Shown in pieces: positions 1 through 58,945 of a stretch of DNA of 58,945 nt. The notes below the pieces were generated by a model that was not told the origin of the DNA, searched no databases, and saw nothing but the letters and a program-made list of their open reading frames with translations. Source of the DNA: a virus. Where the stretch lies: IMG/VR virus record IMGVR_UViG_3300043446_001634, positions 1 through 58,945 of that record; one strand, given 5' to 3'. The translations under genes were made by a program, and so were the position numbers. Positions within the stretch are counted from its first letter, which is position 1. Every line of letters begins with the position of its first letter.

Positions 1-418
1 GACCACGCGGAATGCCACGTGGTCCAGACTTACCATCGTTGGTAAGCCGTACTGGTTCTGCTCCGGGTGGAGAAAACTTCTTTCCTTCAGACTCCAATTG
101 TATACCAGTTAAGAGGTTAAATTCTTTAGGCCATACATAATCACCCGGATTTATTCGCTCTCCTTTATGCACGCCTCTGCTATACGAACGTTTGTTTTGG
201 CGAGCAACAGCATCAAGCATTTTATCTTGACGGCGATTTGATGACATCGTACCAAGATAACCATCTGGATAAGATGTGTCTGGTGAGGCACCAAAGGCCG
301 CTAACATCCTGTCTTTTGGACTACGAAAAGAAGGAGCGGGACCCAACAGGGGTGCGGTTTCTCCACTATAAGGATCGTACCCACCACTCCAGTTGTTAAA
401 TGTTTGCTGATTAGCCAT
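1..418 (-). CDS. Hypothetical protein, C-terminus beyond window edge
   Basis: An open frame starts at the ATG at 416-418 and runs without a stop to base 1, giving 139 full codons. The visible protein begins MANQQTFNNWSGGYDPYSG and is rich in Gly, Pro, Asn and Arg, with no transmembrane segment or motif I recognise. Its start abuts the stop of the 46-aa ORF upstream, as expected in a tight operon, with only a weak AGGAC ribosome site. I cannot assign a function. A disordered, virion-associated or internal protein would fit the composition, but this is a guess. The frame is open at the edge, so true length is unknown. Confidence 0.7.
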   Translation of the reverse strand, partial: MANQQTFNNWSGGYDPYSGETAPLLGPAPSFRSPKDRMLAAFGASPDTSYPDGYLGTMSSNRRQDKMLDAVARQNKRSYSRGVHKGERINPGDYVWPKEFNLLTGIQLESEGKKFSPPGAEPVRLTNDGKSGPRGIPRG

Positions 419-559
419 TTATCGTGTCTGTCCTGAGGATTGACCAAAACTTGATAGCAGACCGCCCTGACCGCCACCCACATTGGAGATGGGTTTAATA
501 CTGTCAGCCTTCGTAGAAGTCTTCTTCTTCTTCGTACCTTTCTTTTTTGCGGTCGGCAT
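419..559 (-). CDS. Small basic protein (46 aa)
   Basis: A 46-codon ORF starts with ATG at 557-559 and ends with TAA at 419-421, directly against the next start at 418. It opens MPTAKKKGTKKKKTSTKAD, so the N-terminal third is almost all Lys and Thr, followed by a Gly/Gln/Ser-rich tail. The composition suggests a nucleic-acid-binding or disordered peptide. It overlaps the ORF at 504-659 by 56 bases in another frame, so at least one of the two needs experimental support. No family recognised. Confidence 0.5.
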   Translation of the reverse strand: MPTAKKKGTKKKKTSTKADSIKPISNVGGGQGGLLSSFGQSSGQTR

Positions 560-659
560 TCTTTCGCTTCTTTCCACGTTGGTACATTTCGTTTACAGAG
601 TAAGCGTAAGGATCAAAGTCGTCCTCTTCCCACTTATCATAATTTCTTAACTTTGTCAT
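504..659 (-). CDS. Small charged protein (51 aa)
   Basis: A 51-codon ORF runs from ATG at 657-659 to TGA at 504-506. It begins MTKLRNYDKWEEDDFDPYAY and ends in a run of Lys/Arg then Glu/Asp (KKERYEEEEDFYEG), a strongly segregated charge pattern. It lies just downstream of the SpoVS-like gene on the same strand and overlaps the basic ORF at 419-559. Unknown function. The regular aromatic/acidic N-terminus looks more gene-like than a random frame, but the overlap keeps confidence moderate. Confidence 0.5.
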   Translation of the reverse strand: MTKLRNYDKWEEDDFDPYAYSVNEMYQRGKKRKNADRKKERYEEEEDFYEG

Positions 660-679
660 ATCTTTATATTACTAGTTTA

Positions 680-964
680 TCACTCACGGACTACGGGTTT
701 GAAAGACATCGCAGATATGGTGGAACCATCTTCTCCAGTTATGTCATCAAAACCAATCACATACACAACATCAATGCCGCGTGGGGCAACAAAACCACGA
801 GCAATAGCACAAGCCTTAACTGCTTGGTTTACTGCGCTGGCCCCTATGGCTCGTATTCGCGGAGACTGGCCTGCTACAACGCTACGGGCAACAATAGAAC
901 CAACACTTTGTGGATTGCTGCTTCCAGAAACCTTGATAATATCTTCTGCATTTGTGTTTGTCAT
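680..964 (-). CDS. SpoVS-like (stage V sporulation protein S family) protein
   Basis: The 94-aa product matches the SpoVS family along its length: a VSGSSNPQSVGSIVARSVV segment near residues 12-30, then the hallmark block around residues 38-62 (IRAIGASAVNQAVKACAIARG) followed by FVAPRGID, and a C-terminal strand. SpoVS proteins are small Alba-like proteins. In Bacillus SpoVS affects sporulation and septation, and its biochemical role is unclear. A clear AGGAG ribosome site sits 7 bases before the ATG at 962-964. It is the last well-recognised gene of the leftmost minus-strand operon, behind a nuclease gene. In a phage it may bind nucleic acid or alter host development or division. That role is inference; the family call is strong. 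Confidence 0.85.
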   Translation of the reverse strand: MTNTNAEDIIKVSGSSNPQSVGSIVARSVVAGQSPRIRAIGASAVNQAVKACAIARGFVAPRGIDVVYVIGFDDITGEDGSTISAMSFKPVVRE

Positions 965-1008
965 TTTATTCTCCTAAAGGCTCAAGTTATACAAACAACT
1001 TAAGTATT

Positions 1009-1374
1009 TTAGAAGAAACCACCTACCTTTAGTAGGTCAATAAGATCGTCAAGACGCATAACAGCATAATTATCACCAATGGCTGCTTTACCCTTACCAA
1101 TGCGTTTAACAACAAGCACAGGAAGACCGTCACCCAGTCTGTCTGCCTGTTCTACTGTGGCGTTAAGCCAACCGCTAAGGTCATGAGACTTCTGGTTTTT
1201 ACATTGTATAGCAACCTTCTTACCAGTAAGACCGTTGCGTATACCATTTATGTCACCAGTGTCTTCACCAGACTTGAGAGCGGTTCTATGTGCATCAAGA
1301 AAACCAGACTCGTTAAGGTAGTCCTTGATGAGGGTTTCAAACGAGGTTCCTTTTTGTTTCGCTTTATTAGCCAC
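1009..1374 (-). CDS. Holliday-junction-resolvase-like PD-(D/E)XK nuclease
   Basis: I place the start at the GTG at 1372-1374, overlapping the stop of the upstream gene by 8 bases with GAGG before it; the frame is open further upstream but that part overlaps its neighbour. The 121-aa product opens VANKAKQKGTSFETLIKDYL and keeps the expected nuclease order: an early FE glutamate, a GDINGI aspartate, and the IQCKNQ strand carrying the E/Q-x-K-type lysine. This pattern is that of short resolvases common in actinobacteriophages. Such enzymes cut branched DNA and prepare concatemers for packaging. It sits with other recombination genes (RecA, Cas4-like nuclease). The exact substrate is not visible from sequence. 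Confidence 0.68.
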   Translation of the reverse strand: MANKAKQKGTSFETLIKDYLNESGFLDAHRTALKSGEDTGDINGIRNGLTGKKVAIQCKNQKSHDLSGWLNATVEQADRLGDGLPVLVVKRIGKGKAAIGDNYAVMRLDDLIDLLKVGGFF

Positions 1375-1672
1375 GGAAAGCCTCATCGTATGAATTAAGG
1401 ACCGTATCCCATTCATCCTCAGTAACAAAACCAGACTCACTACGACGCATGACATCTACCGTACTGGTCAACATAGTACGCAGTCGTTCAATCTCATCGG
1501 CGGCTCTTGTAAGCAAATCTGAACCATACACTAAGACCTTAAACTGTGGAGCACGTGCCCTACACTCTTCTACAACATCACCGGGAAATGAAGGTTGTTG
1601 ACTACGTGTTGACCGGTTGGCACAATAATCACAGGGCATAGGCCAACCGCAATAAGAACAAGTTTCTTTCAT
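1367..1672 (-). CDS. Hypothetical CxxC-motif protein
   Basis: The 101-aa product carries four cysteines in a compact N-terminal block (CSYCGWPMPCDYC, residues 5-17), a plausible zinc site, and a later helical segment (AADEIERLRTML) common in small phage proteins. Its ATG overlaps the thyX stop by four bases (ATGA), so translation is probably coupled. It lies between ThyX and the resolvase-like nuclease. No function can be assigned. A small metal-stabilised adaptor or DNA-binding protein is possible. Confidence 0.65.
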   Translation of the reverse strand: MKETCSYCGWPMPCDYCANRSTRSQQPSFPGDVVEECRARAPQFKVLVYGSDLLTRAADEIERLRTMLTSTVDVMRRSESGFVTEDEWDTVLNSYDEAFRG

Positions 1673-2325
1673 GGTGCCACTCTACCATGTGCTACCCATG
1701 CTTCGTATGTATGAGGCATTTTATTAGCGAAATGTAGTTCCACATCATTTGCATACTGCCTTATTTCTGCTTGAGCATTTTTATCAGTACGCAGTGATAA
1801 AAAGTTCATAAGACTTCTAGCGTTTACTGTCCAATAGAATTCAGTAAAAGTACCCATAGGCAAAACAGTTCGTGCTATCTCTTTAGCAACACCAATACTA
1901 AGTAAGTATTTGTACGTTCTATAGGAGTGATCATTTGCTTCGTAGATAGTGTCAGCCGCTTCTTTTTGAATATCATAAGGCAGTGGCTCAAAGACATAAG
2001 AACCCGGCTTTCCAACCTGTGTACGCACGGAAAGCACTTCAGGTACCCATGCTCCCGGTTCTACTTCTGTGTACCTAGCACTAAACTCATTAAACGAACC
2101 AATACGATGTCTGAACCACTCCCTTGCTACAAAGATAGGACAACGAACGTGGAAACGGAAAGCGTTATGTTCAAAGGGAGTACCGTGACGCTCTCTCATT
2201 AAAAATTCTATGAGTTTGACATCACCATCATCTAGATAACTTTTTTGTTTACCAAAGGATACTCGGGCTGAATTAACCACCGACAGGTCGTCAGCCATAC
2301 ATGCGTCAAGATGTACAAAAGTCAT
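1669..2325 (-). CDS. thyX: Flavin-dependent thymidylate synthase ThyX
   Basis: The 218-aa protein has the ThyX signature RHRIGSFNEFSAR at residues 72-84, matching RHRx7S, which binds FAD and dUMP. Length fits the family. ThyX makes dTMP from dUMP with methylene-tetrahydrofolate and NAD(P)H, so it secures thymidine for phage DNA synthesis without relying on the host enzyme. Flanking residues such as HGTPFEHNAFRFHV and the C-terminal RSLMNFLSLR segment also match. The gene is coupled by ATGA overlaps to both neighbours (start region with 2322, stop with 1672). The call is firm. Confidence 0.95.
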   Translation of the reverse strand: MTFVHLDACMADDLSVVNSARVSFGKQKSYLDDGDVKLIEFLMRERHGTPFEHNAFRFHVRCPIFVAREWFRHRIGSFNEFSARYTEVEPGAWVPEVLSVRTQVGKPGSYVFEPLPYDIQKEAADTIYEANDHSYRTYKYLLSIGVAKEIARTVLPMGTFTEFYWTVNARSLMNFLSLRTDKNAQAEIRQYANDVELHFANKMPHTYEAWVAHGRVAP

Positions 2326-2825
2326 GCGTTAAACCTCAACCCTCTATTATCTCTTGGTGCTGCTGATATACGGCGGCTCAATTCCCGTGATAGCAATTGA
2401 GCACCTCGTTCGCACCTATCAAATACAGATTCAACTAACTTTCTGTAGGCACGGGCTTCAAGGTGAGTATTCTGCTGCGATACGACACGTGAGTCAATAT
2501 CACGACGTGCCTTAGCAATAGTAACCCGGTCACCCTTGGCATCTGCACCCCACTGTTCGATTAGCACCTTTGCTTCTATCAATCGACAGTTATTGGCTTC
2601 TCTCTCTTCTGATACTTCTGCTAAAACCATATCGGCCTTAGCATATGAAACCCATGCCATAAACTTTGTGTACAACTCCATCAAGTCAGAGTCAGATAGG
2701 TCATCCAAGTATTGTGGCATCTCTGGAATATCATTATCTGGCTTGTCTGGGAGAGAGAATTTCATTGTGAATCGTTGTTCAGCATCTTGAACTGGATCGT
2801 TATTCCTGTGGAGTACTCTTGCCAT
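2322..2825 (-). CDS. Hypothetical protein, helical, recombination region
   Basis: The likely start is the ATG at 2823-2825 because AAGGAGG lies 9 bases upstream; the frame extends further but without such a site and inside the neighbour. The 167-aa product is acidic at the N-terminus and strongly helical afterwards, with many Arg/Glu pairs and no Cys. It overlaps the 3' end of the Cas4-like nuclease gene by 26 bases and its stop overlaps the thyX start, so it belongs to the nucleotide/recombination operon. I do not recognise the family. Confidence 0.68.
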   Translation of the reverse strand: MARVLHRNNDPVQDAEQRFTMKFSLPDKPDNDIPEMPQYLDDLSDSDLMELYTKFMAWVSYAKADMVLAEVSEEREANNCRLIEAKVLIEQWGADAKGDRVTIAKARRDIDSRVVSQQNTHLEARAYRKLVESVFDRCERGAQLLSRELSRRISAAPRDNRGLRFNA

Positions 2826-3687
2826 TCCAACAGACCTCCTTGTAGGGACAGAATCTACAACCATTACACTTATCGTTGGTCGCCCATTCAGGACGTTCAG
2901 GAACTGTGTCACTCTCAAGATGCGACATGACTATTTTACAGTTATTAAGTACTTCGGTAATTTGCTCTGGTTGATACCGAACTTCAAACTCTTTTACCTG
3001 CTGTGTCGGTTTCCACTCATAGATAAATATGATCGTGTCAATCTTTCGACAGTGCATGTAAAGGTTGCCTTGTCGTAGATGAGAAGGAAATGGGGTCTTG
3101 ATACTGTCCCAGAGTCCATCAATGGTTAATTCGTTGTTGGCGTATGCCTCATACAGAGAAGGCTTCTCCCAGCGAACGGTACCTACACCTACCGACTTAA
3201 TCTCAATAAGGGCACGGCCTTTTTCATCCTCAATTTCACCATCAGCGTGCCCAATAATATGGTGCTCATCGTCACGCAAAGGAACTTCGCGATACCGAAT
3301 ACGCTTAGAAGAGCATAGAATGCACTCAGTTGGCGACTTTGCGTTCCACATGTTGTCGCACTCATCACAAGCCCAAACACCCCAAAGAACACCGGCATTG
3401 TGTAACCAGTTTTGCCATTTCCTGTGGATATTATTACCTTCTTCAAAAACATTGAGTCTGGAAAAGGAATAGTTTTCTTGAGCCTCTTGATACTTCTTTA
3501 TCTTGTACCACGCACTGCGTGTGCAGAAATGACGCTTTGATAGTTCGCTAGGATGTAAGTAATTGGTATCCCTGTGTTGGTTTTTCTCACGATATTCCAT
3601 CATGAGGGTTTTCTGAGCCAGAGGGATAACACGACCCTTAGTTTTCATTAACTTTTTGTAGTCTTTTAAATACCACGGCTGTGTCAT
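2800..3687 (-). CDS. Cas4/RecB-like PD-(D/E)XK exonuclease with cysteine cluster
   Basis: The 295-aa protein shows a RecB-type nuclease core: GHADGEIED followed by ALIEIKSV (D...ExK active site near residues 146-164) and a later HLRQGNLYM segment (Q motif). Two cysteine groups are present: a middle zinc-ribbon-like pair set (CDECDNMW and CILCSSK) and a C-terminal CNGCRFCPYKEVCW. With CTRSAW near residue 56, the latter resembles the Fe-S cluster arrangement of Cas4/AddB nucleases. Such enzymes resect DNA ends. Located beside recA-like and resolvase-like genes, it probably acts in phage recombination. No cas genes are nearby, so it is not part of a CRISPR system here. Confidence 0.75.
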   Translation of the reverse strand: MTQPWYLKDYKKLMKTKGRVIPLAQKTLMMEYREKNQHRDTNYLHPSELSKRHFCTRSAWYKIKKYQEAQENYSFSRLNVFEEGNNIHRKWQNWLHNAGVLWGVWACDECDNMWNAKSPTECILCSSKRIRYREVPLRDDEHHIIGHADGEIEDEKGRALIEIKSVGVGTVRWEKPSLYEAYANNELTIDGLWDSIKTPFPSHLRQGNLYMHCRKIDTIIFIYEWKPTQQVKEFEVRYQPEQITEVLNNCKIVMSHLESDTVPERPEWATNDKCNGCRFCPYKEVCWNGKSTPQE

Positions 3688-3718
3688 TTATTAATTAAAC
3701 TCACCACAACTGGTTTGT

Positions 3719-4051
3719 TTACTCTCCAATCAGTTCAAGAAAGTCATCTTCTATCAAGACTACATAGGATTTTAGATTGATATCAAACTGAAGTACAGGG
3801 ATACGGCTCTCAAGAATGGATCTTTTTTCAAGATCTCTTAGATCAACGGCTTTTATAGTATACGATTTAACATTGTCAGTAAACTTGTTTTCAATAAGAA
3901 ACATTTCTGAACGTACATCATTCTTACGAAGCCATCCAGAACCTGACCCGGCGTTGCGACTACCCTTGTACTTGTCAGCGGTTCGTTCTTCTTGTTTCTT
4001 GCTTTTCTTATTAATGTATTTGCGGTCGTTGCTACTGTCACCAATGATCAT
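3719..4051 (-). CDS. Putative PD-(D/E)XK endonuclease / resolvase
   Basis: The 110-aa product contains SGWLRKNDVRSEMFLIENKF around residues 38-57: an aspartate followed by a strand with the ExK pair (IENK), the minimal PD-(D/E)XK core, then PVLQFDI and YVVLIEDDFLEL strands. This layout recurs in small phage nucleases annotated as Holliday junction resolvases. The start overlaps the recA stop by ATGA (4048-4051), indicating coupled translation. This would be the third nuclease of the same superfamily within 3 kb. Function is inferred from motif order only. Confidence 0.58.
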   Translation of the reverse strand: MIIGDSSNDRKYINKKSKKQEERTADKYKGSRNAGSGSGWLRKNDVRSEMFLIENKFTDNVKSYTIKAVDLRDLEKRSILESRIPVLQFDINLKSYVVLIEDDFLELIGE

Positions 4052-5070
4052 CGCAAGAAAACCTTTCTCGCCTCTTCAACAAGGGCATCCTTGAGATCTA
4101 TCTCTGACCTCACAGCAGCGATAAGTGCATCCTTACCTTGCCACTTACTATCGTTATAGGAATAATAAGCACCAGCACGCTTAATAATATCTGTGGAAAT
4201 ACAGATGTTTACTACATCCTTAACGGTGTCATACTCTCCGAGTGAAAAGCCATTAGAATCTGCAAAGTAAAAGTCAACTACGGCAACCTGCTGAGGGCGG
4301 TAGGACTTGTTCTTCAAAGTACGGGCCTTGACAGTCTGTCCTACTGCTTCGTCCTTTTCTTTGAGCCACTCATCTCGCTTAACCTCAACGCGAGTGAAGT
4401 AGTGGAAATTCTTAGCCTTGCCACCGGGAGTTGTACGGTTGTCACCGTACATGACACCAATCTTCTCACGCCACTGGTTAATGATAAGACCTGTACATGG
4501 TCGATCTTCTTGAATAAGGGATCGCTTCTGGGCCTTTCCTGATTTGCGGAAGAACTTGCCAGTAAGACGAGCACCTAGACCCATAGTGAACTCGTCCATC
4601 ATCTTCTCTGCCTCATCACCCGGAACAAGTGCAGGTAGTGAATCAATCACGATGCAGTCAACGGCACGGTTGTCCAGAGCACGGATAACGAGGTCAAAGG
4701 CATGCTCCATTACATTCGTCTCTACCACCCATAGGCGTTCTAGATCAACACCAATGGCCTTGGCATACTGCGGAACGTATTCCTCAGCAGCAATCCACAT
4801 AGCACACCATTCCGGGTCAAGGGCTTGATTGGCGGCTATGGTCTTATAAGCCAAGGCTGTCTTACCACTGCTTTCATCGCCAATGATCTCTGACCATTGG
4901 TTTGCGGGCCAGCCACCACCAAGCATCAAGTCAAAAGCGAGAACACCTGTGGTAATCCGGGGTATTTCTTCTTTGACTTCACTGCCTCGTACAACAATGT
5001 CTTCACCGTACTTCTTATTAATAGAAGTAATAATATATTCAAGAGTCTCACGACTCTCATTTTTTGACAC
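4048..5070 (-). CDS. RecA-like recombinase
   Basis: The 340-aa protein has the RecA ATPase core: Walker A GDESSGKT at residues 64-71, Walker B strand CIVIDSLPAL near 139-148, and the QWREKIGVMYGDNRTTPGGKA segment near the L2 loop region. Length fits RecA/UvsX. It would form filaments on ssDNA and promote strand exchange, replication restart and concatemer formation. An ATGA overlap links it to the downstream small nuclease, and the zinc-ribbon gene precedes it with a 13-base gap. The N- and C-terminal domains differ from bacterial RecA, typical for phage versions. Confidence 0.92.
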   Translation of the reverse strand: MSKNESRETLEYIITSINKKYGEDIVVRGSEVKEEIPRITTGVLAFDLMLGGGWPANQWSEIIGDESSGKTALAYKTIAANQALDPEWCAMWIAAEEYVPQYAKAIGVDLERLWVVETNVMEHAFDLVIRALDNRAVDCIVIDSLPALVPGDEAEKMMDEFTMGLGARLTGKFFRKSGKAQKRSLIQEDRPCTGLIINQWREKIGVMYGDNRTTPGGKAKNFHYFTRVEVKRDEWLKEKDEAVGQTVKARTLKNKSYRPQQVAVVDFYFADSNGFSLGEYDTVKDVVNICISTDIIKRAGAYYSYNDSKWQGKDALIAAVRSEIDLKDALVEEARKVFLR

Positions 5071-5083
5071 GTTAATCTCCTAA

Positions 5084-5482
5084 TTATCCCCAGTTAGATT
5101 CGGTACCTTGGGTGTACAGACCTGTCCAACCACATTCAAAACAGCGTGGTGCTGGACTCTTTCCTTGAATTGTAGTGTTTCCGTTACGGGAAACACGGCT
5201 AAAAACATGCTGGCTTCCGCACTCCGGGCAATACATATTTCCCTCTTTACGTGCTGCTTCTCCACCCTTCCACAGACGTATTGCATCTCCCATGTGTATC
5301 TCTTCAGTAGGGGGACGCTCTTCATCAAGAACACGCGCCTGTGGTTGCTGCTGTTGCTGTGGGTACTGAATCTGATGACCAATGCGAATGGGTGGCGATA
5401 CGGGTGGTACCGATGTGCGCGAAGACGGTGCTGGTGTATTTGGAGTGTTGGACAGTTTCCTTGCCCACCAATCGGATGCCAT
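5084..5482 (-). CDS. Zinc-ribbon protein
   Basis: The 132-aa protein has a Pro/Gln-rich, probably disordered N-terminal half (including a run of five Gln) and a C-terminal zinc ribbon with two CxxC-type pairs: CPECGSQHVFSR and CFECGWTGL. Its ATG overlaps the preceding TAA by one base (TAATG). Zinc ribbons of this type occur in proteins contacting nucleic acid or the transcription machinery, and position next to recA suggests DNA metabolism. The specific role is unknown. A competing frame at 5080-5382 lacks such motifs and is discounted. Confidence 0.72.
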   Translation of the reverse strand: MASDWWARKLSNTPNTPAPSSRTSVPPVSPPIRIGHQIQYPQQQQQPQARVLDEERPPTEEIHMGDAIRLWKGGEAARKEGNMYCPECGSQHVFSRVSRNGNTTIQGKSPAPRCFECGWTGLYTQGTESNWG

Positions 5483-5892
5483 TATTCCTCTCCCATTATG
5501 AGTTTCTTTATGTCTATAGAAGACGTTCCTTTACCCATATTATCAAGGTAGTCAATGTGTTGGGAATCAAAAAGATGTATCAAAGTAGCGATGGCATATG
5601 ACGTAACAAATACTCTAGACGCTTCCTCTTGTTCATCATTAAAGTTATTAACTTTAGAAGTTGTTTCTACTATCCAGTTAGCACACTTATGTATTTCATC
5701 AATAATACCTAGATCAAAAAGTACTAGCCATTTAGAAAGTACGTCCATAATTTCATGCTTTTGTACGTCTTCTGACGGTATTGAGAATCCAGAAAGGTGT
5801 GCCAGTTCCTGACCATTTGTAATAGAAAGAGAAAGATGAAAGTTTCTTTTTTCCAAAGATTCATTTCGTTCTATTGGTGCATCTTCCATCAT
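5482..5892 (-). CDS. Hypothetical helical protein
   Basis: The 136-aa product starts with two adjacent ATG codons (5892 or 5889) overlapping the polymerase stop, preceded by AAAGGGA. It is acidic and probably mostly helical (for example NWIVETTSKVNNFNDEQEEASRVFVTSYAIATLIHLF). No cysteine motif, transmembrane helix or catalytic signature is visible. It is translationally coupled to both polymerase and zinc-ribbon genes. No family recognised. Confidence 0.65.
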   Translation of the reverse strand: MMEDAPIERNESLEKRNFHLSLSITNGQELAHLSGFSIPSEDVQKHEIMDVLSKWLVLFDLGIIDEIHKCANWIVETTSKVNNFNDEQEEASRVFVTSYAIATLIHLFDSQHIDYLDNMGKGTSSIDIKKLIMGEE

Positions 5893-7976
5893 TTTCCCTT
5901 TGCGTCAGACCAACTATGTGCGGAGTGGCAGGACACCTTGATAGGTATTCCCTCAATGACTGTCCCATCTCCCATCGCTTTTGTAAATATGGGAATCATA
6001 TCAGCCACTTCCTCAGTAGGTACCATAACCACCAGTTCGTCGTGTACTTGCACCAACATCTTAGCATTTGTATTATTAAATGCTTCAAATACACCTATCA
6101 TTGCTTTTTTACAAATATCAGCAGCGGATCCCTGAACCACGGCGTTAATAGCCTGTCTTTCTGCACGTGCTTTTAGAGACATATCTGATGATGTGATGTC
6201 TGGAAGCCTACGTCGTCTTCCAGAAATGGTACTCACATATCCTTGTCGGATGGCCGTGTGTATAACAGACTGTTTCCAAACGGTGATACCTTTAAACTGC
6301 TTGTAGTAGTTTTCGATCACAAACCTTGCATGATCTATAGAAACACCGGTGGTGTTTGCCAACTTAGTTGGTCCTCCACCATATGCTGTGAGGAAGTTAA
6401 CACCTTTTCCCAGTTGTCTCTCTTCTGGAGTAACGTCTTTGGGATCCTTTTTCAGAATTAGGGCGGCGGCACCGGCATGGATGTCGGCACCAGTTTTAAA
6501 GAACTCGCTCATCTTTGGGTCGTGAGAAAACATGCACATTACACGCAACTCAATCTGATCATAGTCAGCAACTAACAGAGAGTAGCCGGGTGGTGCAACG
6601 AACAACTTACGAACACTACTGTCTCGTGGAATGTTTTGAAGGTTTGGGTTTGATGAGGACATACGTCCCGTTGTTGTCCTGTGGAGATGGAACGACGGGT
6701 GCAACTTTTGCTTATTAAGTTTTGTAAGAAGACTATCAACGTACGTTGATTTCATTTTCTTTGTTTCAGACCAATCAAGAAGCAAAGGAATGATTGGATG
6801 CTTTGCTTCCATAGCCCGTAGTGATTCCTCGTCAACGGAAGCAGCACCAGTTTTGGTTTGCTTACTTGACTTTAATCCTAAACCACCTTCTGATTTCTTA
6901 GAGAACAATAATTGTTGTTTATGTTTTGTGCTGTCTGGATTGAATCCGGGCGAAACGTAGGACAACATGGAAACAAGTAGATCATTTAGTTTCCCATCAA
7001 GTTCTTTGCCTAGTTTTGACATTGACCTTTTGTCTACATTGATCCCATTATTCTCCATATCCATAAGAACATGGAGAACTTGATTATCCTGTTCTAGACA
7101 AGCCACAAGGTCTGGCTTTGTCTTTATGCGATTCCACAGTTTTTTGTAGAGCAACCAAGTCCAACGGACATCTAGGTGTACGTACTCTGAGGCTTGAGCA
7201 AACGATACTTGATTAATTATCTTTCCAAGTTTTCCGTACCTGTGGTAGGGATCAAACCCGTCGAAGTTGTTGTGAAGCAATTTCTCCAAAGAGTAACCCG
7301 AAAGGTTTTCATCAAGGACGTGCTGCATGAGCATGGTGTCCATGTATGGACCGGGGGGTAGAGCATCGTAATACTTAGTAATAGATCTAGCATCAAACTT
7401 TACGTTGTGCCCGATCTTTAAAAGATCGCTAAAGAAAATTGTCTTCAATGTCTCAAAAACAACTGTCTTGTTTAGTTGTTCTGGTGGTTCGGTAAACTCG
7501 GCTGGTTTGTAGTACCGGGCTTTTGCCAGCGATTCCTTACCGCTTTTTAGGATGCTGCGATAACCCGGAGGTGGAACCGTACTACCATCACCACGTTCTT
7601 CTGGGGTGATTACCTTACCGTTCGGGTGACCCATAGGAATAGCCCATGATTTTCCATCAATGGCAATGCCTATCCAGAAAACCTCATTACGAAGGGGATC
7701 AAGTGCTAGTTGATTTTCCCACTTCGTTATTATTGTTTCTTTTGACCGTGCAAGTATGTCTGAACTAGTCGTTTTGAGACTCTTTTTATGTTCTTTCCAC
7801 TCATCTTCAATGAGTGAAAGCACGTCCTGATGTCGTTCTACTAATCCGCGTGTCTCTACGTCAAAACAAAACCTACCTGCCTCTTGTACCTCTGCTACAA
7901 CTTGCTGTAGTTGTTCAACTGTGTAAACGACAAGGGGGGCCGTATGGCCCCCCTCGTTGGGATCCCCCACCGACAT
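5889..7976 (-). CDS. DNA polymerase I (family A) with 3'-5' exonuclease
   Basis: The 695-aa protein carries exonuclease motifs FDVET (D39, E41), GHNVKFDA (D195) and YVHLD (Y265, D269), then polymerase motif A DYDQIELRV (471-479), motif B with R520, K524, F528 and YG, and motif C VHDE (644-647). It is therefore a complete proofreading replicative polymerase, without a 5'-3' exonuclease domain. Phe at the motif B position equivalent to E. coli F762 predicts discrimination against dideoxynucleotides. A GC-rich hairpin overlaps codons 8-15, and the ribosome site before the ATG is weak. The gene follows the SSB gene by two bases. Confidence 0.96.
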   Translation of the reverse strand: MSVGDPNEGGHTAPLVVYTVEQLQQVVAEVQEAGRFCFDVETRGLVERHQDVLSLIEDEWKEHKKSLKTTSSDILARSKETIITKWENQLALDPLRNEVFWIGIAIDGKSWAIPMGHPNGKVITPEERGDGSTVPPPGYRSILKSGKESLAKARYYKPAEFTEPPEQLNKTVVFETLKTIFFSDLLKIGHNVKFDARSITKYYDALPPGPYMDTMLMQHVLDENLSGYSLEKLLHNNFDGFDPYHRYGKLGKIINQVSFAQASEYVHLDVRWTWLLYKKLWNRIKTKPDLVACLEQDNQVLHVLMDMENNGINVDKRSMSKLGKELDGKLNDLLVSMLSYVSPGFNPDSTKHKQQLLFSKKSEGGLGLKSSKQTKTGAASVDEESLRAMEAKHPIIPLLLDWSETKKMKSTYVDSLLTKLNKQKLHPSFHLHRTTTGRMSSSNPNLQNIPRDSSVRKLFVAPPGYSLLVADYDQIELRVMCMFSHDPKMSEFFKTGADIHAGAAALILKKDPKDVTPEERQLGKGVNFLTAYGGGPTKLANTTGVSIDHARFVIENYYKQFKGITVWKQSVIHTAIRQGYVSTISGRRRRLPDITSSDMSLKARAERQAINAVVQGSAADICKKAMIGVFEAFNNTNAKMLVQVHDELVVMVPTEEVADMIPIFTKAMGDGTVIEGIPIKVSCHSAHSWSDAKGK
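7933..7954 (-). promoter_or_regulatory. GC-rich hairpin at start of polymerase gene
   Basis: A perfect 9-bp stem (AGGGGGGCC / GGCCCCCCT) with a 4-base loop lies within the first codons of the polymerase ORF, right after the SSB stop. On the minus strand it is followed by TTGTCGTTT, a poor U-tract. It could attenuate transcription between the abundant SSB and the scarcer polymerase, or mask translation initiation. No experiment is implied by the sequence. Confidence 0.5.
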
Positions 7977-7978
7977 GT

Positions 7979-8719
7979 TCAGTCGTCCAGTTCTTCCTTG
8001 GCGATATCAAGGAGTGTCTTGTATTCTGGAATTTGAATGATGGAAGCATCATACGCCTTTTTGCGTAGACGCTTAAGGTCGTCTTCGTCAAGAGGCTCTA
8101 CGCTGTAGTCCTCTAGATCCCGATCCCTCAACATTTGATGGTTTGTTGATGAGCGAGCACCCTTACCACTACGAGAGATAGCCCAGTAGTGCTTTGTGAG
8201 AGGCCCTTGACGTGGATCGACAGAGAAGTTCTTCAACTGGTCAATAACACGTGCGCCAACCTCGTATGACTTAATGAGTGGCTCTTCATGGTCAACGAGA
8301 AGCGCAACATTGAAGTTAAAGCGGCTGGATGGCCGGTTACCAGCATCGCAAAGAGGACAACCCTTTGACGAGAGGTCAGCAATGCAGGTGAAAGACTTTT
8401 GTCCGGGTCGCTCAATCCAATGTTGGCGAAGGACGGCGTATGGCTCGTCTTCCAAAAACTTAACGATGACAGGATCGTCACCAACCTTAAGACGCTGTGC
8501 AAAAGAGGAATCAGAAGAGACTACAGATTCAACGGCACCCCAACCACGCTTAATGGTGCGTGGAGACGGGGGTGTATCGTCATCGTCGTCATCTACAACT
8601 TTGCTCTTTGTCTTTAGAGTTCCTACATCTTCTTGCTCGTCCGAATTATCTTCGGAGTACTTCTTTGCAGTTGCCCTGCGTACGGGCATTTCATCTTCGT
8701 CGTCGTCGTATCGTCCCAT
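7979..8719 (-). CDS. Single-stranded DNA-binding protein (gp32-like)
   Basis: The 246-aa protein has a long acidic N-terminus with Asp runs, a core containing IVKFLEDEPYAVLRQHW, and a zinc-type segment CIADLSSKGCPLCDAGNRPSSRF, then FNVALLVD strands. This Cys pattern within an OB-like core resembles the gp32-type ssDNA-binding proteins of many large phages. It would coat ssDNA at the fork and coordinate polymerase and helicase. It lies between polymerase and a MerR-like gene on the same operon, with AAAGGGAT before the ATG. Unlike T4 gp32, extended acidity is seen at both ends (C-term IAKEELDD). Confidence 0.72.
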   Translation of the reverse strand: MGRYDDDEDEMPVRRATAKKYSEDNSDEQEDVGTLKTKSKVVDDDDDDTPPSPRTIKRGWGAVESVVSSDSSFAQRLKVGDDPVIVKFLEDEPYAVLRQHWIERPGQKSFTCIADLSSKGCPLCDAGNRPSSRFNFNVALLVDHEEPLIKSYEVGARVIDQLKNFSVDPRQGPLTKHYWAISRSGKGARSSTNHQMLRDRDLEDYSVEPLDEDDLKRLRKKAYDASIIQIPEYKTLLDIAKEELDD

Positions 8720-8743
8720 GATTATCCCTTTGTGTGTGTGTTG

Positions 8744-9181
8744 TTACTTTGTTGGCCAGTTGTTTTTGATGTGTTGTCTGAAACCATCCCAGTCACTGTG
8801 GGCTGGGTCATCTATCTTAAAGGATTCTGCCGCTGCAATCAAGAGTTCTAACTGTGCGACACTGTATAAACGGCGACCTTTGCTTGGTTTACCGGGAATC
8901 TGTTCTCCTGACGGAGCAGGAGTTCTGTAGGTTGCTTTAGGTATCCAACCTTGTGATTCCCACATTCGGATCGTTATCGCCTTGCGTCCCAATGCCTTCG
9001 CTAACTGTCCCACAGTGAACAACTCAATGTCAAGACCTGCTATGCGATACGTTTTTGGTTTTGCACCATTGAACAGATCTATGGCTGGTTTTTGTTTGTT
9101 GTTAACATTTCTGTTTTTAGGAGGAGTATTACCGGGCCAGTCGGGAAGATCTCCCAGCAATTCCATAGGGTCACGACTCAT
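8744..9181 (-). CDS. MerR-like helix-turn-helix DNA-binding protein
   Basis: Residues about 54-110 of the 145-aa protein form a MerR-type HTH: FTVGQLAKALGRKAITIRMW followed by ESQGWIPKATYRTP and a RRLYSVAQLELL helix. No C-terminal effector domain is present. Proteins of this shape occur in phage replication operons and may regulate early genes or act as DNA-binding accessory factors. It overlaps the upstream gene by 11 bases. The Arg/Pro-rich N-terminus looks disordered. Confidence 0.72.
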   Translation of the reverse strand: MSRDPMELLGDLPDWPGNTPPKNRNVNNKQKPAIDLFNGAKPKTYRIAGLDIELFTVGQLAKALGRKAITIRMWESQGWIPKATYRTPAPSGEQIPGKPSKGRRLYSVAQLELLIAAAESFKIDDPAHSDWDGFRQHIKNNWPTK

Positions 9182-9605
9182 CTATGTATGCCTTCTTTTC
9201 AACAACCTTAAATGCCCACGTTACTTTTTCTTTATTAAAAGATTCAATGATAGGAGAGGCTTCTCTGTGCTCCCAAGCGTAAGCAAGCAGTTTATCTTCA
9301 TCGACTACTTCTTTGAAGATCACGCGTTTTACATCATTAAAAATACCTTCTGACTTTGCCCACTGTTCCGCTGACTCTTCATCAAAGGATAGGGAGGAAC
9401 GCCTTTCCTTTTTCAACTGCCTATTTCCTGCCGGGAGCCAGAGGTTTCCTTTTTCATCTGGTTGTCCCTGCTCATCGACAAGTCGTGTAAGAGCCTCTTT
9501 TAACTCATTCAGCCTAGTTGTAACCTTGTCCAACATAGATTTGGTATTTACATACTCTTCTGAGAGTCGCTCTATATCTTCTTTTGTGTACATGTTATGC
9601 CTCAT
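9171..9605 (-). CDS. Hypothetical coiled-coil protein
   Basis: The 144-aa product starts MRHNMYTKEDIERLSEEYVN and has a heptad-like helical N-terminal half (LDKVTTRLNELKEALTRLVDEQG), a short strand region, then VKRVIFKEVVDEDKLL and a C-terminal helix. The arrangement of a coiled coil plus small domain is reminiscent of Gam/gp157-type nuclease-inhibitor proteins, but I cannot confirm it. ATGA overlap couples it to the helicase gene. Which of the two early ATGs is used (9605 or 9593) is not certain. Confidence 0.58.
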   Translation of the reverse strand: MRHNMYTKEDIERLSEEYVNTKSMLDKVTTRLNELKEALTRLVDEQGQPDEKGNLWLPAGNRQLKKERRSSLSFDEESAEQWAKSEGIFNDVKRVIFKEVVDEDKLLAYAWEHREASPIIESFNKEKVTWAFKVVEKKAYIDES

Positions 9606-11155
9606 ATATTTGAAGAACGTAAAAAGGACGATAAGGTACTTAAGGTGATATCCATACCCCCACGTATGTCATGATGTTTACCATCAACAAACGCTTCATT
9701 TACAGATCGTTTATGTTGAAGCATGTCATATTGTCTTTCTTCAATACTTCCTTGCATCACAAACGTTGCAATAGTTACGTGTTCAAAGGTGGATGACAAT
9801 CTGATAATCCTTGCTTCTCGTTGTTCTAGTTTGCCACTAGACCAAGGTAAGTCGTAAGATATTAAATAGTTTGCCATAGGTAGATCAACACCGTAACCAC
9901 CGGCATCTGATGACAAAAACACTCTAACATGATCGTCTGTAGAAAACTTCTGTTTTGCCACATCTTTTTCATCTGAAGACATATCTCCAGTGAACTTTAC
10001 GCATTGTGTTAGTTTGTTAAGACGTTGTTCTATGATGTCTAGATTCTTTTTAAAGAAAGAAAACAATACAACTTTATTATTTGGTTCTTCTGAAAGAATC
10101 TGTTCTACGTAATCAACCACTGCATCAAGTTTTGGGGTCGCTGTAGTAGTAACCATGCCCTTTTGAACAATTGAATGAGCATAAACACTGCCCGCTTTTG
10201 ATCCTGTTTCTTCTAATTGTTTTGCAGAAACTCTGATGAGGTCTGGATTGTCACAGAGCATGCGGAGCACGGTAAGGCGGGACATTATTTCCCCTTGAGC
10301 CTCATTTGAGGATGGGTCGTTGTAGTGCTTCCATAAATTAAAGCCTGCACCGTGTTTAGATACTGCTTGCTGCAATTGGTGAAGAAGGTCAGAGGATATA
10401 GAACGGTATAAAGCAGCACCTTGTATATCAAAAGGAACCGGTATCACTTGATGAATAATCTTTGGAAGTTGATCGGCAATCTCTTCTCTTGTTTTTCGTA
10501 TAAGACATTCCGTCAATGATTTATGTAATACGTTAAGATTTTTATACCGGGTGGGCCTGCCAAAGTGATCACGAACTATAAAGGTGCGATCAAACTCTCT
10601 GAAATTTCCCAGAACAGATGGGTCTACAAACTCCATAATACTAAACAACTCTTCAGGTTTATTCTCAATGGGTTGTCCAGTTAGTGCAAAACGATAGGGA
10701 ACTGGTTTAGATAACTTTTTAAGAAACCTAGATCTCTTGCTTGAGCGAGATTTTAATAAGGTTGCTTCATCAATGACCAAGGATTGCCATGTGTAGTGCT
10801 TTAGTTTTAACACGTCGCGCATCAAAGATTCTGGATTTACGATTATGTATTTTGTTGAGATGGAAGTTTTCCATAAACGATCTCTAACAGACGGACTGCC
10901 ATCTATAACAATTACATTAGAATCTGTAAACTTTTCTATTTCCCGTTTCCACTGATACTTCAACGCCGCTGGAACAACCACTAAACAGCGGTCTACTTCA
11001 CCTTGTTGAAAAAGTGTCTCAACAGCAGCAAGCGTTGTAACAGTCTTACCCCCACCCATAGTAATACCAAGAAGCATGGTGCCACGATCCACCATCTTGT
11101 CCACAGCCTCTTGTTGATACGGATATAGGGTTCCTTTAAACACTAGGACACCCAA
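9602..11155 (-). CDS. SNF2-type (SF2) DNA helicase / translocase
   Basis: The 517-aa protein has motif I GGGKT at residues 34-38, motif II DEAT at 129-132, LTGQPIENK (motif III), and a C-terminal helicase domain with KVVLFSFF and the motif VI-like QREARIIRLSS. This order is that of SNF2/RapA-family SF2 ATPases, which translocate on dsDNA or remodel bound proteins and branched DNA. T4 UvsW offers a functional parallel. Sited between primase and the coiled-coil gene, it probably assists replication restart or recombination. It overlaps the primase gene by 13 bases. Confidence 0.88.
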   Translation of the reverse strand: MGVLVFKGTLYPYQQEAVDKMVDRGTMLLGITMGGGKTVTTLAAVETLFQQGEVDRCLVVVPAALKYQWKREIEKFTDSNVIVIDGSPSVRDRLWKTSISTKYIIVNPESLMRDVLKLKHYTWQSLVIDEATLLKSRSSKRSRFLKKLSKPVPYRFALTGQPIENKPEELFSIMEFVDPSVLGNFREFDRTFIVRDHFGRPTRYKNLNVLHKSLTECLIRKTREEIADQLPKIIHQVIPVPFDIQGAALYRSISSDLLHQLQQAVSKHGAGFNLWKHYNDPSSNEAQGEIMSRLTVLRMLCDNPDLIRVSAKQLEETGSKAGSVYAHSIVQKGMVTTTATPKLDAVVDYVEQILSEEPNNKVVLFSFFKKNLDIIEQRLNKLTQCVKFTGDMSSDEKDVAKQKFSTDDHVRVFLSSDAGGYGVDLPMANYLISYDLPWSSGKLEQREARIIRLSSTFEHVTIATFVMQGSIEERQYDMLQHKRSVNEAFVDGKHHDIRGGMDITLSTLSSFLRSSNI

Positions 11156-12063
11156 GGAGGCAACACTGTAGCGGTTTTTAAACCCTGCTCAATCTCGTCG
11201 TCGGTCATGTCCCCGATGTCTTTCGCATCAGTAGACGAGTAATTCCACCAGCGTGTACCGCGACGAGGAGTTCCAAGGTTTTTCATGATTCTCTTACTGG
11301 CTTCCTTACCGGCCTTATCATTATCCATTGCAATAATGATACTGTCAGCGATGGCCGTTAGCAATCTCAATTGCTGAGTGCTGACTTGTGCTCCAAAGGA
11401 TGCCAGTGCTTGTGGTTTATCAAAAACACCAGCAAAGCGTATAACGTCCAAAGGAGACTCAACAAGTATGGCAGTTTTACTGCGGAATCTTTCAATGCCA
11501 AATAACGTTGTACTCTTTTCTACTCCTATTGGGTAGTTTCTTACATGTCCGACTTTCTTTTCTTGCCAGCCACGGAGTATCCCTGTTGTGTCAAAAATGG
11601 GTATCGCCCATGATTTGTTCTGGGAATTCCATCTAACTCCATAAGAAAAAACAATATCAGGGTCTAATCCCCTCATATAACATTTCTTATCAGACACTCG
11701 GCTAAAAGAAAAGAACTGGGTTGGATCGAACTGGTGTTCTATTTCCTGTTGTTTAGGAGATAACAAACGATTTAAACCGTGAGTTACAAGCATCTTTTGA
11801 ACACCAAAGGTATCAACAGAACCATTAGATAGTTCATTGATCAGCATGGACAATGTACCTCTTGCTCCACAAGAGAAACAAAGCCACAGACCTGATTCGG
11901 CGTTCATACTCCACGATGGGTTGGAGTCTTCATGTCCAGTAACTCTGCGGTGAACTGGGCATTTACCGGTGATTTCACGATCACCGGCCCTCTTTACAGC
12001 AACACCTAGATCTAATAAAACCGCTAGTAAATCAGTCGAATGATGGATTGACATCGTAGTCAT
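11143..12063 (-). CDS. DNA primase (CHC2 zinc finger and TOPRIM)
   Basis: The protein has a zinc-binding domain (CPVH near residue 35 and CFSC near residue 62) and a TOPRIM domain with ILVESPLDVIRFAG and IIIAMDNDKAGKEAS (Glu and DxD metal ligands). About 306 aa, shorter than bacterial DnaG and lacking the C-terminal helicase-interaction region. It would make RNA primers on the lagging strand with the DnaB-type helicase encoded just upstream. ATGs lie at 12069, 12063 and 12054; GAAGAGG is best spaced for 12063. The gene overlaps the helicase 3' end by about 32 bases. Confidence 0.88.
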   Translation of the reverse strand: MTTMSIHHSTDLLAVLLDLGVAVKRAGDREITGKCPVHRRVTGHEDSNPSWSMNAESGLWLCFSCGARGTLSMLINELSNGSVDTFGVQKMLVTHGLNRLLSPKQQEIEHQFDPTQFFSFSRVSDKKCYMRGLDPDIVFSYGVRWNSQNKSWAIPIFDTTGILRGWQEKKVGHVRNYPIGVEKSTTLFGIERFRSKTAILVESPLDVIRFAGVFDKPQALASFGAQVSTQQLRLLTAIADSIIIAMDNDKAGKEASKRIMKNLGTPRRGTRWWNYSSTDAKDIGDMTDDEIEQGLKTATVLPPWVS

Positions 12064-13285
12064 CACCATCTACCTCTTCAAATTCCATAGTGTTCCAGTC
12101 CCACTTGATGTGTACGACACCTGTTGGGGCTGAACGAGCAATGACTACTCGGATAATTGCTTGATCATCTAGATCTGGGTTTCTCTCAACGCCAAGAACG
12201 AGGTCTGCGTCCTGAGCAAAAGATGACGAGTAGCCAATCGCATCAGCAGTTACTGCACGTGTTTTCTTATTATTAAGTTTCCAACCTAATACTTGTGTGG
12301 TAGCAACTACTGGAATGTCAAACCTCTGGGCCAACCGCTTTAGCGACCGGGTGATGTTGGTAAGAGCCTGTGGTGATCCCTTTGGTTCTCCTTCTTCATC
12401 ATCCATGAGGTATACACCATCAACAATGAGCAGATCAGGTTGGTATTCTTGCACCTTACTGGCCAAGGCACTAACAGTAGTTAGTGATGCCGTGTCTTCT
12501 GAAAAGACGAATGGTTGCATGTTCTTGCGTAGGGACAATGCCTTTCGTATCTTTTTCATATCTATGTCTGTGAGATCACCACTCAGGATCCGGGTATAGG
12601 GAACCTTAGAGATGAATGAGTCGTAACGAGCCTCTTGCTCTTCGATGCTCATCTCAAAAGAAACAAACAAAGGACGCTTTCCATGTGTGTGGGCTGAGTT
12701 ACCTATGATCAAAGCGAATAGAGACTTGCCTCGTTTAGGTTCTCCTACGAACACAATAAACTGTTGTGGGCGTAGACCATGAGTGATCCTATCAAGACCA
12801 TGAAACCCAGTGGGAATACCACGCAAGGCATTGGGTGTTGCCCGTAACTCATCATACCTGATGAGTCTATTTTCCCAGTTTTGAATGATGTCGATGTCAC
12901 GTAAGCGTGCTGACTCTACTGCTGTTTTTTGTAAGCCAGTAGTTAGTGTGGTTAAAGCACTATCAAGATCATCATTGTTGAGTTCAGGAATTGCTTCAGC
13001 AAGGGTGTCCATAAGGACACGCTTTTTGTAGTTGTTGAATATTTCATCAATAAGACGGGTAAATGGTTCGTCGGAAGCATCCTCTAAGTCAATGTCTCCA
13101 AACTCTTGTGAAAAGACACGTTCCGTAGGAACAGAACCATGTTCTCTGTAGAAGTCAAGTAACCAAGTCCATACCTTTGGCCATTCCCCACTGAGATGGT
13201 CTGGTTTTAATCCAGAACGTACGGCTACTTGTATGTCTTTGTCATGTACGATTTTTGATATAAGAAGAAGTTCACTGGATGCCAT
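12032..13285 (-). CDS. Replicative DNA helicase (DnaB-like)
   Basis: The 417-aa product has a helical N-terminal domain and a RecA-like hexameric helicase domain with Walker A GEPKRGKS at about residues 181-188, Walker B LLIVDGVYLM, and a PVVATTQVLGWK strand. It should unwind DNA 5'-3' at the fork. I use the ATG at 13285, overlapping the TAA of the upstream gene (TAATG) and preceded by GGGGA; an extra TTG-started extension to 13297 is less likely. Loader and initiator genes lie upstream in the same operon. Confidence 0.88.
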   Translation of the reverse strand: MASSELLLISKIVHDKDIQVAVRSGLKPDHLSGEWPKVWTWLLDFYREHGSVPTERVFSQEFGDIDLEDASDEPFTRLIDEIFNNYKKRVLMDTLAEAIPELNNDDLDSALTTLTTGLQKTAVESARLRDIDIIQNWENRLIRYDELRATPNALRGIPTGFHGLDRITHGLRPQQFIVFVGEPKRGKSLFALIIGNSAHTHGKRPLFVSFEMSIEEQEARYDSFISKVPYTRILSGDLTDIDMKKIRKALSLRKNMQPFVFSEDTASLTTVSALASKVQEYQPDLLIVDGVYLMDDEEGEPKGSPQALTNITRSLKRLAQRFDIPVVATTQVLGWKLNNKKTRAVTADAIGYSSSFAQDADLVLGVERNPDLDDQAIIRVVIARSAPTGVVHIKWDWNTMEFEEVDGDDYDVNPSFD

Positions 13286-13710
13286 TAGATTCCCCAAGAC
13301 GTTAGCGGATCTACGGCAGTCGCACGTATTCCAAACATTTGTGCCAATTCTGTTGTTGGTACGTAAATAGTATGAAAACTAAAGTTGTAGCGGTACGCCT
13401 CTACTGCTTCAGCAAGACTATCAAAAGCGTATACCGGACAAGACACCCCACGACGGGTAAGCCATCTATAAACATCATCTTCCATGTGTGTTCCAAGAGT
13501 TGTGAACACAGCAGTAGTGATATCTAAACGGTTTGTTTGATCAATGAGAGTCTTTAGAGGAAGTTCATGAGCAACCCAACCTTTTAGGGTTGTGATGTCA
13601 TCATTGGGACGGAACTTAAAAACCCTGCGCTTTGTTGGTGATGCAATAAGACCTTCAAATAAACAGGCACGTTCTGGACGCTCATAGATTGCTATGTCTC
13701 CACGTTCCAT
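13285..13710 (-). CDS. Hypothetical protein in replication operon
   Basis: The 141-aa product starts MERGDIAIYERPERACLF and alternates strands and helices: FKFRPNDDITTLKGWVAHELPL, then DITTAVFTTLGTHMEDDVYRWLTRRG and CPVYAFDSLAEAVEAY. This alpha/beta pattern suggests a compact Rossmann-like or HAD-like fold, but no catalytic motif is clear. AGGAT precedes the ATG; the ORF can be extended by one TTG codon. It lies between loader and helicase, so a replication accessory role is likely. Confidence 0.62.
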   Translation of the reverse strand: MERGDIAIYERPERACLFEGLIASPTKRRVFKFRPNDDITTLKGWVAHELPLKTLIDQTNRLDITTAVFTTLGTHMEDDVYRWLTRRGVSCPVYAFDSLAEAVEAYRYNFSFHTIYVPTTELAQMFGIRATAVDPLTSWGI

Positions 13711-13714
13711 CAAG

Positions 13715-14299
13715 TCATCCTATCTTTATTATGGACATCTCATTAATACAACCGCTGACACGCTCACCGTATCGGCGTATGAAGTCAGTCACACCTATGG
13801 TAGTGGTTATGATCGTAGAACGCATGTCCTCGTCACGTTTGCGTATGAGGCTTCCAATCTCATGAACTGAGAAGTCAGTTTCTCTTTCATTGCCAACGCC
13901 ATCCAACAGCAAAACACTGTAGACACCACGGATGTATTTCAGAAGATGTGGGGAAGAATACATCTCTGGAAGAGAACCATCTCCCTCAAAAGAATCTTTG
14001 AGCATCTCAATGTACGTCTCGCTGCTCACGAAGCGTCCTGAGAGGTGGTGTGTACTTACCAATTGTTTTATAGCGCACTGGGCAATGGCGGTCTTTCCTG
14101 AACCGCTTGGACCGTGTAGGTACAAAGACTTTCCGTACTCGTAGGTCTTTACCCAATTGGCAACAGTCCTAGGTAACTCAATTTGTTGAGAACTCCATTT
14201 CTTTGGAATTCTTAAGTGAAAGAGTCGTTCTTCTGTTGAACGATTGTTCCACCACCGCTCTGATTTCCAATCAGTCGGAACCGGGAATTGCTGGGCCAT
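13715..14299 (-). CDS. AAA+ ATPase, DnaC-like helicase loader
   Basis: The 194-aa protein has Walker A GPSGSGKT near residues 63-70, Walker B VLLLDGVG near 130-137, and a sensor-type TIITTTIG segment, as in DnaC/DnaI/IstB loaders. These load DnaB rings onto origin DNA under direction of an initiator. The gene sits between the winged-helix initiator and DnaB-like genes, the classical order for such modules. Its start overlaps the preceding small acidic ORF by 29 bases. Confidence 0.85.
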   Translation of the reverse strand: MAQQFPVPTDWKSERWWNNRSTEERLFHLRIPKKWSSQQIELPRTVANWVKTYEYGKSLYLHGPSGSGKTAIAQCAIKQLVSTHHLSGRFVSSETYIEMLKDSFEGDGSLPEMYSSPHLLKYIRGVYSVLLLDGVGNERETDFSVHEIGSLIRKRDEDMRSTIITTTIGVTDFIRRYGERVSGCINEMSIIKIG

Positions 14300-14570
14300 C
14301 TAATTCCTCATTGTGGTACTCGTTGTTTATGATTTCCCAAAACTGAAGATCTTCTTCTATGAAGTCTTCATCATCAATATTGTCCATGAGACAAACTGCA
14401 TCAATGGTTGTAATCGCAATTGTTGAATCATCTGCGTCTGCCAAGAAAGGCATCTTCTCCACGAGGTATTCCTCAAAATCCTCTGGTTTTTCAAAGTTAG
14501 CAGTTAACCACTCAACAAATATAAGAAGTTCGTCAAGGTTGGAGAACTGGTATCCGATGTTGTCAAACAT
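14271..14570 (-). CDS. Hypothetical acidic protein (99 aa)
   Basis: Start chosen at ATG 14568-14570, six bases after GGAGGAC; the frame is open upstream but that part lies inside the initiator gene. The product MFDNIGYQFSNLDELLIFVEW is highly acidic (DDEDFIEEDLQFWEII). No known domain. Its acidic surface and placement between initiator and loader could suit a small adaptor or inhibitor, but that is speculation. Confidence 0.65.
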   Translation of the reverse strand: MFDNIGYQFSNLDELLIFVEWLTANFEKPEDFEEYLVEKMPFLADADDSTIAITTIDAVCLMDNIDDEDFIEEDLQFWEIINNEYHNEELDGPAIPGSD

Positions 14571-15768
14571 GCATAGTCCTCCGGTATTGATAGATCGCTG
14601 ACACAATAGTACCAGCAGATTCTCGTACGTTCCCAGTCAAGAGGTCTTTCGGAAGAGAAAGGTATGACAAAGTACTAGTAAGTGATTCAATGTCATGAGT
14701 TTCCTTGCCAAGTTGTGTTTTGACAAGTGCATCCAGAGCACTTAGGTCGTTCAAGAATTCTTGATTCTTGAAATCTCCTGCCCATTTGTAAATGATACCA
14801 ACCACTAATTCCGGGTATCTGTACAGTGATTCTAGGCACCGTGTGGTTACTCCTGTACGGAGGTACGAGTCTTGCACAATGTCCCAAGGCATGTCTAGGG
14901 AACCACGATCAAAGTCTGACAGCAAAAGCATAATTACTGGATCCTCGGTTGTAACCGAAGCGTTGATCCGTTCGATCAATACCTTTTGGATCTTCTTTGA
15001 AGCAAATCCAAGGATTGGGTTTTCGTAGGATGCAAATCTACTGTCATTTAAAAAGTTGTCAATCATTTTCTGAATAGTGTTTGCTGCCAAACCAGACTTC
15101 AATAGTGTCTTGAACGTTCTACGTAGGATACCAACGTCTGTGGGTGGGTAAACCCGCATGACATTGGATCTGTGATGTATGAATTGATTGGTAAGATCGT
15201 TAATCACTGTGTTTGAGATCTTGGAAACAGTTTTTGTTGATTCTGGATCACTACCAATGATCATGTTTGGACCAACTTTCTGGCTGTCCCCAGCCTTCTT
15301 AATACTCTTATTTTTAATACTAGTACTATATGTTTCTCTATGCAGTGACATTTCAGCAGGTAGATCTGTATTTTTGGGGGTGTTTATAGGGTCATGGGTG
15401 ACCCCATACTTTTGGGTGTCAGGTAGATCTATAGGGTCATGGGTGACCCCCTGTGGGGTCATGGGTGACCCCATAAACTTGTATTGGATGTGGTACTGGT
15501 TGACATTTTTTCCACCACTTCTTGTTACTTTAACAACACCTTCCTGTTCAAGCCAATGCAACATTCTCTTCGTCGTTTCACACGACAAATTAGTATGTTC
15601 TGCAATTTGTTGAACAGTAGCGGTGGTTACTTTCGTTCTGATATTCATCAGATCCACTAGAGTACAGAGTATTTCTAATGCTGCACCTTTTTTTGCTTTC
15701 GCAATGCGGATGCGTGCCCATCGCGGTATCGCCAAAAAGGGGCCGTCAAACATGGGTGTGCTTTTCAT
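14563..15768 (-). CDS. Winged-helix replication initiator
   Basis: The 401-aa product (ATG at 15766-15768) has an N-terminal winged-helix domain: ALEILCTLVDLM, then VTTATVQQIAEHTNLSCETT and a KRMLHWLEQEGVVKVTRSGG wing. A low-complexity linker with repeated GVTHDPI follows, then a helical C-terminal domain. This architecture matches phage replication organisers (lambda O, DnaD-like). The linker-coding DNA holds three palindromic iterons, so the protein probably binds within its own gene, as lambda O does. It precedes loader and helicase genes. The start is set by an ATGA overlap with a 17-aa ORF; a TTG start at 15792 is possible. Confidence 0.78.
   Translation of the reverse strand: MKSTPMFDGPFLAIPRWARIRIAKAKKGAALEILCTLVDLMNIRTKVTTATVQQIAEHTNLSCETTKRMLHWLEQEGVVKVTRSGGKNVNQYHIQYKFMGSPMTPQGVTHDPIDLPDTQKYGVTHDPINTPKNTDLPAEMSLHRETYSTSIKNKSIKKAGDSQKVGPNMIIGSDPESTKTVSKISNTVINDLTNQFIHHRSNVMRVYPPTDVGILRRTFKTLLKSGLAANTIQKMIDNFLNDSRFASYENPILGFASKKIQKVLIERINASVTTEDPVIMLLLSDFDRGSLDMPWDIVQDSYLRTGVTTRCLESLYRYPELVVGIIYKWAGDFKNQEFLNDLSALDALVKTQLGKETHDIESLTSTLSYLSLPKDLLTGNVRESAGTIVSAIYQYRRTMHV
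15301..15472. other. Putative replication origin inside initiator gene
   Basis: Three near-identical 18-bp iterons lie at 15388-15405, 15433-15450 and 15455-15472. They are followed, 47 bases to the left, by an AT-rich block at 15301-15340 (32 of 40 bases are A or T, with AATACT repeated at 15301 and 15316), a candidate unwinding element. Lambda and related phages place iterons and an AT-rich element inside the initiator gene in the same way. The origin call is inference; the repeats and composition are seen directly. Confidence 0.68.
15388..15472. repeat. Three palindromic 18-bp iterons
   Basis: Copies 1 and 2 read AGGGTCATGGGTGACCCC and copy 3 reads GGGGTCATGGGTGACCCC. Copy 3 is a perfect inverted repeat (GGGGTCA / TGACCCC around TGGG). 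Copies 1 and 2 encode GVTHDPI in one frame, while copy 3 is read in another frame as GSPMTP, so identity is held at DNA rather than protein level. Start-to-start spacings are 45 and 22 bases. CAGGTAGATCT is also repeated at 15357 and 15420. Confidence 0.88.
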
Positions 15769-15818
15769 GGGAGCATCCACTGTACCGTACAAAAAGATCT
15801 TCCGTCTACCGTTGTCAT
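15765..15818 (-). CDS. Leader ORF 2 (17 aa) upstream of initiator
   Basis: MTTVDGRSFCTVQWMLP runs from ATG 15816-15818 to TGA 15765-15767. Its stop overlaps the initiator ATG (ATGA) and its start overlaps the stop of the 19-aa ORF (ATGA). GAAGG lies shortly before the ATG. The chain suggests translational coupling into the initiator gene. The peptide itself may have no function. Confidence 0.4.
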   Translation of the reverse strand: MTTVDGRSFCTVQWMLP

Positions 15819-15841
15819 AACCACCTTCGATCCTGTATTGT
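15812..15841 (+). promoter_or_regulatory. Candidate sigma70-type promoter for Dps operon
   Basis: TTGTCA (15812-15817) and TATTGT (15836-15841) are 18 bases apart on the plus strand. They would give a transcript through the leader hairpin into the Dps gene. The -10 match is only four of six, and no other strong plus-strand promoter was found in this divergent gap. Confidence 0.3.
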
Positions 15842-15874
15842 TTGAGAGTCGCTTCGTGGTGGTTGCGGCAACAT
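15815..15874 (-). CDS. Leader ORF 1 (19 aa) upstream of initiator
   Basis: MLPQPPRSDSQTIQDRRWL starts at ATG 15872-15874 with AAAGGA six bases upstream and ends at TGA 15815-15817, overlapping the next ATG. It is the first ORF of the minus-strand replication operon if transcription starts in the 15793-15957 divergent region. Confidence 0.4.
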   Translation of the reverse strand: MLPQPPRSDSQTIQDRRWL

Positions 15875-15894
15875 GGTTATCCTTTCGGCAAAGG

Positions 15895-15938
15895 GCCGGG
15901 TCAGGCGGTACAATAAGTACCATCAGACCCGGCTTTTT
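15895..15938 (+). terminator. Intrinsic terminator or attenuator in Dps leader
   Basis: GCCGGGTC (15895-15902) pairs with GACCCGGC (15926-15933), followed directly by TTTTT. The loop contains a second stem, GGTAC/GTACC (15907-15911 with 15917-15921). Only 19 bases separate the T-run from the Dps ATG, too few for a separate promoter, so the hairpin probably lies inside the Dps transcript leader and may attenuate it. Confidence 0.68.
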
Positions 15939-15957
15939 GTTGTTCTATAGGATGTTT

Positions 15958-16392
15958 ATGAAAGACTTGATCAAGCAGTTGAAAGTTCTTATGTCAGATG
16001 TAGTAACTATGTACTTTCAAGCACATGGGTACCACTGGAACGTAGAAGGTCAAGACTTTAGTCAGTACCATTCTCTTTTTGCTGACATTTATGAGGATGT
16101 TTACGGAAGTATTGATCCCATCGCAGAAATGATTCGTAAACTTGATGACTACGCACCATTTGGTCTACAGGAGTTTATTGACACCAGAACCGTTTCAGCG
16201 GCTAGTGTGGAGCCTGACCCCAAGGCAATGGCTAAAGCCCTTCTCAAGTCAAATGAGGGGGTTCTCAAGTCACTACAGAAGACCTTTGATTTGGCTATCA
16301 AGGCTGATAAACAGGGCGTTGCAAACTTCCTTGCTGACCGTATTGACCAGCACGATAAATGGTCATGGCAACTAAAATCGTCTACAAAGTAA
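15958..16392 (+). CDS. dps: Dps-like ferritin (DNA-binding protein from starved cells)
   Basis: The 144-aa product from ATG 15958 has the Dps ferroxidase signature HGYHWNVEGQDFSQYHSLFADIYEDVYGSIDPIAEMIRKL (written here in two parts: HGYHWNVEGQDF and SLFADIYEDVYGSIDPIAEM), with His and the Asp/Glu ligands of the dimer-interface iron site. A helical remainder and HDKWSW near the C-terminus also fit. Dps dodecamers oxidise and store iron and protect DNA. AGG lies 6 bases before the ATG. In a phage it could guard DNA against oxidative damage during infection. It heads the only plus-strand operon in the left half. Confidence 0.88.
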   Translation: MKDLIKQLKVLMSDVVTMYFQAHGYHWNVEGQDFSQYHSLFADIYEDVYGSIDPIAEMIRKLDDYAPFGLQEFIDTRTVSAASVEPDPKAMAKALLKSNEGVLKSLQKTFDLAIKADKQGVANFLADRIDQHDKWSWQLKSSTK

Positions 16393-16402
16393 AGGATAAA
16401 AA

Positions 16403-16597
16403 GTGAACACCAAAGTAACTACCATTTATACAGGCTCTACTACGGCACCATATGCTTGGACAACCAATGATTATGATGTAGCAGTTTCATTGGCTGGCAA
16501 AGATGCAAACCGGTCGGGCCGTTTATTCAGTGAAATTTATAATAAAGTTACCAATACCATTGTTGGTTTTGCATCGTATGATGGAAAGGAAATCTGA
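16403..16597 (+). CDS. Hypothetical protein (64 aa)
   Basis: Starts at GTG 16403 after AAAGGATAAAAA. The product MNTKVTTIYTGSTTAPYAW is Thr-rich, with strand-like stretches (YDVAVSLAGK, NTIVGFASYDGKEI). The stop overlaps the next ATG (TGATG), so the two are co-translated. Family unknown. Confidence 0.62.
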   Translation: MNTKVTTIYTGSTTAPYAWTTNDYDVAVSLAGKDANRSGRLFSEIYNKVTNTIVGFASYDGKEI

Positions 16598-16881
16598 TGG
16601 CCGCCAAGAAGAAATCAGCAGCATGGACACGTAAAGAAGGGCAGAACCCAAAGGGTGGCCTTAACGAAAAGGGGCGCAAGTCCTACGAACGGGAGCACCC
16701 CGGTAGTAACTTGAAGCATCCTGTCAAGCGTGGTGAGGCTGCTAAATCAGAGAAGGCTGCTGCTCGTAGGGAATCCTTCTGTGCCCGTATGGAGGGTATG
16801 AAGAAGCATAACACTTCCAAAAAGACTGCCAACGATCCGAACAGTCGTATCAACAAATCACTCCGGGCATGGGATTGCTAG
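16597..16881 (+). CDS. Conserved small basic phage protein (SFCARM-type)
   Basis: The 94-aa protein contains AWTRKEGQNPKGGLNEKGRKS, HPGSNLKHPVK, RRESFCARMEGMKKH and a closing NKSLRAWDC. This set of blocks recurs in many phage genomes as a domain of unknown function; I believe DUF6321 but could not check. Highly basic, likely nucleic-acid or virion associated. Stop TAG overlaps the next GTG by one base. Confidence 0.7.
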   Translation: MAAKKKSAAWTRKEGQNPKGGLNEKGRKSYEREHPGSNLKHPVKRGEAAKSEKAAARRESFCARMEGMKKHNTSKKTANDPNSRINKSLRAWDC

Positions 16882-17045
16882 TGGCTACCAAGAAAGTTTG
16901 GGATACGGACAATCCCAAGAAGAAGTCCAAGAAACTTACTGCTGACCAGAAAGACGCAGCAAAGGAAGCGGCCAAGAAGGCCGGTCGCCCTTACCCCAAT
17001 CTCGTTGATAACATGAATGCTGCAAAAAAGAAAGGGGGGAAATAG
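16881..17045 (+). CDS. Small Lys/Ala-rich protein (54 aa)
   Basis: A GTG start at 16881 overlaps the previous TAG. The product begins VATKKVWDTDNPKKKSKKL and contains KKAGRPYPNLVDNMNAAKK. The VWDT-NPKK and GRPYPNLVDN blocks look conserved rather than random, and the ORF ends two bases before the next ATG region. Function unknown. Confidence 0.6.
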   Translation: MATKKVWDTDNPKKKSKKLTADQKDAAKEAAKKAGRPYPNLVDNMNAAKKKGGK

Positions 17046-17046
17046 T

Positions 17047-17160
17047 ATGTGTAAGGAATGTGGGTGCGGTCTAACCGACAAGAAGGACCCCGGCTACGGC
17101 AAGGGTAAGAAGGGCGCAAAGATGACTTCTGACAAGAAGAAGCCCGCCAAGAAGAAGTGA
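17047..17160 (+). CDS. Small Cys/Lys-rich protein (37 aa)
   Basis: ATG at 17047 follows GGGGGGAAATAGT and reads MCKECGCGLTDKKDPGYGKG, then a Lys-rich tail ending KKKPAKKK. The CxxCxC cluster could bind metal. It is the last gene before a strong terminator five bases after the stop. Function unknown. Confidence 0.55.
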   Translation: MCKECGCGLTDKKDPGYGKGKKGAKMTSDKKKPAKKK

Positions 17161-17164
17161 ATGT

Positions 17165-17195
17165 GAAAAAGGCCCCCAGTTCGGGGGCCTTTTTC
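17165..17195. terminator. Bidirectional intrinsic terminator
   Basis: GAAAAAGGCCCCC (17165-17177) and GGGGGCCTTTTTC (17183-17195) form a perfect 13-bp stem with loop AGTTC. A-tract and T-tract flank the GC core on both strands, so it can end the plus-strand Dps operon and the convergent minus-strand transcript. Confidence 0.92.
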
Positions 17196-17889
17196 ATAGT
17201 TCCATTTTCATTCCATCTGAGTAGTACACAACTACTTTGACGATGCTTCTGTCCGTTTGAATTGGACTTTTTTCTAGTGCTTCTTCACCAAGCACTACTT
17301 TGATAGCCTCATCCTTTGTTTTGGTAGTCGTTCCCTTGTCTTTAGCCATACGTTTGACAACAGCCGCTGGCATGTTTTCTAGGGTTGACCTATCAAATTT
17401 CTCAGGAACATCATCAGTTGGATCATCTTCTTCGATGACTTTTTCTTTAATTTCTGCTGGTTCCTCATCAAAAACGATAGGCACCAAACCATTAGTTAAC
17501 TCTAATGTGGGAAGACCGGCATCAATGCACCTCTCTGCCAATGCTTGACTTGCCTCGTTGAGTTTGTCGTCCCACAACAACAATGCAAATCCCTTTACTT
17601 CACCATACTTAAGAGTCTCAATGAGGTACTGGTTTACGTCTCCAGAGATCATGTCCACGTCAGTGGCTTGTGACACAAGTGCTTTAGGAACCTTGGTTGT
17701 CTTGTTTGCTACAACAGTAAAGGTCGCTTCATTATCAAGCAACCAATCATAAACAATCTCAATACCTTCTGTAGGAGAGCCGTACCAAGGCACATAGTAA
17801 TGCACCTGAGTTCCCACGTCCTCTAACGCTGCTTGTATTACTTTAGTAGAGGACGTGCCCGTTCCTAGAATTCCGTATGTTTCTTTCAT
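17194..17889 (-). CDS. Hypothetical protein with Rossmann-like N-terminus
   Basis: The 231-aa product opens MKETYGILGTGTSSTKVIQ, a Gly-rich beta-alpha start typical of nucleotide-binding folds. The first 130 residues alternate strands and helices; after an acidic linker (IEEDDPTDD) comes a helical segment KMAKDKG-like and a final strand pair VVVYYSDGMKMEL. No catalytic residues stand out. It is the last gene of the long minus-strand structural operon and its stop lies inside the terminator stem. Function unknown. Confidence 0.68.
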   Translation of the reverse strand: MKETYGILGTGTSSTKVIQAALEDVGTQVHYYVPWYGSPTEGIEIVYDWLLDNEATFTVVANKTTKVPKALVSQATDVDMISGDVNQYLIETLKYGEVKGFALLLWDDKLNEASQALAERCIDAGLPTLELTNGLVPIVFDEEPAEIKEKVIEEDDPTDDVPEKFDRSTLENMPAAVVKRMAKDKGTTTKTKDEAIKVVLGEEALEKSPIQTDRSIVKVVVYYSDGMKMEL

Positions 17890-17901
17890 GGTGTTCCTTC
17901 T

Positions 17902-18156
17902 TCATCGAATGCTGCGCTTTCTGGCAACATCACCGACTAGTGTTATTAATCGTAAAACTGTGTGTACAATACCGGCACATGCCGCAACGGTCAAACCCAT
18001 CACGGGCTTGTGTTCCAATGACAGTATAAACACGGAGGCGTACCCTAAAGCAATGCCTACTAGGATCTTTACCCAAGGCATCGCTTCTTTGGGAGACAAG
18101 GAGTCAAGCACCTGTACGGTCTTGTATACGGCTAGAGATGCTACGAATAATTCCAT
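17902..18156 (-). CDS. Small membrane protein, possible holin-type
   Basis: The 84-aa product has two hydrophobic segments, WVKILVGIALGYASVFILSL (about 28-47) and VMGLTVAACAGIVHTVL (about 52-68), with a basic C-terminus RKRSIR. Size and topology suit a holin or antiholin, but other holin candidates exist at 54818-55266 next to fibre genes. Located between the tail fibre genes and the Rossmann-like gene. Confidence 0.55.
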   Translation of the reverse strand: MELFVASLAVYKTVQVLDSLSPKEAMPWVKILVGIALGYASVFILSLEHKPVMGLTVAACAGIVHTVLRLITLVGDVARKRSIR

Positions 18157-18166
18157 GAGGGAAATA

Positions 18167-18931
18167 CTACACGTAGTCGATGGTCACCACAAGCGTTGGC
18201 TTATATCCGGTGGTAGAACCGGTGAGTGGTCCGATGATTGTGCTCCACATGTAATCAAACGTGGTTCGGTCAGTTCCCACATTGGTTATTCTTGAAAGTA
18301 ACGCTATTGAATAACCGCTGTCTCGTAACCCTTCTACCGTTTTGTCAGCCACCTGCATGTTCCATTTTTCACCTTTTGACAACGGGCTACTTTGGGTAAA
18401 TGCCTTAGACTTTATATAGTCAGTTGTGTAGTCAAGTTTATTGTAGTTTGGACTAGCACTGCCAACCGCCCCTTTATACATTGCTGTATAAACTGTACCG
18501 TATGCGTCGTTATATCCAATATCTGTTGAAGAACGCTGCATATATAATGTTGCAGACTTAATTACTGTTCTTGGGTTACTACCAAGTACAGACTCAAGAG
18601 TATTGTTGCTACTATCTTTGAAAGAGCCAATAACACCGACAACATCCTTTTTAGATGTATTACTTAAATGATAGCCTGCTATGGCTGCTTTGTTTTCGTA
18701 ATCGGAATCCCCTTGTGCGAGTGTCCAAGAGTTAGACCAAAGGCTCTGTACCTTAGTAGCATTAAAAGTAAGTGTTTGTGGATCTGAGTTATACCAAACA
18801 TCAACCCACTGGTTGTTTTGGCGCACTTTAACACTAGTCGCGGTTACCCATTGATTATTTTGTCGAACGCGAACACCATTGCCTAGTAATTGTCTGCGTA
18901 CCCCAGAAGAATCCCAAACGTAAATACTCAT
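18167..18931 (-). CDS. Putative tail fibre / minor tail protein
   Basis: The ATG at 18929-18931 overlaps the upstream stop (ATGA). The 254-aa product MSIYVWDSSGVRRQLLG has a tandem pair VRVRQNNQWVTATS and VKVRQNNQWVDVW, then a beta-rich, Tyr/Ser/Thr-rich body ending KPTLVVTIDYV. Such compositions are typical of fibre tips or lectin-like minor tail proteins. It is the last of four fibre-like genes downstream of baseplate genes. Confidence 0.6.
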   Translation of the reverse strand: MSIYVWDSSGVRRQLLGNGVRVRQNNQWVTATSVKVRQNNQWVDVWYNSDPQTLTFNATKVQSLWSNSWTLAQGDSDYENKAAIAGYHLSNTSKKDVVGVIGSFKDSSNNTLESVLGSNPRTVIKSATLYMQRSSTDIGYNDAYGTVYTAMYKGAVGSASPNYNKLDYTTDYIKSKAFTQSSPLSKGEKWNMQVADKTVEGLRDSGYSIALLSRITNVGTDRTTFDYMWSTIIGPLTGSTTGYKPTLVVTIDYV

Positions 18932-19662
18932 ATCTGCAACCAAATATCTCCGTTGGTAGCACCACCCGGTTCAGTGCTTGAGATTGTTATGCGGTAACCA
19001 GATGCCCCTGATGCACCACCGTAAGCACCTAAGTTTGCAAGAGCACCAGCAGCAGTTGATGCACCTGTTCCCCCACGGGCTACAGCAAGTTGATCTGTTG
19101 TTATTTTTGTAGCAGATAGGTTTGGTATCAATGAAGTATCAAAAGCAGTAGGACCAGTAACAAGGTTTGTTGTAATGGTTGGTATTGCTCCTACGGGAAT
19201 CTTTTGACCAGTAGGACTTACTATTTTATCTGCTTTAATATTAGGAAGTCGATCTTCAGAAAGAGTTCCAGTAGTTATCTTTTCTGCCGATACGTTTAAA
19301 ACTTTTACATCAGTAACAGCAGACGTTCCTAACTTATCGTTGTTTACTGCACCGTTTACTATAGAAGCAGTAGCGACTGTATTAGTTGGTACGGTAGTAC
19401 TAGCAATCCACGCACTACCGCTATAGTACAAAATATCGTTAGTTGCTAGGGTCTTATTAGTTGGTTGGGCAACAAAATTATCCTCTAATGCAGCAGCAAC
19501 CGGTGCTTCAACCAATGCAGAGACAGATGCGGCCAACTGCCCATAAGTAACATATTGTAGATCTGCTAACTCATCTACAACGCTGGACCAAATTAACAAC
19601 CTGTCAGATGACACAGGTGTTGCTTTTTGAGTAAGATCCGCTATATTTAACTGACTAGGCAT
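18928..19662 (-). CDS. Tail fibre-like protein A
   Basis: The 244-aa protein opens LNIADLTQKATPVSSDRLLIW and SVVDELADLQYVTYGQL, an N-terminal module shared with the gene at 21104-21757. It then has Ser/Thr-rich repeats and a C-terminal ARGGTGASTAAGALANLGAYG, a motif common near the end of phage tail fibres. It ends GYRITISSTEPGG...DIWLQI. Probably a baseplate-attached fibre contacting the host surface. Confidence 0.72.
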   Translation of the reverse strand: MPSQLNIADLTQKATPVSSDRLLIWSSVVDELADLQYVTYGQLAASVSALVEAPVAAALEDNFVAQPTNKTLATNDILYYSGSAWIASTTVPTNTVATASIVNGAVNNDKLGTSAVTDVKVLNVSAEKITTGTLSEDRLPNIKADKIVSPTGQKIPVGAIPTITTNLVTGPTAFDTSLIPNLSATKITTDQLAVARGGTGASTAAGALANLGAYGGASGASGYRITISSTEPGGATNGDIWLQI

Positions 19663-19664
19663 AC

Positions 19665-21107
19665 TTAAACCTCACTAGGTGTAATCATTGCATCAATAGG
19701 AACACATACATAATCATCTATTCCGGTGCCTTCTGCATCGGCAGGACCCCTACCTACGCCATGTTTTGTTGCTGCTGTATTAGCAGTCGTTAGTGTGTAT
19801 GTTTTGTATTGTGCAGATGGATAATTATTAACACTTATTTCTAAATAATTATCATACACTAACAACTTTATAGAGGATATTGTTTCTGTATTAGTCTGAT
19901 CAAAGTTGTCTGAAACTAGTAAATCTATTGCTGAAACCTGACCATCAATACACTCTTCCGCAACAATTGAATACGTTGTGGTAGTTTCTACCACGTCCTC
20001 TGCCGTCTGTATAAATGTACTGGCACCTGTAAGAGTATTGAGTGCGTAGTGGGTATGTGCTCCAACTGTTGATATGTGTCGGCAGTTATCCAATAACAAA
20101 TCATGTGTATGTGTTATGTCTGTGTATACACCCTCTGGTGGATAGTCTGGTGAAGCACCCCATATTGTTTTTGTTGGAAAATGGTATGTACTTCCGAGTA
20201 GGTATCTACGCAAATAGAGTGTTCGTTCTGCTTCTACAGATGTACCCATGTTTATTGCTGCTATTGCTAGACGATCAATGACTAGCCAAGACTGTAAATT
20301 CCAAGCAAAACCATCAACGATTATGTTTTCTTCTCTCTGCAACCTCTTTAATTGGGATTCTGTGTACGGACCAAAATAACCATCAACTACCATTTGATCA
20401 TCATCATAGTGGTGTCGTAAAACACCTTGTAGGTATTTTACGTCGTCGCCGGTACTAGCAATAATGTTTCCTTCTAAGTCTTTATATCGTATTCCTCGTT
20501 TTACCATCATGTATGGATACTTGCCCCATTTTAAAGTTAGGGGGTCAAATTGTGATATTTGAGGATTGTTTGTTGTAATAAGCACTTCGTGATCATGGAC
20601 ACTGTTTTTACAAGTTGTTTGTGATGGATAATACTTATTAGTATCTTTGTATATAGATACGTAATTTGAAACAGAGGCAGAAGATTGCCATTCATATTCA
20701 TAGTATCCAACAGGAGTAGTCGTCGTTTCAACTTCCGATGTTAAATACACGCGGCTCCAGTTGTTCTCATCTATTACACGAAAATATAAACCATCGCCCC
20801 CCACATCTGATATTGATGCAGACATTAAAACGTTGGTTGATCCGTTATTTATAACGGCAATACCCGATGCTGTTGGAGTATCAAGAATATTGGTAGAACC
20901 AGCAAGTAGTTTATTGTTGTATATAGAAAACGAACCTACTAAAACATCCCACGCTGCTCGTCCATCTGTTATGTAACTTGCTAAGGAGTATGCTTCTCCT
21001 ACCTTTTCAATAGTTCCATTTGGGCGATCAAAAGTATCCTCAACGGCTAAGTAACCTGTTGAGTTGGCAAGTAGTGGAAGATTGCTTAGGGAAAACCCTA
21101 GGCTCAT
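19665..21107 (-). CDS. Tail fibre-like protein with peptidoglycan-binding domain
   Basis: I start at ATG 21105-21107, overlapping the upstream TGA; the longer frame lies in the neighbour. The 480-aa product has a lectin-like beta-rich N-terminal half (DTFDRPNGTIEKVGEAYSLAS), then a peptidoglycan-binding-1 type repeat around residues 225-265: VKYLQGVLRHHY and VVDGYFGPYTESQLKRLQRE. The C-terminal third is beta-rich. It may anchor the fibre on the cell wall of a Gram-positive-type host. A second such domain lies in the endolysin. Confidence 0.7.
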   Translation of the reverse strand: MSLGFSLSNLPLLANSTGYLAVEDTFDRPNGTIEKVGEAYSLASYITDGRAAWDVLVGSFSIYNNKLLAGSTNILDTPTASGIAVINNGSTNVLMSASISDVGGDGLYFRVIDENNWSRVYLTSEVETTTTPVGYYEYEWQSSASVSNYVSIYKDTNKYYPSQTTCKNSVHDHEVLITTNNPQISQFDPLTLKWGKYPYMMVKRGIRYKDLEGNIIASTGDDVKYLQGVLRHHYDDDQMVVDGYFGPYTESQLKRLQREENIIVDGFAWNLQSWLVIDRLAIAAINMGTSVEAERTLYLRRYLLGSTYHFPTKTIWGASPDYPPEGVYTDITHTHDLLLDNCRHISTVGAHTHYALNTLTGASTFIQTAEDVVETTTTYSIVAEECIDGQVSAIDLLVSDNFDQTNTETISSIKLLVYDNYLEISVNNYPSAQYKTYTLTTANTAATKHGVGRGPADAEGTGIDDYVCVPIDAMITPSEV

Positions 21108-21757
21108 GTACTCACCGCCCATGCGGCAACACATTCAGCCGCAGTAGTTCCAAAACTTGTTACTGATAGTATTCCAGTTTTATTAGCAAGTATCGCAGTA
21201 GGTTTTATTCCTACAAAAACCCAATCATTGGGAAAATACAAAAGCCTTGTGGACGTGGTTGTTATTTTTATAGTTAAAGTCCTACCCGGACCATACGTTA
21301 ATGTGTCCACATTGTAAGTAGTTGACCCTGTCAAATCATGAGTCAACAAACCTGCACCAGTAAAATCAAGTGTTACATTTGTTCCCGACAATGAAGAAAC
21401 TTGAAGACTTTTAACCTTTTCTGGAGTTACCGCGTAGTTGGTTATGCCATCAGTAGAAACTGTTCCCCAGTTAACTCCTGCTGTTTGTGTGTTGTCTGCT
21501 ATTAATACCCTGTTGTTTGCGCCAACAGGAACAGTGGTTAGGCTTCCTGCTGAAGCACCTACTAGTAGATCACCCTTATATGACACTATAGATGTGTCAA
21601 TAAATGAACCATTTGCCGTTACATATCCGACGATATCAGTAAGCCTCAGGTACTGTAGATCGCTCTGTTCGTCAACAACATCTGGCCATACAGCCAGCCG
21701 GTCACTACCAGCAAGAGGTGTCTTCTGTGTTGTATTGACTAGGTTTATCTCAGTCAT
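21104..21757 (-). CDS. Tail fibre-like protein B
   Basis: The 217-aa product begins MTEINLVNTTQKTPLAGSDR then LAVWPDVVDEQSDLQYLRL, paralogous to the start of 18928-19662 (TQK-x-P-x2-SDRL-x-W-x2-VVDE-x-DLQY). The rest is Thr/Val/Gly-rich and beta-like. The shared head probably docks both proteins at the same baseplate position, with different tips. Confidence 0.7.
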   Translation of the reverse strand: MTEINLVNTTQKTPLAGSDRLAVWPDVVDEQSDLQYLRLTDIVGYVTANGSFIDTSIVSYKGDLLVGASAGSLTTVPVGANNRVLIADNTQTAGVNWGTVSTDGITNYAVTPEKVKSLQVSSLSGTNVTLDFTGAGLLTHDLTGSTTYNVDTLTYGPGRTLTIKITTTSTRLLYFPNDWVFVGIKPTAILANKTGILSVTSFGTTAAECVAAWAVST

Positions 21758-21770
21758 TATTTACTCCATC

Positions 21771-23498
21771 CTAAAGAACGTTTGGCCAACCAAGTTCAGT
21801 AAAGGCAACGTCACCGACAGGGTCTATTCCTATGTTACTTGATAGTACTGATAGTGATAACATCGTTCCAAAATTAGGCAAAACGTTTGGGGTGGCGGGA
21901 TCATAAGTGTATTCTGGTAACTCATCAAAAACTATGGTGTATTGATCCATCCAGTTTACAGGAAGAAGTTTCTTATAAATATTGTTAATAGTTTTTCTAG
22001 TTCTCCAAGCATCGGCTGAGTATATTGAATACGTTTCAAAATACTCCCACGTTGGTACTCCGTCAGTACCCAATGTCGGATTGTTGTGCCAGCGATAATC
22101 AGATCTAGAAACATCTCCCAGTAACCAACCACCTATATTTGTATTACCGTCAAAGTATTTACCCATATAGTTATCTTCTAGCAGAAGATTTCTCACAAGA
22201 ACGTAGCCACCGGGTGGTATTTTTATCTGTATAAAAAGGTATGCAGAAGTGTCTTCACCAATATCGGACATGTCTAGTTTGTAGTATGTCCTTCCACCAC
22301 TTGTTTTTATAACCTTGTTAGTACCTATTCCAGCAGATGCTGCTAGAGTTGCATCAGGTTTATACATGTAAACATTTGTGATTTGATCATTTGCCGGACT
22401 TTCTGCACTGAAGTAGAAGGTATTGTCGGCAGATATTGGTACTAGAAATCTACTAAAAATATATACGTTTGCTTCTACATCGCCACCGTTAACAATAGAT
22501 CTCACCGGGTTAAAAGCAACACTGGCGTTGTTTGTAAAGGTTACGCTTGAATCATAAAATGTAATAAGATCTTGAGAAAACCGTACGTTAATGTTGTCGG
22601 TTACAGCACCATACCAACCATCTTGTAATCCTCTAATTATTTTAGGATCCCTCGCCCAATTAGTACGTTGTGGGTGTACATTGATTTTCTTAGCAACTTT
22701 GTCTATCGTCACACGACATCCAGAAATAGCCTGAAGAACTGCAATGGTTCCGTCCTCTGTTCCCTTTTGTAGGCGAAGACTAATAACGTCTTGAAGATAC
22801 TGACGCGCTCTAGATGCACCTAATTCAACAGTTGTTATTACTGTTCCTAGTTCTTCCATTAAGTATTGGAGAGTTTCTGAGTTAGAGATCTGCGGATCTT
22901 TCTGCACCATCACGTAATCAAGTAGTGACCGTATGTAGTCAATGTCCCAACCAAATATACTCAGATAATTATATAGTTCTTGATTGTCATCGTTTTCTCT
23001 AAAGTAGACCGGGATGCGCGACCATAAATCATCTACCGATCCGTAGTTATTTGGTAGCAACACACTTACTGAGGCAACTTTTTCAAAGTATTGTTCCTGA
23101 TCAAAATACAGTGAAGGAACTGTACTTGCAAAGCGTAAGAACAATGAATAGTAAACCCATCTACCACTTAACTCTTCTGCGTTATTAGGTGTGTGCTCAA
23201 CTGTTCCAACATTGCTAGCATTTTGTATTACTGTATAACCATCTTCTATAGTTTGAGGTTCCCCAGTAGATGACCACACTACAAGAATTTCTACTGGAAG
23301 AATATCTTCCTGTAATGTAAAGAGTGGGGCACTCCAAGATATTTCAGTAGTTCCATAATCTACTGTCTTTACATCAAGATAAAACTCTGTATCTACAAAA
23401 GGGCTTAGACTAGCAGACGCAAATAGAGAGTCATTGTACTCAACGTACTCCCCTAAATCTGTTCCTAAGTTTCTTAACGTGAATATTTGTCGTGCCAT
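21771..23498 (-). CDS. Baseplate/tail protein I-like (P2 gpI type)
   Basis: The 575-aa protein contains, around residues 175-265, LYNYLSIFGWDIDYIRSLLDY, GTVITTVELGASRARQYLQDV and KGTEDGTIAVLQAISG, the pattern of tail protein I / baseplate wedge proteins that connect baseplate and fibres. N- and C-terminal extensions are beta-rich. Its stop-start junction with baseplate J-like gene (23498) is a one-base overlap, as in P2-type clusters. Confidence 0.72.
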   Translation of the reverse strand: MARQIFTLRNLGTDLGEYVEYNDSLFASASLSPFVDTEFYLDVKTVDYGTTEISWSAPLFTLQEDILPVEILVVWSSTGEPQTIEDGYTVIQNASNVGTVEHTPNNAEELSGRWVYYSLFLRFASTVPSLYFDQEQYFEKVASVSVLLPNNYGSVDDLWSRIPVYFRENDDNQELYNYLSIFGWDIDYIRSLLDYVMVQKDPQISNSETLQYLMEELGTVITTVELGASRARQYLQDVISLRLQKGTEDGTIAVLQAISGCRVTIDKVAKKINVHPQRTNWARDPKIIRGLQDGWYGAVTDNINVRFSQDLITFYDSSVTFTNNASVAFNPVRSIVNGGDVEANVYIFSRFLVPISADNTFYFSAESPANDQITNVYMYKPDATLAASAGIGTNKVIKTSGGRTYYKLDMSDIGEDTSAYLFIQIKIPPGGYVLVRNLLLEDNYMGKYFDGNTNIGGWLLGDVSRSDYRWHNNPTLGTDGVPTWEYFETYSIYSADAWRTRKTINNIYKKLLPVNWMDQYTIVFDELPEYTYDPATPNVLPNFGTMLSLSVLSSNIGIDPVGDVAFTELGWPNVL

Positions 23499-24967
23499 TA
23501 CACATCGCCGGTAGTTATACCACCATACGCGTTTAGCGTTATGGTTCCCTTTCTGAGTAACTGCACGGAGGATGCAGAAATGCTTTGAGATACACCAGAT
23601 AATGTGCTACTAAATACGCCGCCTTCAGCACCATCTATCTCAGCGTAATCGACACCCTCAACACTTATTATTGTTTTATATATCTCACTTAATGAAAGCC
23701 TTTGGCCTAGTGAGACACTATCAAACGAAAACAGGGCAGACAAAGCATTATATACATCTGATATAACCCATCCAGTAATGTACCTATCATTGACATGTAC
23801 ATCAGCAGTTATGTTTACCGGTATTAGATCTATTTTATTTGCCACATAGACATTTACGCCTAACAAAGCCTTAGGCTGAATTGTATCAACAAGAACATTT
23901 TGCATTGAAACAGGAACTGGTATTGATGCAGCAGTAGTTGTTGAATAATCAGATTGCATCGGGACGGGATAAATAGTTACAGAACCTGATGCATAGGCAG
24001 CCGACGGTGATGAGTATGTAGCGGATGCTTTATAAACACCCGGAGTACTTAGTGCTAGATCTATGAAATCATCTAGTGTTACTGCCCTATCCTGTGGGCG
24101 TGTTTTAAGGGGTATAGAAACACGTAAAGAATCAATACTTTCTTCATCAGAACCACCAACAAAAGCATATGAACTGGCTATGCGTAAAGAGGAAGAAGTG
24201 CTTCGTTTAAAAGAAGTAACTGAGTTTATTCCATAGTTGCCCAGTGCCCCTGATGACGTTGCATATGAAACAAAAAACGTTGAGTTTGCTGGAGGTATAA
24301 AACCATTAATACTATTACCTAGTATTACTTGCGTGTATTTTTCAGCATCTGTATACGTGCTGAATACTCGTTCACCAAACCGTCCCTCAGACAAACTGTT
24401 CACATATCGGTATTCTGTGTCATTTTCTCCGTCTTCGCGAACGAATAAACGAATACTGTTACTCACTACATTATCAACCGGTAATGAAATGCGCTGAGAA
24501 GGATTACCTGTAGACGTTCCTATACTTTCTTTTGTTATGTATGACCCTTCATAAACAGTAACTGAAACTATGTTGTTGGGGCTAATTACTACTTCTTCTG
24601 TTGTATAGCAGGTTACAGCGGGACCCAATAAAATAGTTCCTGAAGGAATAGTAAACTCTGTACTGTCACTTGTGTTTTCAATGAATACTGTTGCGTACGC
24701 AGCGGTTCTACTACTTGGTGTGTAATCAAGCAGGTTTGCGATTGCCAAAACACTTTCACGCTGTGTAGCGGTATTTAAAAAGGATTCACCAGCCGCACGG
24801 TCTATATAGTAATGGAGAACGTCTCCCATATATGACCATAGATCAACAAAAAGCATTCCAAAATCGGACGTGTCACGATCTGTCCATTCAGGCAATACTG
24901 AAGAAGCCCTGTCTAGAAGGGCATTTTTTATTGTGTTGTAATCTCTGCGGGTGTAATCAATAGCCAT
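23498..24967 (-). CDS. Baseplate assembly protein J-like
   Basis: The 489-aa protein begins MAIDYTRRDYNTIKNALLDRA and has DFGMLFVDLWSYMGDVLHYYIDRAAGESFLNTATQRESV, typical (cited in two parts: DFGMLFVDLWSYMGDVL and YYIDRAAGESFLNTATQ) of T4 gp6/P2 gpJ family wedge proteins. The later VGGSDEESIDSLRVSIPL and TLDDFIDLALSTPGVYKA segments are further family marks. It builds the inner ring of the baseplate. Neighbours are gpI-like and gp25-like genes. Confidence 0.87.
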   Translation of the reverse strand: MAIDYTRRDYNTIKNALLDRASSVLPEWTDRDTSDFGMLFVDLWSYMGDVLHYYIDRAAGESFLNTATQRESVLAIANLLDYTPSSRTAAYATVFIENTSDSTEFTIPSGTILLGPAVTCYTTEEVVISPNNIVSVTVYEGSYITKESIGTSTGNPSQRISLPVDNVVSNSIRLFVREDGENDTEYRYVNSLSEGRFGERVFSTYTDAEKYTQVILGNSINGFIPPANSTFFVSYATSSGALGNYGINSVTSFKRSTSSSLRIASSYAFVGGSDEESIDSLRVSIPLKTRPQDRAVTLDDFIDLALSTPGVYKASATYSSPSAAYASGSVTIYPVPMQSDYSTTTAASIPVPVSMQNVLVDTIQPKALLGVNVYVANKIDLIPVNITADVHVNDRYITGWVISDVYNALSALFSFDSVSLGQRLSLSEIYKTIISVEGVDYAEIDGAEGGVFSSTLSGVSQSISASSVQLLRKGTITLNAYGGITTGDV

Positions 24968-24975
24968 GCTATTCC

Positions 24976-25368
24976 TTAAAATAGTGTTTCTTCAGTTATT
25001 GCTGACGGGACTACCACTTTAAATGTTAATAGTTGAGGGTTGCTTAAAGGTAGTTGGTAAATAACGCCTATGTTAGCAACGTTTTCCTGATACCTATCAG
25101 GTACAATCTTAATATTTAATATATTTACTAAACTAACACGATTTGTTATCTCTCTTGATGCATCCGATGTGTAATCGGATAGCACTAAAGGATCATTGGC
25201 CTCAAAAACCATGCGATAAATACCAGCACCAAAGTTCGGTATTCCAGTCCTTTCTCCGGGTGTAGTTACTAACGTTGTAACTATCTTTTGTTCTGATGCA
25301 GCAGATGACGTAGTAACAACATCCACACGCCCGTTGGATATGGAAAATGGTATTTTAATAGATTTCAT
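24976..25368 (-). CDS. Baseplate wedge protein, gp25/gpW-like
   Basis: The 130-aa protein has the compact gp25 fold signature: TTPGERTGIPNFGAGIYRMVFE in the middle and TFKVVVP at the C-terminus. This lysozyme-like wedge family starts sheath assembly from the baseplate. It lies between the spike-like collagen gene and baseplate J, the usual neighbourhood. Length fits. Confidence 0.82.
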   Translation of the reverse strand: MKSIKIPFSISNGRVDVVTTSSAASEQKIVTTLVTTPGERTGIPNFGAGIYRMVFEANDPLVLSDYTSDASREITNRVSLVNILNIKIVPDRYQENVANIGVIYQLPLSNPQLLTFKVVVPSAITEETLF

Positions 25369-25387
25369 GAGACTATTTTATCACTGT

Positions 25388-26389
25388 CTACGTTGTTTCA
25401 TACATAATATTTATCCAACAAACATCATTAGCAGCCATTGTAAAAGCAACGCTAGCAGATGCTGTATCAGACTGTCCTACTGACGCATCAAACTGACCAA
25501 GTGGGTTTAATTGTCTGAGTTCTAGGTTTGTTGATGATGTTACCCTAACGGTACCTCCGGTATAACCGACACCTTGGTTTAAGAATAAGCATTCTCCAAT
25601 AACCGCACTAGCCCCTAAGTCTAGTACTTTAAAAGCAGGTAAATCATTAGGATTTATAGCAATTGCTCCAGATGCAGACGATGTTTTATTTGCAACAACA
25701 CGACATTGTGCAATAACCAGTTTTCCAATTTGTGTGTATCTTGCAAAGGATATGGTTTGATCGCCAGCCCCGGTGCCTAGTTCTACACCACCCTGTTTTA
25801 GTTTTGGTGTCCATGTAGACCATGCACCCGGTGCAGGTCCTGTAGCCCCAGTAGCCCCAGTAGCCCCAGTAGCCCCAGTAGCCCCAGTAGCCCCAGTAGC
25901 CCCAGTAGCACCTGTGGGACCTGTTACTGTGCTTGCAGCACCAGTTGGTCCAGTTGGTCCAGTTGAACCACTAGCACCAGTAGGTCCTGTTACTGTGCTT
26001 GCAGCACCAGTTGGTCCAGTTGATCCAGTTGAACCACTAGCACCAGTAGGTCCTGTTACTGTGCTTGCAGCACCAGTAGCACCGATAGGGCCAGTAGGGC
26101 CAGTAGGGCCAGTAGAGCCACCACTGTTTGGTTGAAAATCATTAATGATATATACAATTCTCGCCCTAGGACCATCAAGTCCCACCAGTACCTGAGTGTC
26201 CTCAGTAGGAACACTCCACACACCATCAACAAGTGCTAGATAATCTTTGGATACCGGTAGATGTTCATCAGGTCCAAGAAGTTCTGGGATCTTTACAAGG
26301 ACTTCACCAGTCGTTGAATCAGAACGAACGACAAGTGCTCTGTGAACATATATACCTGTCTTATGGATGTGTTCATTATTGGTATGCAT
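25388..26389 (-). CDS. Baseplate spike-like protein with collagen-like stalk
   Basis: Residues about 10-90 of this 333-aa protein ([20 protein letters not shown] through [20 protein letters not shown]) look like the OB domain of gpV/gp5-type baseplate hub spikes. A G-x-y stalk of about 95 residues follows ([18 protein letters not shown]...), including seven perfect GAT-coding units, and the C-terminal 130 residues are beta-rich and Val/Ser/Asn-rich. The gene is placed exactly where spike genes lie, after the gp27/gpD-like hub. A spike OB fold joined to collagen is unusual. Alternatively it is a baseplate-anchored fibre. Confidence 0.68.
25842..25904. repeat. 9-bp tandem repeat in collagen-like stalk
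   Basis: GTAGCCCCA is repeated seven times without change. On the coding (minus) strand this gives Gly-Ala-Thr units. Since the unit is a multiple of three, slippage would change stalk length without changing frame. Confidence 0.93.
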
Positions 26390-27545
26390 TTATTTTCCTA
26401 AATTCTGCTACCCAATTCTTTCCGTCAAACTTAGGTTTGGGCGGGTCTGAAAAACGCTCTGTATTATACACAGTGTATTTTTCTTCATTTGTTGAATCAG
26501 AAACAACTTCTAATTTTGTAGTTAAACCCATGCCACCAAGAGTCATGGTGACTCCTTTTACATACCAAAGGTTGTCTACAAGCGTGTCAAATCCTACTAA
26601 ATTAATAATACCGCCCGGATAAATACCTATAACTCCAAGTGTTTCTATAGTGGCATAAAAAGGTATAGAGTCTCTCATGCTCGTTTTTATTGCCAACTCA
26701 GCCTCTTCGGCAGATTTTGCTGGAGCATCTAAACGAGAACGGTACTCAGTAGTGAACTTTTTACCAAGACCAGAGTTTTCTTCACCGTCTGAAAACTGGG
26801 TGCTAGATACGGACGTTATATTTCCTTGAGAATCTAATACCGCTGTGTACGTCTCTGATGCCGGTTGAGAAAGGAATGTACCATTGAAACTCAGCACAAC
26901 ACCGGGTGTTGGTTGTGGGTCATAGTTTGTTTCTTTTACAGAAAACAACTCATGGTAGGATCTTTGTCTTCCCGTCGCCCTATACGGATCCCAAATATGC
27001 ATATGGGTTCCATGTACAGTAAGTCCGTATGCGTACAAATCACAAATTTCATTAAGGAATACCCAATCAGATTTGTTTATCTGAGCGGTGTCAGAATGAA
27101 GTAGTGTTGTTTTGGGAACGTCTAAACTAAACTTATATGTACTTGCCAACTCTGTTGCAATATCTGTAAGTGTCTTTTCTCCCCAAACCTTACTCTTGGA
27201 TCCCCGCATTTTGTAGGAAGATCCCATACAGTAAATGTCGGCCTCTTGAAATGGGCTGTTATTTACAGCACCTTTTCTCAAATCATTAGTAGGTACTATT
27301 TGGGCAATCTCGCCCACGAATTCTTGTCTCTCTGTGTTACCTCTGGAAAGAACTATTTGTACGGGAGCACCTATGTATTCTATTATTGCTTTTTGAGGAA
27401 TACCGTACATCTTTAAAACGACCATGTCGTGTTCTCCCTCATTCAGGGACAACTCCACGGTTTTAATAGACTCATAGAGAACTGGAACGCCACCTATAGA
27501 TATTTCTATGCTTGGTGTTATGCCAAACGGGTGTTGAAAAATCAT
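26376..27545 (-). CDS. Baseplate hub protein (gp27/gpD-like)
   Basis: The 389-aa protein begins [19 protein letters not shown] and has [19 protein letters not shown] and [21 protein letters not shown], the layout of tail hub proteins of the gpD/gp44 type, which form the trimeric ring around the spike. ATGA-like overlap with the LysM gene upstream and overlap of 14 bases with the spike-like gene downstream support a hub-spike pair. Confidence 0.78.
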
Positions 27546-27790
27546 CGTGGAATCCTAATAATTTGTCCTACCTCAAGTTTATTAGGAAACTTTACATGTG
27601 GATTAAGGTCTGCTATCTCCCAGTATCTAGAAAAGTCTCTTAATAAACGATGTGCTAAAAGATCAAAAGAGTCGCCCTGCTTTGCAACATACGTTGTATA
27701 CACTACATTTTTATCAGTCTTTTTTCTGTAAGCCTCTTGTTTATTACCCGATAAAGAATAGCGGGCATTAGATCCATATTTAATAATCAC
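27542..27790 (-). CDS. LysM-domain tail/baseplate protein
   Basis: The 82-aa protein ends with a LysM-like fold: TYVAKQGDSFDLLAHRLLRDFSRYWEIADLNP followed by [11 protein letters not shown]. (Key parts VAKQGDSFDLLAHRL and LEVGQIIRIP.) Small LysM proteins (P2 gpX, T4 gp53-like) link the tube to the baseplate. Its four-base overlaps with both neighbours fit that role. Confidence 0.82.
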   Translation of the reverse strand: MIIKYGSNARYSLSGNKQEAYRKKTDKNVVYTTYVAKQGDSFDLLAHRLLRDFSRYWEIADLNPHVKFPNKLEVGQIIRIPR

Positions 27791-29532
27791 ACCAAATCCC
27801 CCGCTACCCAGTCTAGGCTTACCTCTTTCATTTTTTCTTTCTTGTAGAGTTCACCATACCCCGGTCCTGTTAATACCCAGTTGGGGCCAACCTCATGATT
27901 ATATCCATTTGTTTGAAAATCCATAATACTTCTCTGCCCACGAGATGTAGAATCAATACGCAATGAATATATAACAGCAAAAAACCGATTCGGGTCAGTC
28001 CTTGACGCAAGCGTTTTTAAAGTACCTACGGTATTGGTAGTATTAAAGAATGAACGATCTGCTGTAAAATCAAATCCCTTTTTAAACTGTTTCCAATCTT
28101 CAAAAGTATTTATAGTCTTAGATACTGTATACATTGATATTTTCTTAGTTCTAAGATTTGTAACGCGAGAATCACTATCGCTAACACCCCCTAGGACATT
28201 GCTAAATGGTGATCTTTTTGAAGCAGAAACCAAATAGTCTGCATCTTCTGAAGTCATAGGTCCATACGTGGTCACATATGCCGTAAGCGACATATTGGTA
28301 CCATCGCTAAAGGCACTCTCCATTTCTGAATCTTTTATTGTAGTACTTACTTTTATATTGATAAATGGTTCTATTTTTATAGCATCTCCGGGGTTAGTTA
28401 AACCAGACAATGACGACATTGTGGAGTTGTTATAATAAGGAATTAATATAGTTGCTGATGTTCTATCATCAAAAGTGCTTGTTTCTACTGATGTTTTATC
28501 AGTATCATACACTACTCTTATTTTATGGTATACAGTGGTCTTCTTAAAACCAGAAACCACAGATGTAAGCGTGTTACGTGATTTTTCTATATTGTCGCTA
28601 ATTTGTTGTGTAGATACGGCTGCTGCCTCCTCCAAGTTATATGTAAGGAACGTTTTCTCCTTAGCAAAACCAACGTACATAGCCTGCATAGATAAAGTAA
28701 CAATACATTGCATAGGTACTAGGCTTCTACTGAATTTGGTATAAACAACGTCTGTTTGTGTTACATAACCATCAACCATAAAAAGACTAGAAAACATTAC
28801 ACGCACAGGAGTAGGTATTAGGAACGCAGTGTTTCCAATATTTCCACCTTCACCACTAAAGTAGTTTGTATCTTCTATAAAGGTTGATGACTGTGCGGTT
28901 TCAGCCTGACTTTCAGTAAGTGTTCCCACTGAGCCCATTTCTATTTGTGCGTTCATCTGTTGTCTGGCATTTTCTAATTGCCATTTCATGGTTTTTTCGG
29001 TAATTCCTTGACCAATTACTTGATACAAAGCACGTATATCAGCCAATACACCAATATCTTGTTCATCGGGTGATCCCTGTGTACCACCACCTTCTCCACT
29101 TGAATTGTTTAAGGTATGTGATCTATCAAAAAGTAATTCAAAGGCAAAAGTTACTTCTCCCCCGATTGGCTGAGACATCTGAGCCGGGTCCTGTAAGAAC
29201 ACGTTTGTTAGGTTTGTTCTCATGGGAACACTATGTTGTATTGTGCTTGGATTAAATTGAAAATTACAACGCAATTGTGGAGCAGAACCTATTGCTGTAT
29301 CTGATATTTGTACTTTGTCTAGAAGACTTCTTATGTATCCTTTTTTTAAAGTAAAGGGTGTGTTTTCCCACTTTGTAACTAGTTGACCATTGTCATCTCT
29401 AGTATTTTTAACAAACGTGCGTATTGTGCTTCTTGGTCCAACAAAAGGTGGGTTAATAGCGTCCCCAGTGTACGCTCCTAAGGATGGTTCAAATCCACTA
29501 GTACTTATAAATTGATCACTTTTGTAACCCAT
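27787..29532 (-). CDS. Baseplate/tube-associated structural protein
   Basis: The 581-aa protein carries RCNFQFNPSTIQHSVPMRT near residue 90, reminiscent of the FNP-S/T-I/Y motif of contractile-injection-system tube-initiator proteins, and GGEVTFAFELLFDRS. Large Ser/Thr-rich central and C-terminal regions follow. Between tape measure and LysM gene it likely forms part of the hub or tube tip. Exact family not certain. Confidence 0.6.
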   Translation of the reverse strand: MGYKSDQFISTSGFEPSLGAYTGDAINPPFVGPRSTIRTFVKNTRDDNGQLVTKWENTPFTLKKGYIRSLLDKVQISDTAIGSAPQLRCNFQFNPSTIQHSVPMRTNLTNVFLQDPAQMSQPIGGEVTFAFELLFDRSHTLNNSSGEGGGTQGSPDEQDIGVLADIRALYQVIGQGITEKTMKWQLENARQQMNAQIEMGSVGTLTESQAETAQSSTFIEDTNYFSGEGGNIGNTAFLIPTPVRVMFSSLFMVDGYVTQTDVVYTKFSRSLVPMQCIVTLSMQAMYVGFAKEKTFLTYNLEEAAAVSTQQISDNIEKSRNTLTSVVSGFKKTTVYHKIRVVYDTDKTSVETSTFDDRTSATILIPYYNNSTMSSLSGLTNPGDAIKIEPFINIKVSTTIKDSEMESAFSDGTNMSLTAYVTTYGPMTSEDADYLVSASKRSPFSNVLGGVSDSDSRVTNLRTKKISMYTVSKTINTFEDWKQFKKGFDFTADRSFFNTTNTVGTLKTLASRTDPNRFFAVIYSLRIDSTSRGQRSIMDFQTNGYNHEVGPNWVLTGPGYGELYKKEKMKEVSLDWVAGDLV

Positions 29533-32399
29533 TACTTCCTCCTTAATTCCTTTATACGTATTTCTTGCTCTATCAAAGATCCTATCTCCTTAGCGATTTT
29601 CTTTATATCACTATGAGATACGTTACTAGCACTTCCTTCAATGTGTATGGTAGGAGATATTTGATATATAACTGGGCGTGAATAAGCAACAGCAACGCCA
29701 CCACTTCCTCCAGTTATCGCACTTTGTGGGGCTTGTTGTGAGGACATTGCATTTGCAAAATCACCATCACCAGCACTTTCTGGGCCGTATGGATCTACTG
29801 AAAAAGAGTTAGGTGCTACTGAGGTGGGAGCATACGTACTGTATTTTGTTTTTACGTTGGCTTTTACTTTCTTTATTATCTGATCAATAGATAGACCAAA
29901 GTATGAGGAAACACCAGACGCACTAGTCATCGACTTTCCAAGACCCTGTGTCGAAAACCCACTGGCTGTTTGAGTACTGGACGAACCATCAGACCATGTT
30001 GATGGTGTTTCAGACGTTGAAGTATTAGGGGATGTTGCGGGAGGTTGATTTGTTCCAGTTTCTGAAATTGCTTCTTCTAACCATTTTTCAATCTCTTTTT
30101 CATTTACTGATCCACCACTTTGTCCCAATAGTCCTGAAGAAATGATGTCCTTTACCAAGGATGGAATACCTATTGTACTTGGATCCACTCCACCCTCTGT
30201 CATAGACTTTATGATTTGTTCAGTAACAAACTTAGCGTTAAGAGTTCCTAATGGAAGAGCACCCTTCTTGATATCTTCAAGAAGAGCCTTATCTGTTGGT
30301 ATGCCACCGTATCCCGGTCCTTGTTTTTGCCAGTTTATTCCTTTGGTGCCCATCCATACGGCTTTTCCTTTATAAGGACTTCCCATTAAGCCTGCTAACT
30401 GAATGTGTGGAGGGTCACCCTTTGGAGAAGGTATTACCAACCCAAATCTTGCGGCGTTTCCAAGAACCCATTTATTGGACCTTACATGCGCTCCGCGTTT
30501 AGCATCTCCCCAACCAAATAAAAGGTCTGCTGCCATACCAACATTATGTAGACTCATACCCGGAGGGGCCATTGGGTAAGACTTGTCTCCCGGTTTCTTT
30601 TCCCAGAACGTTCCGTTCCAAAATATTCCTGTATCTCTGTCTGTTTCTCTATACCGTTTCCTAAAGCCAGACTCCTGTTCTTTTACCGACCTGAAACCTT
30701 CTCCAACACCTACTGTAGATATAAGTTCACCAGACGCTGTTTTTGATACAGGGGCAGATGCTATTAGTTTTAATAACTTACTTTTAAACGTTGGACTCAA
30801 TTGTGATATTTGTTGTGTGCTTCCTAGTTTGGAGTATGGAACTAATTTTGGTCTGTACCCTACTGGAACCATTAATTCGTTAGTTTTGTTGTTGTTGTTG
30901 GCAATTTGGTCTACAGAACTACTACTGTTAGATGTAGTTGCAGTATTACCCGTTGGAATAGAGTTTCCTGTTTCAGTGCTGCGCCCATCTGTGGTTACCG
31001 GGTCACCAGTCAAGGCATTTGTTGCTGCGTAAGTCCCTCCTGCTGCTGCGAATCCAGCAGCAGGACCTGCTACCGCCGTAGCAGCCACTCCAGCCAATGC
31101 TGATGCTCCAAACTTAAGAGCACCTTTAAGGAATCCACCTATTTTACTTTGCCAAGGACGTGTACTTGTCCGCGCTCCTATAATTCCACTCAACCTGTCT
31201 TCTAATGCTCCAAACATTTGAGTTAGTTTTTGTGTTGCTCGTTCCAGATCCGCAAAGTTATCGGCCTGACGGCTGTAGAACTTTTCTTCTCGGCGCATAC
31301 GTACGCGATCTGTTTCTTCTGCTTGCGTAGCAAAGTTTTCTTCAATCCCCATGAACTTTCGTTGTTCTTTTTCACTGGGGTTATACATTCCTTTCCCACC
31401 CTTTTCTTTATATGCAACGTTTTGTCGTGCATACTGAAGAACGGTGTCAACCATCTCTTCTGGAACGCCCATTTGACGAAGTCGTTCTCTTGATACTGAT
31501 CCGGGCTGGAAAGCAGATTCAACGATAGCCTTATTTGTAAGACCAGACATTCTAGTGATGTTCTTAACAACATCCATTGCTGATCTTTGTTTTCCACCAA
31601 AACCGTATAGTGATTGTCCAGTCATCATAAACATTCTGTTTACTGTTTCTGGACGTGCTAATGATTCAACCATGCTAGCAACATCACCAGTTCCTAAAGA
31701 AAAGCCAGAGATAGTTCTCAACGCTTCTACTGACGGTGCCTGTATTGCTGCATTTATTCCAGTGCGTGCCTGTAGACCAAGTAACGTATTAATACCACCC
31801 ATACCAATACGATAATTTGTTAAAGGTTGCCTAAACTTGTCTTGAACCTGCACCTGTGACATACCAGTCATCTGTTGATACAGTACGCTCATACGGTCGG
31901 CAGACAATGAATAGTTAGCATTCTCGTCTATTCTTTTGTCCATCAGGTTTACGGCTGTGGTTGCTGCACTTAGTGCCATCTGCACGCCTGCGTTAACAGC
32001 CGCGCCTTTCATACCACCGCCAGCAAGGGATCCAGCGGAACGAGCAATACCTTGTTTGTATGGTGCTTGTCTGAAGTCTTCGTCTGCTTTTTGCATGTGT
32101 GATTGACTAAGTGCTTGTTGAACTCCGTTTATAGCACCAGACTTAGATCGAAACCGTTCTGTTCCAATGTTTTGCAAAGAATCGCTCTCAACGGCCATAG
32201 ACCGGATATCTTCAACAATCTTAGGAAGAACTACACTAAGTTCTTTAGCCTGTTTATTTATGCTTTCAAACAGTTTGTTTATGTTAGTAAGAAGTCCTGT
32301 AGGTAGGCTAAGTTTCCCCTTGGAGGATGGTCCTACAGGATTGTTTTGGGAACCAATCATGTTCCCAACTTGTTGATTTACTTCAAACTCGTTTTCCAC
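29532..32399 (-). CDS. Tape measure protein with embedded M15-peptidase-like domain
   Basis: The 955-aa protein starts at GTG 32397-32399 after GGAGGGG. The first 430 residues are helical, with a hydrophobic stretch near residues 430-460 (GALKFGASALAGVAATAVAG), as in tape measures. Residues about 565-675 form a VanY/M15-like domain: GVGEGFRSVKEQESGFRKRY, MAPPGMSLHNVGMAADLLFG (SxHxxGxAxD) and DPPHIQL. The usual Glu before the last His is replaced by Asp-Pro-Pro, so activity is uncertain. The C-terminal 250 residues are Ser/Pro-rich. As the longest tail gene just after the chaperone it must set tail length; the peptidase may locally open peptidoglycan during injection. Confidence 0.8.
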   Translation of the reverse strand: MENEFEVNQQVGNMIGSQNNPVGPSSKGKLSLPTGLLTNINKLFESINKQAKELSVVLPKIVEDIRSMAVESDSLQNIGTERFRSKSGAINGVQQALSQSHMQKADEDFRQAPYKQGIARSAGSLAGGGMKGAAVNAGVQMALSAATTAVNLMDKRIDENANYSLSADRMSVLYQQMTGMSQVQVQDKFRQPLTNYRIGMGGINTLLGLQARTGINAAIQAPSVEALRTISGFSLGTGDVASMVESLARPETVNRMFMMTGQSLYGFGGKQRSAMDVVKNITRMSGLTNKAIVESAFQPGSVSRERLRQMGVPEEMVDTVLQYARQNVAYKEKGGKGMYNPSEKEQRKFMGIEENFATQAEETDRVRMRREEKFYSRQADNFADLERATQKLTQMFGALEDRLSGIIGARTSTRPWQSKIGGFLKGALKFGASALAGVAATAVAGPAAGFAAAGGTYAATNALTGDPVTTDGRSTETGNSIPTGNTATTSNSSSSVDQIANNNNKTNELMVPVGYRPKLVPYSKLGSTQQISQLSPTFKSKLLKLIASAPVSKTASGELISTVGVGEGFRSVKEQESGFRKRYRETDRDTGIFWNGTFWEKKPGDKSYPMAPPGMSLHNVGMAADLLFGWGDAKRGAHVRSNKWVLGNAARFGLVIPSPKGDPPHIQLAGLMGSPYKGKAVWMGTKGINWQKQGPGYGGIPTDKALLEDIKKGALPLGTLNAKFVTEQIIKSMTEGGVDPSTIGIPSLVKDIISSGLLGQSGGSVNEKEIEKWLEEAISETGTNQPPATSPNTSTSETPSTWSDGSSSTQTASGFSTQGLGKSMTSASGVSSYFGLSIDQIIKKVKANVKTKYSTYAPTSVAPNSFSVDPYGPESAGDGDFANAMSSQQAPQSAITGGSGGVAVAYSRPVIYQISPTIHIEGSASNVSHSDIKKIAKEIGSLIEQEIRIKELRRK

Positions 32400-32572
32400 T
32401 ACACCCCTCCGTTACTCAGTCGCCACCTAGCGGTGCGGAACCAATAATCCCTTTGCCGAACACTCATTGTTCGGATATCCGTTAGATTAAACCCTTTGTA
32501 TACGGAGGCTATGTATTCGTAATCCCAGTATATCTTTCTTATATCAACCGAGTATAAGAAACACCCAGTCGA
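32399..32572 (-). CDS. Frameshift extension of tail assembly gene
   Basis: An open frame without any ATG, GTG or TTG start until very late runs from 32572 to the TAG at 32399-32401, in the +1 frame relative to the gene at 32544-33335 and overlapping its end. From 32548 it reads VDIRKIYWDYEYIASVYKG then FNLTDIRTMSVRQRDYWF, well-structured sequence rather than random. Tail-assembly genes before the tape measure in many phages use programmed frameshifting (P2, lambda, Mu), so expression as a +1 or -2 extension is likely. The slip site should lie at 32547-32572 (TTTCTTATA region). Confidence 0.66.
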   Translation of the reverse strand, partial: STGCFLYSVDIRKIYWDYEYIASVYKGFNLTDIRTMSVRQRDYWFRTARWRLSNGGV

Positions 32573-33335
32573 TCATAGCGGTGATCTTACTGCCGCAATG
32601 AACGCAATCTACGTCCACCTCCTCCATCGTGGGACCCATTTCTATAGAAATAAGTTCCTTGATGAGTTTGTTACGATCAACCATTCCTAATGAACGCGCC
32701 CATTCTTCTGGGTTTGTTGGGGCATTCTCTTTCCAAACGCTGCAACGGGCCAACAAAAGAGTGCTCTGCTCTGCATTTGTCTTAGCCTTTTTACCGACAT
32801 ACAAGGTGTCCGCAGCAGTAGGGATCCTTAGTTCGTGAATGACACCATTACGTAACTCCACCTTTAGTGTGTCTGTTGGGTCAAAACTGGGAACAACAAC
32901 AGGAAAGTCATCTACAAGATCAATTGTTATTTTATTAATCTTATTACAAGAATCACAGGTTCTATCAAAGGAACGCTCACGACCGTAGGTCGTTCTTACA
33001 ATTGCCAAGAAGAGGGAGTTGCGATCACCTATTGCTAAATCATCTAGCCTGCTTTGAAAATTAGATATTGAGCCAAGCGACACAACACCCATTTTCAAAA
33101 TCTCAGTAATGTACTCAGCATAGGTTATGTTTTTGCGGTTCTCCAATGAGGCAATACGCTCTTCGTCATACCCATTGAGTTCTCTAACTTCTGCTACTCG
33201 TTCCCAAATACCAGTAGTGGTATTCAATAAGCCACGCTGTAGTTCTATAAAATTGCTTAGATGATTGGGTATTTCTGGAAATGACTCTTGATTAATGTTT
33301 TGTAAAGCATCAACAGTCTCCACTTGGTGTTCCAT
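32544..33335 (-). CDS. Tail assembly chaperone / baseplate hub assembly protein
   Basis: The 263-aa protein has two cysteine pairs, CDSCNK near residue 131 and CVHCGS near 247, a zinc-knuckle arrangement also seen in T4 gp26-like/tail assembly proteins. The middle contains LAIGDRNSLFLAIVRTTYG and KVELRNGVIHELRIPTAAD. It directly precedes the tape measure and its end overlaps a frameshifted extension, the classical setting for tail chaperones that coat the tape measure during tube assembly. Confidence 0.7.
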   Translation of the reverse strand: MEHQVETVDALQNINQESFPEIPNHLSNFIELQRGLLNTTTGIWERVAEVRELNGYDEERIASLENRKNITYAEYITEILKMGVVSLGSISNFQSRLDDLAIGDRNSLFLAIVRTTYGRERSFDRTCDSCNKINKITIDLVDDFPVVVPSFDPTDTLKVELRNGVIHELRIPTAADTLYVGKKAKTNAEQSTLLLARCSVWKENAPTNPEEWARSLGMVDRNKLIKELISIEMGPTMEEVDVDCVHCGSKITAMIDWVFLILG

Positions 33336-33357
33336 TTATATAACCTTTCCTAGTCTA

Positions 33358-33984
33358 TTAGTTCAGTTGTGACAGTTTGTCGAAGTCACTTTCGTTATTC
33401 ACGATAACAAAACCTTCATGATGTAGCGTCATTTGCTGAACCAGAATACCACTACTACTTGCATTGAGGTCTGTCATTGCAAAAGCACCGGGCCAGCAGT
33501 TGTATAGCGCAAAACCAAGGCGCATTGATGGAAGGTTTACTGTTTGCTGTGTTGCTTCGACAGGATCTACAACATACGTTGCACCTGATGCGGGGTGGTC
33601 TAGTACTCGTACATACACGTTACACCGATAATCGTTAGAACCTGAGTTAGAGGTTCCTGAAAGCGCGTTTAGTGCTCCAGTACTCCATGTGTGCAGATAT
33701 TGCTGCCACTTATACAAAGCATCTTGGTTAGGACCAAGAAACACACCACGACTAAAGGTTATTGCTCCGTAGTCTGACTGTCCTAGGAGTTTATGCGGGT
33801 GCGTGTTCATACCACCCTCACGGTAACTGACAACGTCATTAGTTACAGTAAGACCTGAGACAACAGCAAAGCCTAGGTTTAGATCACCAGTAATTCCCAT
33901 AGCCTGCTTAAGTGAGGCTGGTGGAGAAATTGTTACATCAAATTTAAAGTCACGAATGGGATCGTGTGAAGATGAACGTGGCAT
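33358..33984 (-). CDS. Tail tube protein (gp19-like)
   Basis: The 208-aa protein MPRSSSHDPIRDFKFDVTI has the T4 gp19/Pvc tube pattern: FAVVSGLTVTNDVVSYREGG near residues 39-58, TFSRGVFLG, and YNCWPGAFAMTDLNASSSGI with VQQMTLHHEGF near the end. It polymerises into the inner tail tube. It follows the sheath gene by 13 bases, the conserved sheath-tube pair. Confidence 0.9.
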   Translation of the reverse strand: MPRSSSHDPIRDFKFDVTISPPASLKQAMGITGDLNLGFAVVSGLTVTNDVVSYREGGMNTHPHKLLGQSDYGAITFSRGVFLGPNQDALYKWQQYLHTWSTGALNALSGTSNSGSNDYRCNVYVRVLDHPASGATYVVDPVEATQQTVNLPSMRLGFALYNCWPGAFAMTDLNASSSGILVQQMTLHHEGFVIVNNESDFDKLSQLN

Positions 33985-33997
33985 AGGTTCTCCCTTA

Positions 33998-35509
33998 TTA
34001 GAGTGTTTCTACGGCATTGCTGCCGCCTGTCCATTGACTAATGTTAATAACTATGAATTCCGCTGGTTGCTGTAGAGCCACGCCGATTTCAACATGGACT
34101 TCCCCATCGTCAACAGTACTTACTGTGTTGTTTGTGGAGTCACAAGTAACGTAGTAAGCCTGATTTTGTGATCCCTTCAAACCGCCAGCAGCCCAAAACG
34201 TGCTAAGAACGTTTCCACAGGCAGAGCGAACTGCTGCCCACAGGCGTTCATCGTTAGGTTCAAAAACTGCAAACTGTGTTGCATCCTTTAGGGCTTGCTT
34301 CAAGTAGTTGAGTGATCGACGTACAGAGATATACCGATCTGGGCGTAGACGCTCTAGTGTGCGACCACCGAAAAGGACAATACCTGCACCCGGAACCTGC
34401 TTAAAGCAGTTGATACCCGCGTTGTACATATCCCCGATATCGCCTTCGGTAAGTTTAAGATCAATACCAAGAGCATTACGGATGTCTGCTGAATAACCAG
34501 CGGGTGTCTTAGCCACACTACGCTCTGCCTCAGTACGAGCATAAAGACCGGCAACTGCTCCACCGGGATATGTGCGTCGTATAGCCGCTGGTCCACTACG
34601 TGCTGGATCAACCATCGTAAGCATTGGAGCGCAGAAGATAGCGTAGTTACTACCGGGTGATGAACGGTGTGTAGAAACTTCAGCAATAAATGCTGACTTA
34701 TCTGTACTTAGTGGTGATGGATCAATGATTGCTATAGAAGTTCCACGATCTAGTGCTTTAGCCATTACAGCGTTTACTACTGTACCGGTGTACTTGCCTA
34801 CCGCATTGATCATCAGAACACCTTCAATAGTGTCCAGAAGGTCTAAAGCATCAGCGTAATCCTCATCGTCAGGGGCATCATTAGTACCACCAGCAAGCGT
34901 ATACGCAGTTAGTATGAAGTCTGTATCTGGACCAGCCAAGATGGACGCAATATTAGATATACGAATGTACCTTGAGTACGTATTGATAACACTACCTACG
35001 TACCTTGAATTAGATACTTCAGTTGACACCTCGGTCCAACGCTCAACTTCAAGGCCATCCAGTGTTACAACAACATTGAATGTTGGTATTACATCTACGG
35101 CAGGGGTTACTAGACCTTCAGTAATTGAAATTTGAATAGTGTTGCCCCAAGTGCCGGGATCTATTGCTTCTACATCAAACAGTGTTGCACTTGCACCAGT
35201 ACCACCATTTGTGTAGTACTTTACTGCGATTTCTGAAGTAGTTGCACCAGTACCAACTACACGAGTTACATATGCTGCTGGACCACCATTAGCAAAGTAA
35301 TGATAAACAGCATAACCCAAATCGTGTGATGTGGATACTGGTCCAAATAGAGAAGTGAATTCAGTCCATGTGCTGATAAGTGTTGGACTAACTGGACCTC
35401 GGTCAGAGGTTCCAAAAAATGCCGCAATAGATGAACTAAGGTTAATAGAGGCTACACGACTCTTGAATGTTGATTCAGATACGTATACGCCGGGTGTTGA
35501 GTAAGCCAT
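33998..35509 (-). CDS. Contractile tail sheath protein
   Basis: The 503-aa product opens MAYSTPGVYVSESTFKS, the common N-terminal strand of sheath proteins, and contains VAAFFGTSDRG-type (IAAFFGTSDRGP) and GPVSTSHDLGYAVYHYFANGG, with LRPDRYISVRRSLNYLKQAL and a C-terminal strand EFIVINISQW. This proves a contractile tail. The gene precedes the tube gene and overlaps the terminator-like gene by one base at 35509. Confidence 0.95.
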   Translation of the reverse strand: MAYSTPGVYVSESTFKSRVASINLSSSIAAFFGTSDRGPVSPTLISTWTEFTSLFGPVSTSHDLGYAVYHYFANGGPAAYVTRVVGTGATTSEIAVKYYTNGGTGASATLFDVEAIDPGTWGNTIQISITEGLVTPAVDVIPTFNVVVTLDGLEVERWTEVSTEVSNSRYVGSVINTYSRYIRISNIASILAGPDTDFILTAYTLAGGTNDAPDDEDYADALDLLDTIEGVLMINAVGKYTGTVVNAVMAKALDRGTSIAIIDPSPLSTDKSAFIAEVSTHRSSPGSNYAIFCAPMLTMVDPARSGPAAIRRTYPGGAVAGLYARTEAERSVAKTPAGYSADIRNALGIDLKLTEGDIGDMYNAGINCFKQVPGAGIVLFGGRTLERLRPDRYISVRRSLNYLKQALKDATQFAVFEPNDERLWAAVRSACGNVLSTFWAAGGLKGSQNQAYYVTCDSTNNTVSTVDDGEVHVEIGVALQQPAEFIVINISQWTGGSNAVETL

Positions 35510-36222
35510 TAAAAAGCCTCCGAAAAAGGTGGGTTGAATACGGGAGTTTCGCTTTCTACATTAGTAATATTAGCAACTACAGAGGTTGCTCGCTTGACTA
35601 GTGTCCAGTCTTCTCGTGGTATCTCTGCATTGATTTTCAATGTATATACTTTACGAAAGATTCGTTTACGGTAACCAGACTCATTGTCTAGTAGGTCAGC
35701 CTGCTGCCAACCAAGCATGTCCAGACGACGGGTGGTGCCATCGGCAGGTATAAGTAGTGCATTACTACGAAACGGTAATATATAACGTAATAATTTTGCA
35801 GTTAGTTGTCGGTCATGAAGGGCCGAACGTGTGTATGTAGATATTTGATATGTAAGATCTACAGGTATTGGGGCAATCATTCTCAAATAGTCTTGTTGGT
35901 TATCCTCTAACAAATCGTCCATACCATCTTGATCTATCTCAGATGGAAAATACCCAATACTTAAATTTCCAAAATTGCTAATGTTCTCTGCATCTGTGTG
36001 TTGATAGTAGTAATAGTGCTCTGAGTGTTGCCTATTTAGTGCTTGTACTAAACTGACCATCTCAATAGTTATAAATGGGTATTCTTTTTCAGTTTCACCT
36101 TCAGGGTATCTAAAGAACACCTTCACGGGCCTGCTTGCGTTTCGATCATCAGAAACGGTTATGCCAGACAGGCGAGTTTTTAATGCTTCATCTTCAGCAA
36201 GAAGGAAACCTGTGCGAGACAT
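35509..36222 (-). CDS. Putative tail terminator / neck protein
   Basis: The 237-aa protein has YPFITIEMVSLVQALNRQHS, VDLTYQISTYTRSALHDRQL and a closing VYTLKINAEIPRED, a pattern of beta sandwich proteins that cap the tail (gp15/gpU-like). Position between neck genes and sheath supports the role. Boundaries overlap neighbours by one base on each side. Confidence 0.62.
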   Translation of the reverse strand: MSRTGFLLAEDEALKTRLSGITVSDDRNASRPVKVFFRYPEGETEKEYPFITIEMVSLVQALNRQHSEHYYYYQHTDAENISNFGNLSIGYFPSEIDQDGMDDLLEDNQQDYLRMIAPIPVDLTYQISTYTRSALHDRQLTAKLLRYILPFRSNALLIPADGTTRRLDMLGWQQADLLDNESGYRKRIFRKVYTLKINAEIPREDWTLVKRATSVVANITNVESETPVFNPPFSEAF

Positions 36223-36569
36223 TATGCCAATTCCTTTATTACTTTATTTAGTTCAGTGTTGGCATATTGTGTAAAGTTACGAACTTTTGAATTCAAAGGA
36301 TTTTGTGGTGTCCCATACTCTAGATCAAGAGCCTTGGGATGGTTTACCTGTACAACAAAACCATCATCGGTGATATTTACCTGTGCGTAATCAACTAGAG
36401 TTTCCCAGTCTTTATCTTGTTTAAGAATGGTGCGAAACTCTTCTTGAAGAGACGCTGCCTTTTCCGCAAGTTTAGTAATGACCACACTTTTAAGGTTTAT
36501 ATAGTCATTTAACTCTATAGAAGGACCATCAGAAGGTGTCTGCATGGATGCAGCAGTTTCGACGCTCAT
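36222..36569 (-). CDS. HK97 gp10-like tail completion protein
   Basis: The 115-aa protein has an N-terminal helix (VVITKLAEKAASLQEEFRTIL) and LEYGTPQNPLNSKVRNFTQY, close to the E-Y/F-G-T block and C-terminal helix of HK97-gp10-type head-tail joining proteins. GGAGGGACGT precedes the ATG. It likely belongs to the neck. Confidence 0.65.
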   Translation of the reverse strand: MSVETAASMQTPSDGPSIELNDYINLKSVVITKLAEKAASLQEEFRTILKQDKDWETLVDYAQVNITDDGFVVQVNHPKALDLEYGTPQNPLNSKVRNFTQYANTELNKVIKELA

Positions 36570-36629
36570 ACGTCCCTCCGTGGTCTAGGCAATTAAGACA
36601 ATAGACGCTCATCTACTGTCTAATATAGT

Positions 36630-37160
36630 TTAGCCTAAAATTGGAAGGTTAGTTGGCCAAGGCAATTCTGTATCTAAATCATCGTAGGGGCCGGGGTCGT
36701 TTACCATTTCTTGATCAACGTACAACTGACTTCCTTGAACAAGGTGATAAACGTCACCACGTAAGTTTCCTCGTACTTTGTAATCAACCACTGTATATAC
36801 TCGCCCATCCCACTTAAAAATGTCATTAAGGTGGTTTTCATACTCCCAAGGATTGCTAATACCAGCATCTCGCATAGTCTTAGAAGTTATAAACATTTCT
36901 ATATTCTGGATGGGCAGGCGCGCGTCAGGTATTGCTCTCTTTTGGTCTTCTATTTCAGTTATCCGTAGTACCGGAAGTTTTACCCCTTGCTTATACTTTC
37001 TTCCATTGCTTCCTACAATACCCTCGTCATAAACGTCATCAAAGGTACTGTTGCCAACAGTTAGTGGTAAAAACTCGTACCAAACAATTACCATTCCCTG
37101 AGTTTTATGGAACCAATCAAACTGTTTATTTATTAAATCCAGTTCACGTCTGATATCCAT
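36630..37160 (-). CDS. Neck / head completion protein
   Basis: The 176-aa protein MDIRRELDLINKQFDWFHKT carries NVYDEGIV-like (DVYDEGIVGSNGRKYKQG), RITEIEDQKR and a KWDGRVYTVVDYKVRG segment, a frequent layout of head-closure proteins in myovirus neck modules. It follows the adaptor gene with a one-base overlap (37160). Specific family not certain. Confidence 0.6.
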   Translation of the reverse strand: MDIRRELDLINKQFDWFHKTQGMVIVWYEFLPLTVGNSTFDDVYDEGIVGSNGRKYKQGVKLPVLRITEIEDQKRAIPDARLPIQNIEMFITSKTMRDAGISNPWEYENHLNDIFKWDGRVYTVVDYKVRGNLRGDVYHLVQGSQLYVDQEMVNDPGPYDDLDTELPWPTNLPILG

Positions 37161-37966
37161 TAGTAATACACCGTCGTTGTTTGTCCAGAGGGTGGAGGAC
37201 CATCAACGTAAACATCAGTACGCATCGGTTCTTCTTTAATTTCTTGATTAATAATCCCTGAATCCATACGTGGCCATAGACGCTCAACAGGGCTATATTC
37301 ACCAATTTCACGAGCCTTATACAAAGGCACAAGATAACCAGTTGTTCTGGATATGCGCCGCAAAGAGAACACTTCCATACGGTCAATACCAATATTCAAA
37401 GCCGTAGCGTGCCTCTTATATTCTTCTTCCCATTGTGCTAGAAGGGCTTGAACCATCCTAAAACGCTGACTGGCAGGAATGTGTACTGATTCAGATGTTA
37501 TTACATCAATGTCACGACTGTACTCAGTCATCAATGCCCATAGGCTTTCACATATAGCAGAAATACCTATCGCATTAATTACTGCGTCAGACACCTCAGT
37601 TAAATCAAAACCTACCGGATCAAGGTGTTTTTCTACGGCCTTCTTTGCGTAAAAAGCAAGGTCGTCAGGAGTTACCCATTCATAGTAATAACCCTCCACC
37701 ATAATCTTGGAAGAAGATGTTGGAGGGTTATTTAGTCTCATGATTCCGTTTCTGGAATCAAGGGTGTATCCAGTAGCGGCTATAGCCGTAACACTGGCTG
37801 ATGGCGTATTGGGAATGTATGACGCAACCCACAAAGAGTCAGCATCGACGTTAGTGTGCCCAAGTTGATACGTGCGCCCTAGGGCATCAAAAGAAACCTG
37901 AAAGAACTTTGGAAAGTCTCGCAGGTAGTTCCGTGCAATATTTACGACATCAACAAAAGTAGCCAT
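37160..37966 (-). CDS. Head-tail adaptor-like protein
   Basis: The 268-aa protein MATFVDVVNIARNYLRDFPK has a beta N-terminal part (YTLDSRNGIMRLNNPP, VEGYYYEWVTPDDLAFYAKK) and a helical middle with FRMVQALLAQWEEEYKRHA. Such mixed proteins directly downstream of capsid genes usually act as connector adaptors (gp6/gp13-like). Functional call is from order and general pattern. Confidence 0.6.
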   Translation of the reverse strand: MATFVDVVNIARNYLRDFPKFFQVSFDALGRTYQLGHTNVDADSLWVASYIPNTPSASVTAIAATGYTLDSRNGIMRLNNPPTSSSKIMVEGYYYEWVTPDDLAFYAKKAVEKHLDPVGFDLTEVSDAVINAIGISAICESLWALMTEYSRDIDVITSESVHIPASQRFRMVQALLAQWEEEYKRHATALNIGIDRMEVFSLRRISRTTGYLVPLYKAREIGEYSPVERLWPRMDSGIINQEIKEEPMRTDVYVDGPPPSGQTTTVYY

Positions 37967-37988
37967 GTAACTAGTTTACTACAGTATC

Positions 37989-38135
37989 CTACTCCCGATC
38001 TGGGAGTGTATCCTGAGATGTTTTGTTGATTGCTGGTTGCTGTTCTCTGTACCTCTGAGACATAGTTGAGGTGTTTACTTTTATTTCTTGCAGCGACCCA
38101 GATGGGTTTGCAATCTTTTCGTAAACCTCAGCCAT
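37989..38135 (-). CDS. Small hypothetical protein (48 aa)
   Basis: ATG at 38133-38135 has AAGGAT 5 bases upstream, and the ORF ends with TAG at 37989-37991. The product starts MAEVYEKIANPSGSLQEIKV and ends SQDTLPDRE. It fits a gap between the 76-aa gene and the adaptor gene without overlap, with good start signals. Function unknown. Confidence 0.62.
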   Translation of the reverse strand: MAEVYEKIANPSGSLQEIKVNTSTMSQRYREQQPAINKTSQDTLPDRE

Positions 38136-38144
38136 ATGCAATCC

Positions 38145-38375
38145 TTACAGTGTGTCGTAAATACAAGCCCGTGACTTTAGGTATTGGAAAAGTTCACGTG
38201 GAATACGGTAACGCTTACCATCTTCAAAGTTGTACTTTGAAGGACCCCAGTTCATTGACCAAGTGCCTTTCACTCGGGCACTCACCAAGTCGTCGTTTAC
38301 TACAACTTCATCAAATACCTCAATTTGATCATCAGTTGCTTCTTCAACGTCGGAAATAATGCGACGATTTGCCAT
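38145..38375 (-). CDS. Small capsid-region protein (76 aa)
   Basis: The 76-aa protein has acidic N-terminus and WSMNWGPSKYNFEDGKRYRI then PRELFQYLKSRACIYDTL. The GKRYRIPRELFQYLKSR-type block is frequent in small proteins next to phage capsid genes. AAGGAGT lies before the ATG. A head decoration or neck-related role is possible but unproven. Confidence 0.65.
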   Translation of the reverse strand: MANRRIISDVEEATDDQIEVFDEVVVNDDLVSARVKGTWSMNWGPSKYNFEDGKRYRIPRELFQYLKSRACIYDTL

Positions 38376-38409
38376 GTTGATTAACTCCTTATTGTGTTTG
38401 TTTTTGTAT

Positions 38410-38445
38410 CTAGAATGGCAGGGGATTGCTCCCCTGCCATTCTAG
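38410..38445. other. Strong perfect hairpin after the capsid gene
   Basis: CTAGAATGGCAGGGG (38410-38424) and CCCCTGCCATTCTAG (38431-38445) form a 15-bp perfect stem with a 6-base loop. On the minus strand it lies 30 bases after the capsid stop and is followed by ATACAAAAAC, not a T-run, so it is probably not a simple intrinsic terminator. It may stabilise or process capsid mRNA or reduce downstream transcription. Confidence 0.8.
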
Positions 38446-38475
38446 CCTACCTGCACGTAGTTTTTATACGTGTAA

Positions 38476-39558
38476 TTACTGGATTGCCCCACCAAGGGTG
38501 TTGATGAGTACACGTGATTCGTGGGTGATTACACCGAAGCCCCAGATTGCGTACCATGCAAGACCGTGCTCACGACCGAAGTCGATCACGCCGCCGTCAC
38601 GGAGTTCAACAGGGAGAGCGATGGCGTGGCCGAAGGCGTTGTCACCGATCATTACTGAGGTGTAGGAACCAGTGTTGGTTGCTTGGTTACCAGCAGTACC
38701 AGAGTCGATGTCTGCTGGGAGGCCAAGGCCCTTAGCAACCTGTGTCGTTTCAATGAACACTACGTCATAGATACGACCGATTTCACCAAGCATGAAGTTA
38801 CCGGGGGCGGCGTACTTGGTTACTTCGATGAACTCAGGCCAGTCACGGAGTGAACGTGACTGTGATGGGTGTACGAAGCACACGTAGGTATCGCCAAGCC
38901 GTGGGATGTTCTTACCAGCGAGAACCTCAACAGCATCCTTGATGGTTGCTGGGCTGAGGTAACCGGGGGATGCGGCAGTGCCGATGGTGCCGGGGTTGTA
39001 GGGGCTGATACGGTCACGTGCGCTGTCACCAACAGTGCGACCGAATACTACGTCGGGTGCAACCGCTGAACCGCCGCCAAAAGGAACACCGTTGGCATAC
39101 AGGGTGTTACGGGCCTGAATGTCCATGCTCTGGGCCATATGACGACCGAGAAGGCGTGAGGCTGATGCCATAACGTCATCGAATGATGCGTTGAGAAGCA
39201 GTTCAGTAACTGCTACGGCCTGACCGTGTTCCTTAACGGTGATCTGAATCTGGCTAGCAGAAAGGGCTACTGGCTCAAGACGAACACCTTCGGTAAGTTC
39301 TGCGGCAACAGTCTCAGAAACTGAGAGGTTGTTATACCGCATGAAGTTGATGGTAAGACCGGGCATAACGCCGAGTTCGGTCTTCTTAACTGCAAACTGC
39401 TCAAACCGAAGAACAGGCATGGCTTGGAAAAGGATTTCCTTTGACCAAATTTCCTGAATTGCGGGTGAGAGGGTTGAATCACTGGAATAACCAGTGGTGG
39501 TAACGCTTGAAAGACCTGCGCCTGTAATTGCGCCGCCTGCTGGGCTGGGATAAGCCAT
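38476..39558 (-). CDS. Major capsid protein (N4-gp56-like)
   Basis: The 360-aa protein matches the N4-gp56 major capsid family: LSPAIQEIWSKEILFQAMPVL, TINFMRYNNLS, LSASQIQITVKEHGQAVAVTE, and FVHPSQSRSLRDWPEFIE. It should form the HK97-fold shell. A scaffold gene precedes it and a strong hairpin follows its stop. The coding sequence uses more GC-rich, uniform codons than fibre genes, as expected for a highly expressed gene. Confidence 0.92.
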   Translation of the reverse strand: MAYPSPAGGAITGAGLSSVTTTGYSSDSTLSPAIQEIWSKEILFQAMPVLRFEQFAVKKTELGVMPGLTINFMRYNNLSVSETVAAELTEGVRLEPVALSASQIQITVKEHGQAVAVTELLLNASFDDVMASASRLLGRHMAQSMDIQARNTLYANGVPFGGGSAVAPDVVFGRTVGDSARDRISPYNPGTIGTAASPGYLSPATIKDAVEVLAGKNIPRLGDTYVCFVHPSQSRSLRDWPEFIEVTKYAAPGNFMLGEIGRIYDVVFIETTQVAKGLGLPADIDSGTAGNQATNTGSYTSVMIGDNAFGHAIALPVELRDGGVIDFGREHGLAWYAIWGFGVITHESRVLINTLGGAIQ

Positions 39559-39598
39559 TATTTTCCTCCGATGGAAGTATAGGGTTGGTTATATTATA

Positions 39599-40381
39599 TT
39601 AAAAGCGGCCTCGGACTGGCCGAGCCTGTAGGAGCCGCTCACGCATCTTTGCATACTGATCCATCGGCATATTGCGGATATCCTCCGCGGTCATCGTTTG
39701 GTATTCCTGATTGTTTTCCAGTGGCCCAGTTGGGGGTGCCGTTACCGGCGCTCCCTTCAGACGAGGCATAGATGACTGACTCGCCTGTTGGATTGACTCT
39801 ATAATAGCACTACTCCGAGCACGAAGTACAGCAATAGAGTTTTCGATGTCGTCTTCTGAGTTTCCAGCCACCAAATCAAGAAGTTCAGGAATGATGGTTT
39901 CCTGCTCTTCTACGATTCTACGCTGACGGTACGTCTCAAGTGCCTGTAGCGCACGCTCCTTCTCAAGGAGAGCCGCTTGTGCTTGACGGTCCTGCTCCAT
40001 AACTTGGAACTTCTCAGCCCACTCACGCTCAACTTGGTTGATACGCGAGTTGAACTCGTCTTCCTTACGTGTAAGGAGTTCCTTAGCGGACAGTTCCTCT
40101 AGTTCTCGCTGCTTAATGAGTTCAGCCTCTGCACGCGCCCGTTCCTCAGCCTGCTTGATGGCTTCCTCACGCTCCTTTGATAGGAGAGCGAGTTGGTCTT
40201 CCATAGACTTGAGGCGGTTCTGAGACTCTTCAAGGCGAGAGTACATCTTGTCCTTTTCCTGCTGACGGATCTTATGGACCTCATCCTCAGTGAAGTACTT
40301 CCCGGTAGTCTTTGGGATTTCTTGTTCTTGATGTTCGTCAGGAACGCCGGGAATGATTATTGATTCTGTGTTTTTCGTCAT
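39599..40381 (-). CDS. Capsid scaffolding protein
   Basis: The 260-aa protein is almost wholly coiled coil between residues 30 and 165 (HKIRQQEKDKMYSRLEESQN, AEERARAEAELIKQRELEEL), very rich in Glu, Arg, Gln, and has a flexible Pro/Gly tail with QYAKMRERLLQARPV near the end. Placement between portal and major capsid genes makes it the scaffold. No protease motif is seen, so its removal mechanism is unclear. Confidence 0.82.
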   Translation of the reverse strand: MTKNTESIIIPGVPDEHQEQEIPKTTGKYFTEDEVHKIRQQEKDKMYSRLEESQNRLKSMEDQLALLSKEREEAIKQAEERARAEAELIKQRELEELSAKELLTRKEDEFNSRINQVEREWAEKFQVMEQDRQAQAALLEKERALQALETYRQRRIVEEQETIIPELLDLVAGNSEDDIENSIAVLRARSSAIIESIQQASQSSMPRLKGAPVTAPPTGPLENNQEYQTMTAEDIRNMPMDQYAKMRERLLQARPVRGRF

Positions 40382-40430
40382 TTCTTAAACCTCCGTTAGT
40401 TTTTCACATATATGACGTTGTTTGAGTTAC

Positions 40431-42104
40431 TTATTCTTTTTCGTCGGGCGTACGACGCTGCGCTAGGCGTGCTCCGTATGCTCGTTGTACTAATTTGTTC
40501 ATCGTGTCTTGGTCGGGAGCGGGCATGCCCAATCCCGGCAGAGGACCGGCTTCGCCGCCCTCCTGTCCAGTTATTACATTACCACTTTCTGGACCTTGCT
40601 GCGGCATTATACCAGTCGCAAACATCACTGCTTGTTGGATATGTGCTCTTACCATATCCAACGATCCTTGATCAAAAGCGTCATCACGAAGTTCTTCAAA
40701 GATCTCGGCCAACTTCTCTTCTGGGAATTCTTCACCAAGAATACGAAGCGCGCCCTTCTTGGACTCAAGACCCATAGATAGTTTGACTTGGGCTTCATTG
40801 AGTTTGATGAGTACGTCAACAGGAAGTGGTTCAGGCCAGTGAATTGAGGTTACGTAGGTAACCGGATCTAGTGGATCCAGTTCTGTAGCAACCCCCGGTT
40901 CAGGAAACTGAGACTCAGAAGGGTTAAACACTGTTAGTTCTGGAACAAAAACTGCCGCAGTACGGATGATCAAAGCGTTTATCTTCTCTAGACCCTTAGA
41001 GAAGTGTATCTTTTTCATATGATACCGGTTCATCATGGGCTGGTACTGGATGGCCAAAGCAACACCACTCGTATTTGATATTGGTTGCATCTGCCCAAGA
41101 GCAGTCTCTGGAACACCGGTTATTTCATGCATAACCCTCTTGAGAAACTGGATGTATTCAAGGGCACCGGCCATCTCCCCACGAGATTCAAGGTTGAAAA
41201 CATTTGCTTCCTTTGGAAGGCCAGCCCATACCTTTTTAGGTCCTCGCTCTAACTGAGATGCCTTAGCACCAGTAATAATAGTTACTGGAGCAGCGTGGTA
41301 GTTGATGATGTCAGAAACCTCTGTCATCTTCTCGTTAAGTTCCCTGTTGAGAGGAATGATATCCCAAATGTCAGATTGTCCCCACGGGGAAGAAGAGATA
41401 GTCACATTTGGGATATGAACAACGGGTATTTGACCAATTGGGTTTTGATACTGGTCAATCAATTCGTCATTTATATATTGTTCAATAGAATCGTCTGTGA
41501 GGATTTCAGTAAATGTATAAACTTGGCGAGTGCCTTCTGGCGACGTACCCCAAAAGCGGTACTTTAACTTAAATCGAAGAATGCGATCACGGTCGTGTGG
41601 GTGATACTCAGGGAAACAGTGCGCTGGGTTTAGAGGAATAATCCTTATTCTCCCCTGATGCATAACACCTAAAGAATCTTGATATGGTTCTTCAAAAGCG
41701 ACTTTTACAAAACAGTCACCTGTAACACCTGCTAATTGACCCATTTCCCATAAGACGTGGGTTTTATTATTGTGGTCTTCCCAAACCTTGTGTAGAAGTT
41801 GGGGAACTATTGATTGAGTTTGCTCTGGAGTTCTGAACTGCACGCTTTTACCAAAGCAAAAGTTGGTTATATAGTCAGCCATTGTGCGAACGTAATTAAG
41901 GGTGATGTTTTGTTCACCCATTTCACGACGATATGACCAATGGTGTCCCAAGTACCAAGCCCAACAAGAGGCGTACCGGTTTAGACGAGGACCATGAACC
42001 TCAAACTCTTCATCTGCAAGTTCTACAAGACCAAGAGGGCTTACTGCAACAGTAAGGTCAGAAGAGGAGGCACGATAAGAAGGTGACCAAAAGTCAATAG
42101 GCAT
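40431..42104 (-). CDS. Portal protein
   Basis: The 557-aa protein has typical portal segments: WAWYLGHHWSYRREMGEQNI, NYVRTMADYITNFCFGKSVQF, GDCFVKVAFEEP, IIPLNRELNEKMTEVSDIINY and LKRVMHEITGVPETALGQMQPISNTSGVALAI (partly cited: HEITGVPETALGQ). The dodecameric portal forms the DNA channel and docks terminase. The order terminase-portal-scaffold-capsid is conserved. Confidence 0.9.
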   Translation of the reverse strand: MPIDFWSPSYRASSSDLTVAVSPLGLVELADEEFEVHGPRLNRYASCWAWYLGHHWSYRREMGEQNITLNYVRTMADYITNFCFGKSVQFRTPEQTQSIVPQLLHKVWEDHNNKTHVLWEMGQLAGVTGDCFVKVAFEEPYQDSLGVMHQGRIRIIPLNPAHCFPEYHPHDRDRILRFKLKYRFWGTSPEGTRQVYTFTEILTDDSIEQYINDELIDQYQNPIGQIPVVHIPNVTISSSPWGQSDIWDIIPLNRELNEKMTEVSDIINYHAAPVTIITGAKASQLERGPKKVWAGLPKEANVFNLESRGEMAGALEYIQFLKRVMHEITGVPETALGQMQPISNTSGVALAIQYQPMMNRYHMKKIHFSKGLEKINALIIRTAAVFVPELTVFNPSESQFPEPGVATELDPLDPVTYVTSIHWPEPLPVDVLIKLNEAQVKLSMGLESKKGALRILGEEFPEEKLAEIFEELRDDAFDQGSLDMVRAHIQQAVMFATGIMPQQGPESGNVITGQEGGEAGPLPGLGMPAPDQDTMNKLVQRAYGARLAQRRTPDEKE

Positions 42105-42106
42105 AC

Positions 42107-42403
42107 CTACTTATCTCCCCTCTTTGATGCGCGCCTTGTTATTTTATCATGTTTTTCAAGTACTTCTATTGATATTACCATTTCATCAGGTATATGTCCT
42201 ATGTTGTATAACAACACATCGCCATCTTCATCAATATAATAAGTATCTGCTGTGGTTACATAGCCATCTAGCATGTCTGGAATAAGCCAACCAACTGTCA
42301 ATGGTATTACTGGTTTTGTTTCGTAGTCGTCAACAGAACACCACTCCTGTGGTCCTGCAAACGCATCTTTCCATGTAATTTTTACAAGTTGGTATTTGTT
42401 CAT
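42107..42403 (-). CDS. Hypothetical protein (98 aa)
   Basis: The product MNKYQLVKITWKDAFAGPQE continues with CSVDDYE, VGWLIPDMLDGYVTTADTYY and a DEMVISIEVLEKHDK end. Small proteins with VGWLI-x6-GY and a TWxDA start are common in phages, with unknown function. It sits three bases upstream of the portal gene start. Confidence 0.62.
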   Translation of the reverse strand: MNKYQLVKITWKDAFAGPQEWCSVDDYETKPVIPLTVGWLIPDMLDGYVTTADTYYIDEDGDVLLYNIGHIPDEMVISIEVLEKHDKITRRASKRGDK

Positions 42404-42418
42404 AGTAAACCTATTTTA

Positions 42419-43573
42419 TCATCGGGCTAGGTATTCGTTACCACGCCAAATGGCCCTACCATTACGAATTTCAACAATTTCCTTAGCCCAAGATCCGTCT
42501 TGCATGATGGTAACAACGCCCACACCCTGCTGCCAGTTTTCATACCGCTTAATCGGGTACCCCTTGATATTTAAGGCCCCTTTTGTAGATGGTATTGCAC
42601 CGTCTCTACGGGACAAACACCCCGGCGACCACGCGTTTACTGTGATGGGGCATCCATCAACTTCGTATGTTTCATAGTGGTCTTGTATACGATGTATATG
42701 CCCTTGTACTACTGATTGTCTCTCGTTCTTGGCAACGGCTGAAACTGTTAACCGCTCTCCATGTTTGGCAATCAAAGGTGTTTGACCTTCACCTCCAGCG
42801 GCGATTTTAACGCTGGCCGCTGGGTAACCATCATGGTAGATGACCCCTAGTTCATCTAGTCTCAACAGTCCTTGTAGGGATAGGACAGGCCATTCCTCTG
42901 GTGCATTGGCACGACGTAGACGAAGTGCTGCCATAGCATTTTTGGTGATGGCAATAGGAAGGCGATTGTCGTGGTTTCCCTCTAGCATGTGTACTTCACA
43001 CCCTTGTGGAGCCTCGCTAATTTGATCGGCTAAGTACCTGTGGGTGCGATCAATTGTGGGCTGGGTAGTTAGAACATACTCAGGAGAAACAAGAAACTTA
43101 GAACTCCACTCAGGGAAATCGCAAGTGTCACCCAAGTTAATGATCTTGTTGGGTTTAGCGTCCCTTACGATCTGTAACATGATGTTGATTGCTTGCTCGT
43201 CATGGAATGGGTCTAGTGTTCCGTCTTCATACCTGCGAAACCCAATTTGTGGATCGGGTGCAATAATCACGACTTCAGATGCCCTGTTCGTTACCGGCTT
43301 TGCTGATGTCTTGACGATGCAAGGCTTTGCTGGTTGAACAACGGGCCAAGAAGGACCCTCTTGCCAAGTAGGGGAGAATTGAATGGCCGTGAGGTCATGA
43401 ACCTCAGCCTCTCCTTCTTCATTCTTGGTTAGAGACTGGTATAGAGAAACTTGTTTGATTGCACCGATGTCATCTACATCAATGTTGTTTCTCTCAAGTA
43501 ATTCGGCCAGTTTTCCCAACTTCTGCTTTTTATTAACAGGAGCAGTACTTAGGTCGTTTACTAGATCACTCAA
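42419..43573 (-). CDS. Calcineurin-like metallophosphoesterase
   Basis: The 384-aa protein has all core metal-binding motifs: APDPQIG (DxQ variant), NLGDTCD (GDxxD), EGNHDNR (GNHD), KHGERL (H) and GHIHRIQ (GHxH). The first 95 residues are an N-terminal domain with LGKLAELLERNNIDVDDIGA. Such enzymes cleave phosphodiester or phosphomonoester bonds of nucleotides or DNA. Being located among packaging genes it might process DNA ends or clear nucleotide signals; substrate unknown. ATGA overlap with the HTH gene. Confidence 0.85.
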   Translation of the reverse strand: MSDLVNDLSTAPVNKKQKLGKLAELLERNNIDVDDIGAIKQVSLYQSLTKNEEGEAEVHDLTAIQFSPTWQEGPSWPVVQPAKPCIVKTSAKPVTNRASEVVIIAPDPQIGFRRYEDGTLDPFHDEQAINIMLQIVRDAKPNKIINLGDTCDFPEWSSKFLVSPEYVLTTQPTIDRTHRYLADQISEAPQGCEVHMLEGNHDNRLPIAITKNAMAALRLRRANAPEEWPVLSLQGLLRLDELGVIYHDGYPAASVKIAAGGEGQTPLIAKHGERLTVSAVAKNERQSVVQGHIHRIQDHYETYEVDGCPITVNAWSPGCLSRRDGAIPSTKGALNIKGYPIKRYENWQQGVGVVTIMQDGSWAKEIVEIRNGRAIWRGNEYLAR

Positions 43574-43833
43574 CTGGTTTTCTCCCCGTTTAAGTAGCGA
43601 CGAATTGTGGTACGACTAATTGGATAACCATGATTGGTAAGGACCTTGGCTAGCCACGCGCAAGAATACACTTTCGCTTTACCGCGACGTGTGTCATTGC
43701 GAATAAGGTCTAGAGATTTGGTAACCGCACTGCGCTCTTCTTCAGTCATCTGTTCCATGATGACTTCAAGACTGCTCGGTTCGCGCTCTACACCTTCGTG
43801 TCTACGCTCAAGGTCCTTCACAAGATCTGACAT
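43570..43833 (-). CDS. Small HTH-type DNA-binding protein
   Basis: Start at ATG 43831-43833 with AGAGG upstream (another ATG directly before). The 87-aa product starts MSDLVKDLERRHEGVEREPS and has a C-terminal helix-turn-helix-like VYSCAWLAKVLTNHGYPISR then TTIRRYLNGEK. The same short N-terminus (MSDLV-x-DL) starts the overlapping downstream gene. It could be a small terminase or regulator. The position near terminase favours packaging, but no ATPase-interaction motif is visible. Confidence 0.62.
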   Translation of the reverse strand: MSDLVKDLERRHEGVEREPSSLEVIMEQMTEEERSAVTKSLDLIRNDTRRGKAKVYSCAWLAKVLTNHGYPISRTTIRRYLNGEKTS

Positions 43834-43909
43834 CATGCACCTCTTTGTGAACGTGTTGCTAGCACATGCTAGCATACCTTTTGTTGAACGTCTTTAGATG
43901 TTATAAAGA

Positions 43910-44311
43910 TCAGTCAAAAACGACGGTCTTATTGGGACGAGCCTGATGCATCCCATTGTTATAGACCATCTCAAACTGAGGCATCATGTCACCAGACATG
44001 GATCCCTGTACAAAGTCACCAAGGAGTGCTGGGGCCTCAATCCATGAGGCTGAACCCATATGAGCACGCTCACGCATGGTGTCTTCTGGATACTTGTAAA
44101 ACATCTCTGGATTGTTGTGGTTCTGACGAATTGGGCTTGGGGCAGTGTCTGAGTAGGCACCAACACCAAAGTCATAGGGAACGTCAGTATCAGACATTAC
44201 GCCTTCATAGAAGCGAACTGGGCCGCGGTTGCCGGGGATCCCAGCAGCCATCTGACGTTGAAACATGTTTGGTGAACGCTCACCAAAACCGGGAACTGGA
44301 GCAATTGCCAT
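43910..44311 (-). CDS. Hypothetical structural-region protein
   Basis: The 133-aa product MAIAPVPGFGERSPNMFQRQ is rich in Pro, Gly, Met and Asn with little regular structure. GGAGGAT lies before the ATG. Position between terminase and portal suggests a minor head or packaging accessory role. Family unknown. Confidence 0.62.
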   Translation of the reverse strand: MAIAPVPGFGERSPNMFQRQMAAGIPGNRGPVRFYEGVMSDTDVPYDFGVGAYSDTAPSPIRQNHNNPEMFYKYPEDTMRERAHMGSASWIEAPALLGDFVQGSMSGDMMPQFEMVYNNGMHQARPNKTVVFD

Positions 44312-44360
44312 AGTTAGATCCTCCTGTAGAGTCTATTTAAATGATAACACAAAAAGGTCA

Positions 44361-44843
44361 TCAGAAGGGAAGATAGTTAGGGGATTTTGGATCATTGCTT
44401 TCTTCAAATTGCTTCCTACCCTCTTCCATTGCTTGGCCATATTGTTTGCTGTTCAAACCTTTATATTGTTTACGTTTTTCTTTCTGCTTTTCGCTAAGTG
44501 GTGTTACTGGATCATTATCATCCATATCAAATTCGCCACCACCGTATTCTTCATCCTGCACTCTATTTATTTCATGCGCTTGTCTGGAATAATGCATGAC
44601 TTTTGGGTGGAATGGGTCGTTGCCTGTCATTGACATAGCGTACTCATAAGGATCGACCCGTGGTGGTCGTTGTTGACCCTGCGGTATACCGAAATGCTGT
44701 CCCCATGTCTTCTGACCCTCTGGATCAGATGGATCATAACTACTTGGGTTACCACCAAGACCACGACCCCCACGGCGACCACCGGCACCACAGTTAGTAC
44801 AGGGCTTTGGACCGCCTCCGCGCATAAAAGACTTAATACCCAT
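44361..44843 (-). CDS. Hypothetical Gly/Pro-rich protein
   Basis: The 160-aa product has CTNCG near residue 15, a Gly/Arg-rich linker (GGRRGGRGLGGNP), then DPSDPEGQKTWGQHFGIPQG and a charged Lys/Glu C-terminal half. It seems mostly disordered. Strong AGGAGG site before the ATG. It follows terminase in the packaging operon. Function unknown. Confidence 0.62.
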   Translation of the reverse strand: MGIKSFMRGGGPKPCTNCGAGGRRGGRGLGGNPSSYDPSDPEGQKTWGQHFGIPQGQQRPPRVDPYEYAMSMTGNDPFHPKVMHYSRQAHEINRVQDEEYGGGEFDMDDNDPVTPLSEKQKEKRKQYKGLNSKQYGQAMEEGRKQFEESNDPKSPNYLPF

Positions 44844-44875
44844 AGATTCCTCCTGAATAGGTTTTCTATACTATA

Positions 44876-46435
44876 TCACCTAAAAAACGGGTTGTCAGAA
44901 ACGGTTACTTGTGGCATTGTGTCTAAAATTGACATAGAACAAGCAATAGCCAAACTGTCTGGAAAGTCATCGAAAGCCCCTCTTTCATCCGGGGCGGCGG
45001 CAAGAAGGTATGGTCCTCTGTAAATCTTTTCAAGATCAGACATTTGCTGATTAAACTTCTTCCAAACCTTTGTGCGACGTGCTTTAGAATGGCCGGGAAC
45101 TATTAATTGGTCGCGTTGTATTAACTCTGTTAAGTGTACCCATCGTTCGTTCTGGGCCTTGGAATCAGAGGAAACGGCCACCACATCAATATTTTGTAGC
45201 AATATTTGTAAACGTTCTGCTACAGCACCACCAACACCCTGTGAGTCAACACCGACGCGCAATACGTCATAGTTTCTCAAGAAGTCAAGTATTTCAAAAT
45301 ACTGTTGTTCCCATTCTTCATTGTTTATTTCTAACCAATTAAGAACACGGTGTTCATAAAAACCAAAACCGTCAGGGCTGTTCCAATCAACCCACAAAAC
45401 AGTGACCACGGTAGAGTCATTTGATCTTGCTACGTCTATACCAACAACAACAGGCGTACGCCACCATTGTTTTACGATAGGCATTGACGAGTCGTACATG
45501 CGTTGTAGTCTTTCGTCAGTTACGAACATGCCCTTCTCAAGAATCCATTTATTGCAATAGGACATCTGAAACTCATCAGAGTCCTCTCCAATACGCAACT
45601 TCTCTTTGGCTATGAACTTCGCATAGTTACTGTTATATTTTGCCGCTGTCTTCCAGTCATATTCAAAGTGACTCTGTCTATGTCCTCTACCAGCGTTTAT
45701 ATCGCGCCGCCGATTGTATTGAATCATCTTATAAAAATAAGACTTATTTCTAGTTGCAGTACCTGCTAGGGTTATAGATCCGTTGTTGAAGGCCAACATT
45801 GGCTTTATTGATTTAGCGATGACAAACTCATCTGCTTCTTGGGCCTCGTCAATAAGAACAAAGTGATACGTTTTTGATTCAATCTTTGCTTTTGGGTTAC
45901 AGGTCTGCATTCGACATAACGATCCAGAATGCTTTAGTGTGATTATTCTTCCTTTACCACGCGGGCCACCAGAGGTTGCTTTGTCATCAATCTCCGGGTC
46001 AAGGAGGAAGTCCATAGCATGGTCACTGGTCAACTTGCTGACAATACGACTGAAAACGGTGTCAGCCTGATCTTCTACCGGAGCAAAAACACCACACCAA
46101 AAACCTTTTGAGAACTTACTCAACCACGTTGGGTATACCTTTGACAGTTTTGGAAGGATAACCATCATAGATGCAAGTACGTTAGAAACAACTTCTGACT
46201 TGCCAGACTGACGAGTGGCAACGAGTGTTAACTCTTCACCGTCACCTAGGATAATGCTTTCTATTAGACGATACGCAATAGGAACTTGATAAGGAAATAA
46301 CGTTACATCACAAAACTCCTCTGTAAATACTATTAGTTTTTTTACTAATGCATCTACAAACTCTGCTGACGTTTCGTCAAGTTCCTCTTCACTATTATCT
46401 TGTTCGTAGCCCTCTTCAAGAAGTAATTCTTCCAT
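44876..46435 (-). CDS. terL: Terminase large subunit
   Basis: The 519-aa protein has ATPase motifs Walker A ATRQSGKS (residues 73-80) and Walker B VLIDEAQ (193-199), motif III-like LAGTATRN, and RNase H-type nuclease residues in GIDVARSNDST (D334), GVDSQG and DDFPDSLAIAC. It translocates DNA into the prohead and cuts concatemers. No classical small terminase is adjacent; candidates are small ORFs at 43570, 46436 and 46660. The call is firm. Confidence 0.94.
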   Translation of the reverse strand: MEELLLEEGYEQDNSEEELDETSAEFVDALVKKLIVFTEEFCDVTLFPYQVPIAYRLIESIILGDGEELTLVATRQSGKSEVVSNVLASMMVILPKLSKVYPTWLSKFSKGFWCGVFAPVEDQADTVFSRIVSKLTSDHAMDFLLDPEIDDKATSGGPRGKGRIITLKHSGSLCRMQTCNPKAKIESKTYHFVLIDEAQEADEFVIAKSIKPMLAFNNGSITLAGTATRNKSYFYKMIQYNRRRDINAGRGHRQSHFEYDWKTAAKYNSNYAKFIAKEKLRIGEDSDEFQMSYCNKWILEKGMFVTDERLQRMYDSSMPIVKQWWRTPVVVGIDVARSNDSTVVTVLWVDWNSPDGFGFYEHRVLNWLEINNEEWEQQYFEILDFLRNYDVLRVGVDSQGVGGAVAERLQILLQNIDVVAVSSDSKAQNERWVHLTELIQRDQLIVPGHSKARRTKVWKKFNQQMSDLEKIYRGPYLLAAAPDERGAFDDFPDSLAIACSMSILDTMPQVTVSDNPFFR

Positions 46436-46663
46436 TTAAACACCGTCCCGGCACTGTAGTTCTTTCCATAATTCCTGTAGTGCCTCTAGGTGTTCAGTTA
46501 CTGGACCTTCTGGTCCTTCATGAAACCTCCATTGGTCATAGGCTGATCCAAGACCAAGAAGGGTGCTGTCAAACCACGATTTAAGTGCAGATGTCTCCAT
46601 AGACTTTATTCTCTTGATAGACGATCCGACTTTTAACACTTCTTGTTTATTAAACAGTTTCAT
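46436..46663 (-). CDS. Hypothetical protein upstream of terminase (75 aa)
   Basis: MKLFNKQEVLKVGSSIKRIK begins this helical 75-aa protein, which ends GPVTEHLEALQELWKELQCRDGV. Stop abuts the terL start. ATGA overlap with the previous gene (46660-46663). A small terminase-like helper is conceivable by position, but there is no HTH. Confidence 0.6.
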   Translation of the reverse strand: MKLFNKQEVLKVGSSIKRIKSMETSALKSWFDSTLLGLGSAYDQWRFHEGPEGPVTEHLEALQELWKELQCRDGV

Positions 46664-46998
46664 TTCCAGTTACCAATATCCCCAGCAGTATCGGAAAGAT
46701 AGCGACCTTGCACTGCGTCAAGTATCCCAGTTTCCTCATTATCTTGTCTTGTTTTTCTACATAAACCTATTTGTATTATTTGAGTTTTAATACGTAATTG
46801 TAATCCTTTTCCCCTTCTCCAAGGGTATCCTAACTCTTTCATAAAGCCAAGAGCAAGATGTGGCATACCTGTAGTACCGTTATCTCTACGTATGATATAA
46901 AAGGGTCCAAAACCCAATACACGGTTCATGGATCTTTTTGCTATATAAACTAATAGTGCTATTGAACTACCAACAACTGCTGCAACTGTGTATAACAT
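46660..46998 (-). CDS. Membrane-anchored hypothetical protein
   Basis: The 112-aa protein has an N-terminal hydrophobic helix (LYTVAAVVGSSIALLVYIA, residues 2-20) followed by a basic, soluble domain with RVLGFGPFYIIRRDNGTTG. It is probably anchored in the host membrane with the C-terminus inside. Neighbouring endolysin makes an accessory lysis role possible. Overlaps upstream gene by one base. Confidence 0.6.
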   Translation of the reverse strand: MLYTVAAVVGSSIALLVYIAKRSMNRVLGFGPFYIIRRDNGTTGMPHLALGFMKELGYPWRRGKGLQLRIKTQIIQIGLCRKTRQDNEETGILDAVQGRYLSDTAGDIGNWK

Positions 46999-47447
46999 TA
47001 TCCACCAACATTTCCTACATCAAATATGTAACCCGGTAGTGTAAGTATTGCTTGACCATATGACTTTTGATTTTTAAAATCCTCATACTCAGAAAGAGAC
47101 AGTGGACCATAGCGAGATACGTTAGTTCCTTTTACCCACCAAACGTACAAGTAACCTTCAATATTCGTATTAGATGATAGTGCCTCTTCAAACTGGTTCA
47201 TGGATAAAAATCTGCTCTGAAGTGGAACAAATTGAAAACCGGCCAACCTACTGCTCATTGTAGGTGCTTGGTAATACGTGTCTGTTTTTATAAGATTTAC
47301 TGGATCAAAAATACTTGGTTGAGGGCCTCCAACTACGTCTTCCTCTGGAGGAGGTACAGCACTTGATCTTAAAGGGTAGTTTTCAATATCTTGTATTCTT
47401 TGCCCAAGATCAAATGCGGGGTTTAGACCCCTTCTTCTACTAGCCAT
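46998..47447 (-). CDS. Hypothetical protein with KTSC-like segment
   Basis: The 149-aa protein MASRRRGLNPAFDLGQRIQD has a Pro-rich middle and a C-terminal strand set IEGYLYVWWVKGTNVSRYGPLS then EYEDFKNQKSYGQAI that resembles KTSC-type domains (short YxYxxV...S.G). Resemblance is weak. It is coupled by single-base overlaps to endolysin and membrane gene. Confidence 0.55.
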   Translation of the reverse strand: MASRRRGLNPAFDLGQRIQDIENYPLRSSAVPPPEEDVVGGPQPSIFDPVNLIKTDTYYQAPTMSSRLAGFQFVPLQSRFLSMNQFEEALSSNTNIEGYLYVWWVKGTNVSRYGPLSLSEYEDFKNQKSYGQAILTLPGYIFDVGNVGG

Positions 47448-48241
47448 TACTTAGGCATTTCCGATAACCACTTGGCATACGCGGTTGCAGTTACTGGACC
47501 ATATATACCATCAACTTTTACCTTTAATGCTTCCTGCATCTTTTTAATACCTTCAATGGTTTTAGGACCGGCCCAACCATCAACAGTATGTGGGTACCAA
47601 CCCCAAAATGTTAAAACCTGTTGCAATACTGCTACTTTCTTACCACTCATATATGGGGTAAGTAATTCAATAACAGGTTCTGGTATTATAGTGGGACGTT
47701 CTTTTGGAGGTGCCGGTGGTGGTGGTACTTCTTCAGCCCACGGTTTTAAAGGTTCATACTTAGATGAGTAGCGGCTACGGCTATGGGGTATTTCGATTGG
47801 CTGCAAGTGCCATTCTTCGCCGTTAACATTTCCAAAATGTATTAATCCGTACTTTTCACAATGTGCGGTCATCCATTTCATGTCACCGACCATGTCTACT
47901 GCTAAACATTTTCCATCTTTTGTTGTGCTTTCATGGTAAGACATGCCGGGAGGTGCCATGTGTGCTCGTCCCTTTTTTAACTTATAACGAGCACCTTCAA
48001 ACTTGCAACAACCACCGAAGAGTACCTTTTCATGACGGTCTAAGAATCCTACTTTTTGTGTAAGGCTTGCTCTCCAACCACCACCGATACCTACTGGTCG
48101 CCCAGCAGCAATAGAGGCATCCATAAGCATCTTTAAACGGCGACGAAACTCTGGATCAAAACGTGCCCAAACAGACCAAGCCAGTAATCCGTTCTCTGTT
48201 CTTTTTGCACCGGAGTACCCTGTCATGTACATCTTATCCAT
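47447..48241 (-). CDS. Endolysin: M15 peptidase and peptidoglycan-binding domain
   Basis: The 264-aa protein has an M15 (VanY/L-alanoyl-D-glutamate peptidase) domain with GGGWRASLTQ, MAPPGMSYHESTTKDGKCLAVD (His and Asp ligands with a small insertion between them) and EEWHLQP, then a Pro linker (EEVPPPPAPPKERP) and a C-terminal peptidoglycan-binding repeat VAVLQQVLTFWGWYPHTVDG, VDGIYGPVTATAY. It would cut peptide cross-links for lysis. Two ATGs overlap the site; AAGGAG is better spaced for 48241 than 48244. MAPPGMS-x-H is shared with the tape measure domain. Confidence 0.88.
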   Translation of the reverse strand: MDKMYMTGYSGAKRTENGLLAWSVWARFDPEFRRRLKMLMDASIAAGRPVGIGGGWRASLTQKVGFLDRHEKVLFGGCCKFEGARYKLKKGRAHMAPPGMSYHESTTKDGKCLAVDMVGDMKWMTAHCEKYGLIHFGNVNGEEWHLQPIEIPHSRSRYSSKYEPLKPWAEEVPPPPAPPKERPTIIPEPVIELLTPYMSGKKVAVLQQVLTFWGWYPHTVDGWAGPKTIEGIKKMQEALKVKVDGIYGPVTATAYAKWLSEMPK

Positions 48242-48262
48242 CATGACTCCTTATTAATTAAA

Positions 48263-49312
48263 TCACTTTTCTAATTCTTTGTAATATATTAGGTTATTAT
48301 GTAGACGCCCGTCACCCGGATCACTTTCTAATGCTTTCAAACCATGTTTAATGGCCTCATCGGCCATCTTTAGATGATAACAAGAAACAGCCGCTATGTC
48401 ATCAAGCAAAGACCCGAAAGCCCAAGCCTCAGATAAATAATCAAGTGTACGATCTTTTATTTCTAGTCCACGTAGTGCTGCTGTATAGCAACCTATCCAA
48501 TTACTATTTTTATAGTAAAACATCGCTAGTTCTGCCCAAGTTTCACGCCGTCGCGAATCTTCAGCAAGTGCTCTAAAAAGCCAATACTCAGTTTCGTGCG
48601 GCAAACACTGTGCTAGATATCTCATACTTCTTGCACGTTCAGCGGCCCACATAGCAGTAGGTAATGCTATGTGTCGTTTAAACTCGGCAGTCGCTTCTTC
48701 TATACGTCCATTAAAAAAGTACTCTCTTGCCAAATAGTGTGCAGTTCTATCATCCATTGGGTCTTCTTTAGCAGCAAGTTCCAATAGTGGTAAGTATTGC
48801 CCTCTAGATTTTGTGTTATCTGGATGATGGTGTACTTCTAATGCACAAAAGGACTGTACTTCTTGACCAGAGCAAACAAGTATTTCGTGTACTGGATGCT
48901 TCCAGTAATAGTTAGTTCTCCTATGTATGTGGTCACGGTAAAACACCAGTCCTTCAGAACCATCTGGATTCCACGACCAAACGTATTTGTAACGTGGACG
49001 AGTTATTGTTTCTGGAAGGTTTTCTAAGTGCTTGCGCCAACCCGGAATAAGTATTTCATCGGCATCTAGAGACACACACCAATCAAGATCTTCTGGAAGA
49101 AGTGACAGTGCTTCATTTCTTGCTACATCAAAACGCCACGGTTTAACGGAAATATTATGCACAATACATCCCGCATCCTTAGCAATTTGCACAGTATTGT
49201 CCGTAGATCCAGTATCTACAAGAATGCGGTAATCGGCATCCTTTGCTGACTCTGCCCACCTCTTGATGTGTTTTTCTTCATTAAGACTTATTGTGTAAAC
49301 GGCGATCTTCAT
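48263..49312 (-). CDS. Family 2 glycosyltransferase with TPR-like tail
   Basis: The 349-aa protein has a GT-A start MKIAVYTISLNEEKHIKRW, LVDTGSTDNTVQIAKDAG, FDVARNEALSL and the metal motif DADE near residue 83. From about residue 200 helical pairs (TAHYLAREYFFNGRIEEATAEFK; cited as AREYFFNGRIEEA) suggest TPR-like repeats. It probably transfers sugar to virion proteins or host surface structures. It lies beside the long collagen-like fibre genes, which are Thr-rich and possible targets. Confidence 0.87.
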   Translation of the reverse strand: MKIAVYTISLNEEKHIKRWAESAKDADYRILVDTGSTDNTVQIAKDAGCIVHNISVKPWRFDVARNEALSLLPEDLDWCVSLDADEILIPGWRKHLENLPETITRPRYKYVWSWNPDGSEGLVFYRDHIHRRTNYYWKHPVHEILVCSGQEVQSFCALEVHHHPDNTKSRGQYLPLLELAAKEDPMDDRTAHYLAREYFFNGRIEEATAEFKRHIALPTAMWAAERARSMRYLAQCLPHETEYWLFRALAEDSRRRETWAELAMFYYKNSNWIGCYTAALRGLEIKDRTLDYLSEAWAFGSLLDDIAAVSCYHLKMADEAIKHGLKALESDPGDGRLHNNLIYYKELEK

Positions 49313-49322
49313 TTTGTATCCT

Positions 49323-49502
49323 TTATGAAGTAGTACTAACCTCTGTCAGTACTGATGGTACATAGTCAATTGGAACACTCAGGTGTTCTGATACGTGTAT
49401 TGATGCACAATCAACACACAGCAATCCAATAGGAGTAACAGTATTGTCGCCATCGGTAAAGATGTCATCAGTTAATGGATTGTTAGGAAAGTCTATTGCC
49501 AT
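49323..49502 (-). CDS. Small hypothetical protein (59 aa)
   Basis: ATG at 49500-49502 to TAA at 49323-49325, filling the gap between fibre and glycosyltransferase genes. The product begins MAIDFPNNPLTDDIFTDGDN and contains CVDCASIHVSEHL. FPNNPLTDDIFTDG resembles a short N-terminal motif in other phage fibre-associated proteins. AAGAGGAACTT precedes the ATG. Confidence 0.65.
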   Translation of the reverse strand: MAIDFPNNPLTDDIFTDGDNTVTPIGLLCVDCASIHVSEHLSVPIDYVPSVLTEVSTTS

Positions 49503-49517
49503 ATTAAGTTCCTCTTA

Positions 49518-51443
49518 TTATCCGTAGGTGTATACCACGACCTTGCCGTTGCCGCCGTTGCCACCGTTACCGCCGGTTGCGACCACGCCTGCCGTGTTGA
49601 CCGAGCGTGCACCACCGCCACCACCGCCACCGGAACCTGCCGTGCCGTTCCCGCCGTTCCCGCCGGTCACGTTGCCCGATGCGGCATAGGTTGACTGGCC
49701 TCCACCGCCGCCAGACGCGCACCAACCGGTGCCAGCAGTTCCCGCTCCACCGTTGATGGAGCCGGTCGTGCCACCTGCACCGCCAGCGGTAGATCCTGAG
49801 CCGCCACCGGCACCGCCGTCCTGTACGGCTGTCGTGAATGGTGCGCCGCCGTACCCGCCACCAGCAGGAATGGTGAGCGTGCTTGGTGCAGCGACGAACG
49901 TCGGGTTATTGTCGGTCGCTGCGCCTGCTCCGCTGTCGTTGCCCCACTCAATGCCGATAGTGCCAGCGGTGCGGGTGTAGTTCGCCCCACCGAGACCGCC
50001 AGTAGACACGGCAGCGTTCGTCGTCGCGACACCGCCGCCCTGCCCGCCGAGCGCACGAATCAGATTCGCCGCGGAGGAGAACTCGCTGTAGCCGCCGTCA
50101 GTCCCCGATGTGCCGTCAACCTTGCCGTTCGATCCTGTGCCAGTACGGGTCGCACCGGATGCACCAGCACCGCCCTGCCCGACGACGACCGGCTCGGTTG
50201 CCCCGAGATCAGCGGCGGCATACCAGCGGAGACAAACCGCACCGCCGCCACCTCCTCCAGCGCCGCCGCCCGCCGTGCCCTGTGACGCTGTCCCGCCGCC
50301 ACCGCCGCCGCCCGCTCCGACGACGACGACTTGCACCATACGAGCGTTGGCGGGCTTCGTCCATGTGCCTGCACCGGTCGGACCGGTGAACGACTGTGTG
50401 TCGATGAGCGACAGCGTTCCGGTAGGTCCGGTGGCACCAGTAGCACCTGTGGGACCTGTGGGACCTGTTGGTCCAGTAACACCTTGTGATCCAGTTGCGC
50501 CAGTTGCGCCAGTTGCACCTGCGGTGCCTTGCGCGCCGGTAGGACCGGTAGGTCCGGTGGCACCAGTAGCACCAGCAGGCCCGGTTGGCCCGGTGACACC
50601 TGTCGGCCCGGTAGCCCCTTCGGGGCCGGTTGCGCCAGTAGGGCCTATAGGTCCTGTAGCCCCAACGGCACCAGTTGGTCCTGTCGGACCTTGATCACCA
50701 ATATCACCGTTACGGGCAAACGTAATGGCCACTGCTGTGTTATTCGTGAACAGGGTTCCTGTTACATGGGCAATAGGTACTGAGTACCATGTTGTGTTAA
50801 GTGTGTGGGCACCGACAATTGAGTAATATGCAAAGTTTGTTGGTGACGCAACATCATATATTTTAAAAGTACCCTTGATGGATGACGTAGAGTCATCTAT
50901 GGTTTCAAGAAATGCTTGGATATCTGTGCTGTTGGAATCGGTTGTCGAAATGTACAATGCTGTCGCAGACGACGGTGTAGTGCTGCTGAACCTTACATAA
51001 CCAGAACCGGGATCGCTATTTGTTGTAGTTGTTGAATATGTATACGCAAATGTGGCACCACCAAAAGTACCCTGTGGACCAGTAGCACCAGTAGTACCTG
51101 TGGGACCTGTGGCCCCAGTTGGTCCAGTAGCCCCAGCAACACCAGCCACACCTTGAGTACCTTGTGGACCAGTTGCACCAGTAGGTCCTGTTACGGTTGA
51201 AGCCGCTCCAGTAGGTCCTGTTACGCTCGGTCCCGTTGGACCGGTTGGACCGGTTGGACCAGTAGGTCCAGTAGGTCCAGTGGGTCCAGTAGGTCCAGTA
51301 GCACCATCAGAACCAGAAGTCCCAGAAGCACCAGTAGGTCCAGTAGGTCCAGTTGATCCTGTAAGTCCCTGAGGTCCTTGTGCGCCGATTACAGCGGCTT
51401 CCCACTGACTTGTAGTAGTATTCCATATCTTTGCGACTGTCAT
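49518..51443 (-). CDS. Collagen-like fibre with glycine-rich C-terminal domain
   Basis: Start taken at ATG 51441-51443 (ATGA overlap with the upstream gene). The 641-aa protein has a short head ([20 protein letters not shown]), two G-x-y stretches flanking a beta domain (near residues 120-250), then from about residue 350 a domain starting [20 protein letters not shown] with extreme Gly content (GGGGGG, GGNGGNG). The last 900 bases are very GC-rich compared with all neighbours, suggesting recent acquisition. Likely a receptor-binding fibre. Confidence 0.82.
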
Positions 51444-53977
51444 GCTGACATCCTCAATAAGATGGCTGGGTTTGAGCATTCATCAACAATATTAATACCG
51501 GGAGTAATCGTGCTAGGAATACTCGTTACAGTTGCATAAGTAGAACCACCGAGTGTCGTCGCATGTATAGTGCTTCCATAATAACCATTTGAAAGTACAT
51601 AGGTAAATAAATCACTAGCACTTGTTCCTAGTGACATAAATGGTTCGCTGGGTGAAGCGACCCCAGAAGCCCTATCAAACATGATGCGAGCATTAACATC
51701 ATCAAATGAAACTACACCGAGCCAGTACCAACCAACAGTTAAGTTTACACTAATAGTTACGGTATTAACTTGGTTGTTTGTTGGAATAATTGGATCATAA
51801 TTAATCAAACTGCTAGGCCACAGGTTCTCATCTGAATCATAAAGGCATACGTACATATCAGAAGATTGATCAGTAATTGTTGGATAGAATGCTACCTGAT
51901 CTACCAACATATTCACTGGCACAAATATTGGAGTTAATATAAGTCTTTGATAAACTGAATAACTACTTTGTTGACTTCCAAAACTGGGTGGGCCAAAATA
52001 GTGACCCGGAAATGGTGTTGCAAATTGGTGAGGGTACACGCCAGATTCTGTTGTATCAAGCCAGATGACGCTGGTATCAACGGGGGCGGTAGCAGATTTC
52101 ACGACACCTGCTGAACCTGTGGGACCCGTGGGACCTGTAGGTCCAGTTACAGTTGAGGCTGCTCCTGTAGCACCTGTCGGCCCAGTGGGACCTATCGGTC
52201 CAGTTGCACCTGTGTCTCCAGTCTGTCCTGTCGCTCCAGTAGGACCAATGTCTCCTGCAACACCCTGCGGACCAGTTGGACCTGTTGCCCCAGTTGGTCC
52301 TTCTGTTCCTGCAACGCCTTGTGGCCCAGTAGCCCCAGTTGGACCAGTAGCACCGGTCGGTCCTGTTGCTCCGTCTGATCCCACATACCCGGCTGGTCCG
52401 GTTGGGCCTGTTGCACCAGTCGGCCCCTGTGTTCCTGTGGGGCCGGTAGGGCCAGTAACAGTACTGGCTGCTCCGGTTGGACCCGTGGGTCCAGTAGGTC
52501 CTACTTTCTGAGTATTTTCCCAAATACCAGATGTTGAGTTATAGGCAATAACATCGCCATTTGCTAATGTGCTCAAATTAATAGCAACATTATGTAACTC
52601 ATCTATTTCATAACCATTTTGTGTTGCTACGTAAACGATACCGTTATTGGTAGCCCGCACCACTACACCAACAAATACCAAGTGTTCTGGTGATGAAGGT
52701 TTGGTTTTAGTAAACGCACCCCCAGTACCAAGCCATAGAATGTCACCAACAGCCCAGCCGGTGCTGAGATCAATACCGTCTACATATCCTCTAGTTACTA
52801 CTGGGCCGCTATCAGAAGCGGTAATAGGGGCCGCTACAAGGCCCATAGTTTTTGAAGACGCTGTATCTGATGAATTATCTGCACGTTTTACGGATGCATG
52901 ATCACCCGTACCACCGTATAGATATACAACTGTTCCAGTAGTAAGTGTTGTCGATTCGGCATTACGAACATAGGAAACTGTTGGAGCAAAGTCGTTTACC
53001 CAATCAGTACCATCATATACGAGGTTTTGGAATTCCTCAGGACTAGTTATTATTACATCAGTAAGGTCATCAAGGACTATGGTGCCAATAGAACCAGCAG
53101 GTCCGGTTGGACCAGTTACAGTACTAGCAGCGCCTGTCGGCCCTTGTGCTCCGGTAGGACCAGTTGGTCCTTGGATACCCTGTGCGCCTGTAGGGCCAGT
53201 TTCTCCCTGAATACCTTGTGAGCCTGTAGGACCGGTTGGTCCAATTACACCTTGACTACCAGTTGGTCCTATAAGACCTTGCGGACCCGTCGCTCCCGTG
53301 GCTCCAATGGGGCCAGTCGGTCCTTGATCACCTGTTTCACCCTGTGCTCCAGTTGGTCCTGTCGGACCAACCAAACCTTGAGCACCAGTCGGCCCAGTTG
53401 AACCAACCGCACCAGTCGGTCCAGTATTACCAGTCGGTCCTTGAATACCCTGAGTACCAGTTGGTCCCGTTTCTCCTTGTACGCCTTGTACGCCTTGTGG
53501 TCCGGTTGGTCCCACAGACCCAGTAGACCCCGTGGGGCCGGTCGCTCCAACATTCCCAGTATCCCCTTTACTACCTGTTGGTCCTATAGCACCAGTGGCA
53601 CCTGTAGGACCTGTAACACCCTGAATACCTTGCGTACCCGTTGCCCCAGTAGCACCAGTAGGTCCGGTACTCCCAGTTGGTCCAGTAACCGTACTTGCTG
53701 CACCAGTGGGTCCAGTTGCACCCGTAATGCCAGTGGGACCTAGGGCACCAGTTGGACCAGTAACAGTAGAAGCAGCACCTGTTGGTCCTGTTGGTCCAGT
53801 AGGGCCTGCTGGCCCGGTAACTGAACGGTTTACAGAGGCGACTTCAACAACTTTTGTTACTGGGTTATTTTCTATAACTATTGGTTGATCAGGTTTATTT
53901 ATAACCAGATTGTTATTATCTGATGTAGTCGTAACAGTTGTTTTGTCATCTGTACTTATGGACAGTTTTCTTGTCAT
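51440..53977 (-). CDS. Long collagen-like fibre protein
   Basis: The 845-aa protein has an N-terminal head ([20 protein letters not shown]), a G-x-y region of about 250 residues ([31 protein letters not shown]), a beta domain near 300-480 ([20 protein letters not shown]), a second collagen region, and a C-terminal domain near 650-845 with [20 protein letters not shown]. Long triple-helical rods of this type form side or tail fibres. It is overlapped by ATGA-type junctions with both neighbours. No signal peptide. Confidence 0.84.
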
Positions 53978-54741
53978 GAGGGCCTCGTTGAGACAGCATC
54001 CTCTACAACTAGGTTACCAGCAGAAAGTGGCTTCCAATCGCCATCTTGTTCTCTAACAAGGATGTCATACACGTAGGTGCCAGCGGCAATGGTATTAGAA
54101 TCTGATATATGTAATTCCATAGTTGCCCCGGAAAATGGGGCAATATAACCACGCTGTGTTGCGGGTAACGCAATGATCGTTGCTTCAGAAGGTGTGCTTG
54201 CAAACCAGTTAATAGTAAGCACTACAGAACCACTGCTGTCTTTTGCCTGTAGGATCGCATTGTTAATAGATACTACAGACCCGTCGCTATCTGTCCATGA
54301 ATAGACTGACCTAAAGTCAGTACCCTTCTTAAAGCGAATTTCCACTTGGCTGTCCTCCTCCAACGAGGTAACCGTATCTAGGGCTGATACTTTAATAACC
54401 CCTTTGGCAACTGGTCGTGTGATCGTTTCTCCTGCTGGGCCACTAGAGTACGTTGTTAAACTACCATATACCAGTGATTGTCGTTTATATGATGTTGCCA
54501 TTATGTCAAACTCAAGAGTACCAACAGGAAGATCTCTAGTTTGTTCTGCGGTAAGACTAATGAGAATGCCACCTTCTGATGTTATTTGCGTTGTTAACGG
54601 TACTACGCTAATATCTCCCGTTTTAATACGACCCCAACAATCCAATGGACGAACTACGCGATGGGTACGTCGATCACGAACGATGATCAATCGTTCAAAA
54701 GGAATGCCCTGCGTAGCGGTGTATTCGGTGTAAGAAAGCAT
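53974..54741 (-). CDS. Fibre/baseplate attachment protein with duplicated beta domain
   Basis: The 255-aa protein has two related halves: [20 protein letters not shown] ... [13 protein letters not shown] and [20 protein letters not shown] ... [16 protein letters not shown], each an Ig-like/BppU-type beta sandwich. Such proteins sit at baseplate-fibre junctions in other phages. It precedes the two collagen-like genes and overlaps the first by four bases, so it may be their attachment base. Confidence 0.6.
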
Positions 54742-54768
54742 GCTTACAGTTTAGCCCATAATTGACAA

Positions 54769-54796
54769 AGGTGGGCCACCCGAAGATGGCCCACCT
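54769..54796 (-). terminator. Probable terminator after holin-like genes
   Basis: AGGTGGGCCA and TGGCCCACCT form a perfect 10-bp stem with an 8-base loop, followed on the minus strand by TTTGTCAATT. The T-run is short, so termination may be partial. It lies between the holin-like operon and the fibre genes. Confidence 0.62.
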
Positions 54797-54817
54797 GAAT
54801 GCCATAAATGGTTAGTT

Positions 54818-55012
54818 TTAGAACTTTCTACCGTTTATGACAGCCTCGCTCCAGCGATAAGCGAGGTTTATCAAAGCACCCAAACCGGTGGCTGCTGCAA
54901 CCTTCCAAACGGCAACATTTAGGTTAAAAACAGGATTACCAATAAGTGTTCCTGTTGTGGCAAACACAAAGGTTGCTACTGCTTTCTTTAATGCAGGTTT
55001 AAACTTTTCCAT
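54818..55012 (-). CDS. Holin-like membrane protein
   Basis: The 64-aa protein has a basic N-terminal segment (MEKFKPALKKAVATFVFATT) and two hydrophobic stretches around residues 11-24 and 33-50 (VAVWKVAAATGLGALINLA). This resembles small r1t-type holins. Coupled (one-base overlap) to the other membrane protein upstream. Probably times lysis with the M15 endolysin, though it lies 7 kb away from it. Confidence 0.7.
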   Translation of the reverse strand: MEKFKPALKKAVATFVFATTGTLIGNPVFNLNVAVWKVAAATGLGALINLAYRWSEAVINGRKF

Positions 55013-55266
55013 TAAATGTTCTCCTCTATTTTATCAACTTGCTTTTGCAAATCTGTATGGCGAGATTTCAGTATTCCAATATCTACTTTTACTTCTCCAA
55101 TGTCAGACTTTAGGTCTTTTACATCTGTATGTAGATCACCGAGCCTTTTGACAACATATGAGTGGTCAGCACGGTTTTCTTTGTGGACCTTATTCATGTA
55201 GGCTCCGACAATACCACCAACTGCTGCTACTGCTGCGGCAACTACTGATGCTGTGGCCGCATCCAT
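55012..55266 (-). CDS. Membrane protein with coiled coil, holin-related
   Basis: The 84-aa protein has one N-terminal transmembrane helix (SVVAAAVAAVGGIVGAYM, residues 7-24) and a coiled-coil tail VKRLGDLHTDVKDLKSDIGE with IGILKSRHTDLQKQVDKIEE. Similar small proteins accompany phage holins. No ribosome site lies directly before its ATG; a 12-aa ORF ends on it (TGATG), so translation may be coupled. Confidence 0.65.
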   Translation of the reverse strand: MDAATASVVAAAVAAVGGIVGAYMNKVHKENRADHSYVVKRLGDLHTDVKDLKSDIGEVKVDIGILKSRHTDLQKQVDKIEENI

Positions 55267-55304
55267 CAGAAGGTACAGACTTTCTCAAAGAGAGCATTAA
55301 TCAT
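55266..55304 (-). CDS. Possible 12-aa leader ORF before holin operon
   Basis: MINALFEKVCTF starts at ATG 55302-55304, seven bases after TGAGG, and ends with TGA sharing bases with the next ATG. It would supply ribosomes to the downstream membrane protein gene that lacks its own site. It is short, so this could be chance. Confidence 0.33.
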   Translation of the reverse strand: MINALFEKVCTF

Positions 55305-55331
55305 TTATAACCTCACATAGCAACCTATTCA

Positions 55332-55347
55332 TATAGGATATCCTATA
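55332..55347. promoter_or_regulatory. 16-bp perfect palindrome upstream of holin operon
   Basis: TATAGGATATCCTATA is a perfect palindrome in the 61-base gap between the 12-aa leader ORF and the 52-aa ORF. It may be an operator or part of the promoter for the holin-like genes. No canonical promoter with good spacing was found here. Confidence 0.4.
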
Positions 55348-55365
55348 CAATAATGTTTAGTACAT

Positions 55366-55524
55366 TCAGATAGTGACTACGAGGGCGATTTCGTAGGAAC
55401 GATATGCAACCTTGGTAATAGACATTACTGATACTCGTGTATATCCCTCTGCGTGAGCACGGCGAATAGCCTGTTCACGAGCGTCCGATAACATTGGGGT
55501 TGCTATGGTGTACCGAATAATCAT
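55366..55524 (-). CDS. Small hypothetical protein (52 aa)
   Basis: ATG 55522-55524 to TGA 55366-55368. The product MIIRYTIATPMLSDAREQAI continues RRAHAEGYTRVSVMSITKVA and ends SYEIALVVTI, a clear beta-alpha-beta-beta pattern similar in shape (not proven homology) to dodecin-like or small ACT-like folds. No strong ribosome site is seen. It fills the gap between glycosyltransferase and holin genes. Confidence 0.6.
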   Translation of the reverse strand: MIIRYTIATPMLSDAREQAIRRAHAEGYTRVSVMSITKVAYRSYEIALVVTI

Positions 55525-55539
55525 ACAGTAAGTTTAGCA

Positions 55540-56304
55540 TTACTGTGGGCGGTTCCATATTTTGGGGTACTCCCCCATCTTTATATACTTTGGATACGAT
55601 TCATCTACACTTACTGGAATGAGTTTTTCTCCTAAAACGTGGTATCCCTCTGTATATAGTCTTTCTCCCATGCTTTTTACATAGTTTTGCACAGAGTCTT
55701 CTGTATGGGAAAATGCTTGAGCCTTTTGTTGTATTAGGTCTTTGCCGCCTAGCCATGAAAAATGCCAGCCATCTTCAATGACCTTGTCATTAGTTAATTT
55801 CATCCTGTAGTTTCGTAGATCCATCATTGTCATACTTTCAAAAGCAGACAAGGGTGCTCCCATTGTGCATAGTATTTTACTTGGATACAACCAATCAATT
55901 GCCATAGAATACATAGTTGGTAACCAGCCATGTATTGAATTCGTTGATTGTATTAAAGAAATAGCCTTAATAAGACCTTCTTCACTAGGTATTTCATCTA
56001 CATCGCTGTGTAAAATTACTGAGTTATTAGGAAATGTGGGAAACAGATAATTTAAGGCATTGCGAGCAGCGTATTCGCGTTCCCAAGCCCCTCCGGTTGG
56101 TAACTCTGCATTAACATACAGTATTTTATTATTCCAGTGATTAAAACGCTTTTTATTATTATTATAATATAGTTCTTTTTTCTCTCCCTGAAATGTCTCA
56201 GAAGATTCAACAATTACAAAAAGATCAACAACATTGTTTAGTTCAACAAGTCTGCATTCTAAAAGATCTAATTCCCAACCGAATAAAAAGGTATCAATAA
56301 TCAT
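55540..56304 (-). CDS. Family 17-like glycosyltransferase
   Basis: The 254-aa protein has the GT17 layout: MIIDTFLFGWELDLLECRLV, FVIVESSETFQGEKKELYY, a HSDVDEIPS metal motif near residue 99-107, and EDGWHFSWLGG near the end. GT17 includes beta-1,4-N-acetylglucosaminyltransferases. Here it could glycosylate fibre or capsid proteins or modify host glycans. It is followed six bases later by another glycosyltransferase gene. Confidence 0.87.
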   Translation of the reverse strand: MIIDTFLFGWELDLLECRLVELNNVVDLFVIVESSETFQGEKKELYYNNNKKRFNHWNNKILYVNAELPTGGAWEREYAARNALNYLFPTFPNNSVILHSDVDEIPSEEGLIKAISLIQSTNSIHGWLPTMYSMAIDWLYPSKILCTMGAPLSAFESMTMMDLRNYRMKLTNDKVIEDGWHFSWLGGKDLIQQKAQAFSHTEDSVQNYVKSMGERLYTEGYHVLGEKLIPVSVDESYPKYIKMGEYPKIWNRPQ

Positions 56305-56310
56305 AAAGTG

Positions 56311-56997
56311 TTAGTTCCTGTAAACAGTCATGTCGTGACCTCGTGTTTCAATTGGCCCAATACTAGGTGGGTAGTGCGTTCCAATACAATCTTTTCTTAC
56401 ATATGTGGGTATTCCAAGAAAGTCAATTGCATCGCGATTAAAGCAAGGGTCATCAGTCATACCCCAGTCGCTACGCCATCTTATTCGTCTAAAAACAGTA
56501 TCGGCTACTAGCAGATAACCAGCCGTATTCATATGTTCTTCTACAGGGTAAGGGTATTTATCAACCCTTGGTCCACTTAGACAATAAGTCCCCACTTCTC
56601 CACCTACCAGTGGGTGTTCCATTTCCAACAGTTTAGGAAGAGTGTTTGGATCTGGGGTGGTATCTGCATCTAAAAACAAGATATGCGACGCCCGTCGCCC
56701 TGTAGCGTAGTCGTGTACTATGTTTCTTCCGGTAGTTATGTGGGATATTCTATTATCACCAGTGACTTGTTCTCTTCGGTCGTCAAGGCTATATGTATAA
56801 TAGTCACCATTTAATTCCGCTAACCTTTTTATAAGTGGTTCAAATGGTGCTATTCCACGCTTGTCTACTTCTATCGCAGCAAAGTATAATACTTCAGGGT
56901 GGCTGTTTATTATTTGTTCACTATTGTTCAACCAACTAGACCAAGTCTCTTGCTTGTCCATGACAAAAGCGGCTAAGGTAGTACCTACAATAATCAT
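56311..56997 (-). CDS. GT-A fold glycosyltransferase
   Basis: The 228-aa protein contains TTGRNIVHDYATGRRASHIL followed by the FLDADTTPDP metal motif near residues 103-112 and GMTDDPCFNRDAIDFLG near 179-195, both expected in GT-A glycosyltransferases. Donor and acceptor are unknown. The start lies 32 bases from a divergent glycosyltransferase gene on the plus strand. Confidence 0.78.
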   Translation of the reverse strand: MIIVGTTLAAFVMDKQETWSSWLNNSEQIINSHPEVLYFAAIEVDKRGIAPFEPLIKRLAELNGDYYTYSLDDRREQVTGDNRISHITTGRNIVHDYATGRRASHILFLDADTTPDPNTLPKLLEMEHPLVGGEVGTYCLSGPRVDKYPYPVEEHMNTAGYLLVADTVFRRIRWRSDWGMTDDPCFNRDAIDFLGIPTYVRKDCIGTHYPPSIGPIETRGHDMTVYRN

Positions 56998-57029
56998 CGT
57001 CTAATATCCAATACTAAAGGAGTCCAATA

Positions 57030-57686
57030 ATGCTAGCCATAATACCATCCATAGGTATGTCTCCACTATTGCCCGGACTTCTAAAAACGCTTAATACACA
57101 AGGTGTAACAACTATTATTGTTGATAACGCACAAAAACCAACAAAGGCCAAAGAATATGCTCAAGAAGCAGGTGTTTTATACAGACACCGACCGGGTTGG
57201 CGTATTTATAAAACATGGAACTTTGGCATACGGATTGGTGCTATTCGTAATGAAAACGTCTTAGTATTAAACGATGACATCATGATTACTGGGGAAGGCA
57301 TAGCAGCGATGAATGCCTCTCTTAAAGAAGACTGGGCACTACTTGGTTTTGACTATAACACGCCATTTAATAATGGATACTCCAATGGTGGCATTCGTGA
57401 GGCCAGTGGAAGTTACCGTCTAGGTGGTGTTGACGGTTGTGCTTTCGGGGTTAATCCACGCAAATGTGGACGCTGTGATAGAAGATTTATATGGTGGGGT
57501 GGTGATGATGATATTTTCCACCACACTAAAAGTTTGGGTGGGAAGGTTGGCTTAATGATGGGAAATGCACTAACGCACATCTCAACCACCACTGGTAAGC
57601 ACACCATGCCACATCTCCCAGAAGGTTGGTTCAAGCATGACCAACAATTACTGCTCTCTAAGTGGGGGGAGACTTGGGGAGATTAA
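57030..57686 (+). CDS. Family 2-like glycosyltransferase on plus strand
   Basis: The 218-aa protein has MLAIIPSIGMSPLLPGLLKT, TTIIVDNAQKPTKAKEYAQE, KTWNFGIRIG, LVLNDDIMI (DD metal motif) and FIWWGGDDDIFHHTKSLGG with an acidic cluster, as in rhamnosyltransferase-like GT2 proteins. AAAGGAG lies 7 bases before the ATG. It is the only plus-strand gene in the right half and its 32-base upstream gap leaves little space for a promoter. Confidence 0.82.
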   Translation: MLAIIPSIGMSPLLPGLLKTLNTQGVTTIIVDNAQKPTKAKEYAQEAGVLYRHRPGWRIYKTWNFGIRIGAIRNENVLVLNDDIMITGEGIAAMNASLKEDWALLGFDYNTPFNNGYSNGGIREASGSYRLGGVDGCAFGVNPRKCGRCDRRFIWWGGDDDIFHHTKSLGGKVGLMMGNALTHISTTTGKHTMPHLPEGWFKHDQQLLLSKWGETWGD

Positions 57687-57689
57687 GAG

Positions 57690-57766
57690 TGCGGGCGGCG
57701 GGGCTTGAACCCGCGTGTCACCAACTACCCTTTCTACACTTTATAAGAGTGAGGGGATACGCCCGC
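57690..57766 (-). tRNA. tRNA-like element, anticodon uncertain, D-arm not canonical
   Basis: On the minus strand, GCGGGCG (57766-57760) pairs over seven bases with CGCCCGC (57697-57691), followed by discriminator A. Directly before the 3' strand lies a perfect T-arm, GCGGG-TTCAAGC-CCCGC (57714-57698). U8-A9 follow the acceptor 5' strand. Length of 77 nt is normal, but a standard D-arm cannot be drawn. The inner hairpin CACT-CTTATAA-AGTG (57751-57737) could be an anticodon arm reading UAU. CCA is not encoded. It may be a degenerate or D-arm-poor tRNA or a tRNA-like structure. Confidence 0.48.
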
Positions 57767-57810
57767 GAGGCAAGTATTATTACCATGCCTACAAACAGTG
57801 GGTCAAGGCA

Positions 57811-58359
57811 TTAAATAAAACGCTTGTCAATGACAAACATCAGTTCATCATTGATAGAGTTCCTGTTTGGAACCCAACGCCTATCAATTGCATACGAATA
57901 CATCTTGAGATGTTCTGGCACTGATGCTGCAATAGCAGGTATCCACTCCGGGTGTGGTATGTCTTCAACTACTAAGATACCGTTATCAGTAAGTAAATGG
58001 CTGTAATTTGCAACTGCAAAACACTGAGACTCCAGTGTATGTGGTCCGTCATCTACGATTACATCAAACCTTATTGCTATGTGTTTAACGGCTTCTTTTG
58101 TGTAAGCATCTGTGAAAACGGCGGTTATGCGATCCTCTAACGCCATACCATTGCAGTTATCAAAAATGTCCATACCGTATACTTGGGCATTACTAAAGTA
58201 GTCTCTCCACATACGAAGAGATTCTCCACCCCATATACCAAGTTCAAGTACATTTGTTACAGTATTGCGTATAGGCTCAAATAGTGCCTCATATACGTGT
58301 ATGTACTGATGTGCAAAACTCTTATCAGTTTTTGATGCAAAGTCATGTAGTGTACTCAT
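57811..58359 (-). CDS. Class I SAM-dependent methyltransferase
   Basis: The 182-aa protein has the Rossmann SAM motif VLELGIWGGESLRMWRDYF around residues 37-55, VYGMDIFD, DVIVDDGPHT near 100-109 and LTDNGILVVEDI. This class methylates sugars or small molecules (for example O-methyl groups on glycans). With glycosyltransferases next to it, it likely modifies the same glycan. Not a DNA methyltransferase of known type (no NPPY or PC motif). Confidence 0.82.
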   Translation of the reverse strand: MSTLHDFASKTDKSFAHQYIHVYEALFEPIRNTVTNVLELGIWGGESLRMWRDYFSNAQVYGMDIFDNCNGMALEDRITAVFTDAYTKEAVKHIAIRFDVIVDDGPHTLESQCFAVANYSHLLTDNGILVVEDIPHPEWIPAIAASVPEHLKMYSYAIDRRWVPNRNSINDELMFVIDKRFI

Positions 58360-58392
58360 TGTTTTCCTTTATTGTTTAATAATAGTTAGTAA

Positions 58393-58945
58393 TTATTGTG
58401 TTCTGTTTCTTTGTCCAGTCTCAATACTCTGCGGACGCAGTTCTTCAATTGCTTGCACTCGTGCCCTACGACCACCCGGCATGCTTTCCAAACTACGAGA
58501 CAAGGCTGACATCAGTTGTTGACTACCAGACAAACCTGCTGGAGTAACATATGGGCGTGTCATTTCGTTAATTTCTGACGCTCGGAATTGTTTTACTATT
58601 GGGTTAACTGCCTCTTGGTATTCCCGATACGCCTCAGAGTACTCTGGTGTAGCCCGCGGATTGATGTCTAGTGCTGCTGACTTATTTCTTGTATTAATAG
58701 ATTTTACCTGACGAGCAATATCACTTAGTGAGGTACTTGTTTTTGGTAAACGCTCTGCCAAACCCCTACCTACAGCCCTAGCCTCTTGTAAGCGGTCTAT
58801 TGGGCGCATCTTTGAAAACATATCCATTACTCGTGCAGCAGCTTGTGCTGCTTCCTTTGTAGGATACCGCAGTGATGGATCTATTATACGGTCTGGGTTA
58901 GCACCCACAGCAGAACGATCAAGTTCTGGTGATTCTGGAATGTCG
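58393..58945 (-). CDS. Hypothetical protein, N-terminus beyond window edge
   Basis: The frame is open from base 58944 to the stop at 58393, giving about 183 visible residues; a GTG at 58908 is an internal start option but the open frame continues to the edge. Content is helical and Arg/Ala-rich (KEAAQAAARVMDMFSKMRPI, LSGSQQLMSALSRSLESMPG), with no membrane segments. It may be an internal virion or scaffold-like protein. Function unknown. Confidence 0.65.
   Translation of the reverse strand, partial: DIPESPELDRSAVGANPDRIIDPSLRYPTKEAAQAAARVMDMFSKMRPIDRLQEARAVGRGLAERLPKTSTSLSDIARQVKSINTRNKSAALDINPRATPEYSEAYREYQEAVNPIVKQFRASEINEMTRPYVTPAGLSGSQQLMSALSRSLESMPGGRRARVQAIEELRPQSIETGQRNRTQ

Follow-up and report, generated by a model that had tools for sequence, protein, structure and literature searches.

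A putative phage tRNA-Ile(UAU) gene with a strand-swapped D-arm, a member of a large and mostly unannotated phage tRNA family

A tRNA-like gene on the minus strand

The window, i.e., the whole stretch of 58,945 nucleotides analysed here, stems from a tailed phage. It encodes a tail-sheath protein, and its terminase shares 46% identity with the terminase of Streptomyces phage BRock. Long collagen-like GPT/GAT repeats are present in the open reading frames (ORFs) at 49518-51479, 51440-53977 and 25388-26389. A tRNA-like RNA of 77 nt, which is read from 57766 to 57690 on the minus strand, lies between two ORFs, of which the minus-strand one ends at 57811 and the plus-strand one at 57686. A sequence-only reading of this locus had described a 7-bp acceptor, U8-A9, a 5-bp T-arm, a length of 77 nt and a possible UAU anticodon loop; all of these were recovered at the coordinates given, the acceptor being GCGGGCG/CGCCCGC and the loop the 7-nt CUUAUAA with UAU at positions 34-36. 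Two points had escaped that reading: the RNA strand is the minus strand, since only there does the T-loop UUCAAGC match the tRNA consensus, and the bulge in the interior hairpin conceals a D-stem whose D-loop has moved to a place 3' of the anticodon arm. On the minus strand, the order of the segments is GCGGGCG-UA-U-CCC-C-UCACU-CUUAUAA-AGUGU-AGAAA-GGG-UA-GUUGGUGACAC-GCGGG-UUCAAGC-CCCGC-CGCCCGC-A, which comprises the following features:

57690..57766, minus strand: whole gene, putative tRNA-Ile(UAU) with strand-swapped D-arm; RNA position 1 is 57766 and position 77 is 57690
57760..57766, minus strand: acceptor stem, 5' strand GCGGGCG; all 7 pairs covary with 57691-57697
57757..57759, minus strand: U8, A9 and U10, taken from the sequence; U8 would contact A14 (RNA position 41)
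57754..57756, minus strand: D-stem strand CCC, 5' of the anticodon arm, in the role of canonical 22-25; pairs with 57728-57730
57736..57752, minus strand: anticodon arm UCACU-CUUAUAA-AGUGU, 4 bp plus U.U; 4 pairs with double changes, 99% of cells paired
57743..57745, minus strand: anticodon UAU, positions 34-36, predicted from the anticodon set of the relatives to read AUA (Ile)
57731..57735, minus strand: linker AGAAA, taken from the sequence, replacing the variable loop; GAAA is missing in divergent relatives
57728..57730, minus strand: D-stem strand GGG, 3' of the anticodon arm, in the role of canonical 10-13; Watson-Crick pairing, covariation and RNAalifold
57715..57727, minus strand: displaced D-loop UA-GUUGGUGACAC, assigned from 15-48 covariation, elbow changes and a base 20 that tracks the anticodon class
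57725, 57722-57721, 57720 and 57715, minus strand: R15, G18-G19, U20 and Y48 of this segment, which also holds A14
57698..57714, minus strand: T-arm GCGGG-UUCAAGC-CCCGC; four of five pairs with double changes, the fifth invariant
57691..57697, minus strand: acceptor stem, 3' strand CGCCCGC; covaries with the 5' strand
57690, minus strand: discriminator A73, found in 204/204 Ile-type relatives

CCA is not encoded in the window copy, in which the next base is C74; this base is encoded in 302 of the 307 relatives that have a following base. The spacing from A9 to the anticodon arm is just 5 nt, so that an ordinary D-arm cannot form there. The earlier reading was therefore right that a normal D-arm is absent, but the element is not D-arm-less: D-stem and D-loop are present with swapped strand order, and the stem pairs across the anticodon arm.

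Relatives, covariation and tertiary contacts

Cultured phages of Streptomyces, one phage of Rhodococcus, and crAss-like and gut phages contain sequences with 80-83% identity over about 70 nt. Among cultured phages, the carriers are phages of Streptomyces, Rhodococcus, Microbacterium and Bacteroides, in which the copies are mostly unannotated. The exact core 23-mer is present in 21 IMG/VR contigs and a looser core pattern in at least 120. Across 84,980 bacterial and archaeal genomes, the core pattern was located on five contigs, all of them MAGs, which may be viral or host sequence there, and a search of about 785 bacterial genomes at E<=1e-9 gave none besides the two MAGs that had seeded the searches; with bacterial-genome searches near-empty, a cellular origin was rejected. 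From hundreds of phage contigs, 308 distinct relatives were parsed, which share ancestry, so that counts overstate their independence. The scan patterns fixed U8-A9-U10, C14 and GAAA, and the first scans also CCC/GGG, hence the invariance of these bases is partly due to ascertainment; further scans added relatives with other D-stems and anticodons. A topology-only scanner, using neither the core motif nor the anticodon, gave 388 matches in 3.77 Mb compared to 3 in shuffled DNA. Thirteen of these had not been collected by the earlier scans and are divergent; the majority have other D-stems or GAAA-free linkers. The window element is a real RNA gene and belongs to a large phage tRNA family that is mostly unannotated.

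Divergent swapped tRNAs without the GAAA linker lie at L440 1006-1080, L186 5323-5396, L211 65-142 and L206 6375-6453, with scores of 43, 34, 46 and 52 bits, respectively, against model R1; some of this set build the D-stem from positions 10-12. The copy in L440, which is Streptomyces phage Mildred21, is annotated as tRNA-OTHER. In the same phage, the tRNA-Phe(gaa) annotated at 5994-6069 is a swapped tRNA-Arg(UCG), and a swapped Arg(ACG) at 9484-9560 is unannotated. The tRNA-Leu(UUA) annotated in Streptomyces phage EGole (L004, 2998-3074) is a swapped tRNA locus, and the matching element of Jay2Jay (L003) reads Ile(GAU).

ARAGORN reports zero tRNAs in the window and overlaps only 5 of the 308 relatives, thereby missing 303. 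The Rfam tRNA model (RF00005) gave no match in the whole window with default filters; when a short stretch was searched, it reached 32.7 bits (cut-off 29) and left the D-arm unmatched, and 5 of 15 relatives in 14 loci scored 29-34.5 bits. By comparison, the window copy scores 90.8 bits (E 2e-25) against R1, a model in which the window sequence itself is included. These results show that phage tRNA catalogues systematically miss, and sometimes misname, such genes. As had been noticed before, the interior of the window copy folds as a single bulged hairpin; with a shuffle z of about -2.4, folding energy by itself is weak and unconvincing evidence. Three other readings were rejected. The 5-bp helix UAUCC/GGGUA (8-12 with 37-41) of the minimum-energy fold of the window copy is paired in 77.9% of the alignment, which is not above shuffled. 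A plus-strand match to Plastid-ycf2 (23.9 bits, cut-off 65.7) is an antisense echo of the T-arm. CyVA-1 RNA (RF02965), which has another fold, has no match in the window at E<=10.

In an alignment of 48 diverse relatives, the structure listed above is paired in 97.8% of cells compared to 60.2% after shuffling, double changes occur at 19 of the 20 pairs, and covariation is 1.000 versus 0.237. Sliding the partner by one column destroys the pairing, and RNAalifold arrives unaided at the identical structure. All three D-stem pairs are formed in 100% of cells, each with double changes. This helix (11-13/37-39), which encloses the anticodon arm, is Watson-Crick in 308/308 relatives; triplets other than CCC/GGG are found in 172 of these, recovered by scans that imposed no complementarity. 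Ten combinations occur: CCC/GGG, ACC/GGU, CUC/GAG, CGG/CCG, GCC/GGC, UCC/GGA, CGC/GCG, CGA/UCG, CCU/AGG and CAC/GUG. The anticodon arm of the relatives has a 7-nt loop with U33 and usually 4 bp plus U.U at 27-43.

The segment following the GGG strand reads UA-R-YY-GG-N in the relatives and corresponds to the canonical D-loop A14-R15-Y-Y-G18-G19-N20. The nucleotide next to A14 covaries with the last one before the T-stem, in the manner of R15-Y48 in ordinary tRNAs (A-U 212, G-C 72, A-C 8, G-U 3; p=2e-55 among the 308 related sequences). At the elbow, A19 accompanies U56 in 5/5 T-loops and A18 accompanies G55 in 4/4, and U55-C56 is found in all 294 relatives with a GG D-loop. The 15-48 and elbow contacts suggest a three-dimensional equivalence to canonical tRNA, with which a contact 8-14 would be compatible. 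In canonical tRNAs, the order is 9, 10-13, D-loop, 22-25, anticodon arm, variable loop, T-arm; in the swapped tRNAs, it is 9, '22-25', anticodon arm, linker, '10-13', D-loop, 48, T-arm. As judged from these alignments, one 12-nt block ('10-13 + D-loop 14-21') is shifted across the anticodon arm and keeps its partners. Its position 3' rather than 5' of the anticodon arm makes the D-stem close around that arm and lets the D-loop run straight into the T-arm.

Anticodons, identity bases and tRNA arrays

The anticodons of the 308 relatives are mainly those of Ile (UAU 156, GAU 48) and Arg (94 in total: ACG 37, UCU 34, CCU 14, UCG 8, CCG 1). The remaining ten carry CAU and may be Ile2 or Met types; they were detected as loci with a CTCATAA loop (e.g., L313 11809-11885, L350 and L353) and mostly have a CGG/CCG D-stem. 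As Ile2 (lysidine) or Met tRNAs, they could test recognition by TilS. Dedicated scans for C34 or A34 with AU anticodons (core TATCCCC) and for G35 or U35 anticodons found no real tRNA. A single sequence present at L187 3553-3628 and L188 7434-7509 combines the swapped core with a UAC anticodon (Val), lacks G18-G19 and is possibly decaying or a new isotype. With the dedicated scans empty and this sole exception, isotypes other than Ile, Arg and CAU were rejected. The anticodons of the 13 divergent scanner matches are again all Ile or Arg, which speaks for a genuine isotype restriction, at least among loci preselected for one member.

Base 20 is A in the Arg types, 85 of which have GGA, and U in 199/204 Ile types. 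A73 is found in all 204 Ile types and in 10/10 CAU types, while base 73 is G, A or U in the Arg types. A20 and C35 are the main determinants of tRNA-Arg, and the discriminator and the anticodon are strong determinants of tRNA-Ile (PMC9976931). These identity elements fit the anticodon in both classes; thus, bases outside the anticodon track it as aminoacylation requires.

Canonical tRNAs are present in the fetched DNA at 262 of 299 swapped-tRNA loci, and the nearest one is co-oriented with the swapped tRNA in 269/271 cases. Replacement was assessed in 95 arrays with at least eight canonical tRNAs each. A canonical GAU is present in 2/26 arrays with a swapped GAU versus 43/69 others (p=1e-6), ACG in 0/23 versus 30/72 (p=5e-5), UCU in 0/9 versus 39/86 (p=0.01) and UAU in 1/28 versus 17/67 (p=0.02); for CCU and UCG, the cases are too few and the exclusion is not significant. 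Swapped tRNAs nearly always stand in for the canonical tRNA with the same anticodon in phage arrays, although the exclusion is not absolute. The cultured Bacteroides phage Kehishuvirus 'tikkala' has 23 canonical tRNAs, which include Ile(UAU) and lack Ile(GAU), and its swapped tRNA is GAU. Streptomyces phages Jay2Jay and Karimac also carry a swapped GAU, and Microbacterium phage A3Wally a swapped ACG. An exception may be Mildred21, which has an annotated canonical Ile(gat) together with another R1 match at the place of the swapped GAU of Karimac. GOLLD RNAs occur alongside swapped tRNAs in phage tRNA arrays (L053 5760-6176, L223 6432-6889), and a CyVA-1 RNA lies in the array of L036 (5901-5979), about 320 nt downstream of the swapped tRNA; this match is a separate locus and its fold differs from that of the swapped tRNA. 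In searches of the window with R1 and with ARAGORN, the latter of which detects none, the swapped tRNA-Ile(UAU) is the sole tRNA, and AUA makes up 37% of the Ile codons, i.e., 22 per 1000 codons.

Interpretation and relation to known tRNAs

Comparative sequence evidence shows how the RNA folds and which tertiary contacts it keeps, which anticodon classes exist, that the identity bases match the class, and that canonical tRNAs are replaced in arrays. With high confidence, we propose that the window element is a functional, L-shaped phage tRNA-Ile(UAU) with a strand-swapped D-arm, which would decode AUA codons of the phage. The RNA would adopt the normal L shape around a rewired core, with the 15-48, 18-55 and 19-56 contacts retained. 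It would presumably be transcribed, processed by RNase P and at its 3' end, supplied with CCA, aminoacylated and used by the ribosome; host enzymes would process and charge it, and the charged tRNA would read the AUA codons. For the family as a whole, it is very likely that D-arm-swapped phage tRNAs represent a second natural strand topology of functional tRNA, which has spread in phages of several bacterial phyla, is restricted to Ile, Arg and CAU, and supplies codons in the host.

A decoy for host enzymes, as suggested earlier, or another mimic with the fold and anticodon of a tRNA but no role in translation, for example anticodon-nuclease bait or a regulator bound by IleRS or ArgRS, would suit the unusual fold and the phage-borne members, and phage tRNAs are known to counter tRNA-cleaving immunity (PMC12409363). 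However, the wobble changes (UAU/GAU; UCU/CCU/UCG/ACG/CCG) span codon families, bases 20 and 73 track the anticodon, and canonical tRNAs with the same anticodon are replaced in arrays. A decoy would not require wobble coverage, identity match and replacement all together, and we therefore consider it improbable. Still less probable is a D-arm-less tRNA of the animal-mitochondrial type, in which acceptor, anticodon and T arms are joined by an interior that is a mere connector. The Rfam alignment leaves the D-arm unmatched, and E. coli is able to use a D-armless tRNA-His (PMC11551756); against this, covariation between 11-13 and 37-39 is perfect, and R15, G18 and G19 of the D-loop are retained together with their partners.

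The other two explanations can be practically dismissed. That standard tools do not recognise the element would be expected of a decayed tRNA pseudogene, as had been considered, but hundreds of phages conserve A73, U33 and the T-loop, and covariation extends to every stem; this covariation and the invariant A73 exclude decay. The position between the ends of a minus-strand and a plus-strand ORF had also raised the idea of a two-way terminator or a processing signal between convergent genes. A conserved terminator anatomy is absent, the relatives lie in tRNA arrays in the same orientation as their neighbours, and the tRNA tertiary contacts are conserved; such a signal would account for none of the covariation, the identity pattern and the array replacement.

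The proposed swapped tRNA-Ile(UAU) and its family keep the tertiary contacts of tRNA and rewire the chain, thereby separating features needed for function from historical ones. They could offer a ready test of which D-arm features are recognised by synthetases, EF-Tu, the ribosome, modification enzymes and tRNA-cleaving immune systems, and they raise the new question of why only isoleucine, arginine and CAU are affected.

Literature searches, for which subscription papers and preprints were mostly outside the scope, found no description of a swapped D-arm architecture. With canonical tRNA-Ile and tRNA-Arg (RF00005), the swapped tRNAs share the 7/5 acceptor-T arms, the T-loop UUCRANY, the 7-nt anticodon loop with U33 and A37, A14-R15-YY-G18-G19, the 15-48 and elbow contacts and the identity bases. 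They differ in that the D-stem strands are reversed and enclose the anticodon arm, and in that the D-loop lies between the anticodon arm and the T-arm. As in D-armless mitochondrial tRNAs and the engineered mini-HisT of E. coli, the stretch from A9 to the anticodon arm contains no D-arm; those RNAs lack a D-stem, whereas that of the swapped tRNAs forms and covaries. Odd tRNAs of this sort have been shown to be acceptable to EF-Tu, HisS and the ribosome of bacteria (PMC7609411, PMC11551756). Circularly permuted tRNA genes likewise have a non-canonical order of segments, with the 3' half encoded before the 5' half, and their products are processed and re-ligated into a canonical cloverleaf (PMC3978253). 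In the window element, the 3' half does not precede the 5' half: the acceptor strands of swapped tRNAs are in normal order at both ends, and it is the segment order of the RNA itself that is altered. Allo-tRNAs and tRNA-Sec-like RNAs are also non-canonical and missed by standard annotation, and they depart from the canonical 7/5 acceptor-T composition (PMC7609411). Unlike these, the swapped tRNAs keep 7/5 and change the strand order of the D-arm.
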